64,000 nucleotides of DNA from Actinomycetota bacterium (GTDB lineage: Bacteria > Actinomycetota > Actinomycetes > Actinomycetales > Dermatophilaceae): the NCBI GenBank assembly GCA_020161845.1, contig JAIUNK010000014.1, positions 46,215 to 110,214 on the forward strand, written 5' to 3'. The position numbers and the translations under genes were made by a program. Below are positions 1-64,000 of this stretch, one piece after another (the stretch's first letter is position 1; each line of letters begins with the position of its first letter). The notes under the pieces are model-generated. The model was not told where the DNA came from and ran no database searches. It saw nothing but the letters and a program-made list of their open reading frames with translations.

Positions 1-44
1 GCCCCGGTTTTTCCTCCTCGGCTCCGGGCGCAAGAATGGGCGCC

Positions 45-965
45 ATGAGCCTGCCCGGATCCTTCTCGCCCTCGCTGCGTGGCGCCGTCGACCTGTCCTC
101 GCTGGGCCGTCCCGCGCCCGCGCCCGCGTCTGCTGCCGCCTCGCCGTCCGGCGTCGTCCTGGACGTGACCGATGCCACCCTCGAGGCCGCCATCCTCGGC
201 ACCCGTGAGGTTCCGGCGCTGTTCGTGCTCTGGGACGGCCAGTCCCCCCAGACCAAGGCCGCGCTGGACAACGCGGTCGCCGCCGCACAGAAGGTCGCCG
301 GGCGGGTGCGGGTGTGTTCCGTCGACATCCGGACGGCACCCGGGACGGCGCAGGCCTTTCAGGTCCAACAGATCCCCGTGACCTTGGCGATCATCGGCGC
401 TCAGCCGGTGCCGCTGTTCGCCGGCGTGCAGCCCGTCGCGCAGCTGGACGCCGTGCTGGATCAGGTGCTGCAGCTGGCCAGTCAACACGGCGTCACGGGC
501 ACCTTCGACGCGAGACCCGCCGAGGCGGCCGCCGCCGACGAGGGCGCGGATCTGCCGGTGGCGCACGCCCTGGCCTATGAGGCGATCGAGCGCGGCGACT
601 ACGCCGCGGCTGTCGCGGCGTACGAGCAGGCGCTCAAGGACAACCCGGCCGATGCCGACGCCAAGGCGGGACTGGCGCAGGTGCAGCTCCTGCAGCGAGT
701 CGCGGCTGCCGACCCGGCTGCCGCCCGCGCCGCGGCGGCCGAGCGCCCCGGCGACGTGGCAGCACAGCTCCTGGTCGCGGATCTGGACGTATCCGGTGGC
801 CATGTCGAAGACGCCTTCGCGCGGCTGGTCGACCTCATCCGTGCGACCAGTGACGAGGACCGCGACCGGGTCCGCACCCACCTGCTCGGTCTGTTCGAGG
901 TCGTCGGCTCCGCCGATGACCGGGTCGTCAAGGCGCGTCGGGCGCTGATGAGCGCACTGTTCTAG
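45..965 (+). CDS. CnoX/YbbN-like thioredoxin-fold TPR co-chaperone
   Basis: About 306 aa. Residues 1-40 are a Pro/Ala-rich tail, about 40-150 form a thioredoxin-like domain (cis-proline motif QIPVTL), and about 170-306 are TPR-like helices. This is the architecture of the CnoX/YbbN family, cytosolic chaperedoxins that protect proteins from oxidation and pass them to other chaperones. The active-site CXXC is absent: the matching position reads WDGQSPQTK (SPQT at residues 67-70). A redox role is therefore unlikely and a holdase/adaptor role more likely; that is inference from the family. ATG at 45 is preferred. An in-frame ATG at 36 lies inside AAGAAT, which could be a -10 box seven bases before the ATG at 45. 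The next gene is convergent. Confidence 0.8.
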   Translation: MSLPGSFSPSLRGAVDLSSLGRPAPAPASAAASPSGVVLDVTDATLEAAILGTREVPALFVLWDGQSPQTKAALDNAVAAAQKVAGRVRVCSVDIRTAPGTAQAFQVQQIPVTLAIIGAQPVPLFAGVQPVAQLDAVLDQVLQLASQHGVTGTFDARPAEAAAADEGADLPVAHALAYEAIERGDYAAAVAAYEQALKDNPADADAKAGLAQVQLLQRVAAADPAAARAAAAERPGDVAAQLLVADLDVSGGHVEDAFARLVDLIRATSDEDRDRVRTHLLGLFEVVGSADDRVVKARRALMSALF

Positions 966-978
966 CCCCCGGCCCGCC

Positions 979-1517
979 TTATCCGCCGGCGACCAACAGC
1001 GCCTCGTCGAGGCGGCCGAGGAGCTCACCGGCCTGGGCGTCGACGTCCTCCGTGGAGAGCACCCGCAGGCCCAGCGGGTAGGTCTGCTCCGAGCCGTCCA
1101 GCACGATCAGGTGGACGTCGTCCGGCTCGCACAGGTCGCGGAAGTCGTCGAGGCGGCGGCCGGGCAGGTCCTCGACCACGATCACGTCGTACCCGGCTCG
1201 TCGGTAGGTCTCCGCCAGCGCGATCTGTCCGCAATAGCGCAGCAGCGCCGTGCGGATCGTGCCCAGTTCGTCGGCGCCGGAAGCGTGTTCGGAGGCGACC
1301 ATGGCCGCGAGAATCGGCCCGTCGATGACCACCGACTGATCCAGCCGGCGGGCCATCGCCCAGGCCAGCCGGTGGCAGCCGGGCCCCATCGGGCCGGTCA
1401 CCAGGATCAGCCGGCCCACCGGCGCGGGGAGGTCCCCCGCGCCGGTGGGCTCCTGCGAAGCGCCCGGCTCAGGGTCTGGGAGGGCAGACCCCGGGTCGGC
1501 CGCGTCCGCTGAACCGG

Positions 1518-1521
<4 letters not shown>
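979..1521 (-). CDS. P-loop kinase-like protein with degenerate Walker A, coupled to pgm
   Basis: 180 aa, starting at GTG 1521, whose last two bases form part of the pgm stop (GTGA overlap), so translation is coupled to pgm. Residues 1-30 are Pro/Gly/Ala-rich and probably disordered. Then comes a beta-strand plus loop, [13 protein letters not shown], followed by an alpha/beta fold ([34 protein letters not shown]) resembling zeta-toxin or chloramphenicol-phosphotransferase-like nucleotide kinases. The Walker A consensus GxxxxGK[ST] is broken: Lys is replaced by Cys and Ser/Thr by His. It may have lost ATP hydrolysis. The biological role is unknown. Coupling to pgm suggests a link with sugar-phosphate metabolism, which is inference only. 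Confidence 0.72.
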
Positions 1522-3182
<1,661 letters not shown>

Positions 3183-3332
3183 GGGGACATCTTTGCAGGC
3201 CCGGCCGGGTCGAGGGGGCGGCGCCGGGCCAGCGTCGAAGGACAGCGCTGTCGCTGCGCGAGCCCTGTCCCGAGGCCGATTCGCCTGCGAAGATAGGCCC
3301 AACCTGTCAGCCCCCGAAGAAGCCGAGGCGAC

Positions 3333-3779
3333 GTGCCGGACAACTCCATGAAGATCGGCGAGGTTGCCGAGCGCACCGGTCTGAGTCTGCGGACAATCCG
3401 GCATTACGACGAGACCGGATTGGTGGTCCCGTCGGCCCGAACCGTCGGCGGATTCCGAATGTACACCGAGGTGGAGGTGGCTCGGCTGCTGGTCATCAAG
3501 CGGATGAAGCCGCTGGGCTACTCGCTGGAGGAGATGGCCGACTTGCTGGCCACCCTCGACGATCTCGGTGGCCCGTGGATGCCGGACAGCAAGCACAGCT
3601 ACGGCTCGCGAGCATCCTCGGGCGCGGATCGCGCGCGCGACCTGCGGCGGCTGGACCACTACATCGGCGACGCCGACGAGCGGCTGGGCAAGTTGCGCGA
3701 ACGCACACAGATGGCCGAGGAGTTCGCCCGCACCTTGCGCTACCAGGCCCAGCGGCATCGGGGGGACGGCACGGCCTGA
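3333..3779 (+). CDS. MerR-family transcriptional regulator
   Basis: 148 aa. The N-terminal winged HTH is typical of MerR ([20 protein letters not shown], then [14 protein letters not shown]), followed by a coiled-coil-like dimerisation helix around residues 100-140. No cysteine cluster is seen, so the effector is probably organic rather than a metal; this is inference. GTG 3333 is chosen because GAGG lies at 3325-3328 just before it; an ATG at 3348 is the alternative. It is divergent from pgm with a 150 bp gap that could hold its operator. It is followed by a membrane acyltransferase. Confidence 0.88.
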
Positions 3780-3916
3780 GTCGCCGGCCAACCCCGCCAC
3801 CCGCTCGCAGGACGAGTCGGGCAGGCACTGTTACGCTCGTCCGGGAAGTCACTCTTACGCAGCGTGAGGTTTCTCCCGCGGTGGGGACCGCGGGGAAGTC
3901 GGTTGGGGGATCGTCC

Positions 3917-5092
3917 ATGGTCAGCGCCACTCAAGGACCCGTGGTCGCGGGCGGCGGGAGGCCGCCGGGAAACGCGTTCGGCCTGCTCCGGTTGGTGATG
4001 GCCGCCCTTGTCATCGTCTCGCACGGGTTCCCCATCGGGGGGTTCGGCGAGGACCCCATGTATGGCTGGTTCCGGGAACAGACCGACCTCGGCGGGGTCG
4101 CCGTGCTGGGCTTCTTCGCCATCAGCGGCTACCTCATCACGCGATCGGGCTCCTCCAGCGCAGTGGTCCCCTTCCTGTGGCGCCGGGCGCTGCGCATCCT
4201 GCCGGCGTTCTGGGTGGTTCTCGTGGTCGTCGCGGGGATCTTCGGGCCGATTTCGTACGCCGCGACATATGGGCGTCTGGACGGCTACTGGACCATGGAT
4301 GGGGGCGGTCCGCTGGCCTACGTGACGCGCAACAGCGGCGTCCTGATCACGGAGTACGGCATCAAGGGCGTCTTCGTCGGCAGCCCCTACGGCGCCGGCG
4401 CCGGCGTCGATGTCGTCAACGGCAGCCTGTGGAGTCTCTTCTTCGAGGTGCTCTGCTATCTCGGGGTCGCGGCGGCCATCGTGCTGGGCCTGCTGCGCGG
4501 CCGGCGTCGATTCGTGGTCGCCGCCCTCACCGTGACCCTCGCGCTTCTGCTGGTCCTGCAGCCGGTCGTGCCGATCTTCGGTCGCGTCGTTGATGTCCTC
4601 ACCCTCGGCGCGGCCGGGCCCGATCTCTATCTGGCCTTCGCCTGCGGCGGCATGGCGGCGCTCTTCCCGTCGCGGGTTCGCTGGCAGACCTGGTTGGCGG
4701 TGGTGGCCGGAGCGGTGACGCTGGGGACGCTGCTGCTCGGCGGCTTCAAGGGGCTGGGGACGGTGGCCCTGTCGTACGGCGTGCTGGCGGCCGCGCATCT
4801 CCTGCCGGCATGGGCCCGGCGCATCGGCGCGGTCAACGATGTCTCCTATGGCATCTACATCTACGCCTGGCCGGTCGCCATGCTCCTGGAGCAATGCGGG
4901 TTCGCGCGGGCCGGCTACCTGCCCTATCTCGCGGCGACGGCGGTGCTGACCCTGGCGCTTGCGGTGGGAAGCTGGGTGTTGGTGGAGCGGCCGGCGATGC
5001 GACTGAAGTCTCGCGGGCCGGGGGCCCGTCGGAACCGCCCGGCCGGGGTGGCGCTGCGAGGCCCGGGGGCCACTCCTCGCGCGATGACATAG
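3917..5092 (+). CDS. acyltransferase family 3 membrane O-acyltransferase (OafA/YrhL-like)
   Basis: 391 aa with about ten hydrophobic segments. It has the Acyl_transf_3 signature: an early helix ending in VIVSHGFPIGG (likely catalytic His) and GFFAISGYLITRSG, followed by WRRALRILPAFW. These inner-membrane proteins move acetyl or other acyl groups onto cell-surface sugars. ATG 3917 is supported by GGGGGA at 3905-3910. The gene lies upstream of the nucleotide-sugar cassette but is separated from it by 350 bp, so a shared pathway is possible rather than shown. Substrate unknown. Confidence 0.88.
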   Translation: MVSATQGPVVAGGGRPPGNAFGLLRLVMAALVIVSHGFPIGGFGEDPMYGWFREQTDLGGVAVLGFFAISGYLITRSGSSSAVVPFLWRRALRILPAFWVVLVVVAGIFGPISYAATYGRLDGYWTMDGGGPLAYVTRNSGVLITEYGIKGVFVGSPYGAGAGVDVVNGSLWSLFFEVLCYLGVAAAIVLGLLRGRRRFVVAALTVTLALLLVLQPVVPIFGRVVDVLTLGAAGPDLYLAFACGGMAALFPSRVRWQTWLAVVAGAVTLGTLLLGGFKGLGTVALSYGVLAAAHLLPAWARRIGAVNDVSYGIYIYAWPVAMLLEQCGFARAGYLPYLAATAVLTLALAVGSWVLVERPAMRLKSRGPGARRNRPAGVALRGPGATPRAMT

Positions 5093-5442
5093 TCGGCGGG
5101 CGTGAGCCGCGACGGGTTTGTCGCCCCCGGCCTGCACGGCGGGGCGGTTTCGAGTTTCCCTGTGCCGCAGATCTGCTGGTCAGGGGCCCATCGCTAGCTT
5201 GCCCCGGGCGGCACGCCCGGTGTTACCATAACGTGGTCGGGCGTCCAACATTGCGCGCCAGCCGCGCTAGCCCGGCAAGTGGTTCTAGGGGGAACTGCCA
5301 CGATGCCTGTCGTTTCCGTCGTCCCGCCGACCTTCCGGCGCGGCGGTGCGAAGGCCTCCCACCGTGCCTCGTGCGGGAGGCAGTCTCGCCTCCGCACCAG
5401 AGACGTCGCGCACTCCGGGCGCGGACAAGGAAGGACAACGTA
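5093..5442 (+). other. 350-bp non-coding leader before the sugar cassette
   Basis: No convincing gene. It holds two hairpins. The first is CCGGGCG-GCA-CGCCCGG at 5204-5220, a possible terminator for the acyltransferase without a T-run. The second is GCCTCCC at 5354-5360 pairing with GGGAGGC at 5375-5381, inside the probable 5' UTR. A relatively AT-rich patch at 5220-5235 (GTTACCATAACG) between them is the best promoter candidate, which would give a 5' UTR of about 200 nt. I recognise no known riboswitch. Confidence 0.4.
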
Positions 5443-6219
5443 GTGAAGGCCGTCATTCTGGCCGGGGGGCTGGGAACCCGACTCTCCGAGGAAACCGTCC
5501 TCAAGCCCAAGCCGATGGTCGAGGTCGGGGGGAGACCGATTCTCTGGCACATCATGAGCGAATACGCCGCGCACGGCATCAACGAGTTCGTCGTGTGCTG
5601 TGGTTATAAGGCCGAATACATCAAAGAGTGGTTCTCCACCTACGCCATGCGCAATTCGGACATGACCTTCGACCTGGCCACCGGGGAGGTGCAGGTCCAC
5701 AAGCGCGATGTCGAGGACTGGAAGGTCACCCTCGTGGACACCGGTCTGAACTCGATGACCGGCGGTCGGCTACGACGGGTCCGGGAGCATGTCGGTGACC
5801 AGACCTTCTGCTTCACCTACGGCGACGGCGTTTCGGACACCGATATCACCGCGACCGTCGACTTTCACCGCAGGTCCGGGCGGCTCGCGACGATGACGGT
5901 GGTGCAGCCGCCCGGCCGGTTCGGTGCGATCAGCCTGGGCCGCAACGAGACGACGATCGAGCACTTCCAGGAGAAGCCGGACGGCGACGGCGCCTGGGTC
6001 AACGGCGGCTACTTCGTGTGCGAGCCGGGCGTCATCGACTACATCGCCGGCGACGACACGACCTGGGAGCAGGAGCCGCTGCGCAACCTCGCGCACGACG
6101 GCCAGCTCAACGCCTACAAGCACCCCGGCTTCTGGCAACCGATGGACACGCTCAACGACAAGAACAAGCTGGAGACGTTGTGGGCCTCCGGCAAGGCCCC
6201 GTGGAAGGTATGGAACTGA
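5443..6219 (+). CDS. rfbF: glucose-1-phosphate cytidylyltransferase
   Basis: 258 aa, the normal length for RfbF. It forms CDP-glucose from CTP and glucose-1-P, the first step to CDP-linked deoxysugars. Diagnostic sequence is the N-terminal nucleotidyltransferase loop ILAGGLGTRLSEET with KPKPMVEVGGRPILWHIM, then FTYGDGVSDTDI, and the C-terminal GFWQPMDTLNDK. GTG 5443 follows AGGAAGGA with good spacing and places the motif at the proper N-terminal position. It is the first gene of a five-gene unit; the next ATG starts one base after its stop. The usual partner, CDP-glucose 4,6-dehydratase (RfbG), is not adjacent. Confidence 0.92.
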   Translation: MKAVILAGGLGTRLSEETVLKPKPMVEVGGRPILWHIMSEYAAHGINEFVVCCGYKAEYIKEWFSTYAMRNSDMTFDLATGEVQVHKRDVEDWKVTLVDTGLNSMTGGRLRRVREHVGDQTFCFTYGDGVSDTDITATVDFHRRSGRLATMTVVQPPGRFGAISLGRNETTIEHFQEKPDGDGAWVNGGYFVCEPGVIDYIAGDDTTWEQEPLRNLAHDGQLNAYKHPGFWQPMDTLNDKNKLETLWASGKAPWKVWN

Positions 6220-6220
6220 C

Positions 6221-7243
6221 ATGAAGATCCTGGTCACCGGCACCGACGGCTACATCGGTTGCCTGTTGGCGCCCATGTTGCAGGATGCCGGCCACGAGGT
6301 CGTCGCCGTCGACACCGGCTATTACAAGAACGGCTGGCTCTACAACGGGCTGCGCAGCGCTCCGATCACCCTCGCCAAGGACATGCGGCTGCTGACCGAA
6401 GCGGACTTCGAGGGCGTCGACGCGGTCGTGGCGATGGCCGAGCTGTCCAACGACCCGGTCGGCGACCTGGTCGGGCCGATCACCTACGAGATCAACCACC
6501 TGGGCAGCGCGCACGTCGCCAAGACCGCCAAGGCGGCGGGCGTGGAGCGGTTCGTCTACATGAGCTCCTGCTCGGTATACGGCGTGGCCGACGGCACCGT
6601 CGATGAGACCAGCGACGTCAACCCGCAAACGGCATACGGCAAGTGCAAGTACCTGACCGAGCAGGACCTCTGGGAGCTGGCCGACGACAATTTCCACCCG
6701 GTCGCGCTGCGCAACGCCACCGCCTTCGGTGCTAGCCCTAGGCAGCGCTTCGACATCGTGCTCAACAACCTGTCGGGCCTGGCCTACACGACCGGGGTCA
6801 TCGCGATGACCAGCGACGGTACGCCGTGGCGGCCCATGGCCCACGCCCTCGACCTGTGCAAGGGGATCACGCTCATGCTCGACGCCCCGGTGGAGAAGAT
6901 CCACGCCCAGGCGTTCAACTCGGGCAGCAATGACAACAACTACACGGTGCGTGAGATCGCCGAGACCGTGGCGAACGAGTTCACCGGCTGCCAGCTGTCG
7001 TTCGGGGCGCCGGGCGCGGACAACCGGTCCTACAAGGTCAACTTCGACAAGATCGCCGACCTCGGTTTCACCTGCGACTGGGACCTGGCCAAGGGCGCCA
7101 AGCAGCTCCACGAGGTCTTCGACGCGATCCAGCTGGACGAGGCGACGTTCACCGGCCGGGGGCACACCCGCCTCAAGCAGATTGAATGGCTGCTGCAGAC
7201 GGGTCAGGTGGACGAGAAGCTGTTCTGGAAGCGGGAGTGGTGA
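6221..7243 (+). CDS. NAD-dependent epimerase/dehydratase (extended SDR)
   Basis: 340 aa. The N-terminal Rossmann motif is VTGTDGYIG (GxxGxxG). The catalytic triad is visible: Ser in YMSSCSVYG, and Tyr and Lys in AYGKCKYLTEQ. It acts on a nucleotide-activated sugar in the cytoplasm, either as 4-epimerase/4-reductase or 4,6-dehydratase. In the RfbF context it could replace RfbG or act after it; sequence alone does not decide. It starts one base after the rfbF stop, and its TGA lies three bases before the ATG of the next gene. SDR assignment is firm; substrate is not known. Confidence 0.85.
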   Translation: MKILVTGTDGYIGCLLAPMLQDAGHEVVAVDTGYYKNGWLYNGLRSAPITLAKDMRLLTEADFEGVDAVVAMAELSNDPVGDLVGPITYEINHLGSAHVAKTAKAAGVERFVYMSSCSVYGVADGTVDETSDVNPQTAYGKCKYLTEQDLWELADDNFHPVALRNATAFGASPRQRFDIVLNNLSGLAYTTGVIAMTSDGTPWRPMAHALDLCKGITLMLDAPVEKIHAQAFNSGSNDNNYTVREIAETVANEFTGCQLSFGAPGADNRSYKVNFDKIADLGFTCDWDLAKGAKQLHEVFDAIQLDEATFTGRGHTRLKQIEWLLQTGQVDEKLFWKREW

Positions 7244-7245
7244 GC

Positions 7246-7788
7246 ATGGAGTTTACGAAGACCGCCGTCGACGGGTGCTGGATCATCGACATCAAGCCGT
7301 TCGAGGACGCCCGCGGCGGATTCGCCCGCACCTTCTGTGTGGACGAGTTCGCCCAGCACGGCATCCCGACCGAGGTCATGCAGGCCAACATGAGCTGGAA
7401 CCACAAGGCCGGCACCATGCGCGGGATGCACCGTCAGATCGCGCCCGCGGCCGAGGGCAAGCTGGTCCGCTGCATCCGCGGCACGATCGTCGACTGCTGC
7501 CTGGATCTGCGCGAGGACAGCCCGACGTTCGGCGAGCACGTCATGGTCGAGCTCTCGGCCGAGAATCATCGGGCGCTGTGGATCCCGCCGTACTGCGGGC
7601 ACGGCTATCTCACGATGACCGACGACACCGAGGTGACCTACCAGGTGTCCGGCATGTACAGCCCGCAGCACGAGCGCGGGCAGCGGTACGACGACCCGGC
7701 GTTCGGCCTGCAGTGGCCGCGCAGCATCGAGGTCGTCTCCGAGAAGGACATGGCCTGGCCGGACTGGGACGGAAAGAAGATCAAGTGA
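7246..7788 (+). CDS. dTDP-4-dehydrorhamnose 3,5-epimerase-like cupin (RmlC family)
   Basis: 180 aa, the size of RmlC. It has GTMRGMHRQ with the conserved catalytic His, WIPPYCGHGYL, and the C-terminal YDDPAFGLQWP strand typical of sugar 3,5-epimerases. It probably epimerises a 4-keto nucleotide sugar made by the preceding enzymes. Because the cassette starts with a CDP-glucose synthase, a CDP-sugar is as likely as a dTDP-sugar. ATG 7246 is preferred over GTG 7240 because GGGAG at 7233-7237 is correctly spaced for it. The stop overlaps the next start (GTGA). Confidence 0.88.
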   Translation: MEFTKTAVDGCWIIDIKPFEDARGGFARTFCVDEFAQHGIPTEVMQANMSWNHKAGTMRGMHRQIAPAAEGKLVRCIRGTIVDCCLDLREDSPTFGEHVMVELSAENHRALWIPPYCGHGYLTMTDDTEVTYQVSGMYSPQHERGQRYDDPAFGLQWPRSIEVVSEKDMAWPDWDGKKIK

Positions 7789-9101
7789 TCATCGTCGACG
7801 ACCTGCTGGCGCAGCGCGAGGCGCAGGGCAACCCGGTGCGCGTCGGGATCGCCGGCCCCGGGTTCATGGCCAAGGGCCTGATCAACCACATCCTCAACAC
7901 CAAGCCCGGCATGGAGGTGGCGTGCGTCTATGCGCGCACCCCCGACAAGGGCGTCGCGGCGCTGGCGACCGCCGGCCGCGAGGGTGACCTGGTGGCCGTC
8001 GTGGCCGACGCCGCAGGCGTCGACGCGATCGTCGCCCAGGGCGGCACCGCCGTCACGAGCAACCACGAGGCGATGACGCAGGCGAGCTGTGTCGACGTCA
8101 TCATCGACTGCACGGGCGCCGTCGAGTTCGGCTGCGTGCTCGCGCTGGCGACGCTTGCTGCCGGCAAGCACCTGGTCCTGATGAACGCCGAGGTCGACGC
8201 GACGGTCGGCACCATCCTCAACGCGAAGTTCGAGGACGCCGGCCTGGTCTACACCGGCTGCGACGGTGACCAGCCGGGCGTGCAGATGAACCTCATCCGG
8301 TTCGTCCGAGGCCTCGGCCTGACGCCGATGGTGGCAGGCAACATCAAGGGCCTGCAGGACCCCTATCGCAACCCCACCACCCAGGAGGGGTTCGCCAAGC
8401 AGTGGGGCCAGGACCCGCACATGGTCACCTCCTTCGCCGACGGGACCAAGGTGTCCGTCGAGCAGGCGCTGGTCGCCAACGCCGCCGGGCTGTCGGTCAC
8501 CAAGCGGGGCTGCGAGCAGCGCGATCACCGCGGGCACATCGACGAGCTCACCGGCATGTACGACGTCGAGCAGCTCAAGGAGATCGGCGGCACGGTCGAC
8601 TATGTGGTGGGCAGCCAGCCCGGCCCGGGCGTCTACGTCCTGGCCACCCACGACGACCCCAAGCAGCAGCACTACCTCAACCTCTACAAGCTGGGGCAGG
8701 GCCCGCTGTACTCCTTCTACACGCCCTATCACCTGTGCCACTTCGAGGTGCCGGACACGGCCGCCCGCGCCGTACTGCTGGGCGACGCGACGATCAAGCC
8801 GCTGCGCCAGGCGCCCAAGGTCGAGGTCATCACCATCGCCAAGAAGGACCTGGTGGCGGGGGAGCGGCTGGACGCGCTCGGCGGCTACATGTACTACGGC
8901 GAGTGCGAGAAGGCCGAGGTCACGGCCGCCGAGCGGCTTCTGCCCGTCGGACTCGCGGAGGGCTGCGTCCTCACGCGCGACATCGCCAAGGACGAGGCGA
9001 TCGGCTACGACGACGTCGAGGTGCCCGCGGGCCGGCTGGCCGACGAGTTGCGTGCCGAGCAGGATCGGACCTTCCCGCAGCCGGTCCAGGTGGCGTCGTG
9101 A
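7785..9101 (+). CDS. NAD(P)-dependent oxidoreductase with C-terminal SAF domain (homoserine-dehydrogenase-like)
   Basis: 438 aa. Residues about 18-140 form a Rossmann fold (VRVGIAGPGFMAKGL). The middle is a catalytic domain (YTGCDGDQPGVQ, GNIKGLQDPYRNPTTQ). The end, about 350-435, resembles a SAF domain (LPVGLAEGCVLTRDIAKDEA), as in sialic-acid-synthase and altronate-dehydratase antifreeze-like modules. This matches the uncharacterised predicted-homoserine-dehydrogenase-like group found in sugar clusters. It starts at GTG 7785 overlapping the epimerase stop, and its own stop overlaps the next start. The reaction is unknown; reduction or oxidation of a C4-C6 sugar acid or aldehyde is a reasonable guess. 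Confidence 0.8.
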   Translation: MIIVDDLLAQREAQGNPVRVGIAGPGFMAKGLINHILNTKPGMEVACVYARTPDKGVAALATAGREGDLVAVVADAAGVDAIVAQGGTAVTSNHEAMTQASCVDVIIDCTGAVEFGCVLALATLAAGKHLVLMNAEVDATVGTILNAKFEDAGLVYTGCDGDQPGVQMNLIRFVRGLGLTPMVAGNIKGLQDPYRNPTTQEGFAKQWGQDPHMVTSFADGTKVSVEQALVANAAGLSVTKRGCEQRDHRGHIDELTGMYDVEQLKEIGGTVDYVVGSQPGPGVYVLATHDDPKQQHYLNLYKLGQGPLYSFYTPYHLCHFEVPDTAARAVLLGDATIKPLRQAPKVEVITIAKKDLVAGERLDALGGYMYYGECEKAEVTAAERLLPVGLAEGCVLTRDIAKDEAIGYDDVEVPAGRLADELRAEQDRTFPQPVQVAS

Positions 9102-10402
9102 CGACTCGAGCGAGCGCACCGTCTCGGCGATCCGGTGCCGCCGATGCGACCCCGGTCTACGACTACGTCGTGGTCGGCGGCGGCATCGTCGGACTGGCCA
9201 CCGCGATGACCCTGCTCACCGAGCGCCCCGGTGCCTCGGTGCTCGTCGTGGAGAAGGAGAACGACGTCGCGCGGCACCAGACCGGCCACAACAGCGGCGT
9301 CATTCATGCCGGGATCTACTACAAGCCGGGCAGCCTGAAGGCGAAGCTGTGCAAAGAGGGCGCGCAGTGGACCCGAGACTTCTGCGACGAGCACGGCATC
9401 CCCTATCGCAACACCGGCAAGCTCATCGTCGCCACCAACGACGCCGAGCTGGAGCGGATGCACGCCCTCTACGAGCGGGCGCTCATCAACGAACTCGATG
9501 TCGAGCTGATCGACGAGGCCGAGCTGCGGCGCCGCGAGCCCAACATCACCGGCGTCGGGGCGATCTTCCTGACCAGCACCGGCATCGTGAGCTACACGCA
9601 GGTCTGCCGGAAGATGGCCGAGGTCATCGAGTCCCGCGGCGGCACGATCCGGCTGGCGACCAAGGTCGTGGCCATCCACGAGTCGCTCTCCGAGGTCTCG
9701 ATCGACGTCACGACGACGGACCCGTCCGCGGCCGAGGATCGCGAGCGGCTCTACGCGCGGCAACTCGTCGTGTGCGGCGGCATCCAGGCCGACCGGCTGG
9801 CCCGAATGGCCGGCCTGGACGTCGACTTCCAGATGGTGCCGTTCCGGGGGGAGTACTACCGACTCGACCCCAAGCACAACGACATCGTCGACACGCTGAT
9901 CTACCCGGTGCCCGACCCGGAGCTGCCCTTCCTCGGCGTGCACCTGACGCTGATGATGGACGGCGGGGTGACGGTCGGCCCGAACGCGGTGATGGGGCTG
10001 TCCCGGGAGGGCTATCCCAAGTTCTCCCTCAACGTCGCCGACATGGCGAGCTTCGTGCGCTTCCCCGGGTTCTGGAAGGTCGCGAAGAAACAATTCAAGA
10101 CCGGCATCGTGGAGCAGAAGAACAGCCTCTACAAGCCCGGCTACCTGCAGCTCGTGCGCAAGTACTGCCCGAAGCTGACGACGGCCGACCTCACTCCGGA
10201 GGAGTGCGGGATTCGGGCCCAGGCGGTCAAGACCGACGGCTCGATGGTTGAGGACTTCCTGTTCTATGACACTCCGCGGATGTTGCACGTGTGCAATGCG
10301 CCCTCGCCGGCCGCGACCTCGGCGATGCCGATCGCGGCGCTCATCGCGCAGAAGGTGCTCGCCCACGACGCCTCGCCGCAGACCAGCGAGCTGGCCGGGT
10401 AG
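9098..10402 (+). CDS. FAD-dependent oxidoreductase, L-2-hydroxyglutarate oxidase (LhgO)-like
   Basis: 434 aa DAO-family flavoprotein. The FAD-binding motif VVVGGGIVGLATAMTLL is near residue 25, followed by the LhgO-type HNSGVIHAGIYYKPGSLKA, a substrate-domain arm PFRGEYYRL, and a C-terminal APSPAATSAMPIA. LhgO oxidises L-2-hydroxyglutarate to 2-oxoglutarate. Here it closes a sugar-nucleotide cassette with a GTGA overlap, so it more likely oxidises a 2-hydroxy acid or sugar acid produced or needed in that pathway; that is inference. About 20 extra residues precede the first beta strand. It is convergent with glgB, separated by a strong hairpin. Confidence 0.85.
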   Translation: MTTRASAPSRRSGAADATPVYDYVVVGGGIVGLATAMTLLTERPGASVLVVEKENDVARHQTGHNSGVIHAGIYYKPGSLKAKLCKEGAQWTRDFCDEHGIPYRNTGKLIVATNDAELERMHALYERALINELDVELIDEAELRRREPNITGVGAIFLTSTGIVSYTQVCRKMAEVIESRGGTIRLATKVVAIHESLSEVSIDVTTTDPSAAEDRERLYARQLVVCGGIQADRLARMAGLDVDFQMVPFRGEYYRLDPKHNDIVDTLIYPVPDPELPFLGVHLTLMMDGGVTVGPNAVMGLSREGYPKFSLNVADMASFVRFPGFWKVAKKQFKTGIVEQKNSLYKPGYLQLVRKYCPKLTTADLTPEECGIRAQAVKTDGSMVEDFLFYDTPRMLHVCNAPSPAATSAMPIAALIAQKVLAHDASPQTSELAG

Positions 10403-10430
10403 TCGCCCGCAGGGGTGACCCCGGCGCCCC

Positions 10431-10463
10431 GAGGGTGCGCGGCGGAATCCGCCGCGCACCCTC
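10431..10463. terminator. bidirectional terminator hairpin between convergent genes
   Basis: Perfect inverted repeat with 16-bp arms around one base: GAGGGTGCGCGGCGGA, then A, then its exact reverse complement. It sits between the ends of the LhgO-like gene (+) and the maltokinase-glgB gene (-). There is no T-run, as is common for actinobacterial hairpin terminators. Confidence 0.85.
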
Positions 10464-10477
10464 AGGCGTTCAGCCGG

Positions 10478-16175
<5,698 letters not shown>

Positions 16176-16178
16176 TCC

Positions 16179-18266
16179 TTAGAACCTCCGCGCGCTGATG
16201 ATGTGGATTGGTTCGGTGTCCCGACCAAGCCGGACGAAGGCGTGTTCGCCCCACTGCCAGGACTGGCCGGTGATCAGGTCTTTCGCGACGAACCCTGTGC
16301 CCCAGTCGAAGCCGAGCGACGGCATGTCCAGGTGCACCCAGGTCTCCCGGGTGGTGTGCGGATCGAGGTTGGCGACGACCAGGATGGTGTCTTCGCGGCC
16401 GGCCTGCACCCGCCGCTTGCTGAAGACGAGCACGTTCTCGTCCTCGGCGGAGTGGAAGCGCAGGTTGCGCAACCAGTGCAGCGCGGGGTGTTCGCGCCGG
16501 ATCTCGTTGACGCGGCGCAGGTAGTCGGCCATCCACAGCTCGCCAGCCTTGGGGCCGCCGGGCTCGTAGTCGCGCCAACGACGATCCTTGAACTGGTATT
16601 TCTCGTTGTCGATCTGTTCCTCGACGCCGGGCCGCGGGACGGCCTCCAGCAGCTCATAGCCGGCATAGATGCCGTACGTCGGGACCAGCGTCGCCGCCAG
16701 GGCGGCGCGCAGCTTCCACGCGGTGGGGCCGCCGAACTGCATGTACGGCGTGAGGATGTCGTGCGTCGTCGGCCAGAAGCTCGGCCGCATGTACGCCGCG
16801 CTCTCGCCGGCCAGCTCGCGGCAGTATTCCTCGATCTCCCAGCGCTGATTGCGCCACGCGTAATAGGTGTAGCTCTGCTGGAAACCGACCTTGCCCAGTG
16901 CCTTCATCATCGGCGGCTTGGTGAACGCCTCCGCCAGCCAGATGATGTCGGGGTGTGACTTGGCGACGTCGGCGATGATCCACTGCCAGAACTCGACCGG
17001 CTTGGTGTGCGGGTTGTCCACCCGGAACAGCGTCACGCCGTGGTCGATCCACACCTGGATGACCCGGCGGACCTCGGCATAGATGCCGGCAGGGTCGTTG
17101 TCGAAGTTCAGCGGATAGATGTCCTGGTATTTCTTCGGCGGGTTCTCCGCATAGGCGATCGTGCCGTCGGCGCGCGTGGTGAACCACTCCGGGTGGGCAC
17201 TGACCCACGGGTGGTCGGGGGAGCACTGCAGCGCGATGTCGAGCGCCACCTCGAGGCCGTTCTTCCGGGCCTGGGCGACGAAGTAGTCGAAGTCCTCGAA
17301 GGTGCCCAGGGTCGGTTCGATCGCGTCGTGGCCCCCGGCCGCACTGCCGATGGCGTACGGCGAGCCGGGGTCGTCCGGCCCCGCCTCCAGGGTGTTGTTC
17401 GGTCCCTTGCGGTTCGTCGAGCCGATGGGGTGCACCGGGGTGAGATAGACGACATCGAAGCCCATCCCCGCGATGGCGGGCAGCCGCTGCGCCGCGGTGC
17501 GCAGCGTGCCCGTGGTCCAGGTGCCGGTCGCCTCGTCGTAGCGGCAGCCCTCGCTGCGCGGGAAGAACTCATACCAGGCGCCGTACAGCGCCCGCTCGCG
17601 CTCGACCCGCAACGGGTAGGCCGGCGACGGCGAGACCATCTCCCGCAGCGGGCGATGCTCCAGTTCGGACCGTACGGCGTCGCCGGTGCCGCCCGACAGC
17701 CGCGCCTCGATACCCAACGTGGTGTCCCGCAGCGTGGCCGCCCCGTCGGTCAGCAGCTGCGCCGCGGGTTCGGTGCGCGGCACCGCGTCGCGGGCCTGCT
17801 CCAGCAGCCGGGCGCCCTCCTCGAGCATCAGCTCGACGTCGACCCCGGCGCGCACCTTGATGGTCGCATCGTGTTCCCAGGTGCCGTAGGGATCACTCCA
17901 GCCCTCCACGCGGTAGCTCCACGACCCCACCCGGTCGGCGGCCACCGGGCACTCCCAGGTCATCAGCCCGACGTTGGTGCAGCGCATCGGCAACACTCGC
18001 TCGGCGCCGTCCGGGTCGACCAGCACCACGCTGGCGTTGACGGCGTCGTGACCCTCCCGAAAGACGGTGGCGGTCACCGAGAACTCCTCGTCGACCACCG
18101 CGATCGTGGGGAAGGCGCCGGATTCGATCGTCGGAGCGACCTCCAGGACCGGGATGCGGCCGACGGGTCGGCCGACCGGGAACGGCTCCGGGCGCGCCGG
18201 CGTGGGGATCGGCTCGGCGGCGGGGGCGGGACGGGGCACGGCTCGTGTACGCGGTCTCGCTGTCAC
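16179..18266 (-). CDS. glgE: alpha-1,4-glucan:maltose-1-phosphate maltosyltransferase
   Basis: About 695 aa. GlgE transfers maltosyl units from maltose-1-P to the non-reducing ends of alpha-1,4-glucan. The N-terminal domain starts with a Pro/Arg-rich tail followed by VGRIPVLEVAPTI; the GH13_3 barrel has GFDVVYLTPVHPIG, nucleophile region TLFRVDNPHTKPVEFW and acid region IIWLAEAFTKPPMM. The C-terminal strand ends VRLGRDTEPIHII. GTG 18266 is chosen because a TAGCGT box lies seven bases before it; GTG 18317 would add 17 residues unlike the family. First gene of the glgE-treS-mak/glgB operon, divergent from glgP. Confidence 0.93.
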   Translation of the reverse strand: MTARPRTRAVPRPAPAAEPIPTPARPEPFPVGRPVGRIPVLEVAPTIESGAFPTIAVVDEEFSVTATVFREGHDAVNASVVLVDPDGAERVLPMRCTNVGLMTWECPVAADRVGSWSYRVEGWSDPYGTWEHDATIKVRAGVDVELMLEEGARLLEQARDAVPRTEPAAQLLTDGAATLRDTTLGIEARLSGGTGDAVRSELEHRPLREMVSPSPAYPLRVERERALYGAWYEFFPRSEGCRYDEATGTWTTGTLRTAAQRLPAIAGMGFDVVYLTPVHPIGSTNRKGPNNTLEAGPDDPGSPYAIGSAAGGHDAIEPTLGTFEDFDYFVAQARKNGLEVALDIALQCSPDHPWVSAHPEWFTTRADGTIAYAENPPKKYQDIYPLNFDNDPAGIYAEVRRVIQVWIDHGVTLFRVDNPHTKPVEFWQWIIADVAKSHPDIIWLAEAFTKPPMMKALGKVGFQQSYTYYAWRNQRWEIEEYCRELAGESAAYMRPSFWPTTHDILTPYMQFGGPTAWKLRAALAATLVPTYGIYAGYELLEAVPRPGVEEQIDNEKYQFKDRRWRDYEPGGPKAGELWMADYLRRVNEIRREHPALHWLRNLRFHSAEDENVLVFSKRRVQAGREDTILVVANLDPHTTRETWVHLDMPSLGFDWGTGFVAKDLITGQSWQWGEHAFVRLGRDTEPIHIISARRF

Positions 18267-18273
18267 AGGTAGG

Positions 18274-18279
18274 ACGCTA
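18274..18279 (-). promoter_or_regulatory. candidate -10 box for leaderless glgE
   Basis: On the minus strand TAGCGT is followed by seven bases and the GTG at 18266, the geometry of a leaderless actinobacterial promoter. No clear -35. It faces away from the glgP promoter about 80 bp to the right. Confidence 0.45.
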
Positions 18280-18358
18280 TCTCGTTCCTCCGACCAACGG
18301 CGCGTCAGCGTGCCCACCGTCCGCCTGGGACGTTTCGGGAGTGTGTGGGGGTCTCGCC

Positions 18359-18364
18359 TAAACT
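18359..18364 (+). promoter_or_regulatory. candidate -10 box for leaderless glgP
   Basis: TAAACT followed by seven bases and GTG 18372. It fits TANNNT at the distance where transcription would begin at the start codon. No Shine-Dalgarno sequence is visible, which supports leaderless translation. Confidence 0.55.
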
Positions 18365-18371
18365 CTCATCC

Positions 18372-20951
18372 GTGAAGGCAATTCGACGTTTCAACGTCCG
18401 TTCGGTCCTGCCGGAGGCGATCAGCGAACTCGGCGAGCTCGCGATCAACCTGCGCTGGTCCTGGCACACCGCGACCCGCAATCTGTTCGCCGAGACCGCA
18501 CCGTTGCGGTGGGAGCAGGTCGGCCACGACCCGGTGGCCCTGCTGTCCAGCCTGTCGGCCGCCGAACTGGACAAGCTCGCCCGGGATACGGACTACGTGG
18601 CCAAGGTCAAGTCGGCCTACGCCGACCTGCAGGCCTATGTCACGGGCGACCGGTGGTACCAGCGGTGGGCGCGCGAGGTCGGCTCCGAGGTGCCCAAGGC
18701 CATCGCCTACTTCTCGGCCGAGTTCGGCATCACCGAGGTACTGCCGCAATACTCCGGTGGACTCGGCATCCTGGCCGGTGACCACCTCAAGTCCGCCAGC
18801 GACCTCGGCGTACCGGTGATCGGGGTCGGCCTGTTCTACCAGACCGGCTATTTCGCCCAGTCGCTGAACCGCGACGGCTGGCAGCAGGAGACCTACCCGG
18901 TGCTCGACCCCGACGGCCTGCCACTGTCATTGCTGCGCGGCGCCGACGGCAAGCCCGTCCTGATCACCCTGTCCATGCCCGGGCACCGGACGCTGCGCGC
19001 GTTCGTCTGGAAGGCCCAGGTCGGTCGCATTCCGTTGCTGCTGCTCGACAGCGACGTCCATGCGAACGATCCGGACCTGCGCAGCGTCACCAACCGGCTG
19101 TACGGCGGCGGCGGGGAACAACGGCTGCTGCAGGAGATGCTCCTGGGCATCGGCGGCGTTCGGGCCCTGCGCCTGTACAGCTCGATGACGGGAACGCCCG
19201 AGCCCGACGTCTACCACTGCAACGAGGGGCATGCCGGATTCCTCGGCATCGAACGGATCCACGAGCTGGTCACCCAGCGCGGACTCACCTTCGACGAGGC
19301 CCGCGAAGCCACCCGGGCCGCCACGGTCTTCACCACCCACACCCCGGTCCCGGCCGGCATCGACCGCTTCGGCGCCGACCAGATCAGGCACTACTTCGGC
19401 GGCGACAACGCCCTGGACGGGGTGCCGATCGAGAAGCTGATCGCGCTCGGTGCAGAGTCCTACCCCGGCGGCGACGGCGGCGTCTTCAACATGGCGGTGA
19501 TGGGGCTGCGGATGGCCAAGCACGCCAACGGGGTCAGCGAGTTGCACGGCATCGTCAGCCGGGAGATGTTCCACGGCCTGTGGCCGGGATTCGACGACAC
19601 CGAGGTCCCGATCACCTCGATCACCAATGGGGTGCACGCCCCCACGTGGGTCGACCAGCGCATCTTCGATGTGGGTGGGTCCTTCGACCCCGCCGAGGAG
19701 TCGTCCAGCGGCAAGCTGGCGCTCTTTGCGGCCCGCGCCACGGATGAGCAGATCTGGTCCGTCAAGCGTGAGCTGCGCCAGCAACTGGTGGAGATGGCTC
19801 GGGCCCGGACCAAGGACAGCTGGGTCAAGCGCGGATCCTCGCCGGCCGAGCTGGGCTGGACCCAGGACATCCTCGACCCGGACGTGCTGACCATCGGGTT
19901 CGCTCGCCGCGTCCCGACGTACAAGCGCTTGACGCTGATGCTGCGCGACCCCGAGCGGCTCACCAAGATCCTGCTCGACCCCGAGCGGCCCGTGCAATTG
20001 GTCATCGCGGGCAAGAGCCACCCCGCCGACGACAACGGCAAGCGCCTGATCCAGAAGATGGTCCAGTTCGCCGACGACCCGGCCATCCGGCACCGGATCG
20101 TGTTCTTGCCGAACTACGACATCGGGATGGCCCGGCACCTCTACCCCGGCTGCGACGTCTGGCTGAACAACCCGCTGCGGCCACTGGAGGCCTGCGGCAC
20201 GTCGGGGATGAAGGCGGCCCTGAACGGGGGGCTCAACCTCTCGATCCTCGATGGCTGGTGGGACGAGTGGTACGACGGGCAGAACGGCTGGGACATCCCC
20301 ACCGCCGACGGCATCACCGACCCCGACCGCCGCGACGACATCGAGGCGACCGCGCTCTACGACCTCATCGAGAACCGGGTCGCGCCGCGCTTCTACGACG
20401 TCGACCCCGCCGGTGTGCCGCGCCGGTGGGTCGCGATGATGCGGCACACGCTGGCCACCCTGGGGCCGAAGGTGCTGGCCACCCGGCAGGTGCAGGACTA
20501 CACGACGGAGCTGTACAAGCCGGCCGCCGACGCGCACCGCGTCATGGTGGATCGTGGCTTCGAGGCGGCCAAATCGCTGGCCGCCTACCGGGCCCGGATC
20601 AGCGAGCACTGGTCGACGTTGCACATCGACCATGTGGAATCCTCCGGCGTCCCGGACGCGCCGCAGGTCGGGGACTCCTTCGCGGTGCGCGCGTTCTGCT
20701 CGCTGGGCGCGTTGCGCCCGGAGGACGTGGATGTGCAGGTCGTGCATGGCCATGTCGACGCCAACGATGAACTCTCGGCCACGGCGACGTGTTCGCTGCC
20801 GGTGGTGGAGAGCTATGAGGGCGGCCGGCATCGCTTCGAGGGCGACCTGAAGGTGGCGCAGACGGGCTCGTTCGGCTACACGGTGCGGATCGTCCCGACA
20901 CACAAGCAACTGGCCACGCCCGCCGAGTTCGGCATGACGGTCAACGCCTGA
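18372..20951 (+). CDS. glgP: alpha-glucan (glycogen/maltodextrin) phosphorylase
   Basis: 859 aa, the actinobacterial GlgP class. It releases glucose-1-P from alpha-1,4-glucan ends using phosphate and PLP. Visible features are LRWSWHTATRNLF near the start, AYFSAEFGITEVLPQYSGGLG, TVFTTHTPVPAGIDRF, FARRVPTYKRLTL and the PLP-lysine region ACGTSGMKAALNGGLNLS. A C-terminal extension of about 110 residues is usual for this class. GTG 18372 matches the typical N-terminus VKAIRRFNVRSVLPE; an upstream in-frame GTG at 18345 would lie before the predicted -10. Divergent from glgE and convergent with glgX, so synthesis and breakdown genes sit side by side. Confidence 0.94.
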   Translation: MKAIRRFNVRSVLPEAISELGELAINLRWSWHTATRNLFAETAPLRWEQVGHDPVALLSSLSAAELDKLARDTDYVAKVKSAYADLQAYVTGDRWYQRWAREVGSEVPKAIAYFSAEFGITEVLPQYSGGLGILAGDHLKSASDLGVPVIGVGLFYQTGYFAQSLNRDGWQQETYPVLDPDGLPLSLLRGADGKPVLITLSMPGHRTLRAFVWKAQVGRIPLLLLDSDVHANDPDLRSVTNRLYGGGGEQRLLQEMLLGIGGVRALRLYSSMTGTPEPDVYHCNEGHAGFLGIERIHELVTQRGLTFDEAREATRAATVFTTHTPVPAGIDRFGADQIRHYFGGDNALDGVPIEKLIALGAESYPGGDGGVFNMAVMGLRMAKHANGVSELHGIVSREMFHGLWPGFDDTEVPITSITNGVHAPTWVDQRIFDVGGSFDPAEESSSGKLALFAARATDEQIWSVKRELRQQLVEMARARTKDSWVKRGSSPAELGWTQDILDPDVLTIGFARRVPTYKRLTLMLRDPERLTKILLDPERPVQLVIAGKSHPADDNGKRLIQKMVQFADDPAIRHRIVFLPNYDIGMARHLYPGCDVWLNNPLRPLEACGTSGMKAALNGGLNLSILDGWWDEWYDGQNGWDIPTADGITDPDRRDDIEATALYDLIENRVAPRFYDVDPAGVPRRWVAMMRHTLATLGPKVLATRQVQDYTTELYKPAADAHRVMVDRGFEAAKSLAAYRARISEHWSTLHIDHVESSGVPDAPQVGDSFAVRAFCSLGALRPEDVDVQVVHGHVDANDELSATATCSLPVVESYEGGRHRFEGDLKVAQTGSFGYTVRIVPTHKQLATPAEFGMTVNA

Positions 20952-20966
20952 GCGCACACTCGGTCC

Positions 20967-21014
20967 CAGTCGGGGGCCGGCTTCCCCATCGGGGAGGTCG
21001 GCCCCCGAACTGGT
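20967..21014. terminator. bidirectional terminator between glgP and glgX
   Basis: Long stem-loop between two convergent genes. TCGGGGGCCG pairs with CGGCCCCCGA, an inner stem forms from CTTCCCC and GGGGAGG, and outer CCAG/CTGG pairs extend it with a one-base bulge. No T-run. Confidence 0.8.
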
Positions 21015-23264
<2,250 letters not shown>

Positions 23265-23270
23265 CTGGCC

Positions 23271-23276
23271 ACTGTA
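23271..23276 (-). promoter_or_regulatory. candidate -10 box for leaderless glgX
   Basis: On the minus strand TACAGT precedes GTG 23264 by six bases. No Shine-Dalgarno sequence precedes that codon. Shares a 139-bp divergent intergenic space with the YbjN-like gene. Confidence 0.45.
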
Positions 23277-23390
23277 GCGAAGCAACCCGCCCATGGGTCG
23301 GAAACGGTTGCGCCGCAACCCGCCCGTGGACGCGGGACCGAACGGGCGGGCCGTCGGCGAGGGCGGCTGGTCCCGGGGCTGGTGCGCCAC

Positions 23391-23396
23391 TAGGTT
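23391..23396 (+). promoter_or_regulatory. candidate -10 box for leaderless ybjN-like gene
   Basis: TAGGTT, then seven bases, then ATG 23404. No purine-rich ribosome binding site in between. Confidence 0.55.
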
Positions 23397-23403
23397 GTCG
23401 GAC

Positions 23404-23862
23404 ATGAGCGATCCCACCAGCTTGCCCAACTTCCCGCCGCCGGCCAACGAGCACCCGCTCCGGGGACGGGTCCTCGACGCCCTGCAGGATGAGGGCTTCC
23501 GGCCCGACATCGACGCGGACGGGGACATCGCCTTCAAGGTCAACGGTCAGCAGCTGTTCGTGCACTGCTTCGAGGGGGAGTTGCCCCTGCTGCGGGTCTT
23601 CGGCCAGTGGCAGATCGACGACAACCTGCCTGGCGACGAGCTGACCCGCCTGCAGAAGTGCAACGAACTGTCGCTTCGTCTCAACGTCGTCAAGGTCGGT
23701 CTCAACAACGAGACCCTTTTCGTCACCGCGGAACAGATCTGCCCGCCCGAGACGGACGCCAAGATGGTGTCCACGCTGCTGACGCAGCTCGTGCTGCAGG
23801 CCGTGCACGTGTGGCACGAAATGATGTCCGGTAAGGACCCGTTTGGGGAGGCGCAGGCCTGA
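23404..23862 (+). CDS. YbjN domain-containing protein
   Basis: 152 aa. The mixed alpha/beta fold resembles YbjN/type III chaperone-like proteins: HPLRGRVLDALQDEGFRPDID, QLFVHCFEGELPLLRVFGQW, then LTRLQKCNELSLRLNVVKV. These proteins are small cytosolic factors linked in E. coli to stress and motility, probably chaperone-like; the actinobacterial role is unknown. The stop codon shares a base with the ATG of the enoyl-CoA hydratase gene, so the two are translationally coupled. Confidence 0.82.
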   Translation: MSDPTSLPNFPPPANEHPLRGRVLDALQDEGFRPDIDADGDIAFKVNGQQLFVHCFEGELPLLRVFGQWQIDDNLPGDELTRLQKCNELSLRLNVVKVGLNNETLFVTAEQICPPETDAKMVSTLLTQLVLQAVHVWHEMMSGKDPFGEAQA

Positions 23863-24641
23863 TGAGTGACTATGTCCGGCTCGAGGTCGAGGGTGGCATC
23901 GCCACGATCCGCATCGACAAGCCGAAGATGAACCCGCTGAACGCGGAGATCCAGGATGCGATCGCGGCCTTCGCCGCCGAGGTGGACGCCCGCGAGGATG
24001 TCGCCGCCGTGATCTTCTGGGGCGGCGAGCGCGTCTTCGCCGCCGGGGCGGACATCAAGGAAATGCAGCAGATGTCCTATGTGGACATGGTGGCTCGGGC
24101 CAAGCACGTGGGCGGCTTCGCGACCGCGGTGCAGCGCATCGGCAAACCCACCGTCGCGGCCATCGAGGGCTACGCGCTCGGGGCGGGATGTGAGTTGGCG
24201 CTGGCGTGCGACTTCCGGTACGCCGCGAGCAACGCCAAGCTCGGCCAGCCCGAGGTGCTGCTCGGTCTGCTGCCGGGCGCCGGCGGCTCGCAGCGGCTGC
24301 CGCGCCTGGTCGGCCCGGCCAAGGCCAAGGAACTGATCTTCACGGGGCGGCATGTCGACGCCGAGGAGGCCCTGCGGATCGGGCTGATCGACGCGGTGGG
24401 CGAGCCGGGCAAGGTCTATGAGCTGGCCCGCGAGCGGATGGCGGTCTACGTGGGCGCTGCGGGCGTCGCGATCCGGCACGCCAAGGAGGCCATCGACCGC
24501 GGCCTGGAGGTCGACATCGACACCGGCGCGGCCATCGAGGCCATGCTGTTCGCCGGGGTCTTCGCCACCAAGGATGCTCAGACCGGAATGGTCTCCTTCA
24601 TCGAGAACGGGCCGGGGAAGGCACGCTTCGAGAGCAAGTAG
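23862..24641 (+). CDS. enoyl-CoA hydratase/isomerase (crotonase family)
   Basis: 259 aa. The oxyanion-hole segment is FAAGADIKEMQQM. Both crotonase glutamates are present 20 residues apart: Glu111 in ALGAGCELALACD and Glu131 in LGQPEVLLGLLPGAGG, equal to Glu144/Glu164 of rat crotonase. A true hydratase activity on trans-2-enoyl-CoA is therefore expected in fatty-acid beta-oxidation. ATG 23862 overlaps the stop of the YbjN-like gene. The ETF genes 1.5 kb downstream would serve the acyl-CoA dehydrogenase step of the same pathway. Confidence 0.93.
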   Translation: MSDYVRLEVEGGIATIRIDKPKMNPLNAEIQDAIAAFAAEVDAREDVAAVIFWGGERVFAAGADIKEMQQMSYVDMVARAKHVGGFATAVQRIGKPTVAAIEGYALGAGCELALACDFRYAASNAKLGQPEVLLGLLPGAGGSQRLPRLVGPAKAKELIFTGRHVDAEEALRIGLIDAVGEPGKVYELARERMAVYVGAAGVAIRHAKEAIDRGLEVDIDTGAAIEAMLFAGVFATKDAQTGMVSFIENGPGKARFESK

Positions 24642-24657
24642 GCGCGCAGGGAGACGT

Positions 24658-25851
24658 ATGAGGGATCCTCTGGCCCAGCTGCGCTGGGCGGCGATGCGGG
24701 GGGCCTACCGCACCGAGCACCTGGCGGCGTACGCCCGGATGTCGGCGGTGGCCGCCCGCTTCCCGAACGTCACCTTCCTCGGGCCCTGCTTCATCCGTGA
24801 GGGCGTGACGATCGAGGCCCGCAAGGACTACGGCCGGATCGTCATCGGCCCCTGGGTGCACATCGGTGCGGGCACTGCGCTGCGCTGCCACGAGGGCACC
24901 CTGCGGATCGGGGCCAAGACGGTCTTCGGCCGACGGTGCACCATCAACGCCTGGTTGGACGTGGAGATCGGCGATGCCTGCCTGTTCGCCGACGACGTCT
25001 ACCTGTGCGATTTCGACCATGTCACCGACCGTCTGGACACCCCGATCAAGGATCAGGGCATCGTCAAGTCCCCGGTGCGGATCGGCGACGACGTCTGGCT
25101 GGGCACCAAGGTGGTCGTCACGCGCGGCACGCGGGTCGGGCATGGTTGTGCGGTCGGGGCCGCCTCGGTGCTGCGTGGCGACTTCGCCCCGAGCTCGGTC
25201 GTGGTCGGCTCCCCGGCCCGGGTGGTCCGCTCTCGCGACCCGGAGGTCGAGCGCGTCCGGCGGGCCGCGGGGATGGACTCGCTGCGGCTCCGTGAGGCGG
25301 TCCGGGCCCTGGTCACCGACGAGCGTGGCCGGATTCTGCTGGTGCACTACGTCATCCCCGACGAGGACGCCCCCGTCGGGGTCTGGGCCTGCCCGGGGGC
25401 CGAGTTCGACAGCGACGAGGATTCCGGGGTGGTGCTCCGCCGCGAGGTGGAGCGGGTCCTGGGGCAGCGCGTGGAGGGTGGCGGCGACCCCGTCTGGGTC
25501 CGCGAGATGGTCCAACCCTCCGATGAGGACGACGGCCTGCGGGAGACCTACCACCTCCTGGAGCTCGCCGGCATCCCCGCCGGTCAGGTCGATATCGACG
25601 TCGCCGGCCTGGACGTGGACGAGCACGTCGACGCCGTCCGGTGGTGGACCCTGGAGGAGATCGCTGTGGCGCAGCGCCGCCCCGAAGCCGAGACCCGGCC
25701 GGGGGAGCCGGCCACGGTCGGCGAGGTCTTCTCGCCGCTGGCCCTGTCGCACCTGTTGGGGGACCTGTTCACGCACGGCCGACCGGAGACGCCGACGCAG
25801 GTCCCCGCGCAGGGCGAGCGGCGCGTGCCGGGCGGGGTCAGGCGCCGATAG
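24658..25851 (+). CDS. hexapeptide acyltransferase fused to a degenerate Nudix domain
   Basis: 397 aa. Residues about 30-205 form a left-handed beta-helix of hexapeptide repeats ending in the acetyltransferase hallmark DDVWLGTKVVVTRGTRVGHG and SVVVGSPARVV (WbbJ/maltose-acetyltransferase type). Residues about 215-360 resemble a Nudix hydrolase (VRALVTDERGRILLVHYVIP). The Nudix box reads GAEFDSDEDSGVVLRREV then ERVLGQ: the RE pair is present, but the catalytic EE pair is replaced by Arg-Val and the first spacing is one residue too long. Hydrolase activity is doubtful. Start ATG 24658 follows AGGGAG. The fusion is unusual; the acceptor is unknown. Confidence 0.85.
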   Translation: MRDPLAQLRWAAMRGAYRTEHLAAYARMSAVAARFPNVTFLGPCFIREGVTIEARKDYGRIVIGPWVHIGAGTALRCHEGTLRIGAKTVFGRRCTINAWLDVEIGDACLFADDVYLCDFDHVTDRLDTPIKDQGIVKSPVRIGDDVWLGTKVVVTRGTRVGHGCAVGAASVLRGDFAPSSVVVGSPARVVRSRDPEVERVRRAAGMDSLRLREAVRALVTDERGRILLVHYVIPDEDAPVGVWACPGAEFDSDEDSGVVLRREVERVLGQRVEGGGDPVWVREMVQPSDEDDGLRETYHLLELAGIPAGQVDIDVAGLDVDEHVDAVRWWTLEEIAVAQRRPEAETRPGEPATVGEVFSPLALSHLLGDLFTHGRPETPTQVPAQGERRVPGGVRRR

Positions 25852-26113
25852 CGCGCGGCGGGTGGTTCCTCGGGTGGTGCGTGTGGGCGGCATCACCCCC
25901 TATCGAATCGAGGGCTCAGCGGTTGCCGGTTAGCCTCGAAGGCGAGGTGATGGCGTCGGTCGATGCGGCGCGCCCACGGGGTGCGACGGACCGGATGCCA
26001 CCACCGCGCACACGACGTACCGTCTTGTCGTCGCCACCTTTTCGGGCCCTCGTCCGTCGAGAAGCGCGAGGGGCGCGATAGCACCGAGAGCCGCACACGA
26101 GGAAGGGCCAGAC

Positions 26114-26893
26114 ATGAACATCGTCGTCTGTGTCAAGTATGTGCCGGACGCCCAGGGCGACCGGTCGTTCGAGAGCGACGAGACCACGGACCGCGAGTCC
26201 GTCGACGGGCTGCTGTCCGAGCTGGATGAGTACGCCGTCGAAGAGGCCCTGAAGATCAAGGAGGCCGGGGACGCCGAGGTCACCGTGCTGACGATGGGCC
26301 CGGCCAAGGCGATCGACGCCGTCAAGAAGGCCCTGCAGATGGGCGCCGACAAGGGCATTCACATCAGCGACGAGGCCATCGCCGGCTCGGACGCCGCGGG
26401 CACCTCGCTGATCCTGGCCAAGGCCGTCGAGAAGATCGGCCAGCCGGACATCGTGATGACCGGCATGGCCTCGACCGATGGCACCATGGGGGTCGTCCCG
26501 GCGATGCTCGCGGAGCGGCTCGGCGTGCCCATGTTGACCTATGTCTCCGAGCTCACGGTCGAGGGCGGCCGGGCCAGGGGACGGCGCGACGGTGACGTGG
26601 CCACGGAGCTGATCGAGACGAGCCTGCCCGCGGTGATCTCGGTGACCGACCAGATCAACGAACCGCGCTATCCCTCCTTCAAGGGGATCATGGCGGCCAA
26701 GAAGAAGCCCGTGGAGACCTGGAGCCTGGCCGACATCGGCGTAGCGGCCGAGGAGGTCGGCCTCGATGCCGCGTGGACCAAGGTGCTGACCTCCACCAAG
26801 CGACCGCCCCGCGAGCAGGGCCTCATCGTCACGGACGATGGCCAGGGCGGCGCGGTGCTGGCCCAGTTCCTGTCCATCCACAAGTTTGTCTGA
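26114..26893 (+). CDS. etfB: electron transfer flavoprotein beta subunit
   Basis: 259 aa, normal for EtfB (FixA). The AMP-binding half of the ETF heterodimer, which passes electrons from acyl-CoA dehydrogenases to the quinone pool. Visible: MNIVVCVKYVPD start, LDEYAVEEALKIKE, DIVMTGMASTDGTMGVV and EPRYPSFKGIMAAKKKP. ATG 26114 is preceded by GGAAGGG. The 262-bp stretch upstream contains no convincing gene and presumably holds the promoter. etfA follows after 41 bp, so both are one operon, ending at the hairpin near 27.93 kb. Confidence 0.96.
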   Translation: MNIVVCVKYVPDAQGDRSFESDETTDRESVDGLLSELDEYAVEEALKIKEAGDAEVTVLTMGPAKAIDAVKKALQMGADKGIHISDEAIAGSDAAGTSLILAKAVEKIGQPDIVMTGMASTDGTMGVVPAMLAERLGVPMLTYVSELTVEGGRARGRRDGDVATELIETSLPAVISVTDQINEPRYPSFKGIMAAKKKPVETWSLADIGVAAEEVGLDAAWTKVLTSTKRPPREQGLIVTDDGQGGAVLAQFLSIHKFV

Positions 26894-26934
26894 CGCCCAA
26901 TCCGATCGAGCGCGAGACGCGAAGGAGTTCAACC

Positions 26935-27888
26935 ATGGCTGAGGTTCTCGTCCTCGTCGACCACGCGGACGGTGTGGTGCGCAAGACGACCCTGGAGATG
27001 CTCACGCTGGCCGCGCGGCTCGGCGAGCCGTCCGCGGTGTACGTGGGGGAGGGTGCCGAGCAGGCCGCGGCAACGCTGGGCAAGTACGGCGCGGGCACGG
27101 TGTACGTCGTGAGCGGGCAGGCCAACGACTATCTGGTCGTGCCGACCGTCGAGGCGCTGGCGCATCTGATGGAGTCCTCGGGTGCCGCCGCGGTGCTCAT
27201 CCCGAGCAACCAGCACGGCAAGGAAATGGCGGCCCGGCTGGCGGTCCGGACATCCTCCGGTCTGATCACCGACGCGATCGACGTGCGCGCGGGTGGTGAC
27301 GGGGTGGAGACCACCCAGTCGGTCTTCGCCGGTTCCTATTCGGTCGACGCCACCGTGACCAAGGGCACCCCGATCATCACGGTCAAGCCCAACTCGTGTG
27401 CCCCGCAGGAGGCCTCGGGCGCCGGCACGGTGCAGCAGGTCGACCTCGCCTTCTCCGAGGCGGCCAAGGCCGCCCGCATCGTCGAGCGCAAGGAGAAGCA
27501 GAAGTCGGGACGTCCGGAACTCACCGAGGCCGCGATCGTGGTCTCCGGCGGCCGAGGCACTGGCGGCGACTTCGCCAAGGTCGAGAGCATGGCCGACACG
27601 CTCGGTGCCGCGGTCGGCGCCTCTCGCGCCGCGGTGGACGCGGGCTGGTACCCGCACACCAGCCAGGTCGGCCAGACCGGCAAACAGGTCAGCCCCCAGC
27701 TCTATGTCGCCTGCGGGATCTCCGGCGCCATTCAACACCGCGCCGGGATGCAGACCTCCAAGACGATCGTGGCGATCAACAAGGACGAGGAGGCGCCGAT
27801 CTTCGAGCTCGTCGACTTCGGCGTCGTGGGGGACCTGTTCGAGGTCCTGCCCCAGGCCGAGGAGCAGGTCAAGGCCGCCCGCGGCTGA
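26935..27888 (+). CDS. etfA: electron transfer flavoprotein alpha subunit
   Basis: 317 aa. The N-terminal ETF domain (MAEVLVLVDHADGVVRK) is followed by the C-terminal FAD-binding domain with the signature VSGGRGTGGDFAKVESMAD, QVGQTGKQVSPQLYVACG and MQTSKTIVAINKDEEAPIF. It pairs with EtfB. ATG 26935 is supported by GAAGGAG at 26921-26927. A GC hairpin begins 41 bp after the stop. Confidence 0.96.
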   Translation: MAEVLVLVDHADGVVRKTTLEMLTLAARLGEPSAVYVGEGAEQAAATLGKYGAGTVYVVSGQANDYLVVPTVEALAHLMESSGAAAVLIPSNQHGKEMAARLAVRTSSGLITDAIDVRAGGDGVETTQSVFAGSYSVDATVTKGTPIITVKPNSCAPQEASGAGTVQQVDLAFSEAAKAARIVERKEKQKSGRPELTEAAIVVSGGRGTGGDFAKVESMADTLGAAVGASRAAVDAGWYPHTSQVGQTGKQVSPQLYVACGISGAIQHRAGMQTSKTIVAINKDEEAPIFELVDFGVVGDLFEVLPQAEEQVKAARG

Positions 27889-27928
27889 CGCGGGCAGCCG
27901 CGGGTCAGACCGCGGCGCGCCGACGACA

Positions 27929-27960
27929 GCGGGCCGGATCCCCCTCGGGGTCCGGCCCGC
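27929..27960 (+). terminator. hairpin terminator after etfBA
   Basis: GCGGGCCGGA pairs exactly with TCCGGCCCGC, with an inner CCCC/GGGG extension after a one-base bulge. Placed 40 bp after etfA. No T-run. Confidence 0.75.
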
Positions 27961-28342
27961 TCGGTGTTCGGGGAAGTGCGCGCGGGACCATATGGCCCCC
28001 GAAACGACAGCGCGATCGGCACCTTCGACTCCCGGACAGCACCGAGCCCCGACGGCTTCGGGGGGCAGCGTCGGGGCTCAGTGGTCCACGGGTGTTCACG
28101 CAGGTCAACCAGGCGATTTCGGCTGCGTCCACACGACGCTTATACGATAACCGACGCCTTCGCGGGAACCGAACCGGTGGTCGAAGGTCACCTGGCACTT
28201 TGGTCGGTATGTTGCGCAAGGTCGATCTGCGGCGCCGAATGGTCGAGGCCCAGGGGACGAATGGTGCCGCGGCTGGGCCAGGCGGGCGGGGCCCGGTGCT
28301 CAGGGCAGGTGGGCTGGCCGGTGGTCGCTCGCGGGCGCGCCG
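27961..28342. other. non-coding gap between etfA and the cysteine desulfurase
   Basis: About 380 bp without a gene I can support. It contains a second perfect stem-loop, GAGCCCCGACG at 28044-28054 with CGTCGGGGCTC at 28069-28079. Further on is an AT-rich TATACGATAA at 28141-28150, which could be a promoter for a small RNA or a 5' UTR. A start at ATG 28209 (MLRKVDLRRRM) runs into the antisense-like frame of the desulfurase and is not convincing. Confidence 0.4.
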
Positions 28343-28348
28343 TAGGAT
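28343..28348 (+). promoter_or_regulatory. candidate -10 box for leaderless cysteine desulfurase gene
   Basis: TAGGAT followed by eight bases and GTG 28357, without a ribosome binding site. Confidence 0.45.
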
Positions 28349-28356
28349 CGACTGCC

Positions 28357-29598
28357 GTGAGCGTCTATCTGGACCATGCCGCCACGTCGCCGACCCGCCC
28401 CGAGGTGGTCGAGGCGGTCAGTGCGGCCATGGCGCAGGTCGGCAACCCCAGCTCCGTGCACACCGCGGGGCGGCAGGCGCGCCGTCGCGTCGAGGAAGCG
28501 CGCGAGGACATCGCGGACGCCTTGGGGGCCGGCCCGTCCGAGGTCGTCTTCACCTCGGGTGGCACCGAGTCCGACAACCTGGCCGTGAAGGGCATCTACC
28601 GCTACGCCGTGGACGCCGACCCGCGGCGTCGCCGGCTCGTCGTCAGCGCCGCCGAACACTCCGCGGTGCTCGACAGCGTCACTGCCCTGGCCGATCGGGA
28701 GGGCGCGCTGATCAGCTGGGTCGACCCGGGCCCGGACGGCGCGGTCAAGGTTGATGCGGTGCGGGCGGCCGTCGAGGACCGCGCGGCCGGCGGCCCGGAT
28801 TCCGTCGCGGCGGTGGTGGCCATGTGGGTGAACAACGAGACCGGAATCGTCCAGCCCGTCGCCGACCTCGGCGCGCTGGCCGGTGAGTTCGGGGTGCCCT
28901 TCGTCACCGACGCCGTCCAGGCGCTGGGCAAGGTGCCCGTCGACTTCGCCGCCTCCGGGGCCGCTGTTCTCGCCGCGACCGGGCACAAGATCGGCGGCCC
29001 GGTCGGCACCGGCCTGTTGCTGGCCGGCCGCGATGCGCCGATCCAGCCGATCTCGCACGGCGGCGGCCAGGAGCGCAAGCTGCGCAGCGGGACGCTGGCC
29101 ATGCCGCTCATCGTCGGTCTGGCCCGCGCGGTGCGGCTGGCGCAGGATGCCCGCGAGCTTGAGGCGGTCCGGTTGGTGCAATTGCGGGACCGGCTGTTGG
29201 CCGGGGTCAGCGCCGCCATCCCCGGGGCCCGGGCGACCGGCTCGTGGCAGCCCGGCGACACGCTACGGCGTACCGCGACCCACGCGCACGTCCTGATTCC
29301 GCAGGTGGAGGGGGACTCGCTGCTGTTCCTGCTGGACGCCGCGGGCATCGCGTGCTCGACGGGCTCGGCGTGCCACGCCGGCGTGCCACAGCCCAGCCAC
29401 GTCCTGCTCGCGATGGGCTTTTCACCCGAGGAGGCCCGCGGGGCACTGCGGCTCACCCTGGGCTGGTCCAGCACCGCCGCCGACGTGGACGCCCTGCTCG
29501 CCGCGCTGCCGGAGGCGGTCGAGCGGGCCCAGCGGGCCTACGCGGCCACGCGGGCGCGGGCGCAAGCCCGGCTGGCGCGGCGCGCGACGGCGGGCTGA
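28357..29598 (+). CDS. cysteine desulfurase (NifS/IscS family)
   Basis: 413 aa class-V PLP aminotransferase fold. It converts cysteine to alanine and a protein persulfide. Key residues are visible: His101 (SAAEHSAVL), PLP Lys211 ([13 protein letters not shown]) and the persulfide Cys339 ([10 protein letters not shown]). The mnmA gene begins six bases after the stop, so its main job is probably to donate sulfur to tRNA 2-thiouridine synthesis. This desulfurase-mnmA pair is a conserved actinobacterial arrangement. The last 20 residues are Arg/Ala-rich. GTG 28357 fits both the family N-terminus ([12 protein letters not shown]) and the leaderless promoter. Confidence 0.94.
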
Positions 29599-29603
29599 TC
29601 CTG

Positions 29604-30701
29604 ATGCGGCTGGTCGCGGCGATGAGCGGCGGGGTCGACTCGGCCGTCGCCGCCGCCCGAGCCGTCCGCGCCGGTCATGACGTCGTCGGTGTGCACCTGG
29701 CGCTCGCCTCGCAGCCGGCCATGCTGCGGACCGGATCGCGTGGCTGTTGCTCGGCCGAGGACGCCGGCGATGCGCGCCGGGTCGCGGACCGTCTTGGCAT
29801 CCCCTATTACGTGTGGGATTTGGCGGCGGAGTTCGCCCAGGATGTGGTGGCGGATTTTGTGGCGGAGTACGCGGCCGGTCGCACGCCCAACCCGTGTCTG
29901 CGGTGCAACGAGCGGATCAAGTTCGCGGCGCTCCTCCAGCGGGCCTGGGCGCTCGGTTTCGACGGCGTGGTGACGGGCCACTACGCGCGGATCAGCGAGC
30001 CCGGAGACCCCGACAATGTCACCGGCGCTCGCGAGCTGCACCGGGCCATCGACCCGGCCAAGGACCAGTCCTATGTGTTGGGCGTCCTCGACGCAGAGCA
30101 GTTGGCCGGGTCGGTCTTCCCCCTGGGTCACAGCACGAAGTCGCAGATCCGCGTGGAAGCGGCGGCCTTGGGATTGGGCGTCGCCGCGAAGCCGGACAGT
30201 CACGACATCTGTTTCATCGCCGACGGCGACACCCGGGCCTTCCTGGCAGCCCGGCTGGGGGAGGCGCCGGGCGAGATCGTCGACGAGGACGGGCAGCTGG
30301 TCGGGCAGCACCGCGGGGCCTACGCCTTCACCGTCGGCCAGCGTCGCGGGCTGGCGCTGCGCCGTCCGCACCCGGACGGTCAGCCGCGCTATGTCACCGC
30401 GGTCGACGTCGCCGCCAACCGCGTCGTGGTCGGCCCGCAAGAACTCCTCGGTATCGACGTCATCGACGCCGAGGGGGCCCGTTGGTGCGGTGCGGCGCCG
30501 GACGGCGAGCTGGCCTGTGGCGTGCAGTTGCGGGCGCACGGGGCGGAGGTCCCGGCGCGGGCCGTAGCCAGCCCGGACGGCTCGGTGCGGATCGCGCTGG
30601 CCGAGCGCACGCGCGGGGTGGCCGCCGGTCAGGCGGCGGTGCTCTACGACGGCACCCGCGTCGTCGGCTCGGCGACCATCGTCGGCACGTCCCGACGGTA
30701 G
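29604..30701 (+). CDS. mnmA: tRNA-specific 2-thiouridylase
   Basis: 365 aa. It thiolates U34 of tRNA-Lys, -Glu and -Gln. The N-terminal PP-loop is MSGGVDS. The catalytic cysteines are Cys101 ([12 protein letters not shown]) and Cys203 ([12 protein letters not shown]), matching E. coli Cys102/Cys199. The C-terminal beta domains include [14 protein letters not shown] 29604 gives the normal N-terminus [17 protein letters not shown]. Coupled to the upstream desulfurase. Confidence 0.96.
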
Positions 30702-30791
30702 GCCGGGCGTCGCCCCCACGTTGGGATCGCTCGCCGGAGCCACCTCGGCCGCGGCTGGCGCGCCGCGGGTGGGCTGTGGTGGGGTCGGGGT

Positions 30792-31466
30792 ATGCGCGAA
30801 CGCTGGCTCGGGGCAGGGGAACTGGTGCGGGTGGCGGTGGCCGCCGCGGAGGCCGCGCTGACGCCGTACGTCGAGCGCGACTGGACGGCGACGCCCGCCC
30901 GCGACCTCGATCTCAGCTGCCGCGCGACCCTGACCCATGTCGTCGACGGCCTGCACCACTTCACCTGCCAGGTGCTGACGGCACACCCCGAGTCCACCGG
31001 CACGGCGTACGAGCTGCGACCCCGACCCCGCGCCTCCCCGGCGACGGGCGGGGTGCGCGATCCCGCCGGGGAGGACCTGCTGCGCGGGCTCACGACGTAC
31101 GGGGGGATCCTGGCCGCGGTGGTCGAGGCCGCGGATCCGGCCTCGCGGGCCTACCACCCGTACGGCGCCGCGGACCCCGCCGGATTCGCCACGATGGGCG
31201 CCCTGGAGGTCGTGGTGCACGCCTATGACATCGCGGCCGGATTCGGCGGCACGTGGGCACCGCCCGCGGTGGTCGCGTGGCCGTGCGTCGACCGGCTGTT
31301 CCACGATCAGGAGGCCGGCCTGTCCGCGTTCAGCGCCGCCGATGCGCTGCTGTGGTGCTGCGGTCGGGTGCCGCTGCCCGGCCGACCACGTCGAGACGAG
31401 GGTTGGCGCTGGGACGGCCGACCCATGGCGGACCGACTGCGGGGCCGAGTTGCTGTCGGGTCATGA
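30792..31466 (+). CDS. DinB/mycothiol-dependent maleylpyruvate isomerase-like protein
   Basis: 224 aa. A four-helix DinB-like fold is suggested by WTATPARDLDLSCRATLTHVVDGLHHF and, later, ALEVVVHAYDIAAGFGG, with the spaced histidines that bind metal in this superfamily. Related proteins use mycothiol as cofactor or act in thiol metabolism. The specific reaction cannot be inferred. It starts 90 bp after mnmA with no clear hairpin between, so it may be co-transcribed. Convergent with the isochorismatase-like gene; the 190 bp between them show nothing recognisable. Confidence 0.72.
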   Translation: MRERWLGAGELVRVAVAAAEAALTPYVERDWTATPARDLDLSCRATLTHVVDGLHHFTCQVLTAHPESTGTAYELRPRPRASPATGGVRDPAGEDLLRGLTTYGGILAAVVEAADPASRAYHPYGAADPAGFATMGALEVVVHAYDIAAGFGGTWAPPAVVAWPCVDRLFHDQEAGLSAFSAADALLWCCGRVPLPGRPRRDEGWRWDGRPMADRLRGRVAVGS

Positions 31467-31659
31467 GACGACTGGCGCGTCGCGCGGCCGGGAGGCCTCG
31501 CTCGCCGTCTGTGGGGCTCGGCGATGGCGTGCCGCCCGCTGCCCGCCGTCTGTCGCCCACACGCCGATCGGTGTGTTGGCGTGGTCCCAACCCCCTCAAG
31601 GCACCGACCGGAGTCTTGGCGGTCCTGCGAACCCCGGTGGGAGAGGTTGCCGCCCGTCG

Positions 31660-32301
31660 TCAGTAGCCCCGGCTGGCGTCGGCCACCTGGCCCGCGCCGG
31701 TCAGGGCGGTAGCGAACTCGCGCGACGTCGTGGGCCGGCTGAACATCGGGTAGTCCTTGGCGATGGCGTTGTCGTGCTCCTCGGCGCTCGTCGCGGCGAG
31801 GCAGTCGGTCAGGGTGTAGACGTCGTACCCCTTCTCGTACGCCGTACGCATCGTGGACTCCACGCAACAGTTGGTGAGGAAGCCCGCCAGGGCGATCGTC
31901 GACAGGCCCTTGCTGCGCAGGATGAAGTCGAGATTCGTGGAGGCGAACGCGTCCAGGCCGCGCTTGCCCTCCACCACGATGTCGTCGGCCGCCGGGGTCA
32001 GCACCTCGACGATCTCGCTGCCCCATTTCCCGGCCAGGAAGCTCTGCGACTCGACCACGCCGGCGAGGATGCCGTAGGGGGTGTTGGTGATCTCGCCGTA
32101 CCCGGGCTTGAACGAGATGGGCACGTGCACCACCGTGGCCCCGGCTGCGCGCGCCCGCTCGGCGAGCGCGACGGTGTTGTCGAGCATGTTCGTGCTGGCC
32201 ATGACGTCCTTGACGGCGCCGTGCAGCGTGCCGCCCTCGGTGGTGAAGTCGTTCTGGAACTCGATCAGGACGAGCGCGGTGCGCTGGGGGTCGATGCTCA
32301 T
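31660..32301 (-). CDS. isochorismatase-like cysteine hydrolase
   Basis: 213 aa. The catalytic triad of the family is visible: Asp18 (VLIEFQNDF), Lys113 (EGKRGLDAF) and Cys146 (FLTNCCVEST). Such enzymes hydrolyse small amides or ureas, or the vinyl ether of isochorismate. Presence of the Cys points to an amidase/nicotinamidase-like or YcaC-like activity rather than a true isochorismatase. ATG 32301 is preceded, seven bases away, by TAGCGT. It lies directly downstream of the FitB/VapC gene but has its own candidate promoter. Confidence 0.85.
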   Translation of the reverse strand: MSIDPQRTALVLIEFQNDFTTEGGTLHGAVKDVMASTNMLDNTVALAERARAAGATVVHVPISFKPGYGEITNTPYGILAGVVESQSFLAGKWGSEIVEVLTPAADDIVVEGKRGLDAFASTNLDFILRSKGLSTIALAGFLTNCCVESTMRTAYEKGYDVYTLTDCLAATSAEEHDNAIAKDYPMFSRPTTSREFATALTGAGQVADASRGY

Positions 32302-32308
32302 GGGCGTG

Positions 32309-32314
32309 ACGCTA
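32309..32314 (-). promoter_or_regulatory. candidate -10 box for leaderless isochorismatase-like gene
   Basis: Minus-strand TAGCGT, seven bases before ATG 32301. The gap between this gene and the upstream toxin gene is only 53 bp. Confidence 0.5.
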
Positions 32315-32354
32315 GGACGGCCGATGGTGCGCTCACAAGCCCCCCGGGTCGGCC

Positions 32355-32780
32355 TCAGCGTCGCGCCGGTTCGAACGGGTTGACCAGTGGTACGCCGGTT
32401 CCCTCGACATCGGCGGTGTTGCGGGTCGCGAGCACCAGGCCGTGTACGGACGCCGTCGCGGCCAGGAGCGCGTCGACGACCGGTCTGGGCTGGGGAACCA
32501 TGAGCTGGGCCCACCGCAGCGCGACGCGCTCATCCACGCGCAGAATGCGGTCGCCGGCGGACTCGATTAGCCCGTCCAGCCATGTCTCGAGGCGATCGGC
32601 CTGGGCGGCATCGCGGCGCCGCACGAGCAGCACCCCGCGCCGAAGTTCGCCGATGGTGAGCACGCTGAGGAAGAGTCGATCGGCCTCCTGGGCAGCGAAC
32701 CAGGCTCGCACGTGGACGTCAGCACGTTCCTGCTTGCGCAGTTCGCTGACGATGTTCGTGTCGAGGAGAACGCCGTTCAC
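32355..32780 (-). CDS. vapC: PIN-domain toxin, FitB/VapC type
   Basis: 141 aa. PIN-domain ribonuclease with its acidic residues in place: Asp7 (LLDTNIVSEL), Glu45 (TIGELRRG), Asp103 (VVDALLAATA) and probably Asp124 near the C-terminus. Expected to cleave RNA (tRNA or rRNA) when released by its antitoxin. GTG 32780 overlaps the antitoxin stop (GTGA), the usual coupling. The intact active site argues for a functional toxin. Confidence 0.9.
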   Translation of the reverse strand: MNGVLLDTNIVSELRKQERADVHVRAWFAAQEADRLFLSVLTIGELRRGVLLVRRRDAAQADRLETWLDGLIESAGDRILRVDERVALRWAQLMVPQPRPVVDALLAATASVHGLVLATRNTADVEGTGVPLVNPFEPARR

Positions 32781-33001
32781 AGCTCGACGGGCCGGCCGAG
32801 ATCGCGAGGCCTGGCGAAGTCCGGGTCGAGGCCGACGTCAGGCATCGAGGCCAGCGCAGCCTTGAAGCGATCGTCGTCGAGCAGCGCACGGCGCAGGATC
32901 TCCCGGTGCTCGGCCTCTGCCGAACGCCCGTTGGCGGCGGCGCGGCGACGGAGTTCGCTGGCAACGCGCTCCTCGACGCCGCGGACGATGAGTTGGGCCA
33001 C
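32777..33001 (-). CDS. vapB: FitA-type ribbon-helix-helix antitoxin
   Basis: 74 aa. The N-terminus VAQLIVRGVEERVASELRRR followed by NGRSAEAEHREILRRAL is the classic FitA/StbC ribbon-helix-helix. The C-terminal segment (ARPRDLGRPVEL) should wrap the toxin. GTG 33001 is supported by AAGGAGG seven bases upstream. FitA-type antitoxins bind inverted repeats in their own promoter; a perfect one lies at 33043-33077. Confidence 0.9.
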   Translation of the reverse strand: MAQLIVRGVEERVASELRRRAAANGRSAEAEHREILRRALLDDDRFKAALASMPDVGLDPDFARPRDLGRPVEL

Positions 33002-33042
33002 GACCTCGCCTCCTTGACTCGTTGACGGGTCGACTTGGCTAA

Positions 33043-33077
33043 CCGACGCAGTGATATCGATGCTATCACTGCGTCGG
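33043..33077. promoter_or_regulatory. 14-bp-arm palindrome, likely FitAB operator
   Basis: CCGACGCAGTGATA (33043-33056), spacer TCGATGC, then the exact reverse complement (33064-33077). It lies 42 bp upstream of the antitoxin start. Its right end covers the expected -35 position of the divergent MetE-like gene. The symmetry and position fit a ribbon-helix-helix antitoxin operator. Confidence 0.8.
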
Positions 33078-33094
33078 GTCGGGCCTGGGGCGCC

Positions 33095-33100
33095 TAAGCT
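33095..33100 (+). promoter_or_regulatory. candidate -10 box for leaderless MetE-like gene
   Basis: TAAGCT, then seven bases, then GTG 33108. Its -35 would fall at about 33072-33077, inside the palindrome described at 33043-33077. Confidence 0.55.
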
Positions 33101-33107
33101 CGCGCAC

Positions 33108-34118
33108 GTGAGCAGAGCGAGCGCGCTGGGATCGTGGCCGGGCACCGACACCGCCGACGTGCGGGAGGCGATCCGGGTGGTCCGCGACACCCTGACCGAC
33201 GCCTCGCTCACCGGACGGCCCGGCATCCCGTACCTGCCGGAGGCCCCGCGGCGAGGCCCCGGCGCGGACCTGATCGGCCGGTCCGCGGCGCTGCTGGTCG
33301 GGCTCTCGGTGGACCTGCAGCCCTCGGGCTGGCGGCTGGTGGACCGGCCCGGTCGCGACGAGAGCCGCGCGGCGGCCTACCTGCGCTCAGACCTCGACGA
33401 GCTCGCCGAGGCGTACGACGGATACGCCGGGCCGCTCAAGGTCCAGCTCGCGGGGCCGTGGACGCTGGCGGCCGAGCTACGGCTGAACCGGGGGGAACGC
33501 GTCGTCGTCGACCGCGGCGCCTGCCGGGACGTGGCGGCCGCCCTGGCCGAAGGGGTGGCCGCGCACCTGGCCGACGTGCGCCGGCTGGTGCCGGGCGCCG
33601 AGCTGCTGGTCCAGCTGGACGAGCCGCTGCTGCCGGCGGTCCTGGCGGGGGAGTTGGCCACCAGCAGCGGGTTCGGGCGGCTGCGGGCGGTCGACGTCGA
33701 GGAGGTACGTCGGGTGCTGGCGCAGACCATCGGCTCGAGCGGGGTCGACGTCGTCGTGCACTGCTGCGCCGCCGATGCGCCCGTCGGGCTGCTGCGCGAG
33801 GCCGGGGCGAGCGGAATCAGTCTCGACACCGCCCTGCTCGGCCCGCGCGGGTGGGAGTCGGTGGCGGTGGCCGTCGAGGCCGGTACGCAGCTGTGGGCGG
33901 GAGCCCTGCCCACCGGCGCGCCCGCGGTGACCCCGGCGGCCGCCGCCGCCCCCGTGCTGCGGGCCTGGCGGGAGCTGGGTCTGGATCAGGGACTGCTGGA
34001 GGCGGTGGTGATCACGCCGGCCTGCGGATTGGCCGGGTCGGCGCCCGCGGACGCCGTACGGATCCACCGCACCCTGCCGCGGGCCGCCGCCGAACTGACC
34101 GAGGCCGCCCACGCCTGA
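33108..34118 (+). CDS. MetE-like (cobalamin-independent methionine synthase C-domain) protein
   Basis: 336 aa, matching only one barrel of MetE. Zinc-site residues are retained: His218-Cys219 (VVVHCCAADAP) and Cys306 (TPACGLAG), with an acidic LVQLDEPLLP in between. Proteins of this short type sit next to ligA in many actinobacteria, including mycobacteria. They may methylate homocysteine from a corrinoid or other donor protein; the true donor is unknown. Leaderless GTG start. Convergent with asnB across only 16 bp. Confidence 0.82.
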   Translation: MSRASALGSWPGTDTADVREAIRVVRDTLTDASLTGRPGIPYLPEAPRRGPGADLIGRSAALLVGLSVDLQPSGWRLVDRPGRDESRAAAYLRSDLDELAEAYDGYAGPLKVQLAGPWTLAAELRLNRGERVVVDRGACRDVAAALAEGVAAHLADVRRLVPGAELLVQLDEPLLPAVLAGELATSSGFGRLRAVDVEEVRRVLAQTIGSSGVDVVVHCCAADAPVGLLREAGASGISLDTALLGPRGWESVAVAVEAGTQLWAGALPTGAPAVTPAAAAAPVLRAWRELGLDQGLLEAVVITPACGLAGSAPADAVRIHRTLPRAAAELTEAAHA

Positions 34119-34134
34119 CCCGCGCGCTCGGCAC

Positions 34135-35964
34135 TCAGCCGAAGTAGCGCTCGTGCCAGACCAGGAAGATGAAGACGGTCCAGATCAGCCGGCTGTTGTC
34201 GGCGACGCCGGCGCAATGGTCGTCGAGCAGGCGGCCCAGCATCGTCACGTCGAAGTAGTCCCGCGCGGTCTGGGAGGCGAACGCCTCGCGCACCCGCCCG
34301 TTCCACGGCTGCTCCTTGAGCCACACCCGGATCGGCACCGGGAAACCCAGCTTGGGGCGCTCGTAATAGGCCCGGGGGAGCTTGGCCGCCGCGGCCGCGC
34401 GGAAGGCCGTCTTGGTCTGCGTGCCGTCCATGCGGTACTTGGTTGGGATCTTGGCCGCGACCTTCATGACCTCCTTGTCCAGGAAGGGCACCCGCACCTC
34501 GATCGAGTTGGCCATCGACATCTTGTCGGCCTTGAGCAGGATGTCCCCGACCATCCACAGGTGGATGTCGAGGTGCTGCATCCGGGTCGCATCGTCCTGG
34601 CCGATGGTGCGGGCGTAGAACGGGCCGGTGACGTCCCCGGGCAGGATCGGGTGGGCCAGCTGGTCGTTCATCAGGGCCGCGACCTGGTCGCTGCGGAACT
34701 GGTAGGCATTGCCGATGAAGCGCTCGGACAGGTCCAGCGCGCCGCGGTGCAGGTAACCCTGACCGTAGAACTTCGGCAGCTTGTCGCCGAGCGTGCCCAG
34801 CCCACGGCGTACCGTCCGAGGCACCCGCGACAGGTGCCGCAGCCCGTGCGGCTCGTTGTAGATCTGGTAGCCGCCGAAGAGTTCGTCCGCGCCCTCCCCG
34901 GACAGGACGACCTTGACGTGCTCGCGGGCGACCTTGCTCACGAAATACAGCGGCACGCACGCGGGGTCGGCCAGCGGCTCGTCCATGTGCCACTGGATGT
35001 CGGAGAGGGCGTCCCAATATTCGGTCGGGGTGATGACCTTGCTGTGCGACTCGACGCCGAGGTCCGCGGCCAGCGCCAGCGCGGCATCGATCTCGTTGTA
35101 GCCCGCGTTGTCGAAGCCGACCGTGAAGGTCCGCTGCCCGCCGAAACTGGCCGCGACGAAGGAGCTGTCGACGCCGGAGCTCAGGAACGAGCCCACCTCG
35201 ACGTCCGCAATCATGTGCGCCTTGACCGAATCCTCCAGGACCGCCGAGAGCTCCTCGACGTGGTCCTCGAACGTCCGGCCCTCCTCGGGTGCGAACTCGG
35301 CGGCCCAGTAGCGGCGGATCTCGCACCGGCCGTCCTTCCAGCGCAGATAGTGCGCCGGCGGCAGCTTGTAGATCCCTTCGAACATCGTCTCGTCGAGCGG
35401 GTTGTACTGGAAGCTGAGATAGCTCGCCAACCCCTGCAGGTTCAACTCGCGCTTGACCTGCGGGTTCTCTAGCAAGCACTTGATCTCACTGGCCCAGGCG
35501 AAGCCGTCCTTCAGGGGCGCGTAGTAGAGCGGCTTGATGCCGAAGAAGTCGCGTGCGAGAAAAAGTTCGCGCTCGCGGGAGTCCCAGACCGCGAAGGCGA
35601 ACATGCCGCGGACGTGGTCGAACATGCCCGCGCCGTATTCGTCGTAGGCGTGCAGCAGCACCTCGGTGTCGCTGTGGGTGCGGAAGGAGTGGCCGCGCTG
35701 GGTCAGCGCGTCGCGGATCGTGCGGTAGTTGTAGATCTCACCGTTGAAGGTGATGACCTTGGAGCCGTCGCCGTTGAACAGCGGCTGATGGCCCTCGGCG
35801 AGGTCGATGATCGACAGGCGGCGGAAGCCCAGGTGCAGGTCGCCGTCGAGGTGGAAGCCGTCGTCGTCGGGTCCCCGGTGGGTGATCCGCGCGGCTTGGG
35901 TGCGGATCACCTGCTCCCGGTCGTACGTCGTGGCCGGGTCGAGGAATCCGCAGATGCCGCACAT
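34135..35964 (-). CDS. asnB: asparagine synthase (glutamine-hydrolysing)
   Basis: 609 aa. The N-terminal glutaminase begins MCGICGF, where Cys2 is the nucleophile; ITHRGPDDDG and FNGEIYNY line its pocket. The C-terminal synthetase has the ATP-pyrophosphatase loop SSGVDSS, then VVLSGEGADELFGGY. It makes asparagine from aspartate, glutamine and ATP. AGGGGT lies upstream of ATG 35964. A minus-strand TAGTGT at 36003-36008 is a possible -10. The gene sits between two toxin-antitoxin loci but looks like normal core sequence. Confidence 0.94.
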   Translation of the reverse strand: MCGICGFLDPATTYDREQVIRTQAARITHRGPDDDGFHLDGDLHLGFRRLSIIDLAEGHQPLFNGDGSKVITFNGEIYNYRTIRDALTQRGHSFRTHSDTEVLLHAYDEYGAGMFDHVRGMFAFAVWDSRERELFLARDFFGIKPLYYAPLKDGFAWASEIKCLLENPQVKRELNLQGLASYLSFQYNPLDETMFEGIYKLPPAHYLRWKDGRCEIRRYWAAEFAPEEGRTFEDHVEELSAVLEDSVKAHMIADVEVGSFLSSGVDSSFVAASFGGQRTFTVGFDNAGYNEIDAALALAADLGVESHSKVITPTEYWDALSDIQWHMDEPLADPACVPLYFVSKVAREHVKVVLSGEGADELFGGYQIYNEPHGLRHLSRVPRTVRRGLGTLGDKLPKFYGQGYLHRGALDLSERFIGNAYQFRSDQVAALMNDQLAHPILPGDVTGPFYARTIGQDDATRMQHLDIHLWMVGDILLKADKMSMANSIEVRVPFLDKEVMKVAAKIPTKYRMDGTQTKTAFRAAAAAKLPRAYYERPKLGFPVPIRVWLKEQPWNGRVREAFASQTARDYFDVTMLGRLLDDHCAGVADNSRLIWTVFIFLVWHERYFG

Positions 35965-36071
35965 GGTGGTGGTCTACCCCTGATCGCGTCGGTGTCGACC
36001 AAACACTATCGCCCGACTCGTCAGGTCCCCTGAACCGCCACTGCCGGGGACGAGGGTCCCTGATCCGGCCA

Positions 36072-36335
36072 TCACCGCCGCCGATAGACCTCGCGGCGGT
36101 GGCCAACGCCGATCACCAGGATCAGCAGGACGTCGTCGTGAATCTCGTAGACGACGCGGTAGTCACCGGTGCGGACGCGCCACGCGCCGTCGCCCCCGAG
36201 GAGCTGGGTCGCGGCGGCCGGTCGTGGCTGGGTCGCCAGCAGTTCGATCGCGGCCTGCACCCGCCGACGGGCAGGCGGGTCGAGTTTGCGCAGCTGCCGC
36301 GCGGCGGCGGGGGCGACCTCGACGCGAAAGGTCAT
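36072..36335 (-). CDS. RelE/ParE-family toxin
   Basis: 87 aa. Starts MTFRVEVAPAAARQLRKLDP, then AWRVRTGDYRVVYEIHDDVL and a C-terminal VGHRREVYRRR, the RelE mRNA-interferase pattern with conserved Arg and Tyr residues. ATG 36335 overlaps the antitoxin stop (ATGA). Expected to cut ribosome-bound mRNA when free. Confidence 0.9.
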   Translation of the reverse strand: MTFRVEVAPAAARQLRKLDPPARRRVQAAIELLATQPRPAAATQLLGGDGAWRVRTGDYRVVYEIHDDVLLILVIGVGHRREVYRRR

Positions 36336-36595
36336 GTCAGGCCGAGGTCGGCCTTGACCTGGTCCCACGGGATGGCGACCGCTCCGCCGGCCATCTCCTC
36401 GCGGGCCGCGCGCGCCGCATGGATGTCCGCGAGGTCCTCCGCAGCCGCGATGAGGCGATCCAGGTCGTCGGCATCGATCACTGCGGCCACGCGCAGTCCC
36501 CGCCGGGTGAGGTAGACGGGCTCGTGATCGACGCGGGCGGCGTCCACGACGTCGGCGAGTCGCGCGCGGGCGTCGCTCACGGTCATTTCAGTCAT
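36332..36595 (-). CDS. Phd/YefM-family antitoxin
   Basis: 87 aa. N-terminal Phd/YefM DNA-binding fold: MTVSDARARLADVVDAARVD then PVYLTRRGLRVAAVIDADDL. The C-terminal half (HAARAAREEMAGGAVAIPWD) would bind the RelE toxin encoded by the overlapping next gene. ATG 36595 is preceded by TAGCGT at six bases, so it is probably leaderless; an internal ATG three codons later is possible. Confidence 0.9.
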   Translation of the reverse strand: MTEMTVSDARARLADVVDAARVDHEPVYLTRRGLRVAAVIDADDLDRLIAAAEDLADIHAARAAREEMAGGAVAIPWDQVKADLGLT

Positions 36596-36601
36596 GGCTC
36601 G

Positions 36602-36607
36602 ACGCTA
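36602..36607 (-). promoter_or_regulatory. candidate -10 box for leaderless Phd/RelE operon
   Basis: Minus-strand TAGCGT, six bases before ATG 36595, with no ribosome binding site. Confidence 0.5.
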
Positions 36608-36708
36608 CGCCGAAAGCGCAGAGTTGTACATCTTGGTGATTCCAGCAGGATGACGCAGCGCAACGCCGCCGCTCGCCGATGCTCGCCCCCACCCCCCTCG
36701 CGAACGAC

Positions 36709-36751
36709 GAAGCGGGGGGTCTACCACCCGCCAGTGGAAGACCCCTGCTTC
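36709..36751 (-). terminator. hairpin downstream of mazEF
   Basis: GAAGCGGGGGGTCT (36709-36722) pairs with AGACCCCTGCTTC (36739-36751) with one bulge or mismatch. It lies about 30 bp beyond the mazF stop on the minus strand, before the Phd/RelE promoter. Confidence 0.6.
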
Positions 36752-36782
36752 ACCCTGCCCACGTGACAAGAACAGCGACATA

Positions 36783-37127
36783 TCAGTCCAGGGCCAGGAC
36801 GCGTCGAAGCCCTCGGTCGATCTCCGCGAGGAGGTGTGCCGGCACGGCACCGGCCGCGTGCGGGTCGAGGTCGCGGCGGTCGACGGTGGACAGCGCCGTG
36901 ACATTCACGACGGAATCCTTCGGCAACCCGGTGACGGCTGCCGGGAGGAAGACGTTGCCGGGCATGGACGCCAACGCGGTGTTCGAACTGACGACGGCGA
37001 CGATGGTCGTCGCCAGGCGGCTGCGGTTGTATGTGTCGGCGGCGATGATCACGACGGGGCGCCGCTTCGCCGGCGCGCTGCCCGCCGGCGGCCCGAGGTC
37101 GCACCAGTGGATGTCGCCGCGATTCAC
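36783..37127 (-). CDS. mazF: MazF/PemK-family mRNA interferase toxin
   Basis: 114 aa. Begins VNRGDIHWCDLGPPAGSAPA, then KRRPVVIIAADTYNRSRL and LPKDSVVNVTALSTVDR, the MazF beta-barrel pattern with the conserved RPVVI and NV-T segments. Expected to cleave single-stranded mRNA at short motifs. GTG 37127 overlaps the antitoxin stop (GTGA). Confidence 0.92.
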   Translation of the reverse strand: MNRGDIHWCDLGPPAGSAPAKRRPVVIIAADTYNRSRLATTIVAVVSSNTALASMPGNVFLPAAVTGLPKDSVVNVTALSTVDRRDLDPHAAGAVPAHLLAEIDRGLRRVLALD

Positions 37128-37369
37128 CACGACTCGTCGTCCGCGGCGATGGCTCGGCGGCCGGCCGACACGGCAGAGGCCGTGCTCTCGTCGGCGTTGA
37201 CCAACTCGACGACCGCATCGATGGCCGAAGTGAGTTCGGCTGACTCCAGCTCGTCGGCATAGCGCTTGACGGCGATGGAGTAGAACTGAGAACGATTGAG
37301 CCCGTGCGTCTTGGCCACGCGTTCGGCGTGTGCGTAGATGTCGTCGGGGACGGAGACTGCGGTCTTCAC
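37124..37369 (-). CDS. MazE-like ribbon-helix-helix antitoxin
   Basis: 81 aa. N-terminus VKTAVSVPDDIYAHAERVAK then LNRSQFYSIAVKRYADEL is a ribbon-helix-helix as found in mycobacterial MazE antitoxins. The acidic C-terminus should neutralise MazF. GTG 37369 has TATACT six bases upstream and no Shine-Dalgarno sequence. Confidence 0.9.
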   Translation of the reverse strand: MKTAVSVPDDIYAHAERVAKTHGLNRSQFYSIAVKRYADELESAELTSAIDAVVELVNADESTASAVSAGRRAIAADDESW

Positions 37370-37375
37370 GCGTCG

Positions 37376-39683
<2,308 letters not shown>

Positions 39684-39684
39684 G

Positions 39685-40842
39685 ATGGGCCGTCCGTGGG
39701 AGCGGGTCCCGGGTTGGGGCGCGGCGGTGGCCGCCGGCGTGGCACTGCTGCTGATGGTCTGGTGCCACCCGAACATGCAGATCGACACGCTGGTCTACCG
39801 ACGGGGGGCCCAGGTCCTTCTCGCCGGGACCGATCGGCTCTACGAGCAGCCGTACGGCGACCTGCCGTTCACCTATCCGCCCATTGCCGCGGTGCTCTTC
39901 CTGCCGTTGGCCCTCCCGATCCCGATCGCGGCGTTCGCCCTGATCGCCACGGGGGTGGCCGCGATCTGGCGGATCACATGGTTGACGCTGGACGCGCTCC
40001 GTCCGGACGAGCGCAGCCTCGACCATGCGCGATTAGCCGCGCTGGTGCTGCCCCTGGCGGTCCTGGCCGAGCCGCTCTACAAGACGTTCTCCTACGGTCA
40101 GATCAACCTGTTGCTGGCCTGGCTCGTCGCCGAGGATCTGCTGCGGGGGCATCGCGGCCGGTTCGGCGGCGTGCTGCTCGGGATCGCCACGCTGGTCAAG
40201 CTGACCCCGGCGGCGTTCTTCCTCGTCGTGCTGCTGCGCCGCGATGTCGGCTCGATGCTGCGGGGGATCGGCACGATCGTTCTGGGCGTCGTGGCCGGTT
40301 TTGTGTTGATGCCGCAGTCCTCGCGGATCTTCTGGACCAATCTCTCGGGCGCCTCGGATCGGGTCGGCGACCCGGCGTACTTCCTCAATCAGTCCCTCAA
40401 GGGCGCCCTGGCGCGGCTGGGCCTGGGCGCCGGGCCGGTCTGGGTGGGAGCCTGCCTGGTGGTGCTGGCGGTGGCGGCGTGGGCCGTCCATGTCGCGCTG
40501 CGCGCCGGCCGCGACGTACCGGCCGTGCTGGCGACCGGGTTCTGCGCACTCTTGGTCTCGCCGGTGAGCTGGAGCCATCACTGGGTGTGGACCTGGCCGT
40601 TGCTCGTGTGGGCGTTCGCGGCGCACCACGCCCGGCCGGGTCCCAAGACGGTGGCGGCGGTGGTGGCGTGGGTGGTGGCGGTGTTCGGCTATCCGTTCTG
40701 GTGGGCCGTGCCGCACGACCCGGACTGGGCGCAGGTGCCCTGGTGGCAGCAACTGCTCGCGGACACCTACGTGCTGCTGGGGATAGGCACCATCCTGATG
40801 TTCGGCTGGCGGGCCGCGCGGCTGCATCGCGCGTCTGCGTGA
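39685..40842 (+). CDS. GT87-family polyprenyl-phosphate mannosyltransferase-like membrane protein (copy 1)
   Basis: 385 aa, about ten transmembrane segments. Early periplasmic Asp in QIDTLVYRRGAQVLL, then FTYPPIAAVLFLPLA, FSYGQINLLLAWLVAEDLL, NQSLKGALARL and SPVSWSHHWVWTWPLLVW. This is the DUF2029/GT87 pattern of actinobacterial lipoglycan mannosyltransferases (PimE-like), which use polyprenyl-phosphate sugar outside the membrane. It starts two bases after the ligA stop. The next gene is a clear paralogue, overlapping by four bases. Confidence 0.88.
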   Translation: MGRPWERVPGWGAAVAAGVALLLMVWCHPNMQIDTLVYRRGAQVLLAGTDRLYEQPYGDLPFTYPPIAAVLFLPLALPIPIAAFALIATGVAAIWRITWLTLDALRPDERSLDHARLAALVLPLAVLAEPLYKTFSYGQINLLLAWLVAEDLLRGHRGRFGGVLLGIATLVKLTPAAFFLVVLLRRDVGSMLRGIGTIVLGVVAGFVLMPQSSRIFWTNLSGASDRVGDPAYFLNQSLKGALARLGLGAGPVWVGACLVVLAVAAWAVHVALRAGRDVPAVLATGFCALLVSPVSWSHHWVWTWPLLVWAFAAHHARPGPKTVAAVVAWVVAVFGYPFWWAVPHDPDWAQVPWWQQLLADTYVLLGIGTILMFGWRAARLHRASA

Positions 40843-42050
40843 GTCTGGAGCGGCGGCGGCCTGGCCTGCCGTGGCCCGCGTGGCCCGCGTGGGTCGGTCT
40901 GCTGGCGACGCTGGTGGGCTCGTACGCCGCGCTGGCCGCGTTCGGGGTGCCCGAGGACCTCGGGGTCTACCGCGAGGCGGCAGCCGCGGCGTTGAGCGGC
41001 GCCGACGTGCTCTATGCCGGGCCGGTCGACCGGTTGCCCTACACCTACCCGCCGGTGGCCGCCTACCTGCTCGCCCCGGTGGCCTGGTGGCCGCCGGTGC
41101 TCGGCGGCGTGCTGATGACCACGGTGAACGTGGCGGTGCTGTGGCGGTTGACCTGCCTGTTCCTGCCCCGCCGGGGGTTGGGCGGGTCGGGATGGCCGCG
41201 GTACGCCGTCGCGGCCGGGCTGTTGCCCTTGGCCCGGCTCCTCGAACCGGTCTGGCAGACGTTCTCCTTCGGCCAGGTCAACCTCGTGCTGGCGTGGCTG
41301 GTCGCGGAGGATCTCCTGGGGCGGTGGTCTGGGCGCTCTGGGCGTTGGCGCGGCGTGCTCCTGGGGCTGGCCGTGCTGGTCAAGCTGACCCCAGGCATCT
41401 TCGCGTTAGTGCTGTTGTTCCGGCGCGACTGGGCGTCGTTGGCGCGGACCGGTCTCGTGGTCCTCGCGGGAGTCGCCGTGGGGTTCGTGCTCCTGCCGAG
41501 GTCGTCGGCCCAGTTCTGGACGAGCGCGCTGCGCGATCCGGCGCGGGTCGGTGGGGTTGAGTTCGCGGCCAACCAGTCGCTCAACGGCGCCTTGTGGCGG
41601 GCGCTGGGTCCCGGCGGCTCGCAGGCGGCATGGCTGCTTCTCGCTCTGGTGACGCTCGCGACCACGGCGTACATCCTGATCCGCCGCGGTCGACTCGGGG
41701 AGGGTCCGCCGGCCGCCGGACGCGACCCCGGCGTCGTGCTCGCGGCTGCCCTCGCCGGGCTGCTGATGTCCCCGGTCTCCTGGAGTCACCACTGGGTGTG
41801 GGTGTGGCCGCTGCTGGTGTGGCTGGTGTGGCTGGTGGGATCGACCGGGGCGCGCGTCCTGGCGATCGGGTGGGCGGCCGCGGCGTACGGCTGGGTGATC
41901 TGGTGGTTCCCGCACCAGGCGGGGCGAGAATACGACGTGGGGCCACTCGGGCTGCTCCTCACCGACGCCTACGTGGTGCTCGGGCTGGCGACCCTCGTTT
42001 GGCTCGCCGTGCGGAGTCGCTCCCCGGTCCTCGGTAGACGACGGCCGTGA
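40839..42050 (+). CDS. GT87-family polyprenyl-phosphate mannosyltransferase-like membrane protein (copy 2)
   Basis: 403 aa. It shares the same landmarks in the same order as the upstream gene: EDLGVYREAAAAALSGADVLY, YTYPPVAAYLLAPVA, FSFGQVNLVLAWLVAEDLL, NQSLNGALWRAL and SPVSWSHHWVWVWPLLVW. The pair arose by tandem duplication. GTG 40839 overlaps the copy-1 stop. Substrate unknown; differences in the first periplasmic loop (VPEDLGVYREA versus MQIDTLVYRRG) suggest different acceptors. Downstream are 240 bp without a gene, unusually AT-rich at about 42165-42240. Confidence 0.88.
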   Translation: MSLERRRPGLPWPAWPAWVGLLATLVGSYAALAAFGVPEDLGVYREAAAAALSGADVLYAGPVDRLPYTYPPVAAYLLAPVAWWPPVLGGVLMTTVNVAVLWRLTCLFLPRRGLGGSGWPRYAVAAGLLPLARLLEPVWQTFSFGQVNLVLAWLVAEDLLGRWSGRSGRWRGVLLGLAVLVKLTPGIFALVLLFRRDWASLARTGLVVLAGVAVGFVLLPRSSAQFWTSALRDPARVGGVEFAANQSLNGALWRALGPGGSQAAWLLLALVTLATTAYILIRRGRLGEGPPAAGRDPGVVLAAALAGLLMSPVSWSHHWVWVWPLLVWLVWLVGSTGARVLAIGWAAAAYGWVIWWFPHQAGREYDVGPLGLLLTDAYVVLGLATLVWLAVRSRSPVLGRRRP

Positions 42051-42280
42051 GGGGCTGGGCGCGGAGTGCGGGCTCGCTGCCGATCGTGACTTCGGCGGTG
42101 CGCTTGCTGACCATGACCACCGTGCGCGACCGTGACCGTGACGTCCGGCGAGGTGACTCGTCGTCGGAGTAAATAAGACGGACTGCGCGAGAATAAATAT
42201 ATCCGATCGACATAACTGTGAACTGCAGTAATGATCGAAATGGTGTCAGTGAGACTCTGGTATGGGGCGTACTTCTGTCG

Positions 42281-42286
42281 TAGACT
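42281..42286 (+). promoter_or_regulatory. candidate -10 box for leaderless DUF222/HNH gene
   Basis: TAGACT, then six bases, then ATG 42293. The AT-rich stretch just upstream (42165-42240) strengthens a promoter reading. Confidence 0.5.
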
Positions 42287-42292
42287 TTGCTC

Positions 42293-43849
42293 ATGACGGG
42301 AGGCGGTTCTGCGACACCAGCGGGAGAGCGGACGTCCGCCGTCCTGGATCGAGCTGAGGATTGGTTGCGCGTTCTGGCGCAGACCCCGGTGGGCGGCCTG
42401 AGTCGGGTCCAGATGATCGATGAGCTGGCGGCGTTGGAGCGCCTCGCTGCGGCGGCGGCCGCCCGACAGGCGCGCCTTGCGGTCGCGTTCGAGGCGGCGG
42501 AACGCCAGGCGCAGGCCGCTGCCGGAGTCGCGGCGGCGCGGCGAGGCGAAGGAATCGCTGCGCAGATCGGGCTGGCCCGACGCATGTCGCCGACACGAGC
42601 CGCCATCTTCCTGGGGCACGCCCGCACCCTGTGCCTCGATCTGCCGGAGACCATGCGCGCCCACGTGGCCGGGGAGCTCAGCGAACACCGCGCCGGACTC
42701 ATCGCCGGCGAGGTTCGGCTCCTGGATGCTGCGGCTCGGGCGAACGTGGACCGTCATCTGCATGCCGGCCGTTACGGGGGGCCAGGCCTGGATGCGACGA
42801 CACTGTCCGACGCGCGGCTTCGCGCCGAGGTGCGGGCCGAGGCTTATCGGCAAGACCCGACCATCGTGCTGAAGCGGGGACGGCACGCGGCGACGGAGCG
42901 CTATGTGTCCCTGCGGCCGGCGCCGGACATCATGTCCTACCTCACCGGCTATCTGCCCGCCCGAGAAGGCGTCGCCTGCCTGGCTGCCCTGTCCGCGGCC
43001 GCGGACTCGGCGCGCGCTGCGGGCGATGAGCGATCCCGGGGACAGGTCATGGCGGACACCCTCGTGGCCCGCATCACGGGTGCGGCGCATCCGGGGGAGA
43101 TCAAGACGGAGCTACACCTCATCCTCACCGACCAGGATCTGCTGGACGACGCCGGCGGCCCTGCGCAAGCCGACTGCTCCCCAGCGTCGACGGTGGCCGA
43201 GCCCATGCCGGCCGAGGCTCACGCGACCGCGACCGCGACCGCAGCGAACGGCGACGGCTGGCCCGACACCGAGCGTGATCCCTGGTCCGATGACGAGCCG
43301 GAGCCGACGCCGCAGCCGGGGCGCCTCGAAGAGCTCGGCCGGCTCGATGAGCCCGGCTTTCTCGTCGGCTACGGCCCGGTGCCGGCCCCGGTCGCGCGGC
43401 AGTGGCTGCGCGAGAGCTTTGACGCGGCGGGCAGGATCTGGATTCGGCGCCTCTTCACGGACCCCCCGACCGGGCAGGTCCGCGACGTGGACGGCCGGGC
43501 ACGGCCCTTCCCGGCACGGATCGCCCGGCTGATCCTCGCGCGCGACCGATACTGTCGCACGCCCTTCTGCGGCGCCCCCATCCGACATCTCGACCACGCC
43601 CACCCCCGGGCCGACGGCGGTCCCGGCGACGCAGCCAACGGCCAGGGCCTCTGCGAGCGATGCAACCAGGCCAAGACCGCGCCGGGATGGAGCGCCCGCA
43701 GCGTCGCAGACCCGATGGGGCTCGGCCGGCACATCGTGCGCACCACGACGCCGACCGGGACGGTCTACGAATCCACGGCGTCGCCCGTCACGAAGCCCCG
43801 ACCGCGCACCAAACCTGGCGGGTCAGAACAGCTCCCCAGGGCGGGGTAG
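42293..43849 (+). CDS. DUF222 / HNH endonuclease domain protein (13E12-repeat type)
   Basis: 518 aa. The N-terminal DUF222 region (MIDELAALERLAAAAAARQARL, then QIGLARRMSPTRAAIFLGHA) is followed by a variable Pro/Glu-rich middle and a C-terminal HNH nuclease: CRTPFCGAPIRHLDHAHPRA, DGG, then LCERCNQAKTAPGW with four cysteines for zinc. These proteins are multicopy in actinobacteria and behave like mobile or selfish elements, but no inverted repeats or target duplication are visible here. Function unproven. Convergent with the GNAT gene, 12 bp apart. Confidence 0.88.
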   Translation: MTGGGSATPAGERTSAVLDRAEDWLRVLAQTPVGGLSRVQMIDELAALERLAAAAAARQARLAVAFEAAERQAQAAAGVAAARRGEGIAAQIGLARRMSPTRAAIFLGHARTLCLDLPETMRAHVAGELSEHRAGLIAGEVRLLDAAARANVDRHLHAGRYGGPGLDATTLSDARLRAEVRAEAYRQDPTIVLKRGRHAATERYVSLRPAPDIMSYLTGYLPAREGVACLAALSAAADSARAAGDERSRGQVMADTLVARITGAAHPGEIKTELHLILTDQDLLDDAGGPAQADCSPASTVAEPMPAEAHATATATAANGDGWPDTERDPWSDDEPEPTPQPGRLEELGRLDEPGFLVGYGPVPAPVARQWLRESFDAAGRIWIRRLFTDPPTGQVRDVDGRARPFPARIARLILARDRYCRTPFCGAPIRHLDHAHPRADGGPGDAANGQGLCERCNQAKTAPGWSARSVADPMGLGRHIVRTTTPTGTVYESTASPVTKPRPRTKPGGSEQLPRAG

Positions 43850-43861
43850 ATGACAGGCGAC

Positions 43862-44437
43862 TCACGGCTGGCCCGGCCGGACCACGGCGTACAGCAGCAT
43901 GTCCCGCCGGGCGCCGCCGATCTCCTGGTGGCTGCGCAGCAGTCCCTCCCGAGTCATCCCGCCGCGCTCGCAGGCGCGCCAGGATCCGGCGTTCCACGGC
44001 TCGACGTACGCCTCCACCCGGTGCAACCCCGGGATCGTCCAGGCGAAGCCGAGCAGCGCTGCCACCGCATCGCTCGCCACCCCACGACCCCGGGCGCCGG
44101 GAGCGACGGCGTACCCGATCGTGCCGCGACCCGCCGCCAGCTCCCGCAGCCACAGCGCCGCGAACCCCAGCGAACGCTCCGCCGCCGACCGTTCGGCGAT
44201 CGCGAACACGAAGCCGAGACCTTCGGCGTACCGGCCACGCTGACGCTCCAGATAAGCGCGGGCCTGCGCCTCGTCGGCGCGCGCCGGGAGGGTGCCGATC
44301 AGCGGCGGGTACGGATCCGTGGCGAGGTCACAGACCATCGCGAGGTCGCCCGCCTCGTAGCTCGGGTCGAAGGGCCGCAGTCGCACCCGCCCCGACGCCG
44401 GATCCGACGCCGGCCAGCCGATCTGGTCCAATCGCAC
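43862..44437 (-). CDS. GNAT-family N-acetyltransferase (RimJ/RimL-like)
   Basis: 191 aa. VRLRPFDPSYEAGDLAMV opens the fold; acetyl-CoA binding is suggested by GTIGYAVAPGARGRGVASDA and the C-terminal VEAYVEPWNAGSWRACERGG with MTREGLLRSH, as in ribosomal-protein acetyltransferases. Substrate unknown. GTG 44437 is preceded by CAGACT at six bases, a weak match to a leaderless promoter. Divergent from the ornithine-cyclodeaminase-like gene. Confidence 0.86.
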   Translation of the reverse strand: MRLDQIGWPASDPASGRVRLRPFDPSYEAGDLAMVCDLATDPYPPLIGTLPARADEAQARAYLERQRGRYAEGLGFVFAIAERSAAERSLGFAALWLRELAAGRGTIGYAVAPGARGRGVASDAVAALLGFAWTIPGLHRVEAYVEPWNAGSWRACERGGMTREGLLRSHQEIGGARRDMLLYAVVRPGQP

Positions 44438-44490
44438 GGACCCAGTCTGCTCGCCCGTGAGGAAGATCCGCGTCCGACGATGATGTCCGC

Positions 44491-45480
44491 ATGAGCACAC
44501 AGCACCCCCGGCCTCCGGACGGCGTGCCCGGGCAGCCGGTGCGACCGCCGCTGACCTGGCTGGACGCCGAGGAGGTACGCCGTCGCGTCTCGCCCGACCA
44601 GGCCCGCCGGCTGCTCCGGGCCGCCCTCGACGGCGGTCTCGACCCCGCAAACGACCCGCCGCGCTCCACCCCGGCGGCCGGGGCGGGGCAGCTGCTCATC
44701 ATGCCCTCGGCCACCGCCGAGTCGGTCGGGGTGAAGGTGCTCTCGGTCGCCCCGGACAACCCGCAGCGGGGCCTGCCCCGGATCCAGGCCTGGTACGTCT
44801 ACATGGACGCCGCCACCCTCACCCCGAGCGTGCTGCTCGACGGGACAGCCCTCACCGCGCTGCGCACCCCGGCGACCTCGGCGCTGGCCGCCGACCTCCT
44901 GGCCCCCGAGCACGTCGACGAGTTGGTCCTGGTCGGCAGCGGACCCCAGGCCCTGGGCCACGCCGAGGCCCTGGCCCAGATCCGCGCGCTCGGCCACGTG
45001 ACCGTTGTCGGCCGGGACCCCTCCCGGGCCCGTGCGTGCGCCGACGCGATCCAGAAATCGGGGTTGGCCTGCGATGTCGCCGCCGACCCGGCGGCGGTGG
45101 AGGAGGCCGTACGCCGTGCCGGGATCGTCGTCTGCGCGACCTCGTCGGCCACCCCGGTCATCGAGGAGGACTGGATCGCCGACGGCGCCTGCGTCGTCGC
45201 GATCGGCTCCCACGAACCGGACCGGCGCGAGCTCGACGCGAGACTGATGGGCCGCGCACTCGTCGTCGTCGAAGACGTCGCCACGGCCCTGCGCGAGGCC
45301 GGCGACGTCATCATGGCGATCGCCGAGGGCGCCCTCACCGAGACCGACCTGCACCCGCTGCGCCACCTGGTGCAGGGCCGCATCGCCCGGGCCACCGACC
45401 GCCCGAACGTCGTCAAGACCGTCGGCATGTCCTGGCAGGACCTGGTGCTCGCCGAGGGGGCCGTCCGCGCCGGCCCCTAG
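44491..45480 (+). CDS. ornithine cyclodeaminase / mu-crystallin family protein
   Basis: 329 aa. Rossmann motif [17 protein letters not shown], preceded by substrate-site segments [20 protein letters not shown] and [16 protein letters not shown], and followed by [15 protein letters not shown]. The family includes ornithine cyclodeaminase, alanine dehydrogenase and ketimine reductases, so the substrate is left open. Its stop codon TAG forms part of the predicted gatC -10 box. Confidence 0.88.
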
Positions 45481-45483
45481 ACT
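45478..45483 (+). promoter_or_regulatory. candidate -10 box for leaderless gatC
   Basis: TAGACT, seven bases, ATG 45491. The first three bases are the stop codon of the upstream gene, so the gatCAB promoter is embedded in that gene's end. Confidence 0.6.
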
Positions 45484-45490
45484 GGCGCGC

Positions 45491-45787
45491 ATGTCCACGA
45501 TCTCCCGCGATCAGGTCGCGCACCTGGCGATGCTGGCCCGGATTGACCTGTCGGAGACCGAACTCGACGCCATGGCGGGGGAGTTGGCCGTCATCCTCGA
45601 CGCCTTCGCCAAGGTCGGGGAGCTCGCCGATGTCGACGTACCGGGGATGTCGCACCCCCTGCCGCTGACCGACGTCTACCGGGCGGACACCCCGGCCCCC
45701 GGACTCACCCAGGAGGCCGCGCTCGCCGCTGCCCCGGAGGCCGAGGACGGCCGCTTCGCCGTACCCCGCATTCTCACCGAGGACTGA
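45491..45787 (+). CDS. gatC: aspartyl/glutamyl-tRNA amidotransferase subunit C
   Basis: 98 aa, normal for Gat[21 protein letters not shown] and [20 protein letters not shown] are typical. It clamps GatA and GatB in the complex that converts Glu-tRNA-Gln and Asp-tRNA-Asn to the amide form. The stop shares its last base with the gatA ATG. Confidence 0.95.
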
Positions 45788-47316
45788 TGGTGTTCACGCC
45801 CGATCCGAGCGACCTGACCCGACTGCCCGCCGCCGACCTGGCCCAGCTCCTGACGGACCGCGCGGTGAGCTCGACCGAACTCACCCGAGCCCACCTCGAG
45901 GCGATCACCGCGCGCGACGGCGCCGTGCACGCCTACCTGCACCGCAACGACGAGCAAGCACTGGCCGAGGCCGCCGCCGTCGACGCCGCGCGGGCGGCCG
46001 GGCAGGACCTCCCGCCGCTCGCCGGGATCCCCGTCGCCGTCAAGGACGTGGCCTGCACGATCGGCCAGCCGACCACCGCCGGATCCCGGATCCTGCAGGG
46101 CTGGCTGCCACCGTACGACGCCACCGTGGTCACCCGGCTGCGCGCCGCCCGCATGCCGATCCTCGGCAAGACCAACATGGACGAGTTCGCGATGGGCTCC
46201 TCCACCGAGCACTCCGGCTACGGCCCCACCGGCAACCCCTGGGACCTCGCCCGGGTGCCGGGCGGTTCGGGCGGCGGCAGCGCGGCCGCGCTCGCGGCGT
46301 ACCTGGCCCCGCTCGCCGTCGGGTCCGACACCGGCGGCTCGATCCGGCAGCCCGCCGCCTTCACCGGAACGGTCGGCGCCAAGCCGACGTACGGGGCGGT
46401 GTCCCGGTACGGCGTGATCGCGCTGGCCAGCTCGCTGGACCAGATCGGCCCGTGCGGTCGGACGGTCCTGGACACGGCCCTGCTGCACGAGGTCCTGGCC
46501 GGGCACGACCCCAAGGACTCCACCAGCATCGACGCGCCCGTTCCGCCGGTCGTGCAGGCCGCCCGCCGCGGCGACGTGGCCGGGCTGCGGGTCGGGGTGA
46601 TCCGGCAGCTCGGCGGCGCGGGCTACCAGGGCGGGGTTCGCGCCCGGTTCGAGGAGGCCGTCGCGCTGCTGGGCCGGCTCGGTGCCGACATCGTCGAAGT
46701 GGACTGTCCGCACCTGGATTACGCGCTCGGCGCCTATTACCTCATCATGCCGAGCGAGGCCAGCAGCAATCTGGCCCGTTACGACGCGATGCGCTACGGC
46801 CTGCGGGTCGGTCCCGATGGGGTGCCGGCCCCGAGTGCGGAGCAGGTGAGCGCGGCCTCCCGCGGCCAGGGATTCGGAGCCGAGGCCAAGCGACGGATCA
46901 TCCTGGGCACCTACGCCCTGTCCAGCGGCTATTACGACGCCTTCTACGGGCAGGCGCAGAAGGTGCGCACGCTCATCGCCCGCGATTTCGCCGCCGCGTT
47001 CGAGACTGTCGACGTCCTCGTCAGCCCGACCGCGCCCACCACGGCCTGGGAACGCGGCGCCAAGACCGACGACCCGCTGGCGATGTACCTCGGCGACGTC
47101 GCGACCATCCCGTCGAATCTGGCTGGCTTGCCGGGCATCTCGGTGCCGATCGGCCTCGCCGACGAGGACGCGATGCCGGTCGGACTGCAGGTCCTCGCCC
47201 CGGCGATGGCCGACGACCGGTGCTACAACGTCGCCGCCGCCGTCGAGCGTGATCTCGTCGCCGGCTGGGGTGGGCCGCTGCTCGACCGGATCCCCACGAT
47301 CGCGACGGAGGCCTGA
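45787..47316 (+). CDS. gatA: aspartyl/glutamyl-tRNA amidotransferase subunit A
   Basis: 509 aa amidase-signature enzyme. The Ser-cisSer-Lys triad is intact: Lys86 ([11 protein letters not shown]), Ser161 ([12 protein letters not shown]) and Ser185 ([14 protein letters not shown]), a constant +7 shift from S. aureus GatA. It releases ammonia from glutamine and channels it to GatB. GatB starts three bases after the stop. Confidence 0.97.
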
Positions 47317-47319
47317 GCC

Positions 47320-48888
47320 ATGACCGCAGCCCCGCACGCCGTCCTCGCGGACTACGCCGACGCGCTCGCCGCCTACGACCCGGTCCTGGGCCTGGAGGTG
47401 CACGTCGAGCTGTCGACGCGCACCAAGATGTTCTGCGCCTGCCGCACCGACTTCGGCGCCGAGCCGAACACCCAGGTCTGCCCGGTCTGTCTGGGGCTGC
47501 CGGGGGCCCTGCCGGTGGTCAACGGCGCGGCCGTCGAGGCGGCCATCCGGATCGGTCTCGCCCTGAACTGCGAGATCGCCCCCTGGTGCCGGTTCGCCCG
47601 GAAGAACTACTTCTATCCCGACATGACCAAGAACTTTCAGACCAGCCAGTACGACGAGCCGATCGCCTTCGGCGGCCATCTCGACGTCGAGGTGCCGGCC
47701 AGCGAGGCCGGCCCGGCCTTCGGCTATCGCGTGGCCATCGAGCGCGCGCACATGGAGGAGGACGCCGGCAAGCTCAGCCACGTCGGCGGATCGACGGGTC
47801 GGATTCACGGCGCCGACTACTCGCTCATCGACTACAACCGGGCGGGCATTCCGCTCATCGAGATCGTCACCAAGCCGTTGGTCGGCGCGGGGGAGCGGGC
47901 TCCGGAGGTGGCCCGCGCGTACGTCGCAGCCCTGCGGGACCTGATGCGTGCGCTGGGAGTCTCCGACGCCCGGATGGAGCAGGGTTCGATGCGCTGCGAC
48001 GTCAACCTGTCGCTGCGGGCGCGGTCCGGCGACGACCGCGTCGGCGAGGCGCAACTCGCCGTGCCGTTCGGCACCCGCACCGAGACCAAGAACGTCAACA
48101 GCCTGCGCAGCGTCGAGGCCGCCTGCGCCCACGAGATCCAGCGCCAGGCCGCGGTCCTGACCAGCGGCGGCGTGGTCACCCAGGAGACCCGGCACTGGCA
48201 CGAGGACACCGGTGTCACCACGGCCGGACGCCCGAAGTCCGACGCGGACGACTACCGCTACTTCCCCGAACCCGACCTCGTGCCGATCGCCCCGAGCCCC
48301 GAACGGGTCGAGGAACTGCGGGCGACCCTGCCCGAGCCCCCGGCCCAGCGGGTGCGCCGGCTCCAGGCCGACTGGGGGTTCGCGGATCTGGAGATGCGCG
48401 ACGTGCTCGGCAGCGGCGCCCTCGATCTCATCGACGCCACCGTCACCGCGGGCGCCTCCCCGGCGGCGGGCAAGAAGTGGTGGGTGGGCGAGCTGTCCCG
48501 CCGGGCCAACGCCGACGGTGTCGAGCTGGCCGAGATGCCGATCACCCCCGCACAGGTCGCCGAACTCGACGCGCTGCTGCGGGCGGGTCGGCTCAACGAC
48601 ACGATGGCCAAGCAGGTGTTGGACGGAGTCCTCGCCGGCGAGGGCGGTCCGACGGCCGTGGCCGATGCCCGGGGCCTGCAGCTGGTCTCCGACGACGGGG
48701 CGCTGCGGGACGCCGTCCAGGCGGTCATCGCCCGCAATCCCGACGTCGCCGCAAAGATCCAGGCGGGCAAGGTGCAGGCCAGCGGGGCGCTGATCGGTCA
48801 GGTGATGAAGGAGATGCAGGGCCGGGCCGACGCCGCCAAGGTACGCACGCTCCTGCTGGAGTCCCTCGGCGTCGCCGCGCAAGGATGA
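47320..48888 (+). CDS. gatB: aspartyl/glutamyl-tRNA amidotransferase subunit B
   Basis: 522 aa. N-terminal kinase-like cradle ([18 protein letters not shown], then [18 protein letters not shown]), [14 protein letters not shown], and a C-terminal GatB/YqeY helical domain ending [16 protein letters not shown]. It activates the misacylated tRNA with ATP and amidates it. Last gene of gatCAB; the SixA-like gene begins four bases later. Confidence 0.97.
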
Positions 48889-48892
48889 GGTC

Positions 48893-49420
48893 ATGTCCGA
48901 CACGCCCCGCGTCCTCGTCCTGGTCCGGCACGCCCAGGCCAAGAACCACTCCAGCGGTGGAGATCGCGCCCGCGAGCTGACCAAGAGCGGCCGGCGCGTC
49001 GCCCGGGCGGTGGGGGCTCGACTGGCCGCCGACGGCGTCCGGCCCGAGCTGGCCGTCTGCTCGCCGGCCGTGCGCACGGTCCAGACGTGCGACGAACTCA
49101 CTCGCGGCGCCCTGCCGATCCGGGACGTGTGGGGCGACGCGGGCCTCTACGACGCCGATGTCGAGGACGTCCTCGACTCGATCCGCGCGGTCCCGGACGA
49201 CGTACGGACCCTCCTGGTCGTCGGGCACGCTCCCGGCGTCCCGATGACGGCGGGGGTCGTGACCGATCACTGCGACCTCGGCGAGCAGGCCCTGCAGCAG
49301 CGCCTGCGGGCCTGGCCCCCGGCCGGCGTCGGGGTCGTCGTCCACGACGGCCCCTGGTCGGCTTTCCCCGACGCGACCAGCGCGTTAGTCCTCCTCCAGG
49401 ACCCGCCCGACGACGTGTGA
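48893..49420 (+). CDS. SixA-like histidine phosphatase
   Basis: 175 aa. Phosphoglycerate-mutase-like fold with Arg12-His13 in LVLVRHAQAK, AVCSPAVRTVQT, and the second histidine in LLVVGHAPGVPM. The RHA rather than RHG start is typical of SixA, which removes phosphate from protein histidines. The target is unknown. It may ride on the gatCAB transcript. The 210 bp after it have no gene or clear hairpin. Confidence 0.88.
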   Translation: MSDTPRVLVLVRHAQAKNHSSGGDRARELTKSGRRVARAVGARLAADGVRPELAVCSPAVRTVQTCDELTRGALPIRDVWGDAGLYDADVEDVLDSIRAVPDDVRTLLVVGHAPGVPMTAGVVTDHCDLGEQALQQRLRAWPPAGVGVVVHDGPWSAFPDATSALVLLQDPPDDV

Positions 49421-49633
49421 TCTTAGTCACGTGACATTCGCGACGTAGGCGGCTTTCGTCGCGCGGCAACGTCATTCGACAGTCGTCCAGGTCGTTGGCT
49501 CAGGTCACGAAAATCTCCCGCTGCGTTAGGGCTTGGGCGGGCTGGCGCCTCGGTCGATTCGGTTGACGAGTTACCGCACCCCACGCGGCCACGGATGGTC
49601 GCCACGCCCCACGGATGGGAAGAGGTCCATCGG

Positions 49634-51403
49634 ATGCTTCATCCCCCACGCCGCGCCACCGCACCCCACGCGCTGGCGCTCACGCTGATCCTCGCCGGAC
49701 TGGTCGCGAGCCCGGTCCACGCCCTGCCCGCAGGGACCACCACGGTGACCGGAGTCCTGGTCACGGTGGTCGACGGCCCCGCCCCGGACAGCCGAGTGCG
49801 CGTCGCCGACGGCTCGTTCGTGCCGGTCCAGGCGGACAAGGTCGCCCAGGCGACCCCCGGCTCCACCGTGCGTGTCACGGTCGATCGGCGCGCCATCGAT
49901 CGGCCCAGTGCCGCCTCGGAACGCCACTTCACTCCGGACAACCTGACGCCCAGCACGAGCAATCCGTCGGGTACCACCGTCATCGCCGAGCCCACAGCGC
50001 CCGTGCTCACCACGGCCACGCACCAGCTCACCGTGGTGATCGCCACGCCGCAGGGCGTCAGCGGGACACCGGCAACCCAGAGTCAGGTGAGAGCCCAGGT
50101 CGATTCGGTCAACCAATACTGGTCTGAGCAGTCCGGTGGCACGGTGCGCTTCGCAGTGGGCTCGATCTCGGCTCCGCTGACCCTCGCGGCCGGCTGCTCC
50201 GACTACTGGGGCATGTGGCAGGAGGCCGCGCAGCGGTCCGGCTTCACCCCCGGAGCCGATCGACACCTGGTGATGATCCTGCCGCGCTCGGCCACCACCT
50301 CGGGCTGCTCCTACGGCCTGGGCAGCATCGGCGCCGCGGTCAATAGCGGCGGCTACACCTACGTCGCCGACACCAACTGGCCGGTCCTGGCCCACGAGCT
50401 GGGCCACAACTTGGGCCTCGCGCACGCCCAGCGGTTGCTGTGCAGCTCGGTCACCGATGTCAGCCTGTCCAGCCTGGCCGGCTGCCAGCTCAAGGACTAC
50501 GGCGACCCGTGGGATGTCATGGCCGCGTCGGCGCCGAACGCGGCGGGTTCGCTGTCCGCGCCGCAGGCCTACCGGACCGGCATCATGCCCGCCTCGGCCG
50601 TCAAGCAGGTCACCTCCGGCACCGCGTCCGTCACGCTGACCGCTCTCGCCTCGGTCACCGGCACCCGCGCCGTCCGGGTGGTCGACCCCAACACCGGCGT
50701 CGCCTACTTCGTGGAGTACCGCACCCGGGCCGGCCGCGACTACCTGCTCTATGCCCCGATGACCGCCGCAGTCCGCGTGCTGCGGGAGGTGACGACCAGT
50801 AGCGGCGCCGCCAAGCCGTCGCTCGCCCTCGACGCAAGCCCGACGGGCAATGTCGCCGACTACACCTGGGGGATCCCCACCGGCGGCACGTTCACCAGTT
50901 ACGGCGGCGGCGTCAGCGTCAAGGTCGTGTCGCAGGGCACCAGCACCGCCACCGTCACGGTGACCGCAGGCAAGCCGACCAGCACCCCCACCACGACGCC
51001 GACACCCACCCGTCCGACCACGGTCGACCTCACGGCCACGACGGGCACGGTGTCGCGGCTGGGGGCGGGTGGCTGGTACGACGTGCCGGCGAGCGGCTAC
51101 CTGAACAACACGGCCCTGGTCACCTACACGTACGGCGCGACCTGGACGGTGACCGTGCAGGGTGGCCGCACCCTGGACCTCATCGGCACCGCCTTCCCGA
51201 ACGGCGCCGCCGGCCGGATTCTGGTGGATGGCAAGATGGTCGCCAACTTCACCAGCAACCGGGCCGGATGGACCAACAACTATCAGCAGTTGCTCAAGCG
51301 CATCACGGTGCCGGCCGGCAGCCATCAGGTCACGGTCGTGGCGCTGCCCAACGGTGCCCGGGGGGAGACCACCCTGGCCCTGGACGCCTACCGGCTCGGC
51401 TGA
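49634..51403 (+). CDS. secreted zinc metalloprotease (reprolysin-like) with C-terminal beta domain
   Basis: 589 aa. A Sec signal peptide is evident at residues 1 to about 31 (positive start, ALALTLILAGLVASP, cleavage near VHA-LP). The zinc site HELGHNLGLAHA carries the metzincin HExxHxxGxxH pattern with a Met-turn in WDVMAAS. A Thr/Pro linker (TSTPTTTPTPTRPTT) joins a C-terminal domain of about 110 residues that looks like a carbohydrate- or surface-binding beta sandwich. ATG 49634 is supported by AGAGG at 49621-49625; a GTG 39 bases upstream would misplace the signal. Probably exported protease; substrates unknown. Confidence 0.88.
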   Translation: MLHPPRRATAPHALALTLILAGLVASPVHALPAGTTTVTGVLVTVVDGPAPDSRVRVADGSFVPVQADKVAQATPGSTVRVTVDRRAIDRPSAASERHFTPDNLTPSTSNPSGTTVIAEPTAPVLTTATHQLTVVIATPQGVSGTPATQSQVRAQVDSVNQYWSEQSGGTVRFAVGSISAPLTLAAGCSDYWGMWQEAAQRSGFTPGADRHLVMILPRSATTSGCSYGLGSIGAAVNSGGYTYVADTNWPVLAHELGHNLGLAHAQRLLCSSVTDVSLSSLAGCQLKDYGDPWDVMAASAPNAAGSLSAPQAYRTGIMPASAVKQVTSGTASVTLTALASVTGTRAVRVVDPNTGVAYFVEYRTRAGRDYLLYAPMTAAVRVLREVTTSSGAAKPSLALDASPTGNVADYTWGIPTGGTFTSYGGGVSVKVVSQGTSTATVTVTAGKPTSTPTTTPTPTRPTTVDLTATTGTVSRLGAGGWYDVPASGYLNNTALVTYTYGATWTVTVQGGRTLDLIGTAFPNGAAGRILVDGKMVANFTSNRAGWTNNYQQLLKRITVPAGSHQVTVVALPNGARGETTLALDAYRLG

Positions 51404-51437
51404 GCGAGCCCGATGGGCCAGGGCCCAGGAGAGGGGA

Positions 51438-51926
51438 CTACGCCGGTCCGCTGCCCGGGTCCATCTGGGCCGCCGTGTAGTTCTCCAGGCCCGACCTGGC
51501 CAGGGCGTCGAGCTGACCCTCGAACCAATCGGCGTGGGACTCCTCGTCGAGGGCCATCTCCTCGAAGATGCTCGCGGTCGCGTGATCGCCGAGCGAGCGG
51601 CATTCGGTCGCGGCGGCATTGAACGTCCGGACCGCATGCAACTCCCCGGCCAGCGCCAGCGAGAGCATCTCCGAGACCGAATCGCCGATGGTGAGCCCGC
51701 TCAACGGCTGCAGGTGCGGCCGCCCGTCGAACATCAGGATCCGGTTGATGATCTCGTCGGCGTCCTTCATCTCGCCGATGGAGAGCTGATAGAACACCCG
51801 ACCCAGCTTGGGCAGTCCCCAGTTGTCGAGCATCCGCGCGTGCAGGAAATACGTGTTGATCACGGTCAGCTCGATCTCGAGCGCTTCGTTGAGCAGCTCG
51901 ACGATGCGGGGGCTCTTCGGCTTCAT
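51438..51926 (-). CDS. bfr: bacterioferritin with altered ferroxidase ligand
   Basis: 162 aa, normal Bfr length. Ferroxidase ligands by alignment to E. coli are Glu19, Glu52, Glu95, Glu128 and His131, all kept. The position of His54 is Asp55 (IGEMKDADE instead of DEMKHAD). The heme-ligand Met53 is kept. It should still assemble as a 24-mer iron store, but oxidation kinetics at the di-iron site could differ. GGAGA precedes ATG 51926. Convergent with the protease gene and divergent from the ABC transporter. Confidence 0.92.
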   Translation of the reverse strand: MKPKSPRIVELLNEALEIELTVINTYFLHARMLDNWGLPKLGRVFYQLSIGEMKDADEIINRILMFDGRPHLQPLSGLTIGDSVSEMLSLALAGELHAVRTFNAAATECRSLGDHATASIFEEMALDEESHADWFEGQLDALARSGLENYTAAQMDPGSGPA

Positions 51927-52119
51927 CACGGGTCTCCTTCGCCAGTAGGCGTCCTGGGCCCAAGCTAGCAGCGTGCACCGGCTGCGCCGTACCGCCACGG
52001 CGTCCGCGGGCGCCGCCCACTGTCTCGGCTCCGCCGCAGGTCGGGTCGTGCTCCGTCGTACGGCGGATTCGCGGCGCGTGCTGAGGCCGCTGACCCGGTC
52101 GCGGTGTTGACTGAGTGAC

Positions 52120-52893
52120 ATGACCGATGCGCTGGTGCTTTCGGGGTTGGCGAAGCGGTTCGGCACCAAGATCGCCGTCGACAACCTCTCCCTGACCGTC
52201 CCACGCGGCGTGCTGTTCGGCCTGGTCGGCCCGAACGGCGCGGGGAAGACCACGACCCTGTCGATGGCCACGGGCCTGTTGCGTCCCGATGTCGGGACCG
52301 CGACCATCCTGGGCCACGACGTGTGGTCCGATCCCCCCGCCGCCAAGGCCCGGATGGGGGTGATGCCCGACGGGATGCGGCTGTTCGACCGGCTCAGTGG
52401 GCGAGAGCTGCTGCGCTACGTCGGCCTGTTGCGGGGCATGCCGCCCGCCGAGGTGGACCGGCGATCGGTCGACCTGCTGGCCGCCCTGGGGCTGGCCGGC
52501 GACGCCGACACCGTCGTGGCCGACTACTCCGCCGGGATGACGAAGAAGATCTCGTTGGCCTGTGCCCTGTTGCACGCCCCGGGGCTGCTGATCCTCGACG
52601 AGCCGTTCGAGGCCGTCGACCCGGTCTCCGGTGAGGCGATTCGGGACATCCTGCGCGGCTATGTGCGCTCCGGCGGCACCGTGGTGATGTCGAGCCACGT
52701 GATGGAGCTGGTCGAGCAGCTGTGTGACGGGGTCGGTGTCATTGCCGGGGGCCGCGTCCTCGCGGTCGGCGCCACGGCACAGGTCTGTGCGGGGCTGCCG
52801 CTGCAGCAGCGCTTCCTCCAGCTCGTCGGCGCCACGGCCGGTCCGCAAGGAGGTGGCTTGGAGTGGTTGCGCTCTTCGTCCGACTCAAACTGA
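52120..52893 (+). CDS. ABC transporter ATP-binding protein
   Basis: 257 aa. Walker A GPNGAGKTTT, a signature-like VADYSAGMTKKISLACALL (SAGM instead of the usual LSGGQ), Walker B LLILDEPFEAVDP and switch His in VVMSSHVMEL. It powers the membrane protein encoded by the next gene, whose GTG lies 31 bp inside this reading frame. ABC-2 exporters of this type move antibiotics, lipids or polymers; substrate unknown. Confidence 0.92.
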   Translation: MTDALVLSGLAKRFGTKIAVDNLSLTVPRGVLFGLVGPNGAGKTTTLSMATGLLRPDVGTATILGHDVWSDPPAAKARMGVMPDGMRLFDRLSGRELLRYVGLLRGMPPAEVDRRSVDLLAALGLAGDADTVVADYSAGMTKKISLACALLHAPGLLILDEPFEAVDPVSGEAIRDILRGYVRSGGTVVMSSHVMELVEQLCDGVGVIAGGRVLAVGATAQVCAGLPLQQRFLQLVGATAGPQGGGLEWLRSSSDSN

Positions 52894-54476
52894 GCCTGCT
52901 GCGGCGCGGCTTCGGCCGCAGCGGCGCGACGGCGGCCGGGATGGTCCTGGCGTATCTCTTCGCGCTCGGGCTCACCCTGCCCGCGGTGGCGGGCCTGATC
53001 TTTCTGCGGCAGGGCGGCCCGGAGGTGGTGGCCAGCGTGACGGTGCCGCTGTTCGCCATGCTCACGGTGGGCTGGCTGGTGCTGCCGCTGCTCTTCTTCG
53101 GGGTCGACGAGACGCTCGATCCCGGCCGGTTCGCGTTATTGCCGGTCCGCGCGCGGACCATGCTCCCCGGCCTGGTGGTGGCGTCGTTCATCGGCGCGCC
53201 CGGGATTGCGCTCGTCCTGCTCGGCGTCGGCCTGGTCATCGCCTGGAGTTCGACCCCGGCATCGCTGGCCATGGCCGCGCTCGCCGTACCGCTCGGAGCC
53301 GTCACCTGCGTGCTGCTCAGCCGGGCCCTCACCACGGCGCTCGCCGGTGCCCTGGGTCGCCGTCGGGCTCGGGAGAATGTCGCCGCACTGGTCGCCTTCG
53401 CCGGCCTGTTCCTCGGGATCGGCATGCAGGTGGTGGGCCGTCTGCTCAGCTCGTGGGTCGCCGCGGCCGAGGATCCGGCGGCGGGCGCGCGCGGCGTCGC
53501 GGAGTTCGTGGGCTGGACCCCGTTCGGGTGGGCCTGGGCGGCCCCGGGCGACATGGCGCAGGGCCGGTACGTCGTGGGCTCGGTGCGACTCGTGCTGGCG
53601 CTCGCCCTGGCCTATGGCCTCGCCGCGTGGTGGCGGTGGGCTTTGGACCGAGCCCTGGTGACTCCCGCGGCGGGCACGGGGGATGCGGAGAAGGTGCACT
53701 CGTCGGCGGCCCTGGAGCGGCTCTTCGGCACCAGCGCGCGCGGGGCGATCGCGGCGCGGATCGTGCGCTCGTGGCGTCGGGACAGTCGCGCGATGGTGCA
53801 GGTGGCCACGCTCGCGGTCTTCCCGCTGTTGATGGTGGCGCCGACCCTGATCGGCACCGGGGGCGGTCGAGGGGATCGCGACCAGCTGGTCGGGCTGCTG
53901 AGCGCGGCGCCGTTCATCGCGGTCTTCGCTGGCATGGTGGTCGCCAACAGCCTGGTGCTGGACGGTACGGCGGCCTCGCTGCACGCCCTCGTCGGGGTCC
54001 GCGGCAGCGACGATCGCTGGGGCCGGGCGCTGGCCTATCTGCTCCTGGTCGTGCCCGTGGTGGTGCTCGTGTGGGGCGCCGCGGTGGCGGTCAACCAGCG
54101 CTGGGATCTGGCCCCGGCGCTCGGCGGGCTGACCGCGGGGCTGCTGCTGGCGAGCGTGGGCGGGGCGTCCTGGGCCAGTGCCCATTTTCAATGGCCCCAG
54201 CCGCCGGCCGGTGGCAACCCGTTCCAGCGCAACAGTGGCGGCGGTGCGGCCGGCTTCATGCTGCTCATCGCCAATGCGGTCGTCGCGGCGATCGGATCGC
54301 TGCCGGTGATCGTCCTGTTCGTGCTCGCGCTCACCGGAGCCGGGTGGGCGGGGCCGGCCGCGGCGGTGGTCGGGCCTGCGGTCGGCGCCGCGGTGTTGTG
54401 GGCCGGCTGTCGATTCGGCGGAGCGGCCCTCGACCGCCGCTGGCCCGAGGCCCTGGAGGCGATGCGCCGGTCGTGA
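52863..54476 (+). CDS. ABC-2 type transporter permease
   Basis: 537 aa, about 12 hydrophobic segments in two halves separated by a cytoplasmic linker around 270-310 (GDAEKVHSSAALERLFG). Overlaps the ATPase gene by 31 bp, so the two are coupled and form one exporter. No accessory gene is nearby to suggest the substrate. The stop lies within a 22-bp tandem repeat. Confidence 0.85.
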   Translation: MVALFVRLKLSLLRRGFGRSGATAAGMVLAYLFALGLTLPAVAGLIFLRQGGPEVVASVTVPLFAMLTVGWLVLPLLFFGVDETLDPGRFALLPVRARTMLPGLVVASFIGAPGIALVLLGVGLVIAWSSTPASLAMAALAVPLGAVTCVLLSRALTTALAGALGRRRARENVAALVAFAGLFLGIGMQVVGRLLSSWVAAAEDPAAGARGVAEFVGWTPFGWAWAAPGDMAQGRYVVGSVRLVLALALAYGLAAWWRWALDRALVTPAAGTGDAEKVHSSAALERLFGTSARGAIAARIVRSWRRDSRAMVQVATLAVFPLLMVAPTLIGTGGGRGDRDQLVGLLSAAPFIAVFAGMVVANSLVLDGTAASLHALVGVRGSDDRWGRALAYLLLVVPVVVLVWGAAVAVNQRWDLAPALGGLTAGLLLASVGGASWASAHFQWPQPPAGGNPFQRNSGGGAAGFMLLIANAVVAAIGSLPVIVLFVLALTGAGWAGPAAAVVGPAVGAAVLWAGCRFGGAALDRRWPEALEAMRRS

Positions 54477-54521
54477 GCGGGCGTCTCCCCGGACGTGAGC
54501 GGGCGTCTCCCCGGACGTGAG
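54472..54521. repeat. 22-bp tandem repeat at the end of the permease gene
   Basis: Two identical copies of a 22-bp unit beginning CGTGAGCGGGCGTCT (54472-54493 and 54494-54515), followed by a partial CGTGAG. The first copy holds the permease stop codon. Confidence 0.9.
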
Positions 54522-54602
54522 GCGCGCCCTTCGGCGTCCGAAGAATGGACGATGGATCTCGGGATTTGAGATGAGCGTGGTGGCGCGTTGACGGGGCGCA
54601 CC

Positions 54603-54616
54603 CCTTCGCGCGAAGG
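54603..54616 (+). promoter_or_regulatory. palindrome overlapping the ilv leader-peptide ribosome site
   Basis: CCTTCGCGCGAAGG is a perfect 14-bp palindrome. Its right arm (GAAGG) forms part of the GAAGGTGG ribosome binding site of the leader peptide. The same GAAGG could instead pair with CCTTC at 54685-54689 in the terminator stem, a possible switch. Confidence 0.5.
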
Positions 54617-54624
54617 TGGGCACC

Positions 54625-54651
54625 GTGAGCACCCTCCTCGTAATCCCCTGA
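54625..54651 (+). CDS. ilvBN leader peptide (branched-chain attenuator)
   Basis: Eight codons and a stop encode V-S-T-L-L-V-I-P (first codon GTG, read as Met). Four consecutive branched-chain residues, Leu-Leu-Val-Ile, precede a stop, followed 32 bp later by a T-run terminator and then ilvB. GAAGGTGG at 54612-54619 is a good ribosome binding site. Ribosome stalling when Leu/Val/Ile-tRNA is scarce should prevent termination, as established for other actinobacterial ilvBNC operons. Confidence 0.85.
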   Translation: MSTLLVIP

Positions 54652-54683
54652 GCGCGACCGGCCACACCGGCCCGTTGCGCGAT

Positions 54684-54716
54684 CCCTTCAGTCCAGACCG
54701 GACCGAGGGGTTTTTT
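54684..54716 (+). terminator. ilvBNC attenuator (intrinsic terminator)
   Basis: CCCTTC-A-GTCC, loop AGACC, then GGAC-C-GAGGGG, and six T at 54711-54716. The stem has ten pairs, one of them G-T, and one internal mismatch. This is the only hairpin I noticed in the window followed by a true T-run. It lies 59 bp before the ilvB ATG and after the leader peptide. Confidence 0.88.
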
Positions 54717-54774
54717 GTTGGTCGGACGCATGGTGACCGGCCACCCGTGACCGCCCGCCGGGCTCTCGCGGGAC

Positions 54775-56676
54775 ATGAGCTCGCACGCGAAAGTGGTGAC
54801 AGCAGTGAAGGACCGCAAGCCTCCGTCGGCGGGGCGCGAGCCCAGGCCGCCGGCCGCCCCCACGGGCCCGGCCGCGCCCAAGGCCCCGACCCCCGGTGAT
54901 CTCGCCGCGCGCAAGGCGACCCCGGTCGTCGAGCACGTCACGGGCGCCCAGAGCCTGGTCCGTTCCCTCGAAGAGGTCGGTTGCGAGGTGGTCTTCGGTC
55001 TCCCGGGCGGCGCGATCCTGCCGGCGTACGACCCCCTGATGGATTCCACCCGCGTCCGCCACGTCCTGGTTCGCCACGAGCAGGGCGCCGGGCATGCCGC
55101 CCAGGGCTATGCGACGGCCACCGGAAAGGTCGGCGTGTGCATGGCGACGTCCGGCCCCGGCGCGACGAACCTGGTCACCCCGATCGCGGACGCACACATG
55201 GACTCCGTGCCGCTGGTGGCCATCACCGGGCAGGTCGGCAGCGCCGCCATCGGCACCGACGCCTTCCAGGAGGCGGACATCCGGGGCATCACGATGCCCA
55301 TCACCAAGCACAACTACCTGATCACGGACCCGGACCGGATCCCGCAGGCCATCGCCGAGGCGTTCCACATCGCCTCGACGGGACGACCCGGCCCGGTGCT
55401 CGTCGACATCACCAAGGACGCTCTGCAGTCGCAGACCACGTTCTCCTGGCCGCCGAAGATGGAGCTGCCGGGCTACCGCCCCACCACCCGCCCGCACGGC
55501 AAGCAGATCCGCGAAGCGGCGCGCCTGATCCGGCAGTCCCGGCGGCCCGTGCTGTACGTCGGGGGCGGCGTGATCAAGGCGCGGGCCACGGACGAACTGC
55601 GCGCCCTGCTGGACCTGACCCAGATCCCGCTGGTGACCACCCTGATGGCCCGCGGCGCGGTCCCCGACGACCACCCGCTGCACTACGGCATGCCCGGCAT
55701 GCACGGGTCGGTGTCGGCGGTAACGGCGCTGCAGCGCTCGGACCTGCTGATCGCGCTGGGGTCGCGGTTCGACGACCGGGTCACCGGGAAGCTGGCCACC
55801 TTCGCGCCGTTGGCCAAGGTCATCCACGCCGACATCGACCCCGCCGAGATCGGCAAGAACCGCGAGGCCGACGTGCCGATCGTGGGCGACTGCCAGGAGG
55901 TCATCGCGGCGCTCATCGAGGAGCTCACCGGTCCGGACAGCGAGGGCATCGGCGACTACGCCGACTGGGTCGCCGAGATGACCCAAGTGCGCCAGACGTA
56001 CCCGCTGGGTTACACCGAGCCGGACTCCGGCGCGATGTCCCCGCAATACGTCATCGAGCGGATCGGTGCGATCGCCGGGCCCGAGGCGACGTACGTCGCG
56101 GGCGTCGGGCAACACCAGATGTGGGCGGCGCAGTTCGTGCGGTACTCCCGCCCGAACAGCTGGCTGAACTCCGGCGGTCTGGGCACGATGGGTTATTGCG
56201 TGCCGGCCGCGATGGGCGCCCAGATCGCCGAGCCGGACCGGGTGGTGTGGGCCATCGACGGCGACGGCTGCTTCCAGATGACTAACCAGGAGCTCGCCAC
56301 GTGCGTCATCGAGGGCGTGCCGATCAAGGTGGCGGTAATCAACAACTCCAGCCTGGGCATGGTGCGGCAGTGGCAGACGCTGTTCTACGAGGAGCGCTAC
56401 TCCAACACCGACCTGCACACGGCGTACGAGGGCCGGCGCATCCCGGACTTCGTGAAGATGGCCGACGCCTACGGCTGCGTCGGGATGCGCTGCGAACGGC
56501 CCGAGGATGTCGACGCAACCATCGAGGCGGCGATGCAGATCACCGACCGTCCCGTCGTCATCGACTTCGTCGTCTGCCGGGATGCGCAGGTCTGGCCCAT
56601 GGTGCCGGCCGGGGTCAGCAACGACGAGATCATGTATGCGCGCGGGCTCTCGCCCGTGTGGGATCGCGAGGAGTGA
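54775..56676 (+). CDS. ilvB: acetolactate synthase large subunit
   Basis: 633 aa. ThDP enzyme condensing two pyruvates, or pyruvate and 2-oxobutyrate, in valine/leucine/isoleucine synthesis. Activating Glu102 lies in [19 protein letters not shown]/CoA-like middle domain; ThDP-diphosphate motif from [17 protein letters not shown] to INNSSLG. The first 50 residues are a Pro/Ala/Lys-rich extension. ATG 54775 is taken. ilvN follows after three bases. Confidence 0.96.
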
Positions 56677-56679
56677 GCG

Positions 56680-58289
<1,610 letters not shown>

Positions 58290-58394
58290 CGAAGCGCGCA
58301 GCGCAGCGGAGCGTGAGGAGCCGCGCAGTTCAGTATGCGCGGTAGTTCGGTCGTCTCCGGGTATCACCGGAGGAGGCGCTTTGTGCGGCGCCGT

Positions 58395-58427
58395 AGGGCG
58401 GGTGGCAGCTTCGGGGCCACCCGCCCT
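58395..58427. terminator. hairpin terminator after ilvC
   Basis: AGGGCGGGTGGC pairs exactly with GCCACCCGCCCT around a nine-base loop (AGCTTCGGG). No T-run. It would stop ilvBNC. Confidence 0.8.
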
Positions 58428-58675
58428 TCGCCGTGCCGTCGCGGTGTTGCGCACGCCTGCGGCCGCTCGGTTGGGCCTCGCCGGTACGTCGAGAGCGCGT
58501 GTGACGTGAGCGAAGCAGTGCTTGTTTGCGGAGGTCGTGTCGCCCACGGCGGTAGATCGGTCTCTTCGTGGACGACACCCCGGCCGACCGGGTCAGCGTT
58601 ACCGTGGCCGGGACATCGAGCGAGGTCTGCGTCGAAGACTTTACCCCTGAGGCGGTGAGGCCCCCTGGCGGCATG
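58428..58675. other. gap between ilvC terminator and accessory tail
   Basis: No gene I can support. A plus-strand frame from GTG 58568 would run 94 codons but mostly opposes the membrane-protein gene. In many actinobacteria serA stands after ilvC; it is absent here, so this gap looks like the border between conserved core and accessory genes. Confidence 0.4.
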
Positions 58676-59572
58676 TCAACGAGTCGAGACGCCGGCCTGC
58701 TGAGCCTGATGCATCTTGTCGAGAAGCCAGCCGAGGCTCGCGGGGTGAATCAGGGCGACGGCCAGAATGGCCAGGAATGTGAAGCTGGCGATGCGACTCG
58801 GGCTCACGTCGAAGAGCCCCGCCAGCCGCGCGCCGACGCGCAGGACCGTTGATCGAGGATGCGTTCGACGCGCTTCCCGTGCGAGGATCGACATTCCCCA
58901 TCCCTCAGCTGTCGTCATCACGAGCACCAAAATGAGCAGGATGAGGCCCCCGAGCCGGTAGGTGTAGGCCGCCGTGGTCTCAATACTCAGATGCTTGACG
59001 AGGGCGGAGAGCGAACCACCATCGCGGCCGGTTTGGGCAGCGAGGTCGGGCAGGCTCTTGACCGGGCCGACGCCAGTCGGGATGACGAGGACCGCCCAGA
59101 CGACGGCGGCGCTCAGCGCCACGATGAGTGCGGAGAGCCAACGGCTACTGGTGCTGAGCGAGCGCCACGTCAGCCACGTCGATGCGGTGATGATCAAGCA
59201 CACTGCCACGACAACGGCCACGGCGATGGCGATCTGGGTCCAGTAGCGAGCCATCAACCACACGAGCGTGACCGCAGCGCAGGTGGCGAAAGCGATGATT
59301 ACCCACGGACCGACGTCTGACGAGGACTCCTGTTCGCCTGACCCCTCGCTTTTCACGGACGGGGGCTTTGCGGGGTAGTTGTGCGTCACCGTCAGCTGGG
59401 TGCTCTGGTCGATGAGCTGCTGATTGATCGGGGAGTTCTCACCGCTTGTCGTGGCGGTGAACGTGGGTCCGGCGGACGGCGAGGACTTCCGCCACGTTGT
59501 GATGAGTGCGGCGAGTATGGCGGCGGTAGCGGTCAGCAGGGCGGCGATGACGGTTGGGTGTACGTCTGGCAT
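58676..59572 (-). CDS. hypothetical multi-pass membrane protein
   Basis: 298 aa, family not recognised. Predicted membrane segments lie near residues 7-26, 89-107, 113-135, 144-166, 206-226 and 262-283. Between the first two is a polar Ser/Thr/Gln-rich region (GENSPINQQLIDQSTQLTV) and an acidic stretch, likely extracytoplasmic or linker. Codon use looks less GC-extreme than its neighbours, as in acquired genes. AGGAGAG precedes ATG 59572. It is divergent from the HTH/methylase-like gene and could be part of the same defence island; that is only positional inference. Confidence 0.65.
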   Translation of the reverse strand: MPDVHPTVIAALLTATAAILAALITTWRKSSPSAGPTFTATTSGENSPINQQLIDQSTQLTVTHNYPAKPPSVKSEGSGEQESSSDVGPWVIIAFATCAAVTLVWLMARYWTQIAIAVAVVVAVCLIITASTWLTWRSLSTSSRWLSALIVALSAAVVWAVLVIPTGVGPVKSLPDLAAQTGRDGGSLSALVKHLSIETTAAYTYRLGGLILLILVLVMTTAEGWGMSILAREARRTHPRSTVLRVGARLAGLFDVSPSRIASFTFLAILAVALIHPASLGWLLDKMHQAQQAGVSTR

Positions 59573-59765
59573 GAGGCTCTCCTGAGTCTGTGGCGCAGTT
59601 TCAGCGCATGTGGGGCAATGGCGCTATTGAGACCCTGCGGCGCCCATCCGAGCAGCGTGGGCCGCCGCGGTTCTCGGGACGTTAGCGGTGGGGTGTGACA
59701 ACCCTCGGTGAGCCCCTCCGACCTCGCCGGATCGGTGCTCACGGCGCATCCTGCGGATAATGACT

Positions 59766-59808
59766 CCAAGGATCTTCTGATAAGGGGCATTATCAGCAAA
59801 ATCTTTGG
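59766..59808. promoter_or_regulatory. nested dyad, probable operator of the restriction locus
   Basis: Inner perfect repeat CTGATAA (59777-59783) / TTATCAG (59790-59796). Outer CCAAGGAT (59766-59773) / ATCTTTGG (59801-59808), seven of eight pairs. Another GATAA is at 59756-59760. It sits just upstream of the -10 box at 59828, where a -35 or an operator would be. Confidence 0.6.
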
Positions 59809-59827
59809 AACCAGAGTGCGCCACGCG

Positions 59828-59833
59828 TACGGT
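59828..59833 (+). promoter_or_regulatory. candidate -10 box for leaderless HTH/methylase-like gene
   Basis: TACGGT, six bases, ATG 59840; no ribosome binding site. The nested dyad at 59766-59808 lies immediately upstream. Confidence 0.5.
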
Positions 59834-59839
59834 TATGCC

Positions 59840-61990
59840 ATGTCCACGCCGACCGAGACAGCTGCCGAGGGGCTCACCCTCGCGGAGGTCGCCGACCTCG
59901 CCGCCGTACGGCGTCCGGTGGTCACCATGTGGCGAAAGCGCTACGCGACGGGCGATCAGGCGTTTCCAGTGCCCCTCGCGCATGTCCGGGGCATGGACCG
60001 GTTTGATCGTCGTGCAGTAGTGGCCTGGTTGCAGGCGACTGGCCGCGACGATGGCCGGCGGCTCGCCGAGGAGGCGGTGACGATCGGCGAGCCACCGCTG
60101 CCCACGCCCGACGGCTACGTCCTCGCGCAGGCGCTTCTCGCGCTGGCTGCGCTCACCGGGGAACCGATCGTCGCACTGGACCAGGAGGACGCGGCGGACC
60201 TCGCCGCGGAAGTCGACGGCGATGACGTCGCACTACGACGCGACATCGAAGACGCCTCAAATGGGGACGTGCTGGCCCTTGGCCCCTACGTGGACGCCCT
60301 CCTCGACTGCTCCTACGGGCCGACCGACGCGATGGATCGGCTCACAACCCTCGCGCCTCGGTTCGGGTTGGCACCCGACACCTCGGGTCTGTCGCTCGAC
60401 GTACGTCGGTTCGTGCGTCGGCTCGCCGAGGCGCTGGCCGAACCGCTCCGCTACGGCCCTGCCTCCGACGCTCGCGCGGCCGCCGGAGGTCCCCGCGGGT
60501 CGACACCCTGCCCACTGATTGACCCCACGGGGTGCTCCGACCTGACCTGGTCGATCGACGACCATGACTGGCCCGACGGGGTCGTCTTGCCCGTTTCGAC
60601 GTCCGCACTGGGTGACCGGGGGGAGGCCCGAGCTTCGCGGGCTACCTGGCGGCGACTCTGGGTCTCTGGTGCGAGCGTGTCGCCCCTACCCGGCGGTGAC
60701 GGCGTGACAGATCCGGGACCCTGCATCGTGGTCGCTGCCTTCCCCCACCCGGGTGACCCCGCGTCCGACCCCGGGGAAACTCTCGAAGCCGTCGATGCGA
60801 TCGTGCGCGGCCTGAGAGCCGACCAGTGTGCGATCGTCGTCGGTCCCGCCGAGACCTTGGTCGATGCGCTGCCGGCCATCAAGGACGGTCGCGACTATGT
60901 CCTGCGCAGCGGCGCGCTTCGGGCCGCGCTCCGGTTGCCGGTCGGTGCGCGAACCGGGATGCCTCACGCCCACATGGCGCTGTGGGTGCTGGGTGCTGCG
61001 CAGGGCGAACAACGCGCGGCGCACCGGCGTACGGCGGTGGCCGATCTCGCCGGCCTCGTCCTCGCCGAGGTCACGGACGACGTGGTGGCTGACGTGCTCG
61101 CGGCGATCGACGACAGGGCGCCGGAGGGGCGAGACGAGGCGCCGGAGCGCCACCAGGTCGGGCACAGCTGGTCGCACATCTATCGCGTCGCGCGCTATGA
61201 GCTGACCAGCGACGTTCGGGACCGGGCTGCGCTCGTACCGCGTCATGTGCGGGCCACGACGCGCCCGCGGGCGGTAGGCGGTGTCCCGCTCGTGGACGTG
61301 GTGCGTCCCGACCTCAGGGGCATCTCGATCGAGCTGGAGAGAGGTCGCCATGCCCGACCGCGGGGTGCGGTCTCGACGGTCGCCGAACTCGTGACGGCAA
61401 AGCGTCTGCGCGTGGTTAAGGGGTTGCGCTTGGCGACGCATCTGGCGTCGCCGGGCGTCATCGGACCCACGGTGGTTGGGACGGCGGAGCTGTCCGGCGT
61501 CGACTGCGTCGGCCGGCGTCGCGTCGAACTGCTGGCCCTCACCGCCGCGCATCCGCGGGCCCAGTTGACCAACCCGGGCGACGTCGTCTTCGTCACGGCG
61601 CCGCGGTTGGCCGCGTGGGTCGACGCGCAGGGCGGCAGCGTGGTCGAGTACCCAGCCAGAGTCCTGCGGATCCTTCCGGATCCGGATGACAAGCCACCGC
61701 GTCCCCAGCGGCTGTTACCCAGGGTCATCGCTGCAGATCTGCTGCGTGGCACCCCTCGGGCCTGGCAGTCGACCCCCATCCGGCTGATCCCGATCGAGGC
61801 CGCCGACGCCCTGGGACGAGCCCTGGACACCGCACACTATGCCCGCGAGGAGGCCCTGGCTCGCGCCCGGGACCTCGAACTCCTCACCAACTCCCTCGCC
61901 GACGGCGTCGTCGCCGGTGAGTTCACTACCCTGCTGACGTCGACGGCCCCTGTGGACATCGATCAGGCGCCCGACCAGGAAGGACACTGA
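59840..61990 (+). CDS. HTH protein with degenerate N6-adenine-methylase-like region
   Basis: 716 aa. Residues 10-65 look like a MerR/excisionase-type HTH (LTLAEVADLAAVRRPVVTMW, then MDRFDRRAVVAWLQATGR). The section about 345-405 (DYVLRSGALRAALRLPVGAR, then MALWVLGAAQ, AVADLAGLV) resembles the post-catalytic part of type I HsdM-like methylases. The motif I region reads LIDPTGCSDL instead of DPxxGxG, and no NPPF/NPPY motif is seen, so it is probably not an active methylase. The C-terminal 250 residues resemble a target-recognition-like region ending in a helix. It is followed by hsdM after one base, so it belongs to the restriction operon, perhaps as control or DNA-recognition subunit. Confidence 0.7.
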   Translation: MSTPTETAAEGLTLAEVADLAAVRRPVVTMWRKRYATGDQAFPVPLAHVRGMDRFDRRAVVAWLQATGRDDGRRLAEEAVTIGEPPLPTPDGYVLAQALLALAALTGEPIVALDQEDAADLAAEVDGDDVALRRDIEDASNGDVLALGPYVDALLDCSYGPTDAMDRLTTLAPRFGLAPDTSGLSLDVRRFVRRLAEALAEPLRYGPASDARAAAGGPRGSTPCPLIDPTGCSDLTWSIDDHDWPDGVVLPVSTSALGDRGEARASRATWRRLWVSGASVSPLPGGDGVTDPGPCIVVAAFPHPGDPASDPGETLEAVDAIVRGLRADQCAIVVGPAETLVDALPAIKDGRDYVLRSGALRAALRLPVGARTGMPHAHMALWVLGAAQGEQRAAHRRTAVADLAGLVLAEVTDDVVADVLAAIDDRAPEGRDEAPERHQVGHSWSHIYRVARYELTSDVRDRAALVPRHVRATTRPRAVGGVPLVDVVRPDLRGISIELERGRHARPRGAVSTVAELVTAKRLRVVKGLRLATHLASPGVIGPTVVGTAELSGVDCVGRRRVELLALTAAHPRAQLTNPGDVVFVTAPRLAAWVDAQGGSVVEYPARVLRILPDPDDKPPRPQRLLPRVIAADLLRGTPRAWQSTPIRLIPIEAADALGRALDTAHYAREEALARARDLELLTNSLADGVVAGEFTTLLTSTAPVDIDQAPDQEGH

Positions 61991-61991
61991 C

Positions 61992-63602
61992 GTGCCACCT
62001 CGCACCAAGAAGCCGGTCGCCACCGGCCCCTCGACCATGAAGGAACTGAAGGACACGCTGTGGAAGGCGGCGGACAAGCTGCGCGGGTCGATGGACGCCT
62101 CGCAATACAAGGATGTGGTGCTCGGCCTGGTCTTCCTCAAATACGTCTCCGAGGCGTTCGACGTCCGACGTACGGCGATCGCCGACGAGCTGCGCGCCGA
62201 CGGCTACCGCGACGATCAGATCGAGCCGCTGCTGGACGACCGGGACGAATACGTCGGGCACGGCGCCTTCTGGGTGCCCGAGTCGGCGCGCTGGTCCCAT
62301 CTGGCGAAGCACTCCAAGGGTGAGTACGTGATCGGCGGCCAGGAACGGTCCATCGGGCTCCTCGTCGATGACGCGATGGACCTGCTCATCGGGGCGAACC
62401 CGAGCCTGCGCAACGCCCTGCCGCACGGCTTCAACCGCGGCAACGTCGACCAGCGCCGGCTCGGCGAGCTGGTGGACCTGCTCAACAACATCCGGTTCTT
62501 CGGCGAGGGCGCTAGTCGGGCGCGAGATCTGATGGGCGAGGTCTACGAGTACTTCCTCGAGCAGTTCGCCCGTGCCGAGGGCAAGCGGGGCGGGGAGTTC
62601 TATACGCCGCCATGCGTCGTGCGCACCCTCGTGGAGATCCTCGAGCCGACGGCCGGCCGGATCTACGACCCGTGTTGCGGGTCGGGGGGCATGTTCGTGC
62701 AGGCGGAGAAGTTCCTCGAGGCGCATCACCGCGATAAGACCGCGCTGTCGATCTACGGCCAGGAACTGAACGAGCGCACCTGGCGCATGGCCACGATGAA
62801 CCTCGCCATCCACGGCCTCAACGGCAATCTCGCCGACCGGTGGGGTGACACCTTCGCCCTCGACATGCACCCCCTCGTCGAGATGGACTACGTCCTCGCG
62901 AACCCGCCGTTCAACATCAAGGACTGGGCGCGCACGGAGGGGGATACGCGGTGGCGGTACGGCGTGCCCCCGCTGCGCAACGCCAACTACGCGTGGATGC
63001 AGCACATCATCGCCAAGTTGGCCCCCGGCGGCATGGCCGGTGTGGTCATGGCGAACGGGTCGATGGCGTCTAACACGAACGGCGAGGGCGACATCCGCGC
63101 CCGGCTCGTCGAGGCGGACCTCGTGACGTGCATGGTGGCGCTGCCGGACCGGTTGTTCCGGTCGACGGGCATTCCCGCGTGCCTGTGGTTCTTCGCCGAC
63201 GACAAGGGAGTCGGCAAGGGCGGCGCGGTCGACCGCCGCGGCGAGGTGCTCTTCATCGACGCGCGCGGGTTGGGCACCATGATCGACCGGGCCCAGCGTG
63301 AGTTGACCCCCGAGGACATCGCGAAGATCGCGGGCGCCTACCGCGCGTGGCGCGGCCGCGAGTCCGCGCAGGGGGAGCCGTACGCCGACGTGCCCGGCTT
63401 CTGCGCCTCCGTCACCAAGGACGCCATCAAGAAGGCAGGCTACGCGCTGACGCCTGGACGGTACGTCGGCGCCGCCGCGGCGGCGGACGATGGTGAACCC
63501 ATCGAGGAGAAGATCCAGCGCCTCACCACCGAGCTGATGGCCGCGTTCGACGAGTCCGACCGTCTTCAGACCGAGGTCAAGCACCAGCTCGGGAGGCTCT
63601 GA
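61992..63602 (+). CDS. hsdM: type I restriction-modification DNA methyltransferase (HsdM)
   Basis: 536 aa. N-terminal HsdM helical domain (LKDTLWKAADKLRGSMDASQ), SAM motif I DPCCGSGG (226-233) and catalytic NPPF (304-307). It methylates adenine within a sequence chosen by HsdS. GTG 61992 comes one base after the preceding stop; its own TGA shares a base with the hsdS ATG. No hsdR is visible inside the window. Confidence 0.95.
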   Translation: MPPRTKKPVATGPSTMKELKDTLWKAADKLRGSMDASQYKDVVLGLVFLKYVSEAFDVRRTAIADELRADGYRDDQIEPLLDDRDEYVGHGAFWVPESARWSHLAKHSKGEYVIGGQERSIGLLVDDAMDLLIGANPSLRNALPHGFNRGNVDQRRLGELVDLLNNIRFFGEGASRARDLMGEVYEYFLEQFARAEGKRGGEFYTPPCVVRTLVEILEPTAGRIYDPCCGSGGMFVQAEKFLEAHHRDKTALSIYGQELNERTWRMATMNLAIHGLNGNLADRWGDTFALDMHPLVEMDYVLANPPFNIKDWARTEGDTRWRYGVPPLRNANYAWMQHIIAKLAPGGMAGVVMANGSMASNTNGEGDIRARLVEADLVTCMVALPDRLFRSTGIPACLWFFADDKGVGKGGAVDRRGEVLFIDARGLGTMIDRAQRELTPEDIAKIAGAYRAWRGRESAQGEPYADVPGFCASVTKDAIKKAGYALTPGRYVGAAAAADDGEPIEEKIQRLTTELMAAFDESDRLQTEVKHQLGRL

Positions 63603-63904
63603 TGCAGATTGTCACGATCGCCGAACTTGCCGAGATCTACGACGGGCCGCACGCCACTCCGACTCGCCGTGACGAGGGGCCTTACTTTCTAAACATCGCG
63701 AGCCTGAAAGATGGTCGTCTAGACCTAGCCGAGTCGGACCATGTCAGTGAGACCGACTACGAGCGCTGGACGCGTCGCGTCACCCCGGGCCATGGTGACA
63801 TGCTCTTCTCGTACGAAACGCGCTTGGGAAGCGCTGCGTTGATGCCGGAGGGCGTGCGAGCGTGCCTCGGAAGCAGGGCCATGCCGTTCTTGATTCGGTT
63901 GTGA
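63602..63904 (+). pseudogene. hsdS: hsdS, truncated specificity subunit (first ~100 codons)
   Basis: 100 aa only, against about 400 for a full HsdS. MQIVTIAELAEIYDGPHATP, then YFLNIASLKDGRLDLAESDH and TPGHGDMLFSYETRLGSAAL, is the start of a first target-recognition domain. It runs normally to AMPFLIR and then stops at 63902-63904, exactly where sequence of another kind begins. The remaining TRD1, the helical spacer and TRD2 are missing. An insertion element is the likely cause. Codon use is less GC-rich than in hsdM, as is usual for HsdS. Confidence 0.85.
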
Positions 63905-64000
63905 TGGTTGTGACCTGGGCGTTATGCGATCAGTTCGAGGAAGCGGTGCGGGTCGCGGAAGATGGCGCGGGTGGCGGCGGCGATGTTGTCGGCTCCGGCG
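63900..64000 (-). mobile_element. end of an insertion sequence, ISAs1-like transposase tail (partial)
   Basis: On the minus strand an open frame enters from the window edge and ends at TAA 63924-63922: AGADNIAAATRAIFRDPHRF then LELIA. It resembles the C-terminal tail of ISAs1-type transposases from memory, though 25 residues give little certainty. The 20 bases left of the stop (GGTTGTGACCTGGGC) would be the IS terminal region. The junction with hsdS is at about 63895-63902. The other end and any target duplication lie outside the window. Confidence 0.5.

What the first reader, a model, noticed from the sequence alone, without database searches (positions are those of the whole stretch)
5443..10402. 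Five-gene coupled cassette for an unknown CDP-sugar product
RfbF, an SDR, an RmlC-like epimerase, a SAF-domain homoserine-dehydrogenase-like enzyme and an LhgO-like oxidase are linked by 1-2-base gaps or 4-base overlaps. The set lacks a recognisable CDP-glucose 4,6-dehydratase and any glycosyltransferase, and adds two redox enzymes not expected in a deoxysugar route. Coupling so tight suggests a single pathway; I know of no characterised pathway with this composition. The acyltransferase upstream could act on the product.
Basis: partly seen in the sequence, partly recalled or inferred. Interest (0 to 1): 0.8.

Follow-up and report, generated by a model that had tools for sequence, protein, structure and literature searches.

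The report
Conserved five-gene CDP-branched-sugar cassette
Five tightly packed genes, kept together in soil bacteria, cyanobacteria and Deinococcus, look like a complete route to a rare, probably branched sugar for the cell surface, and point to candidate enzymes for two steps that published pathways to such sugars still lack.

Summary
In detail: RfbF, SDR, RmlC, a SAF-domain oxidoreductase and an LhgO-type oxidase lie at 5443-10402 with gaps of 1, 2, -4 and -4 bases. It is not strain-specific: all five genes occur in 43 of 80 named loci (Actinomycetota, cyanobacteria) and on a Deinococcus plasmid, often beside polysaccharide genes. Both 'unexpected' redox enzymes get a role. The SDR's nearest solved relative by sequence and fold is Cj1427, a sugar-nucleotide C4-dehydrogenase that passes its hydride to 2-oxoglutarate, making L-2-hydroxyglutarate; LhgO oxidises that. 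The SAF protein is of DLO1 type, kin to DXR-II, a carbon-skeleton reductoisomerase; a 3,5-epimerase gene is in 77 of 80 of its loci, and it also sits in two streptomycin-type clusters. In two lineages a CDP-glucose 4,6-dehydratase stands in for the SDR, and LhgO is absent from the stretch read. Best model: CDP-glucose, CDP-4-ketoglucose, its 3,5-epimer, then a ring-contracted, reduced CDP-branched sugar (dihydrohydroxystreptose type). The last step is inferred; plain C4 reduction to a CDP-L-hexose is the main rival. Against: LhgO is missing from some cassette genomes, and StrL competes with DLO1 in the streptomycin-type clusters. Product unproven.

The parts
5443..6219 (+). RfbF, glucose-1-phosphate cytidylyltransferase (GTG start): Glc-1-P to CDP-glucose
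   Evidence: TIGR02623 427.5 bits, over cut-off; best solved relative 1tzf, E 9.8e-113
6221..7243 (+). SDR, proposed CDP-glucose C4-dehydrogenase using 2-oxoglutarate as oxidant
   Evidence: best solved relative Cj1427 6vo6 by sequence, 87.4 bits against 58.5 for the next; predicted fold (mean pLDDT 91.2) best matches Cj1427 6vo8, with MoeE5 close behind; SSCSxYG in 26 of 26 aligned homologues, dehydratase pattern in none
7246..7788 (+). RmlC-type 3,5-epimerase
   Evidence: PF00908, TIGR01221 over cut-off; catalytic-type His62, Lys72 and Tyr132 present; nearest solved chain 7pvi, inferred to be CBU1838
7785..9101 (+). DLO1-type protein (DXR-II-like, SAF domain), proposed NADPH-dependent ring-contracting reductoisomerase (rival: C4-reductase)
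   Evidence: PF21135 177.4 bits; predicted fold TM 0.92-0.93 to DXR-II 3upl/3upy, next fold TM about 0.4; DLO1-type clade in the tree
9098..10402 (+). LhgO-type L-2-hydroxyglutarate oxidase, proposed to recycle L-2-hydroxyglutarate to 2-oxoglutarate
   Evidence: NF008726 581.4 bits against cut-off 299; the one match at E <= 1e-30 reported in the own genome, 11 of 14 first-look candidates scored
3917..5092 (+). Acyl_transf_3 membrane acyltransferase upstream (350-nt gap); doubtful member
   Evidence: PF01757 64.4 bits; homologues in 4 of the other 84 loci examined
3348..3779 (+). MerR-family regulator, upstream neighbour; membership not shown
   Evidence: PF13411 68.7 bits

Best explanation
A self-contained route to a CDP-activated branched furanose for a surface glycan. 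(1) RfbF makes CDP-glucose. (2) The SDR oxidises C4 without dehydration, giving CDP-4-ketoglucose; its tightly held NADH is re-oxidised by 2-oxoglutarate, giving L-2-hydroxyglutarate. (3) LhgO oxidises L-2-hydroxyglutarate back to 2-oxoglutarate, so the sink is catalytic and electrons leave by flavin. (4) The RmlC-type enzyme epimerises C3 and C5 of the 4-keto sugar. (5) DLO1 does on this 4-keto sugar what DXR-II does on deoxyxylulose 5-phosphate: retro-aldol/aldol rearrangement, then NADPH reduction of the extruded aldehyde, giving a ring-contracted 3-C-hydroxymethyl sugar, most simply CDP-dihydrohydroxystreptose [3-C-(hydroxymethyl)-L-lyxose]. Shown here: gene content, families, predicted folds, conservation, the dehydratase/LhgO swap in two loci. 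Inferred: every substrate, step 5 most of all.
For: RfbF equivalog. SDR closest to Cj1427 in sequence and fold; Cj1427 turns 2-oxoglutarate into L-2-hydroxyglutarate (PMC10680097, passages). LhgO (200 bits or more) within the fetched locus in 45 of 80 loci, and 45 of these 45 also have the SDR; rough chance expectation 0.16 of 80 (rounded inputs, loci not independent). CsiD, the usual (recalled) L-2-HG-making partner of LhgO, over cut-off in 0 of 18 cassette genomes; one sub-threshold match of 25.1 bits. RmlC in 77 of 80 loci; in 49 of 80 its match ends within 150 nt upstream of DLO1 on the same strand. Where a CDP-glucose 4,6-dehydratase (redox-neutral, recalled) stands in for the SDR there is no LhgO in the stretch read: L049 (DLO1 sister to L048, which has SDR and LhgO) and Persicobacter L149. 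DLO1 fold = DXR-II. DLO1 lies in two streptomycin-type clusters with RmlA/B/C-like genes, in genomes whose best RfbF match is only E 6.5e-14. Both named producers of ring-contracted sugars, S. griseus and C. burnetii, are in the published DLO1 list (PMC3847144, section 5). The epimerase paper lacks exactly a C4 oxidase and a ring-contracting enzyme (PMC9095892, Discussion).
Against: LhgO is not universal: of 20 actinobacterial loci without it, the genomes of 13 were searched, with G139 as a 14th; 9 of these 14 have none at E <= 1e-30 anywhere, 5 have one over cut-off elsewhere; G175, a further cassette genome, has none. 0 of 11 Pseudomonadota loci have it; 8 of 8 of their genomes searched hold only a relative below cut-off. 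LhgO is common anyway: over cut-off in 67 of 148 genomes of the class, and present outside the cluster in G329 and G538. The streptomycin-type clusters also hold a StrL-like (RmlD-like) gene, the usual candidate for the streptose step. Of three DXR-II residues that hold the inhibitor, two are changed, and four DLO1/DLO2 proteins failed as DXR (PMC3847144). A Tyr/Phe residue near the epimerase active site does not follow the dehydrogenase/dehydratase split. No RfbF was seen in the Persicobacter stretch. No product is known to me from any cassette carrier.
Confidence: 0.45

Rival explanations
1. Same first four steps, but DLO1 is a plain NADPH-dependent C4-ketoreductase, giving a CDP-L-hexose (L-mannose or its C4 epimer by analogy with rhamnose synthesis). 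Its presence in streptomycin-type clusters would then serve N-methyl-L-glucosamine.
For: C4-dehydrogenase, 3,5-epimerase, C4-reductase is the logic of the Campylobacter heptose route (PMC10680097, passages). DLO1 lacks two DXR-II substrate-site residues. strP, strQ and strX are called essential genes lying outside the streptomycin cluster of another strain (PMC12498427, figure legend in the passages); that they serve N-methyl-L-glucosamine is recalled.
Against: C4-reductases of such routes are SDRs (recalled); DLO1 has the fold of a reductoisomerase. The two Streptomyces-type genomes with DLO1 have no RfbF match better than E 6.5e-14 and no SDR match at E <= 1e-12 (without a positive control), so no 6-hydroxy 4-keto sugar is evident there.
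Confidence: 0.3
2. LhgO is a neighbour with its own catabolic role and the SDR recycles its cofactor otherwise; the other four genes form the pathway.
For: LhgO is over cut-off in 67 of 148 genomes of the class and absent from 9 of 14 searched actinobacterial cassette genomes that lack it locally.
Against: LhgO lies in the locus in 45 of 80 cases, in several different positions, in Actinomycetota and cyanobacteria and on a Deinococcus plasmid; CsiD is over cut-off in 0 of 18 cassette genomes.
Confidence: 0.15
3. DLO1 is a second DXR for isoprenoids and is linked to the sugar genes by accident.
For: Same fold as DXR-II; PF21135.
Against: Own genome has DXR-I over cut-off; Val at the Thr229 position of DXR-II and Leu at Lys193; separate clade; RmlC in 77 of 80 loci.
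Confidence: 0.03

Closest known systems
HEP island of Anabaena sp. PCC 7120 (alr2825-alr2841)
   Same: Listed gene order cytidylyltransferase alr2825, alr2826 (hypothetical), epimerase/dehydratase alr2827, rfbC alr2830, NAD(P)-dependent oxidoreductase alr2831 (PMC4390870 passages) matches the cyanobacterial loci here, which show RfbF-LhgO-SDR-..-RmlC-DLO1; the island is needed for heterocyst envelope polysaccharide.
   Different: PCC 7120 itself was not read; alr2826 = LhgO is inferred from order; many cyanobacterial loci hold extra genes between SDR, RmlC and DLO1. Single-gene mutant data (Huang 2005) are recalled, paper not held.
Campylobacter GDP-heptose route (Cj1427/Cj1430/Cj1428)
   Same: C4-dehydrogenase with 2-oxoglutarate, then RmlC-type 3,5-epimerase, then reductase (PMC10680097 passages)
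   Different: GDP-heptose not CDP-glucose; a C4-reductase instead of DLO1; no LhgO mentioned in the passages read
Streptose / dihydrohydroxystreptose pathways
   Same: NDP-4-keto sugar, RmlC double epimerase, then ring contraction (PMC9095892 passages and whole Discussion); DLO1-type gene in two streptomycin-type clusters; S. griseus and C. burnetii in the published DLO1 list
   Different: Held to be dTDP-linked; ring-contracting enzyme unassigned, an RmlD paralogue is the authors' favourite
DXR-II (3upl/3upy)
   Same: Fold and PF21135
   Different: Different clade; Thr229 and Lys193 replaced by Val and Leu
UDP-apiose synthase
   Same: Ring contraction by retro-aldol/aldol and reduction on a nucleotide sugar (PMC5324594 passages)
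   Different: One enzyme acting on UDP-glucuronate with decarboxylation; an SDR (recalled)

Membership tests
CDP-deoxyhexose pathway (rfbF-rfbG type) | glucose-1-phosphate cytidylyltransferase | tested here: met
   TIGR02623 427.5 bits
CDP-deoxyhexose pathway (rfbF-rfbG type) | CDP-glucose 4,6-dehydratase | tested here: not met
   TIGR02622 is not among the 14 families listed for the SDR; SSCSVYG where the dehydratases compared have TTDK or STDE
Cj1427-type C4-dehydrogenase | closest relationship in sequence and fold | tested here: met
   identity only about 27%, and MoeE5 is nearly as close in fold
Cj1427-type C4-dehydrogenase | ping-pong oxidation with 2-oxoglutarate | not testable with these tools
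   needs the enzyme
L-2-hydroxyglutarate oxidase (LhgO) | equivalog model over cut-off | tested here: met
   581.4 against 299
L-2-hydroxyglutarate oxidase (LhgO) | L-2-HG supplied by CsiD (usual partner, recalled) | tested here: not met
   CsiD over cut-off in 0 of 18 cassette genomes, own included
DXR-II | Thr at position 229 and Lys at 191 and 193 | tested here: not met
   Lys191 kept (K188), Lys193 is Leu190, Thr229 is Val223 (alignment; numbering from PMC3847144)
DXR-II | membership of the DXR-II clade | tested here: not met
   window falls in a 62-row clade (100/99), apart from the 18 rows with Thr or Ser at that site, one of them a Listeria protein
DLO1 | hydrophobic residue at position 229; groups with cassette and streptomycin-cluster homologues | tested here: met
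   the published DLO1 sequences themselves were not in the tree
Streptose/DHHS-type pathway | RmlC-type epimerase | tested here: met
   double epimerisation itself not tested
Streptose/DHHS-type pathway | ring-contracting reductase | tested here: inconclusive
   DLO1 is the candidate by fold and context; StrL remains a candidate
Streptose/DHHS-type pathway | 3-C-branched pentofuranose product | not testable with these tools
   needs product analysis

The most novel reading that the evidence does not exclude
DLO1 is the missing ring-contracting synthase of streptose-type sugars: a family of branched-sugar reductoisomerases related to DXR-II rather than to SDRs. The cassette is its CDP-linked, 6-hydroxy version, powered by a closed 2-oxoglutarate/L-2-hydroxyglutarate shuttle in which LhgO serves nucleotide-sugar synthesis, so that 3-C-branched sugars would be widespread in surface glycans of Actinomycetota, cyanobacteria (heterocyst envelope) and Deinococcus, not limited to single organisms.
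Probability: 0.38. Interest if true: 0.87.

Novelty: new variant of a known kind. Interest (0 to 1): 0.7.

Why it matters
A 2022 paper on streptose and dihydrohydroxystreptose ends by naming two unassigned activities (PMC9095892, Discussion). This gene set offers concrete candidates for both, in harmless bacteria and as a contiguous block of five genes, and suggests why an L-2-hydroxyglutarate oxidase sits in polysaccharide loci. It would also give a function to DLO1, described as uncharacterised in 2013 (PMC3847144), and a chemical reading of several HEP-island genes of Anabaena.

Tried and rejected
DLO1 as isoprenoid DXR: rejected (own DXR-I present; residues; clade).

SDR as a 4,6-dehydratase: rejected (dehydratase pattern in 0 of 26 aligned homologues; TIGR02622 absent from its matches).

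A Phe/Tyr residue of the epimerase (window Tyr121, the column of M123 of CBU1838) as a predictor of 6-hydroxy substrates: rejected. Most SDR cassettes have Tyr, but the Pseudomonadota SDR cassettes and L048 have Phe, and the dehydratase cassette L049 has Tyr.

strQ-like CDP route in Streptomyces-type G329 and G538: of six weak RfbF matches (best E 6.5e-14) I followed up two, L130 and L131; both are nucleotidyltransferases next to a cysteinyl-tRNA-synthetase-like gene, in the same setting in both genomes. The other four, in frames of 845 and 936 codons, were not followed up.

LhgO as an obligatory partner: not upheld.

Searches for print on the link: (listings); none listed a paper joining LhgO or a DXR-II-like protein with a CDP-sugar route. 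Only open-licence PMC papers are held.

Identity of chain 7pvi with CBU1838 is inferred: with a 22-residue offset its His, Lys, Met and Tyr fall on H64, K74, M123 and Y134 of the paper; the paper text held does not print that code.

Recalled, from no call: gene names StrA/B/D/E/L/M/O/R/U/V/W, StsC and StsG for the Streptomyces genes (read by eye from the translations); the location of the Coxiella DLO1 gene near cbu1838; NP_486871 = alr2831; Huang 2005 mutant data; which genes serve N-methyl-L-glucosamine; that 4,6-dehydratases are redox-neutral; CsiD as LhgO's partner; sugar stereochemistry arguments.
Full report
WHAT IS THERE. Family matches: RfbF TIGR02623 (427.5 bits, cut-off 300.25), RmlC PF00908/TIGR01221, LhgO NF008726 (581.4, cut-off 299), all over cut-off; the SDR passes PF01370 but no NCBIfam cut-off; the fourth protein matches PF21135, 'Oxidoreductase DRL, catalytic domain', at 177.4 bits, and no NCBIfam model. 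A phosphoglucomutase (1518-3800, -) and, 8 kb downstream, an alpha-glucan phosphorylase (18345-20951), both of which can supply Glc-1-P, lie near.

THE FOURTH PROTEIN. Its only solved relatives by sequence at E <= 0.001 are 3upl and 3upy, titled as the Brucella abortus enzyme of the first committed step of the methylerythritol pathway. A predicted structure (25 sequences, mean pLDDT 93.8) matches them with TM 0.92-0.93; the next fold has TM about 0.4. In PMC3847144 (abstract and sections 5 and 6 read) DXR-II has two uncharacterised sister clades, DLO1 and DLO2; four tested members of these failed to replace DXR. Of the three residues said to hold the inhibitor in DXR-II, Lys191 is kept here (K188), Lys193 is Leu190 and Thr229 is Val223. 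The paper gives Leu, Ile and Val at 229 as typical of DLO1. In a tree of 84 rows, built from a thinned part of 112 usable sequences, the window falls in a 62-row clade (support 100/99) in which every row has Ile, Val, Leu or Met at that site; the two streptomycin-cluster proteins lie inside this clade; 18 rows outside it, among them a Listeria innocua protein, have Thr or Ser, and four more outside have Met. The tree tool warns that long branches meet at several joins. The own genome has an ordinary DXR over cut-off, so DLO1 is not needed for isoprenoids.

THE SDR AND LhgO. The SDR's best solved relative is Cj1427 (6vo6, 87.4 bits; next 58.5), and Cj1427 6vo8 also heads the fold search with the predicted model (26 sequences, mean pLDDT 91.2), though at 27% identity and with MoeE5 close behind. 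PMC10680097 (passages) describes Cj1427 as a ping-pong C4-dehydrogenase whose tightly bound NADH is re-oxidised by 2-oxoglutarate, which becomes L-2-hydroxyglutarate; a 3,5-epimerase and a C4-reductase follow. The SDR carries SSCSVYG where two CDP-glucose 4,6-dehydratases read TTDK and the StrE-like protein STDE; SSCSxYG is in 26 of 26 aligned homologues and the dehydratase pattern in none. This gives LhgO a plain role: it oxidises the by-product. CsiD, the usual source of L-2-hydroxyglutarate for LhgO (recalled), is over cut-off in 0 of 18 cassette genomes, own included, with one sub-threshold match (25.1 bits); the control rang in E. coli. The cassette LhgO is the one match reported in the own genome at E <= 1e-30, 11 of 14 first-look candidates scored.

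CONSERVATION. In 296 genomes of the own phylum 49 have a homologue of the fourth protein at E <= 1e-20, but only four, own included, at 51% identity or more; three of these four neighbours (G139, G205, G175) have RfbF, SDR and RmlC beside it. These are the 80 nearest the query, not a random sample. By my reading of the record titles they are 35 Actinomycetota, 34 cyanobacteria and 11 Pseudomonadota. With bit-score thresholds of 90 (RmlC), 150 (RfbF, SDR) and 200 (LhgO), RmlC is in 77 of 80, RfbF in 68, the SDR in 71, LhgO in 45, all five in 43. Of the three without RmlC, two have DLO1 close to a contig end (L093, L110) and one does not (L090). The RmlC match ends within 150 nt upstream of DLO1, on the same strand, in 49 of 80. 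All 45 loci with LhgO also have the SDR. With rounded inputs of 0.5 LhgO per 5-Mb genome, chance would give 0.16 of 80; loci from one genus are not independent. The window's own order recurs in Agilicoccus, Kineosphaera, Mobilicoccus (two), Ornithinicoccus and Propioniciclava. Other orders: LhgO 5-6 kb upstream of DLO1 in Kineosporia, Cellulomonas and Auraticoccus; RfbF-LhgO-SDR-..-RmlC-DLO1 in cyanobacteria; rfbF-lhgO-SDR-rfbC-SAF on a Deinococcus taeanensis plasmid with glycosyltransferases beside it. Recurring neighbours (by eye) and annotated neighbours point to polysaccharide loci in many of them.

A NATURAL EXPERIMENT. L049 (a Propionibacteriaceae MAG) has RfbF, RmlC and DLO1 at 74, 72 and 66% identity to the window, but a CDP-glucose 4,6-dehydratase (TIGR02622, 343.5 bits, cut-off 278.45) in place of the SDR, and no LhgO in its 15-kb stretch (the rest of that MAG was not searched); its DLO1 is sister to that of L048, which has SDR and LhgO. 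Persicobacter psychrovividus is similar: rfbG (487.7 bits), two rfbC-type genes (one without the usual Tyr), SAF gene and glycosyltransferases, no SDR of this type and no lhgO within 10 kb; no rfbF was seen there either. A 4,6-dehydratase returns its hydride to the sugar and needs no sink (recalled), so the absence of LhgO is what the model predicts. These are two cases only.

STREPTOMYCIN-TYPE CLUSTERS. The other two, G329 and G538, have DLO1 at 56-57% identity to the window, within clusters that read by eye as streptomycin-type (aminotransferase, amidinotransferase, StrR-like, RmlA/RmlB/RmlC/RmlD-like genes, ABC transporters; gene names recalled). Their best RfbF match is E 6.5e-14; two of the six weak matches were followed up and are nucleotidyltransferases in a housekeeping setting. 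The SDR gave no match at E <= 1e-12, in a search that lacked a positive control. So DLO1 seems to work there without the CDP-glucose branch, in a cluster type whose antibiotic contains a ring-contracted sugar. S. griseus and C. burnetii, the two organisms named as makers of streptose and dihydrohydroxystreptose (PMC9095892), both appear in the published DLO1 list (PMC3847144 Table 1). PMC9095892 (passages and whole Discussion) proposes a C4 oxidase, an RmlC-type epimerase and a ring-contracting enzyme, says the activity that makes the 6-hydroxy substrate is not yet identified, states that each of the two organisms has a single RmlC orthologue, and favours an RmlD paralogue for ring contraction. 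The nearest solved relative of the window's RmlC is 7pvi (143 bits; next 125.8), which I infer to be the Coxiella epimerase of that paper from four residue positions.

MODEL AND DOUBTS. Best reading: Glc-1-P, CDP-glucose, CDP-4-ketoglucose (with the 2-oxoglutarate/L-2-hydroxyglutarate shuttle), the 3,5-epimer, then ring contraction and reduction by DLO1. Ring contraction by retro-aldol/aldol on a nucleotide sugar is known for UDP-apiose synthase, whose authors suggest similar chemistry for streptose (PMC5324594, passages). Confidence by step, my judgement: RfbF 0.9, C4 oxidation without dehydration 0.8, LhgO shuttle 0.7, epimerisation 0.85, ring contraction 0.5. Against: of 20 actinobacterial loci without LhgO, the genomes of 13 were searched, with G139 as a 14th; 9 of these 14 have none at E <= 1e-30, five have one over cut-off elsewhere; G175 has none. 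None of the 11 Pseudomonadota loci has LhgO over the threshold; 8 of 8 of their genomes searched (a ninth, L066, was not held) have only a relative below cut-off, and in Sphingobium L115 and Gemmobacter L148 such a flavoprotein lies in the locus. LhgO is widespread for other reasons (67 of 148 genomes of the class; outside the cluster in G329 and G538). StrL-like proteins sit in both streptomycin-type clusters. An active-site residue test on the epimerase came out against a simple rule.

LINK TO A PHENOTYPE. PMC4390870 (passages with table rows) lists the HEP island of Anabaena PCC 7120 as alr2825 glucose-1-P cytidylyltransferase, alr2826 hypothetical, alr2827 epimerase/dehydratase, alr2828, alr2829, alr2830 rfbC, alr2831 NAD(P)-dependent oxidoreductase, then glycosyltransferases and others; the island is regulated together, and heterocyst envelope polysaccharide depends on it. 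The cyanobacterial loci read here have the same order with LhgO in the second place, so alr2826 is very likely LhgO and alr2831 DLO1; PCC 7120 itself was not read.

NOVELTY. Every enzyme family is known; the combination as a pathway, the LhgO role and DLO1 as a sugar reductoisomerase were not found in the papers searched (open-licence PMC only). I file it as a new variant of a known kind (a CDP-sugar pathway) with an untested, more novel core.

Noticed in passing
window 1518-3800 (-), 18345-20951 (+): Phosphoglucomutase (TIGR01132) and an alpha-glucan phosphorylase (TIGR02094), both able to supply Glc-1-P, lie within 10 kb of the cassette on either side.
   Followed up: partly
window 10478-23543: A glycogen/trehalose block (branching enzyme, TreS-type, phosphorylase, GlgX) lies directly downstream; its first gene converges on the cassette from the other strand.
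   Followed up: partly
L036 (G139) against the window: The cassette of a same-family genome is only 62% identical in DLO1 and groups with Arsenicicoccus, while the window groups with Dermatophilaceae at about 80%: the cassette seems to move between lineages.
   Followed up: no
L090:10001-11332 and L117: Roseomonadaceae DLO1 without RfbF or SDR nearby (L090 without RmlC too): what they act on is open.
   Followed up: no
L045:11431-12152: The LhgO gene of Mobilicoccus caccae matches in two pieces, as if frame-shifted or mis-assembled.
   Followed up: no
L059, L082: Two Mycobacterium species carry RfbF-like, SDR, RmlC and DLO1 genes; Met at the DXR-II Thr229 site.
   Followed up: no
L115:11446-12567, L148:5201-6322: Alphaproteobacterial cassettes carry a different DAO-family flavoprotein (best model LhgO, 180.5 and 187.7 bits, below cut-off), perhaps a second solution for the same recycling.
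   Followed up: partly
L038:11495-12142: A protein that reads by eye as a PIG-L-type deacetylase lies between RfbF and the SDR in G175's exopolysaccharide-like locus.
   Followed up: no
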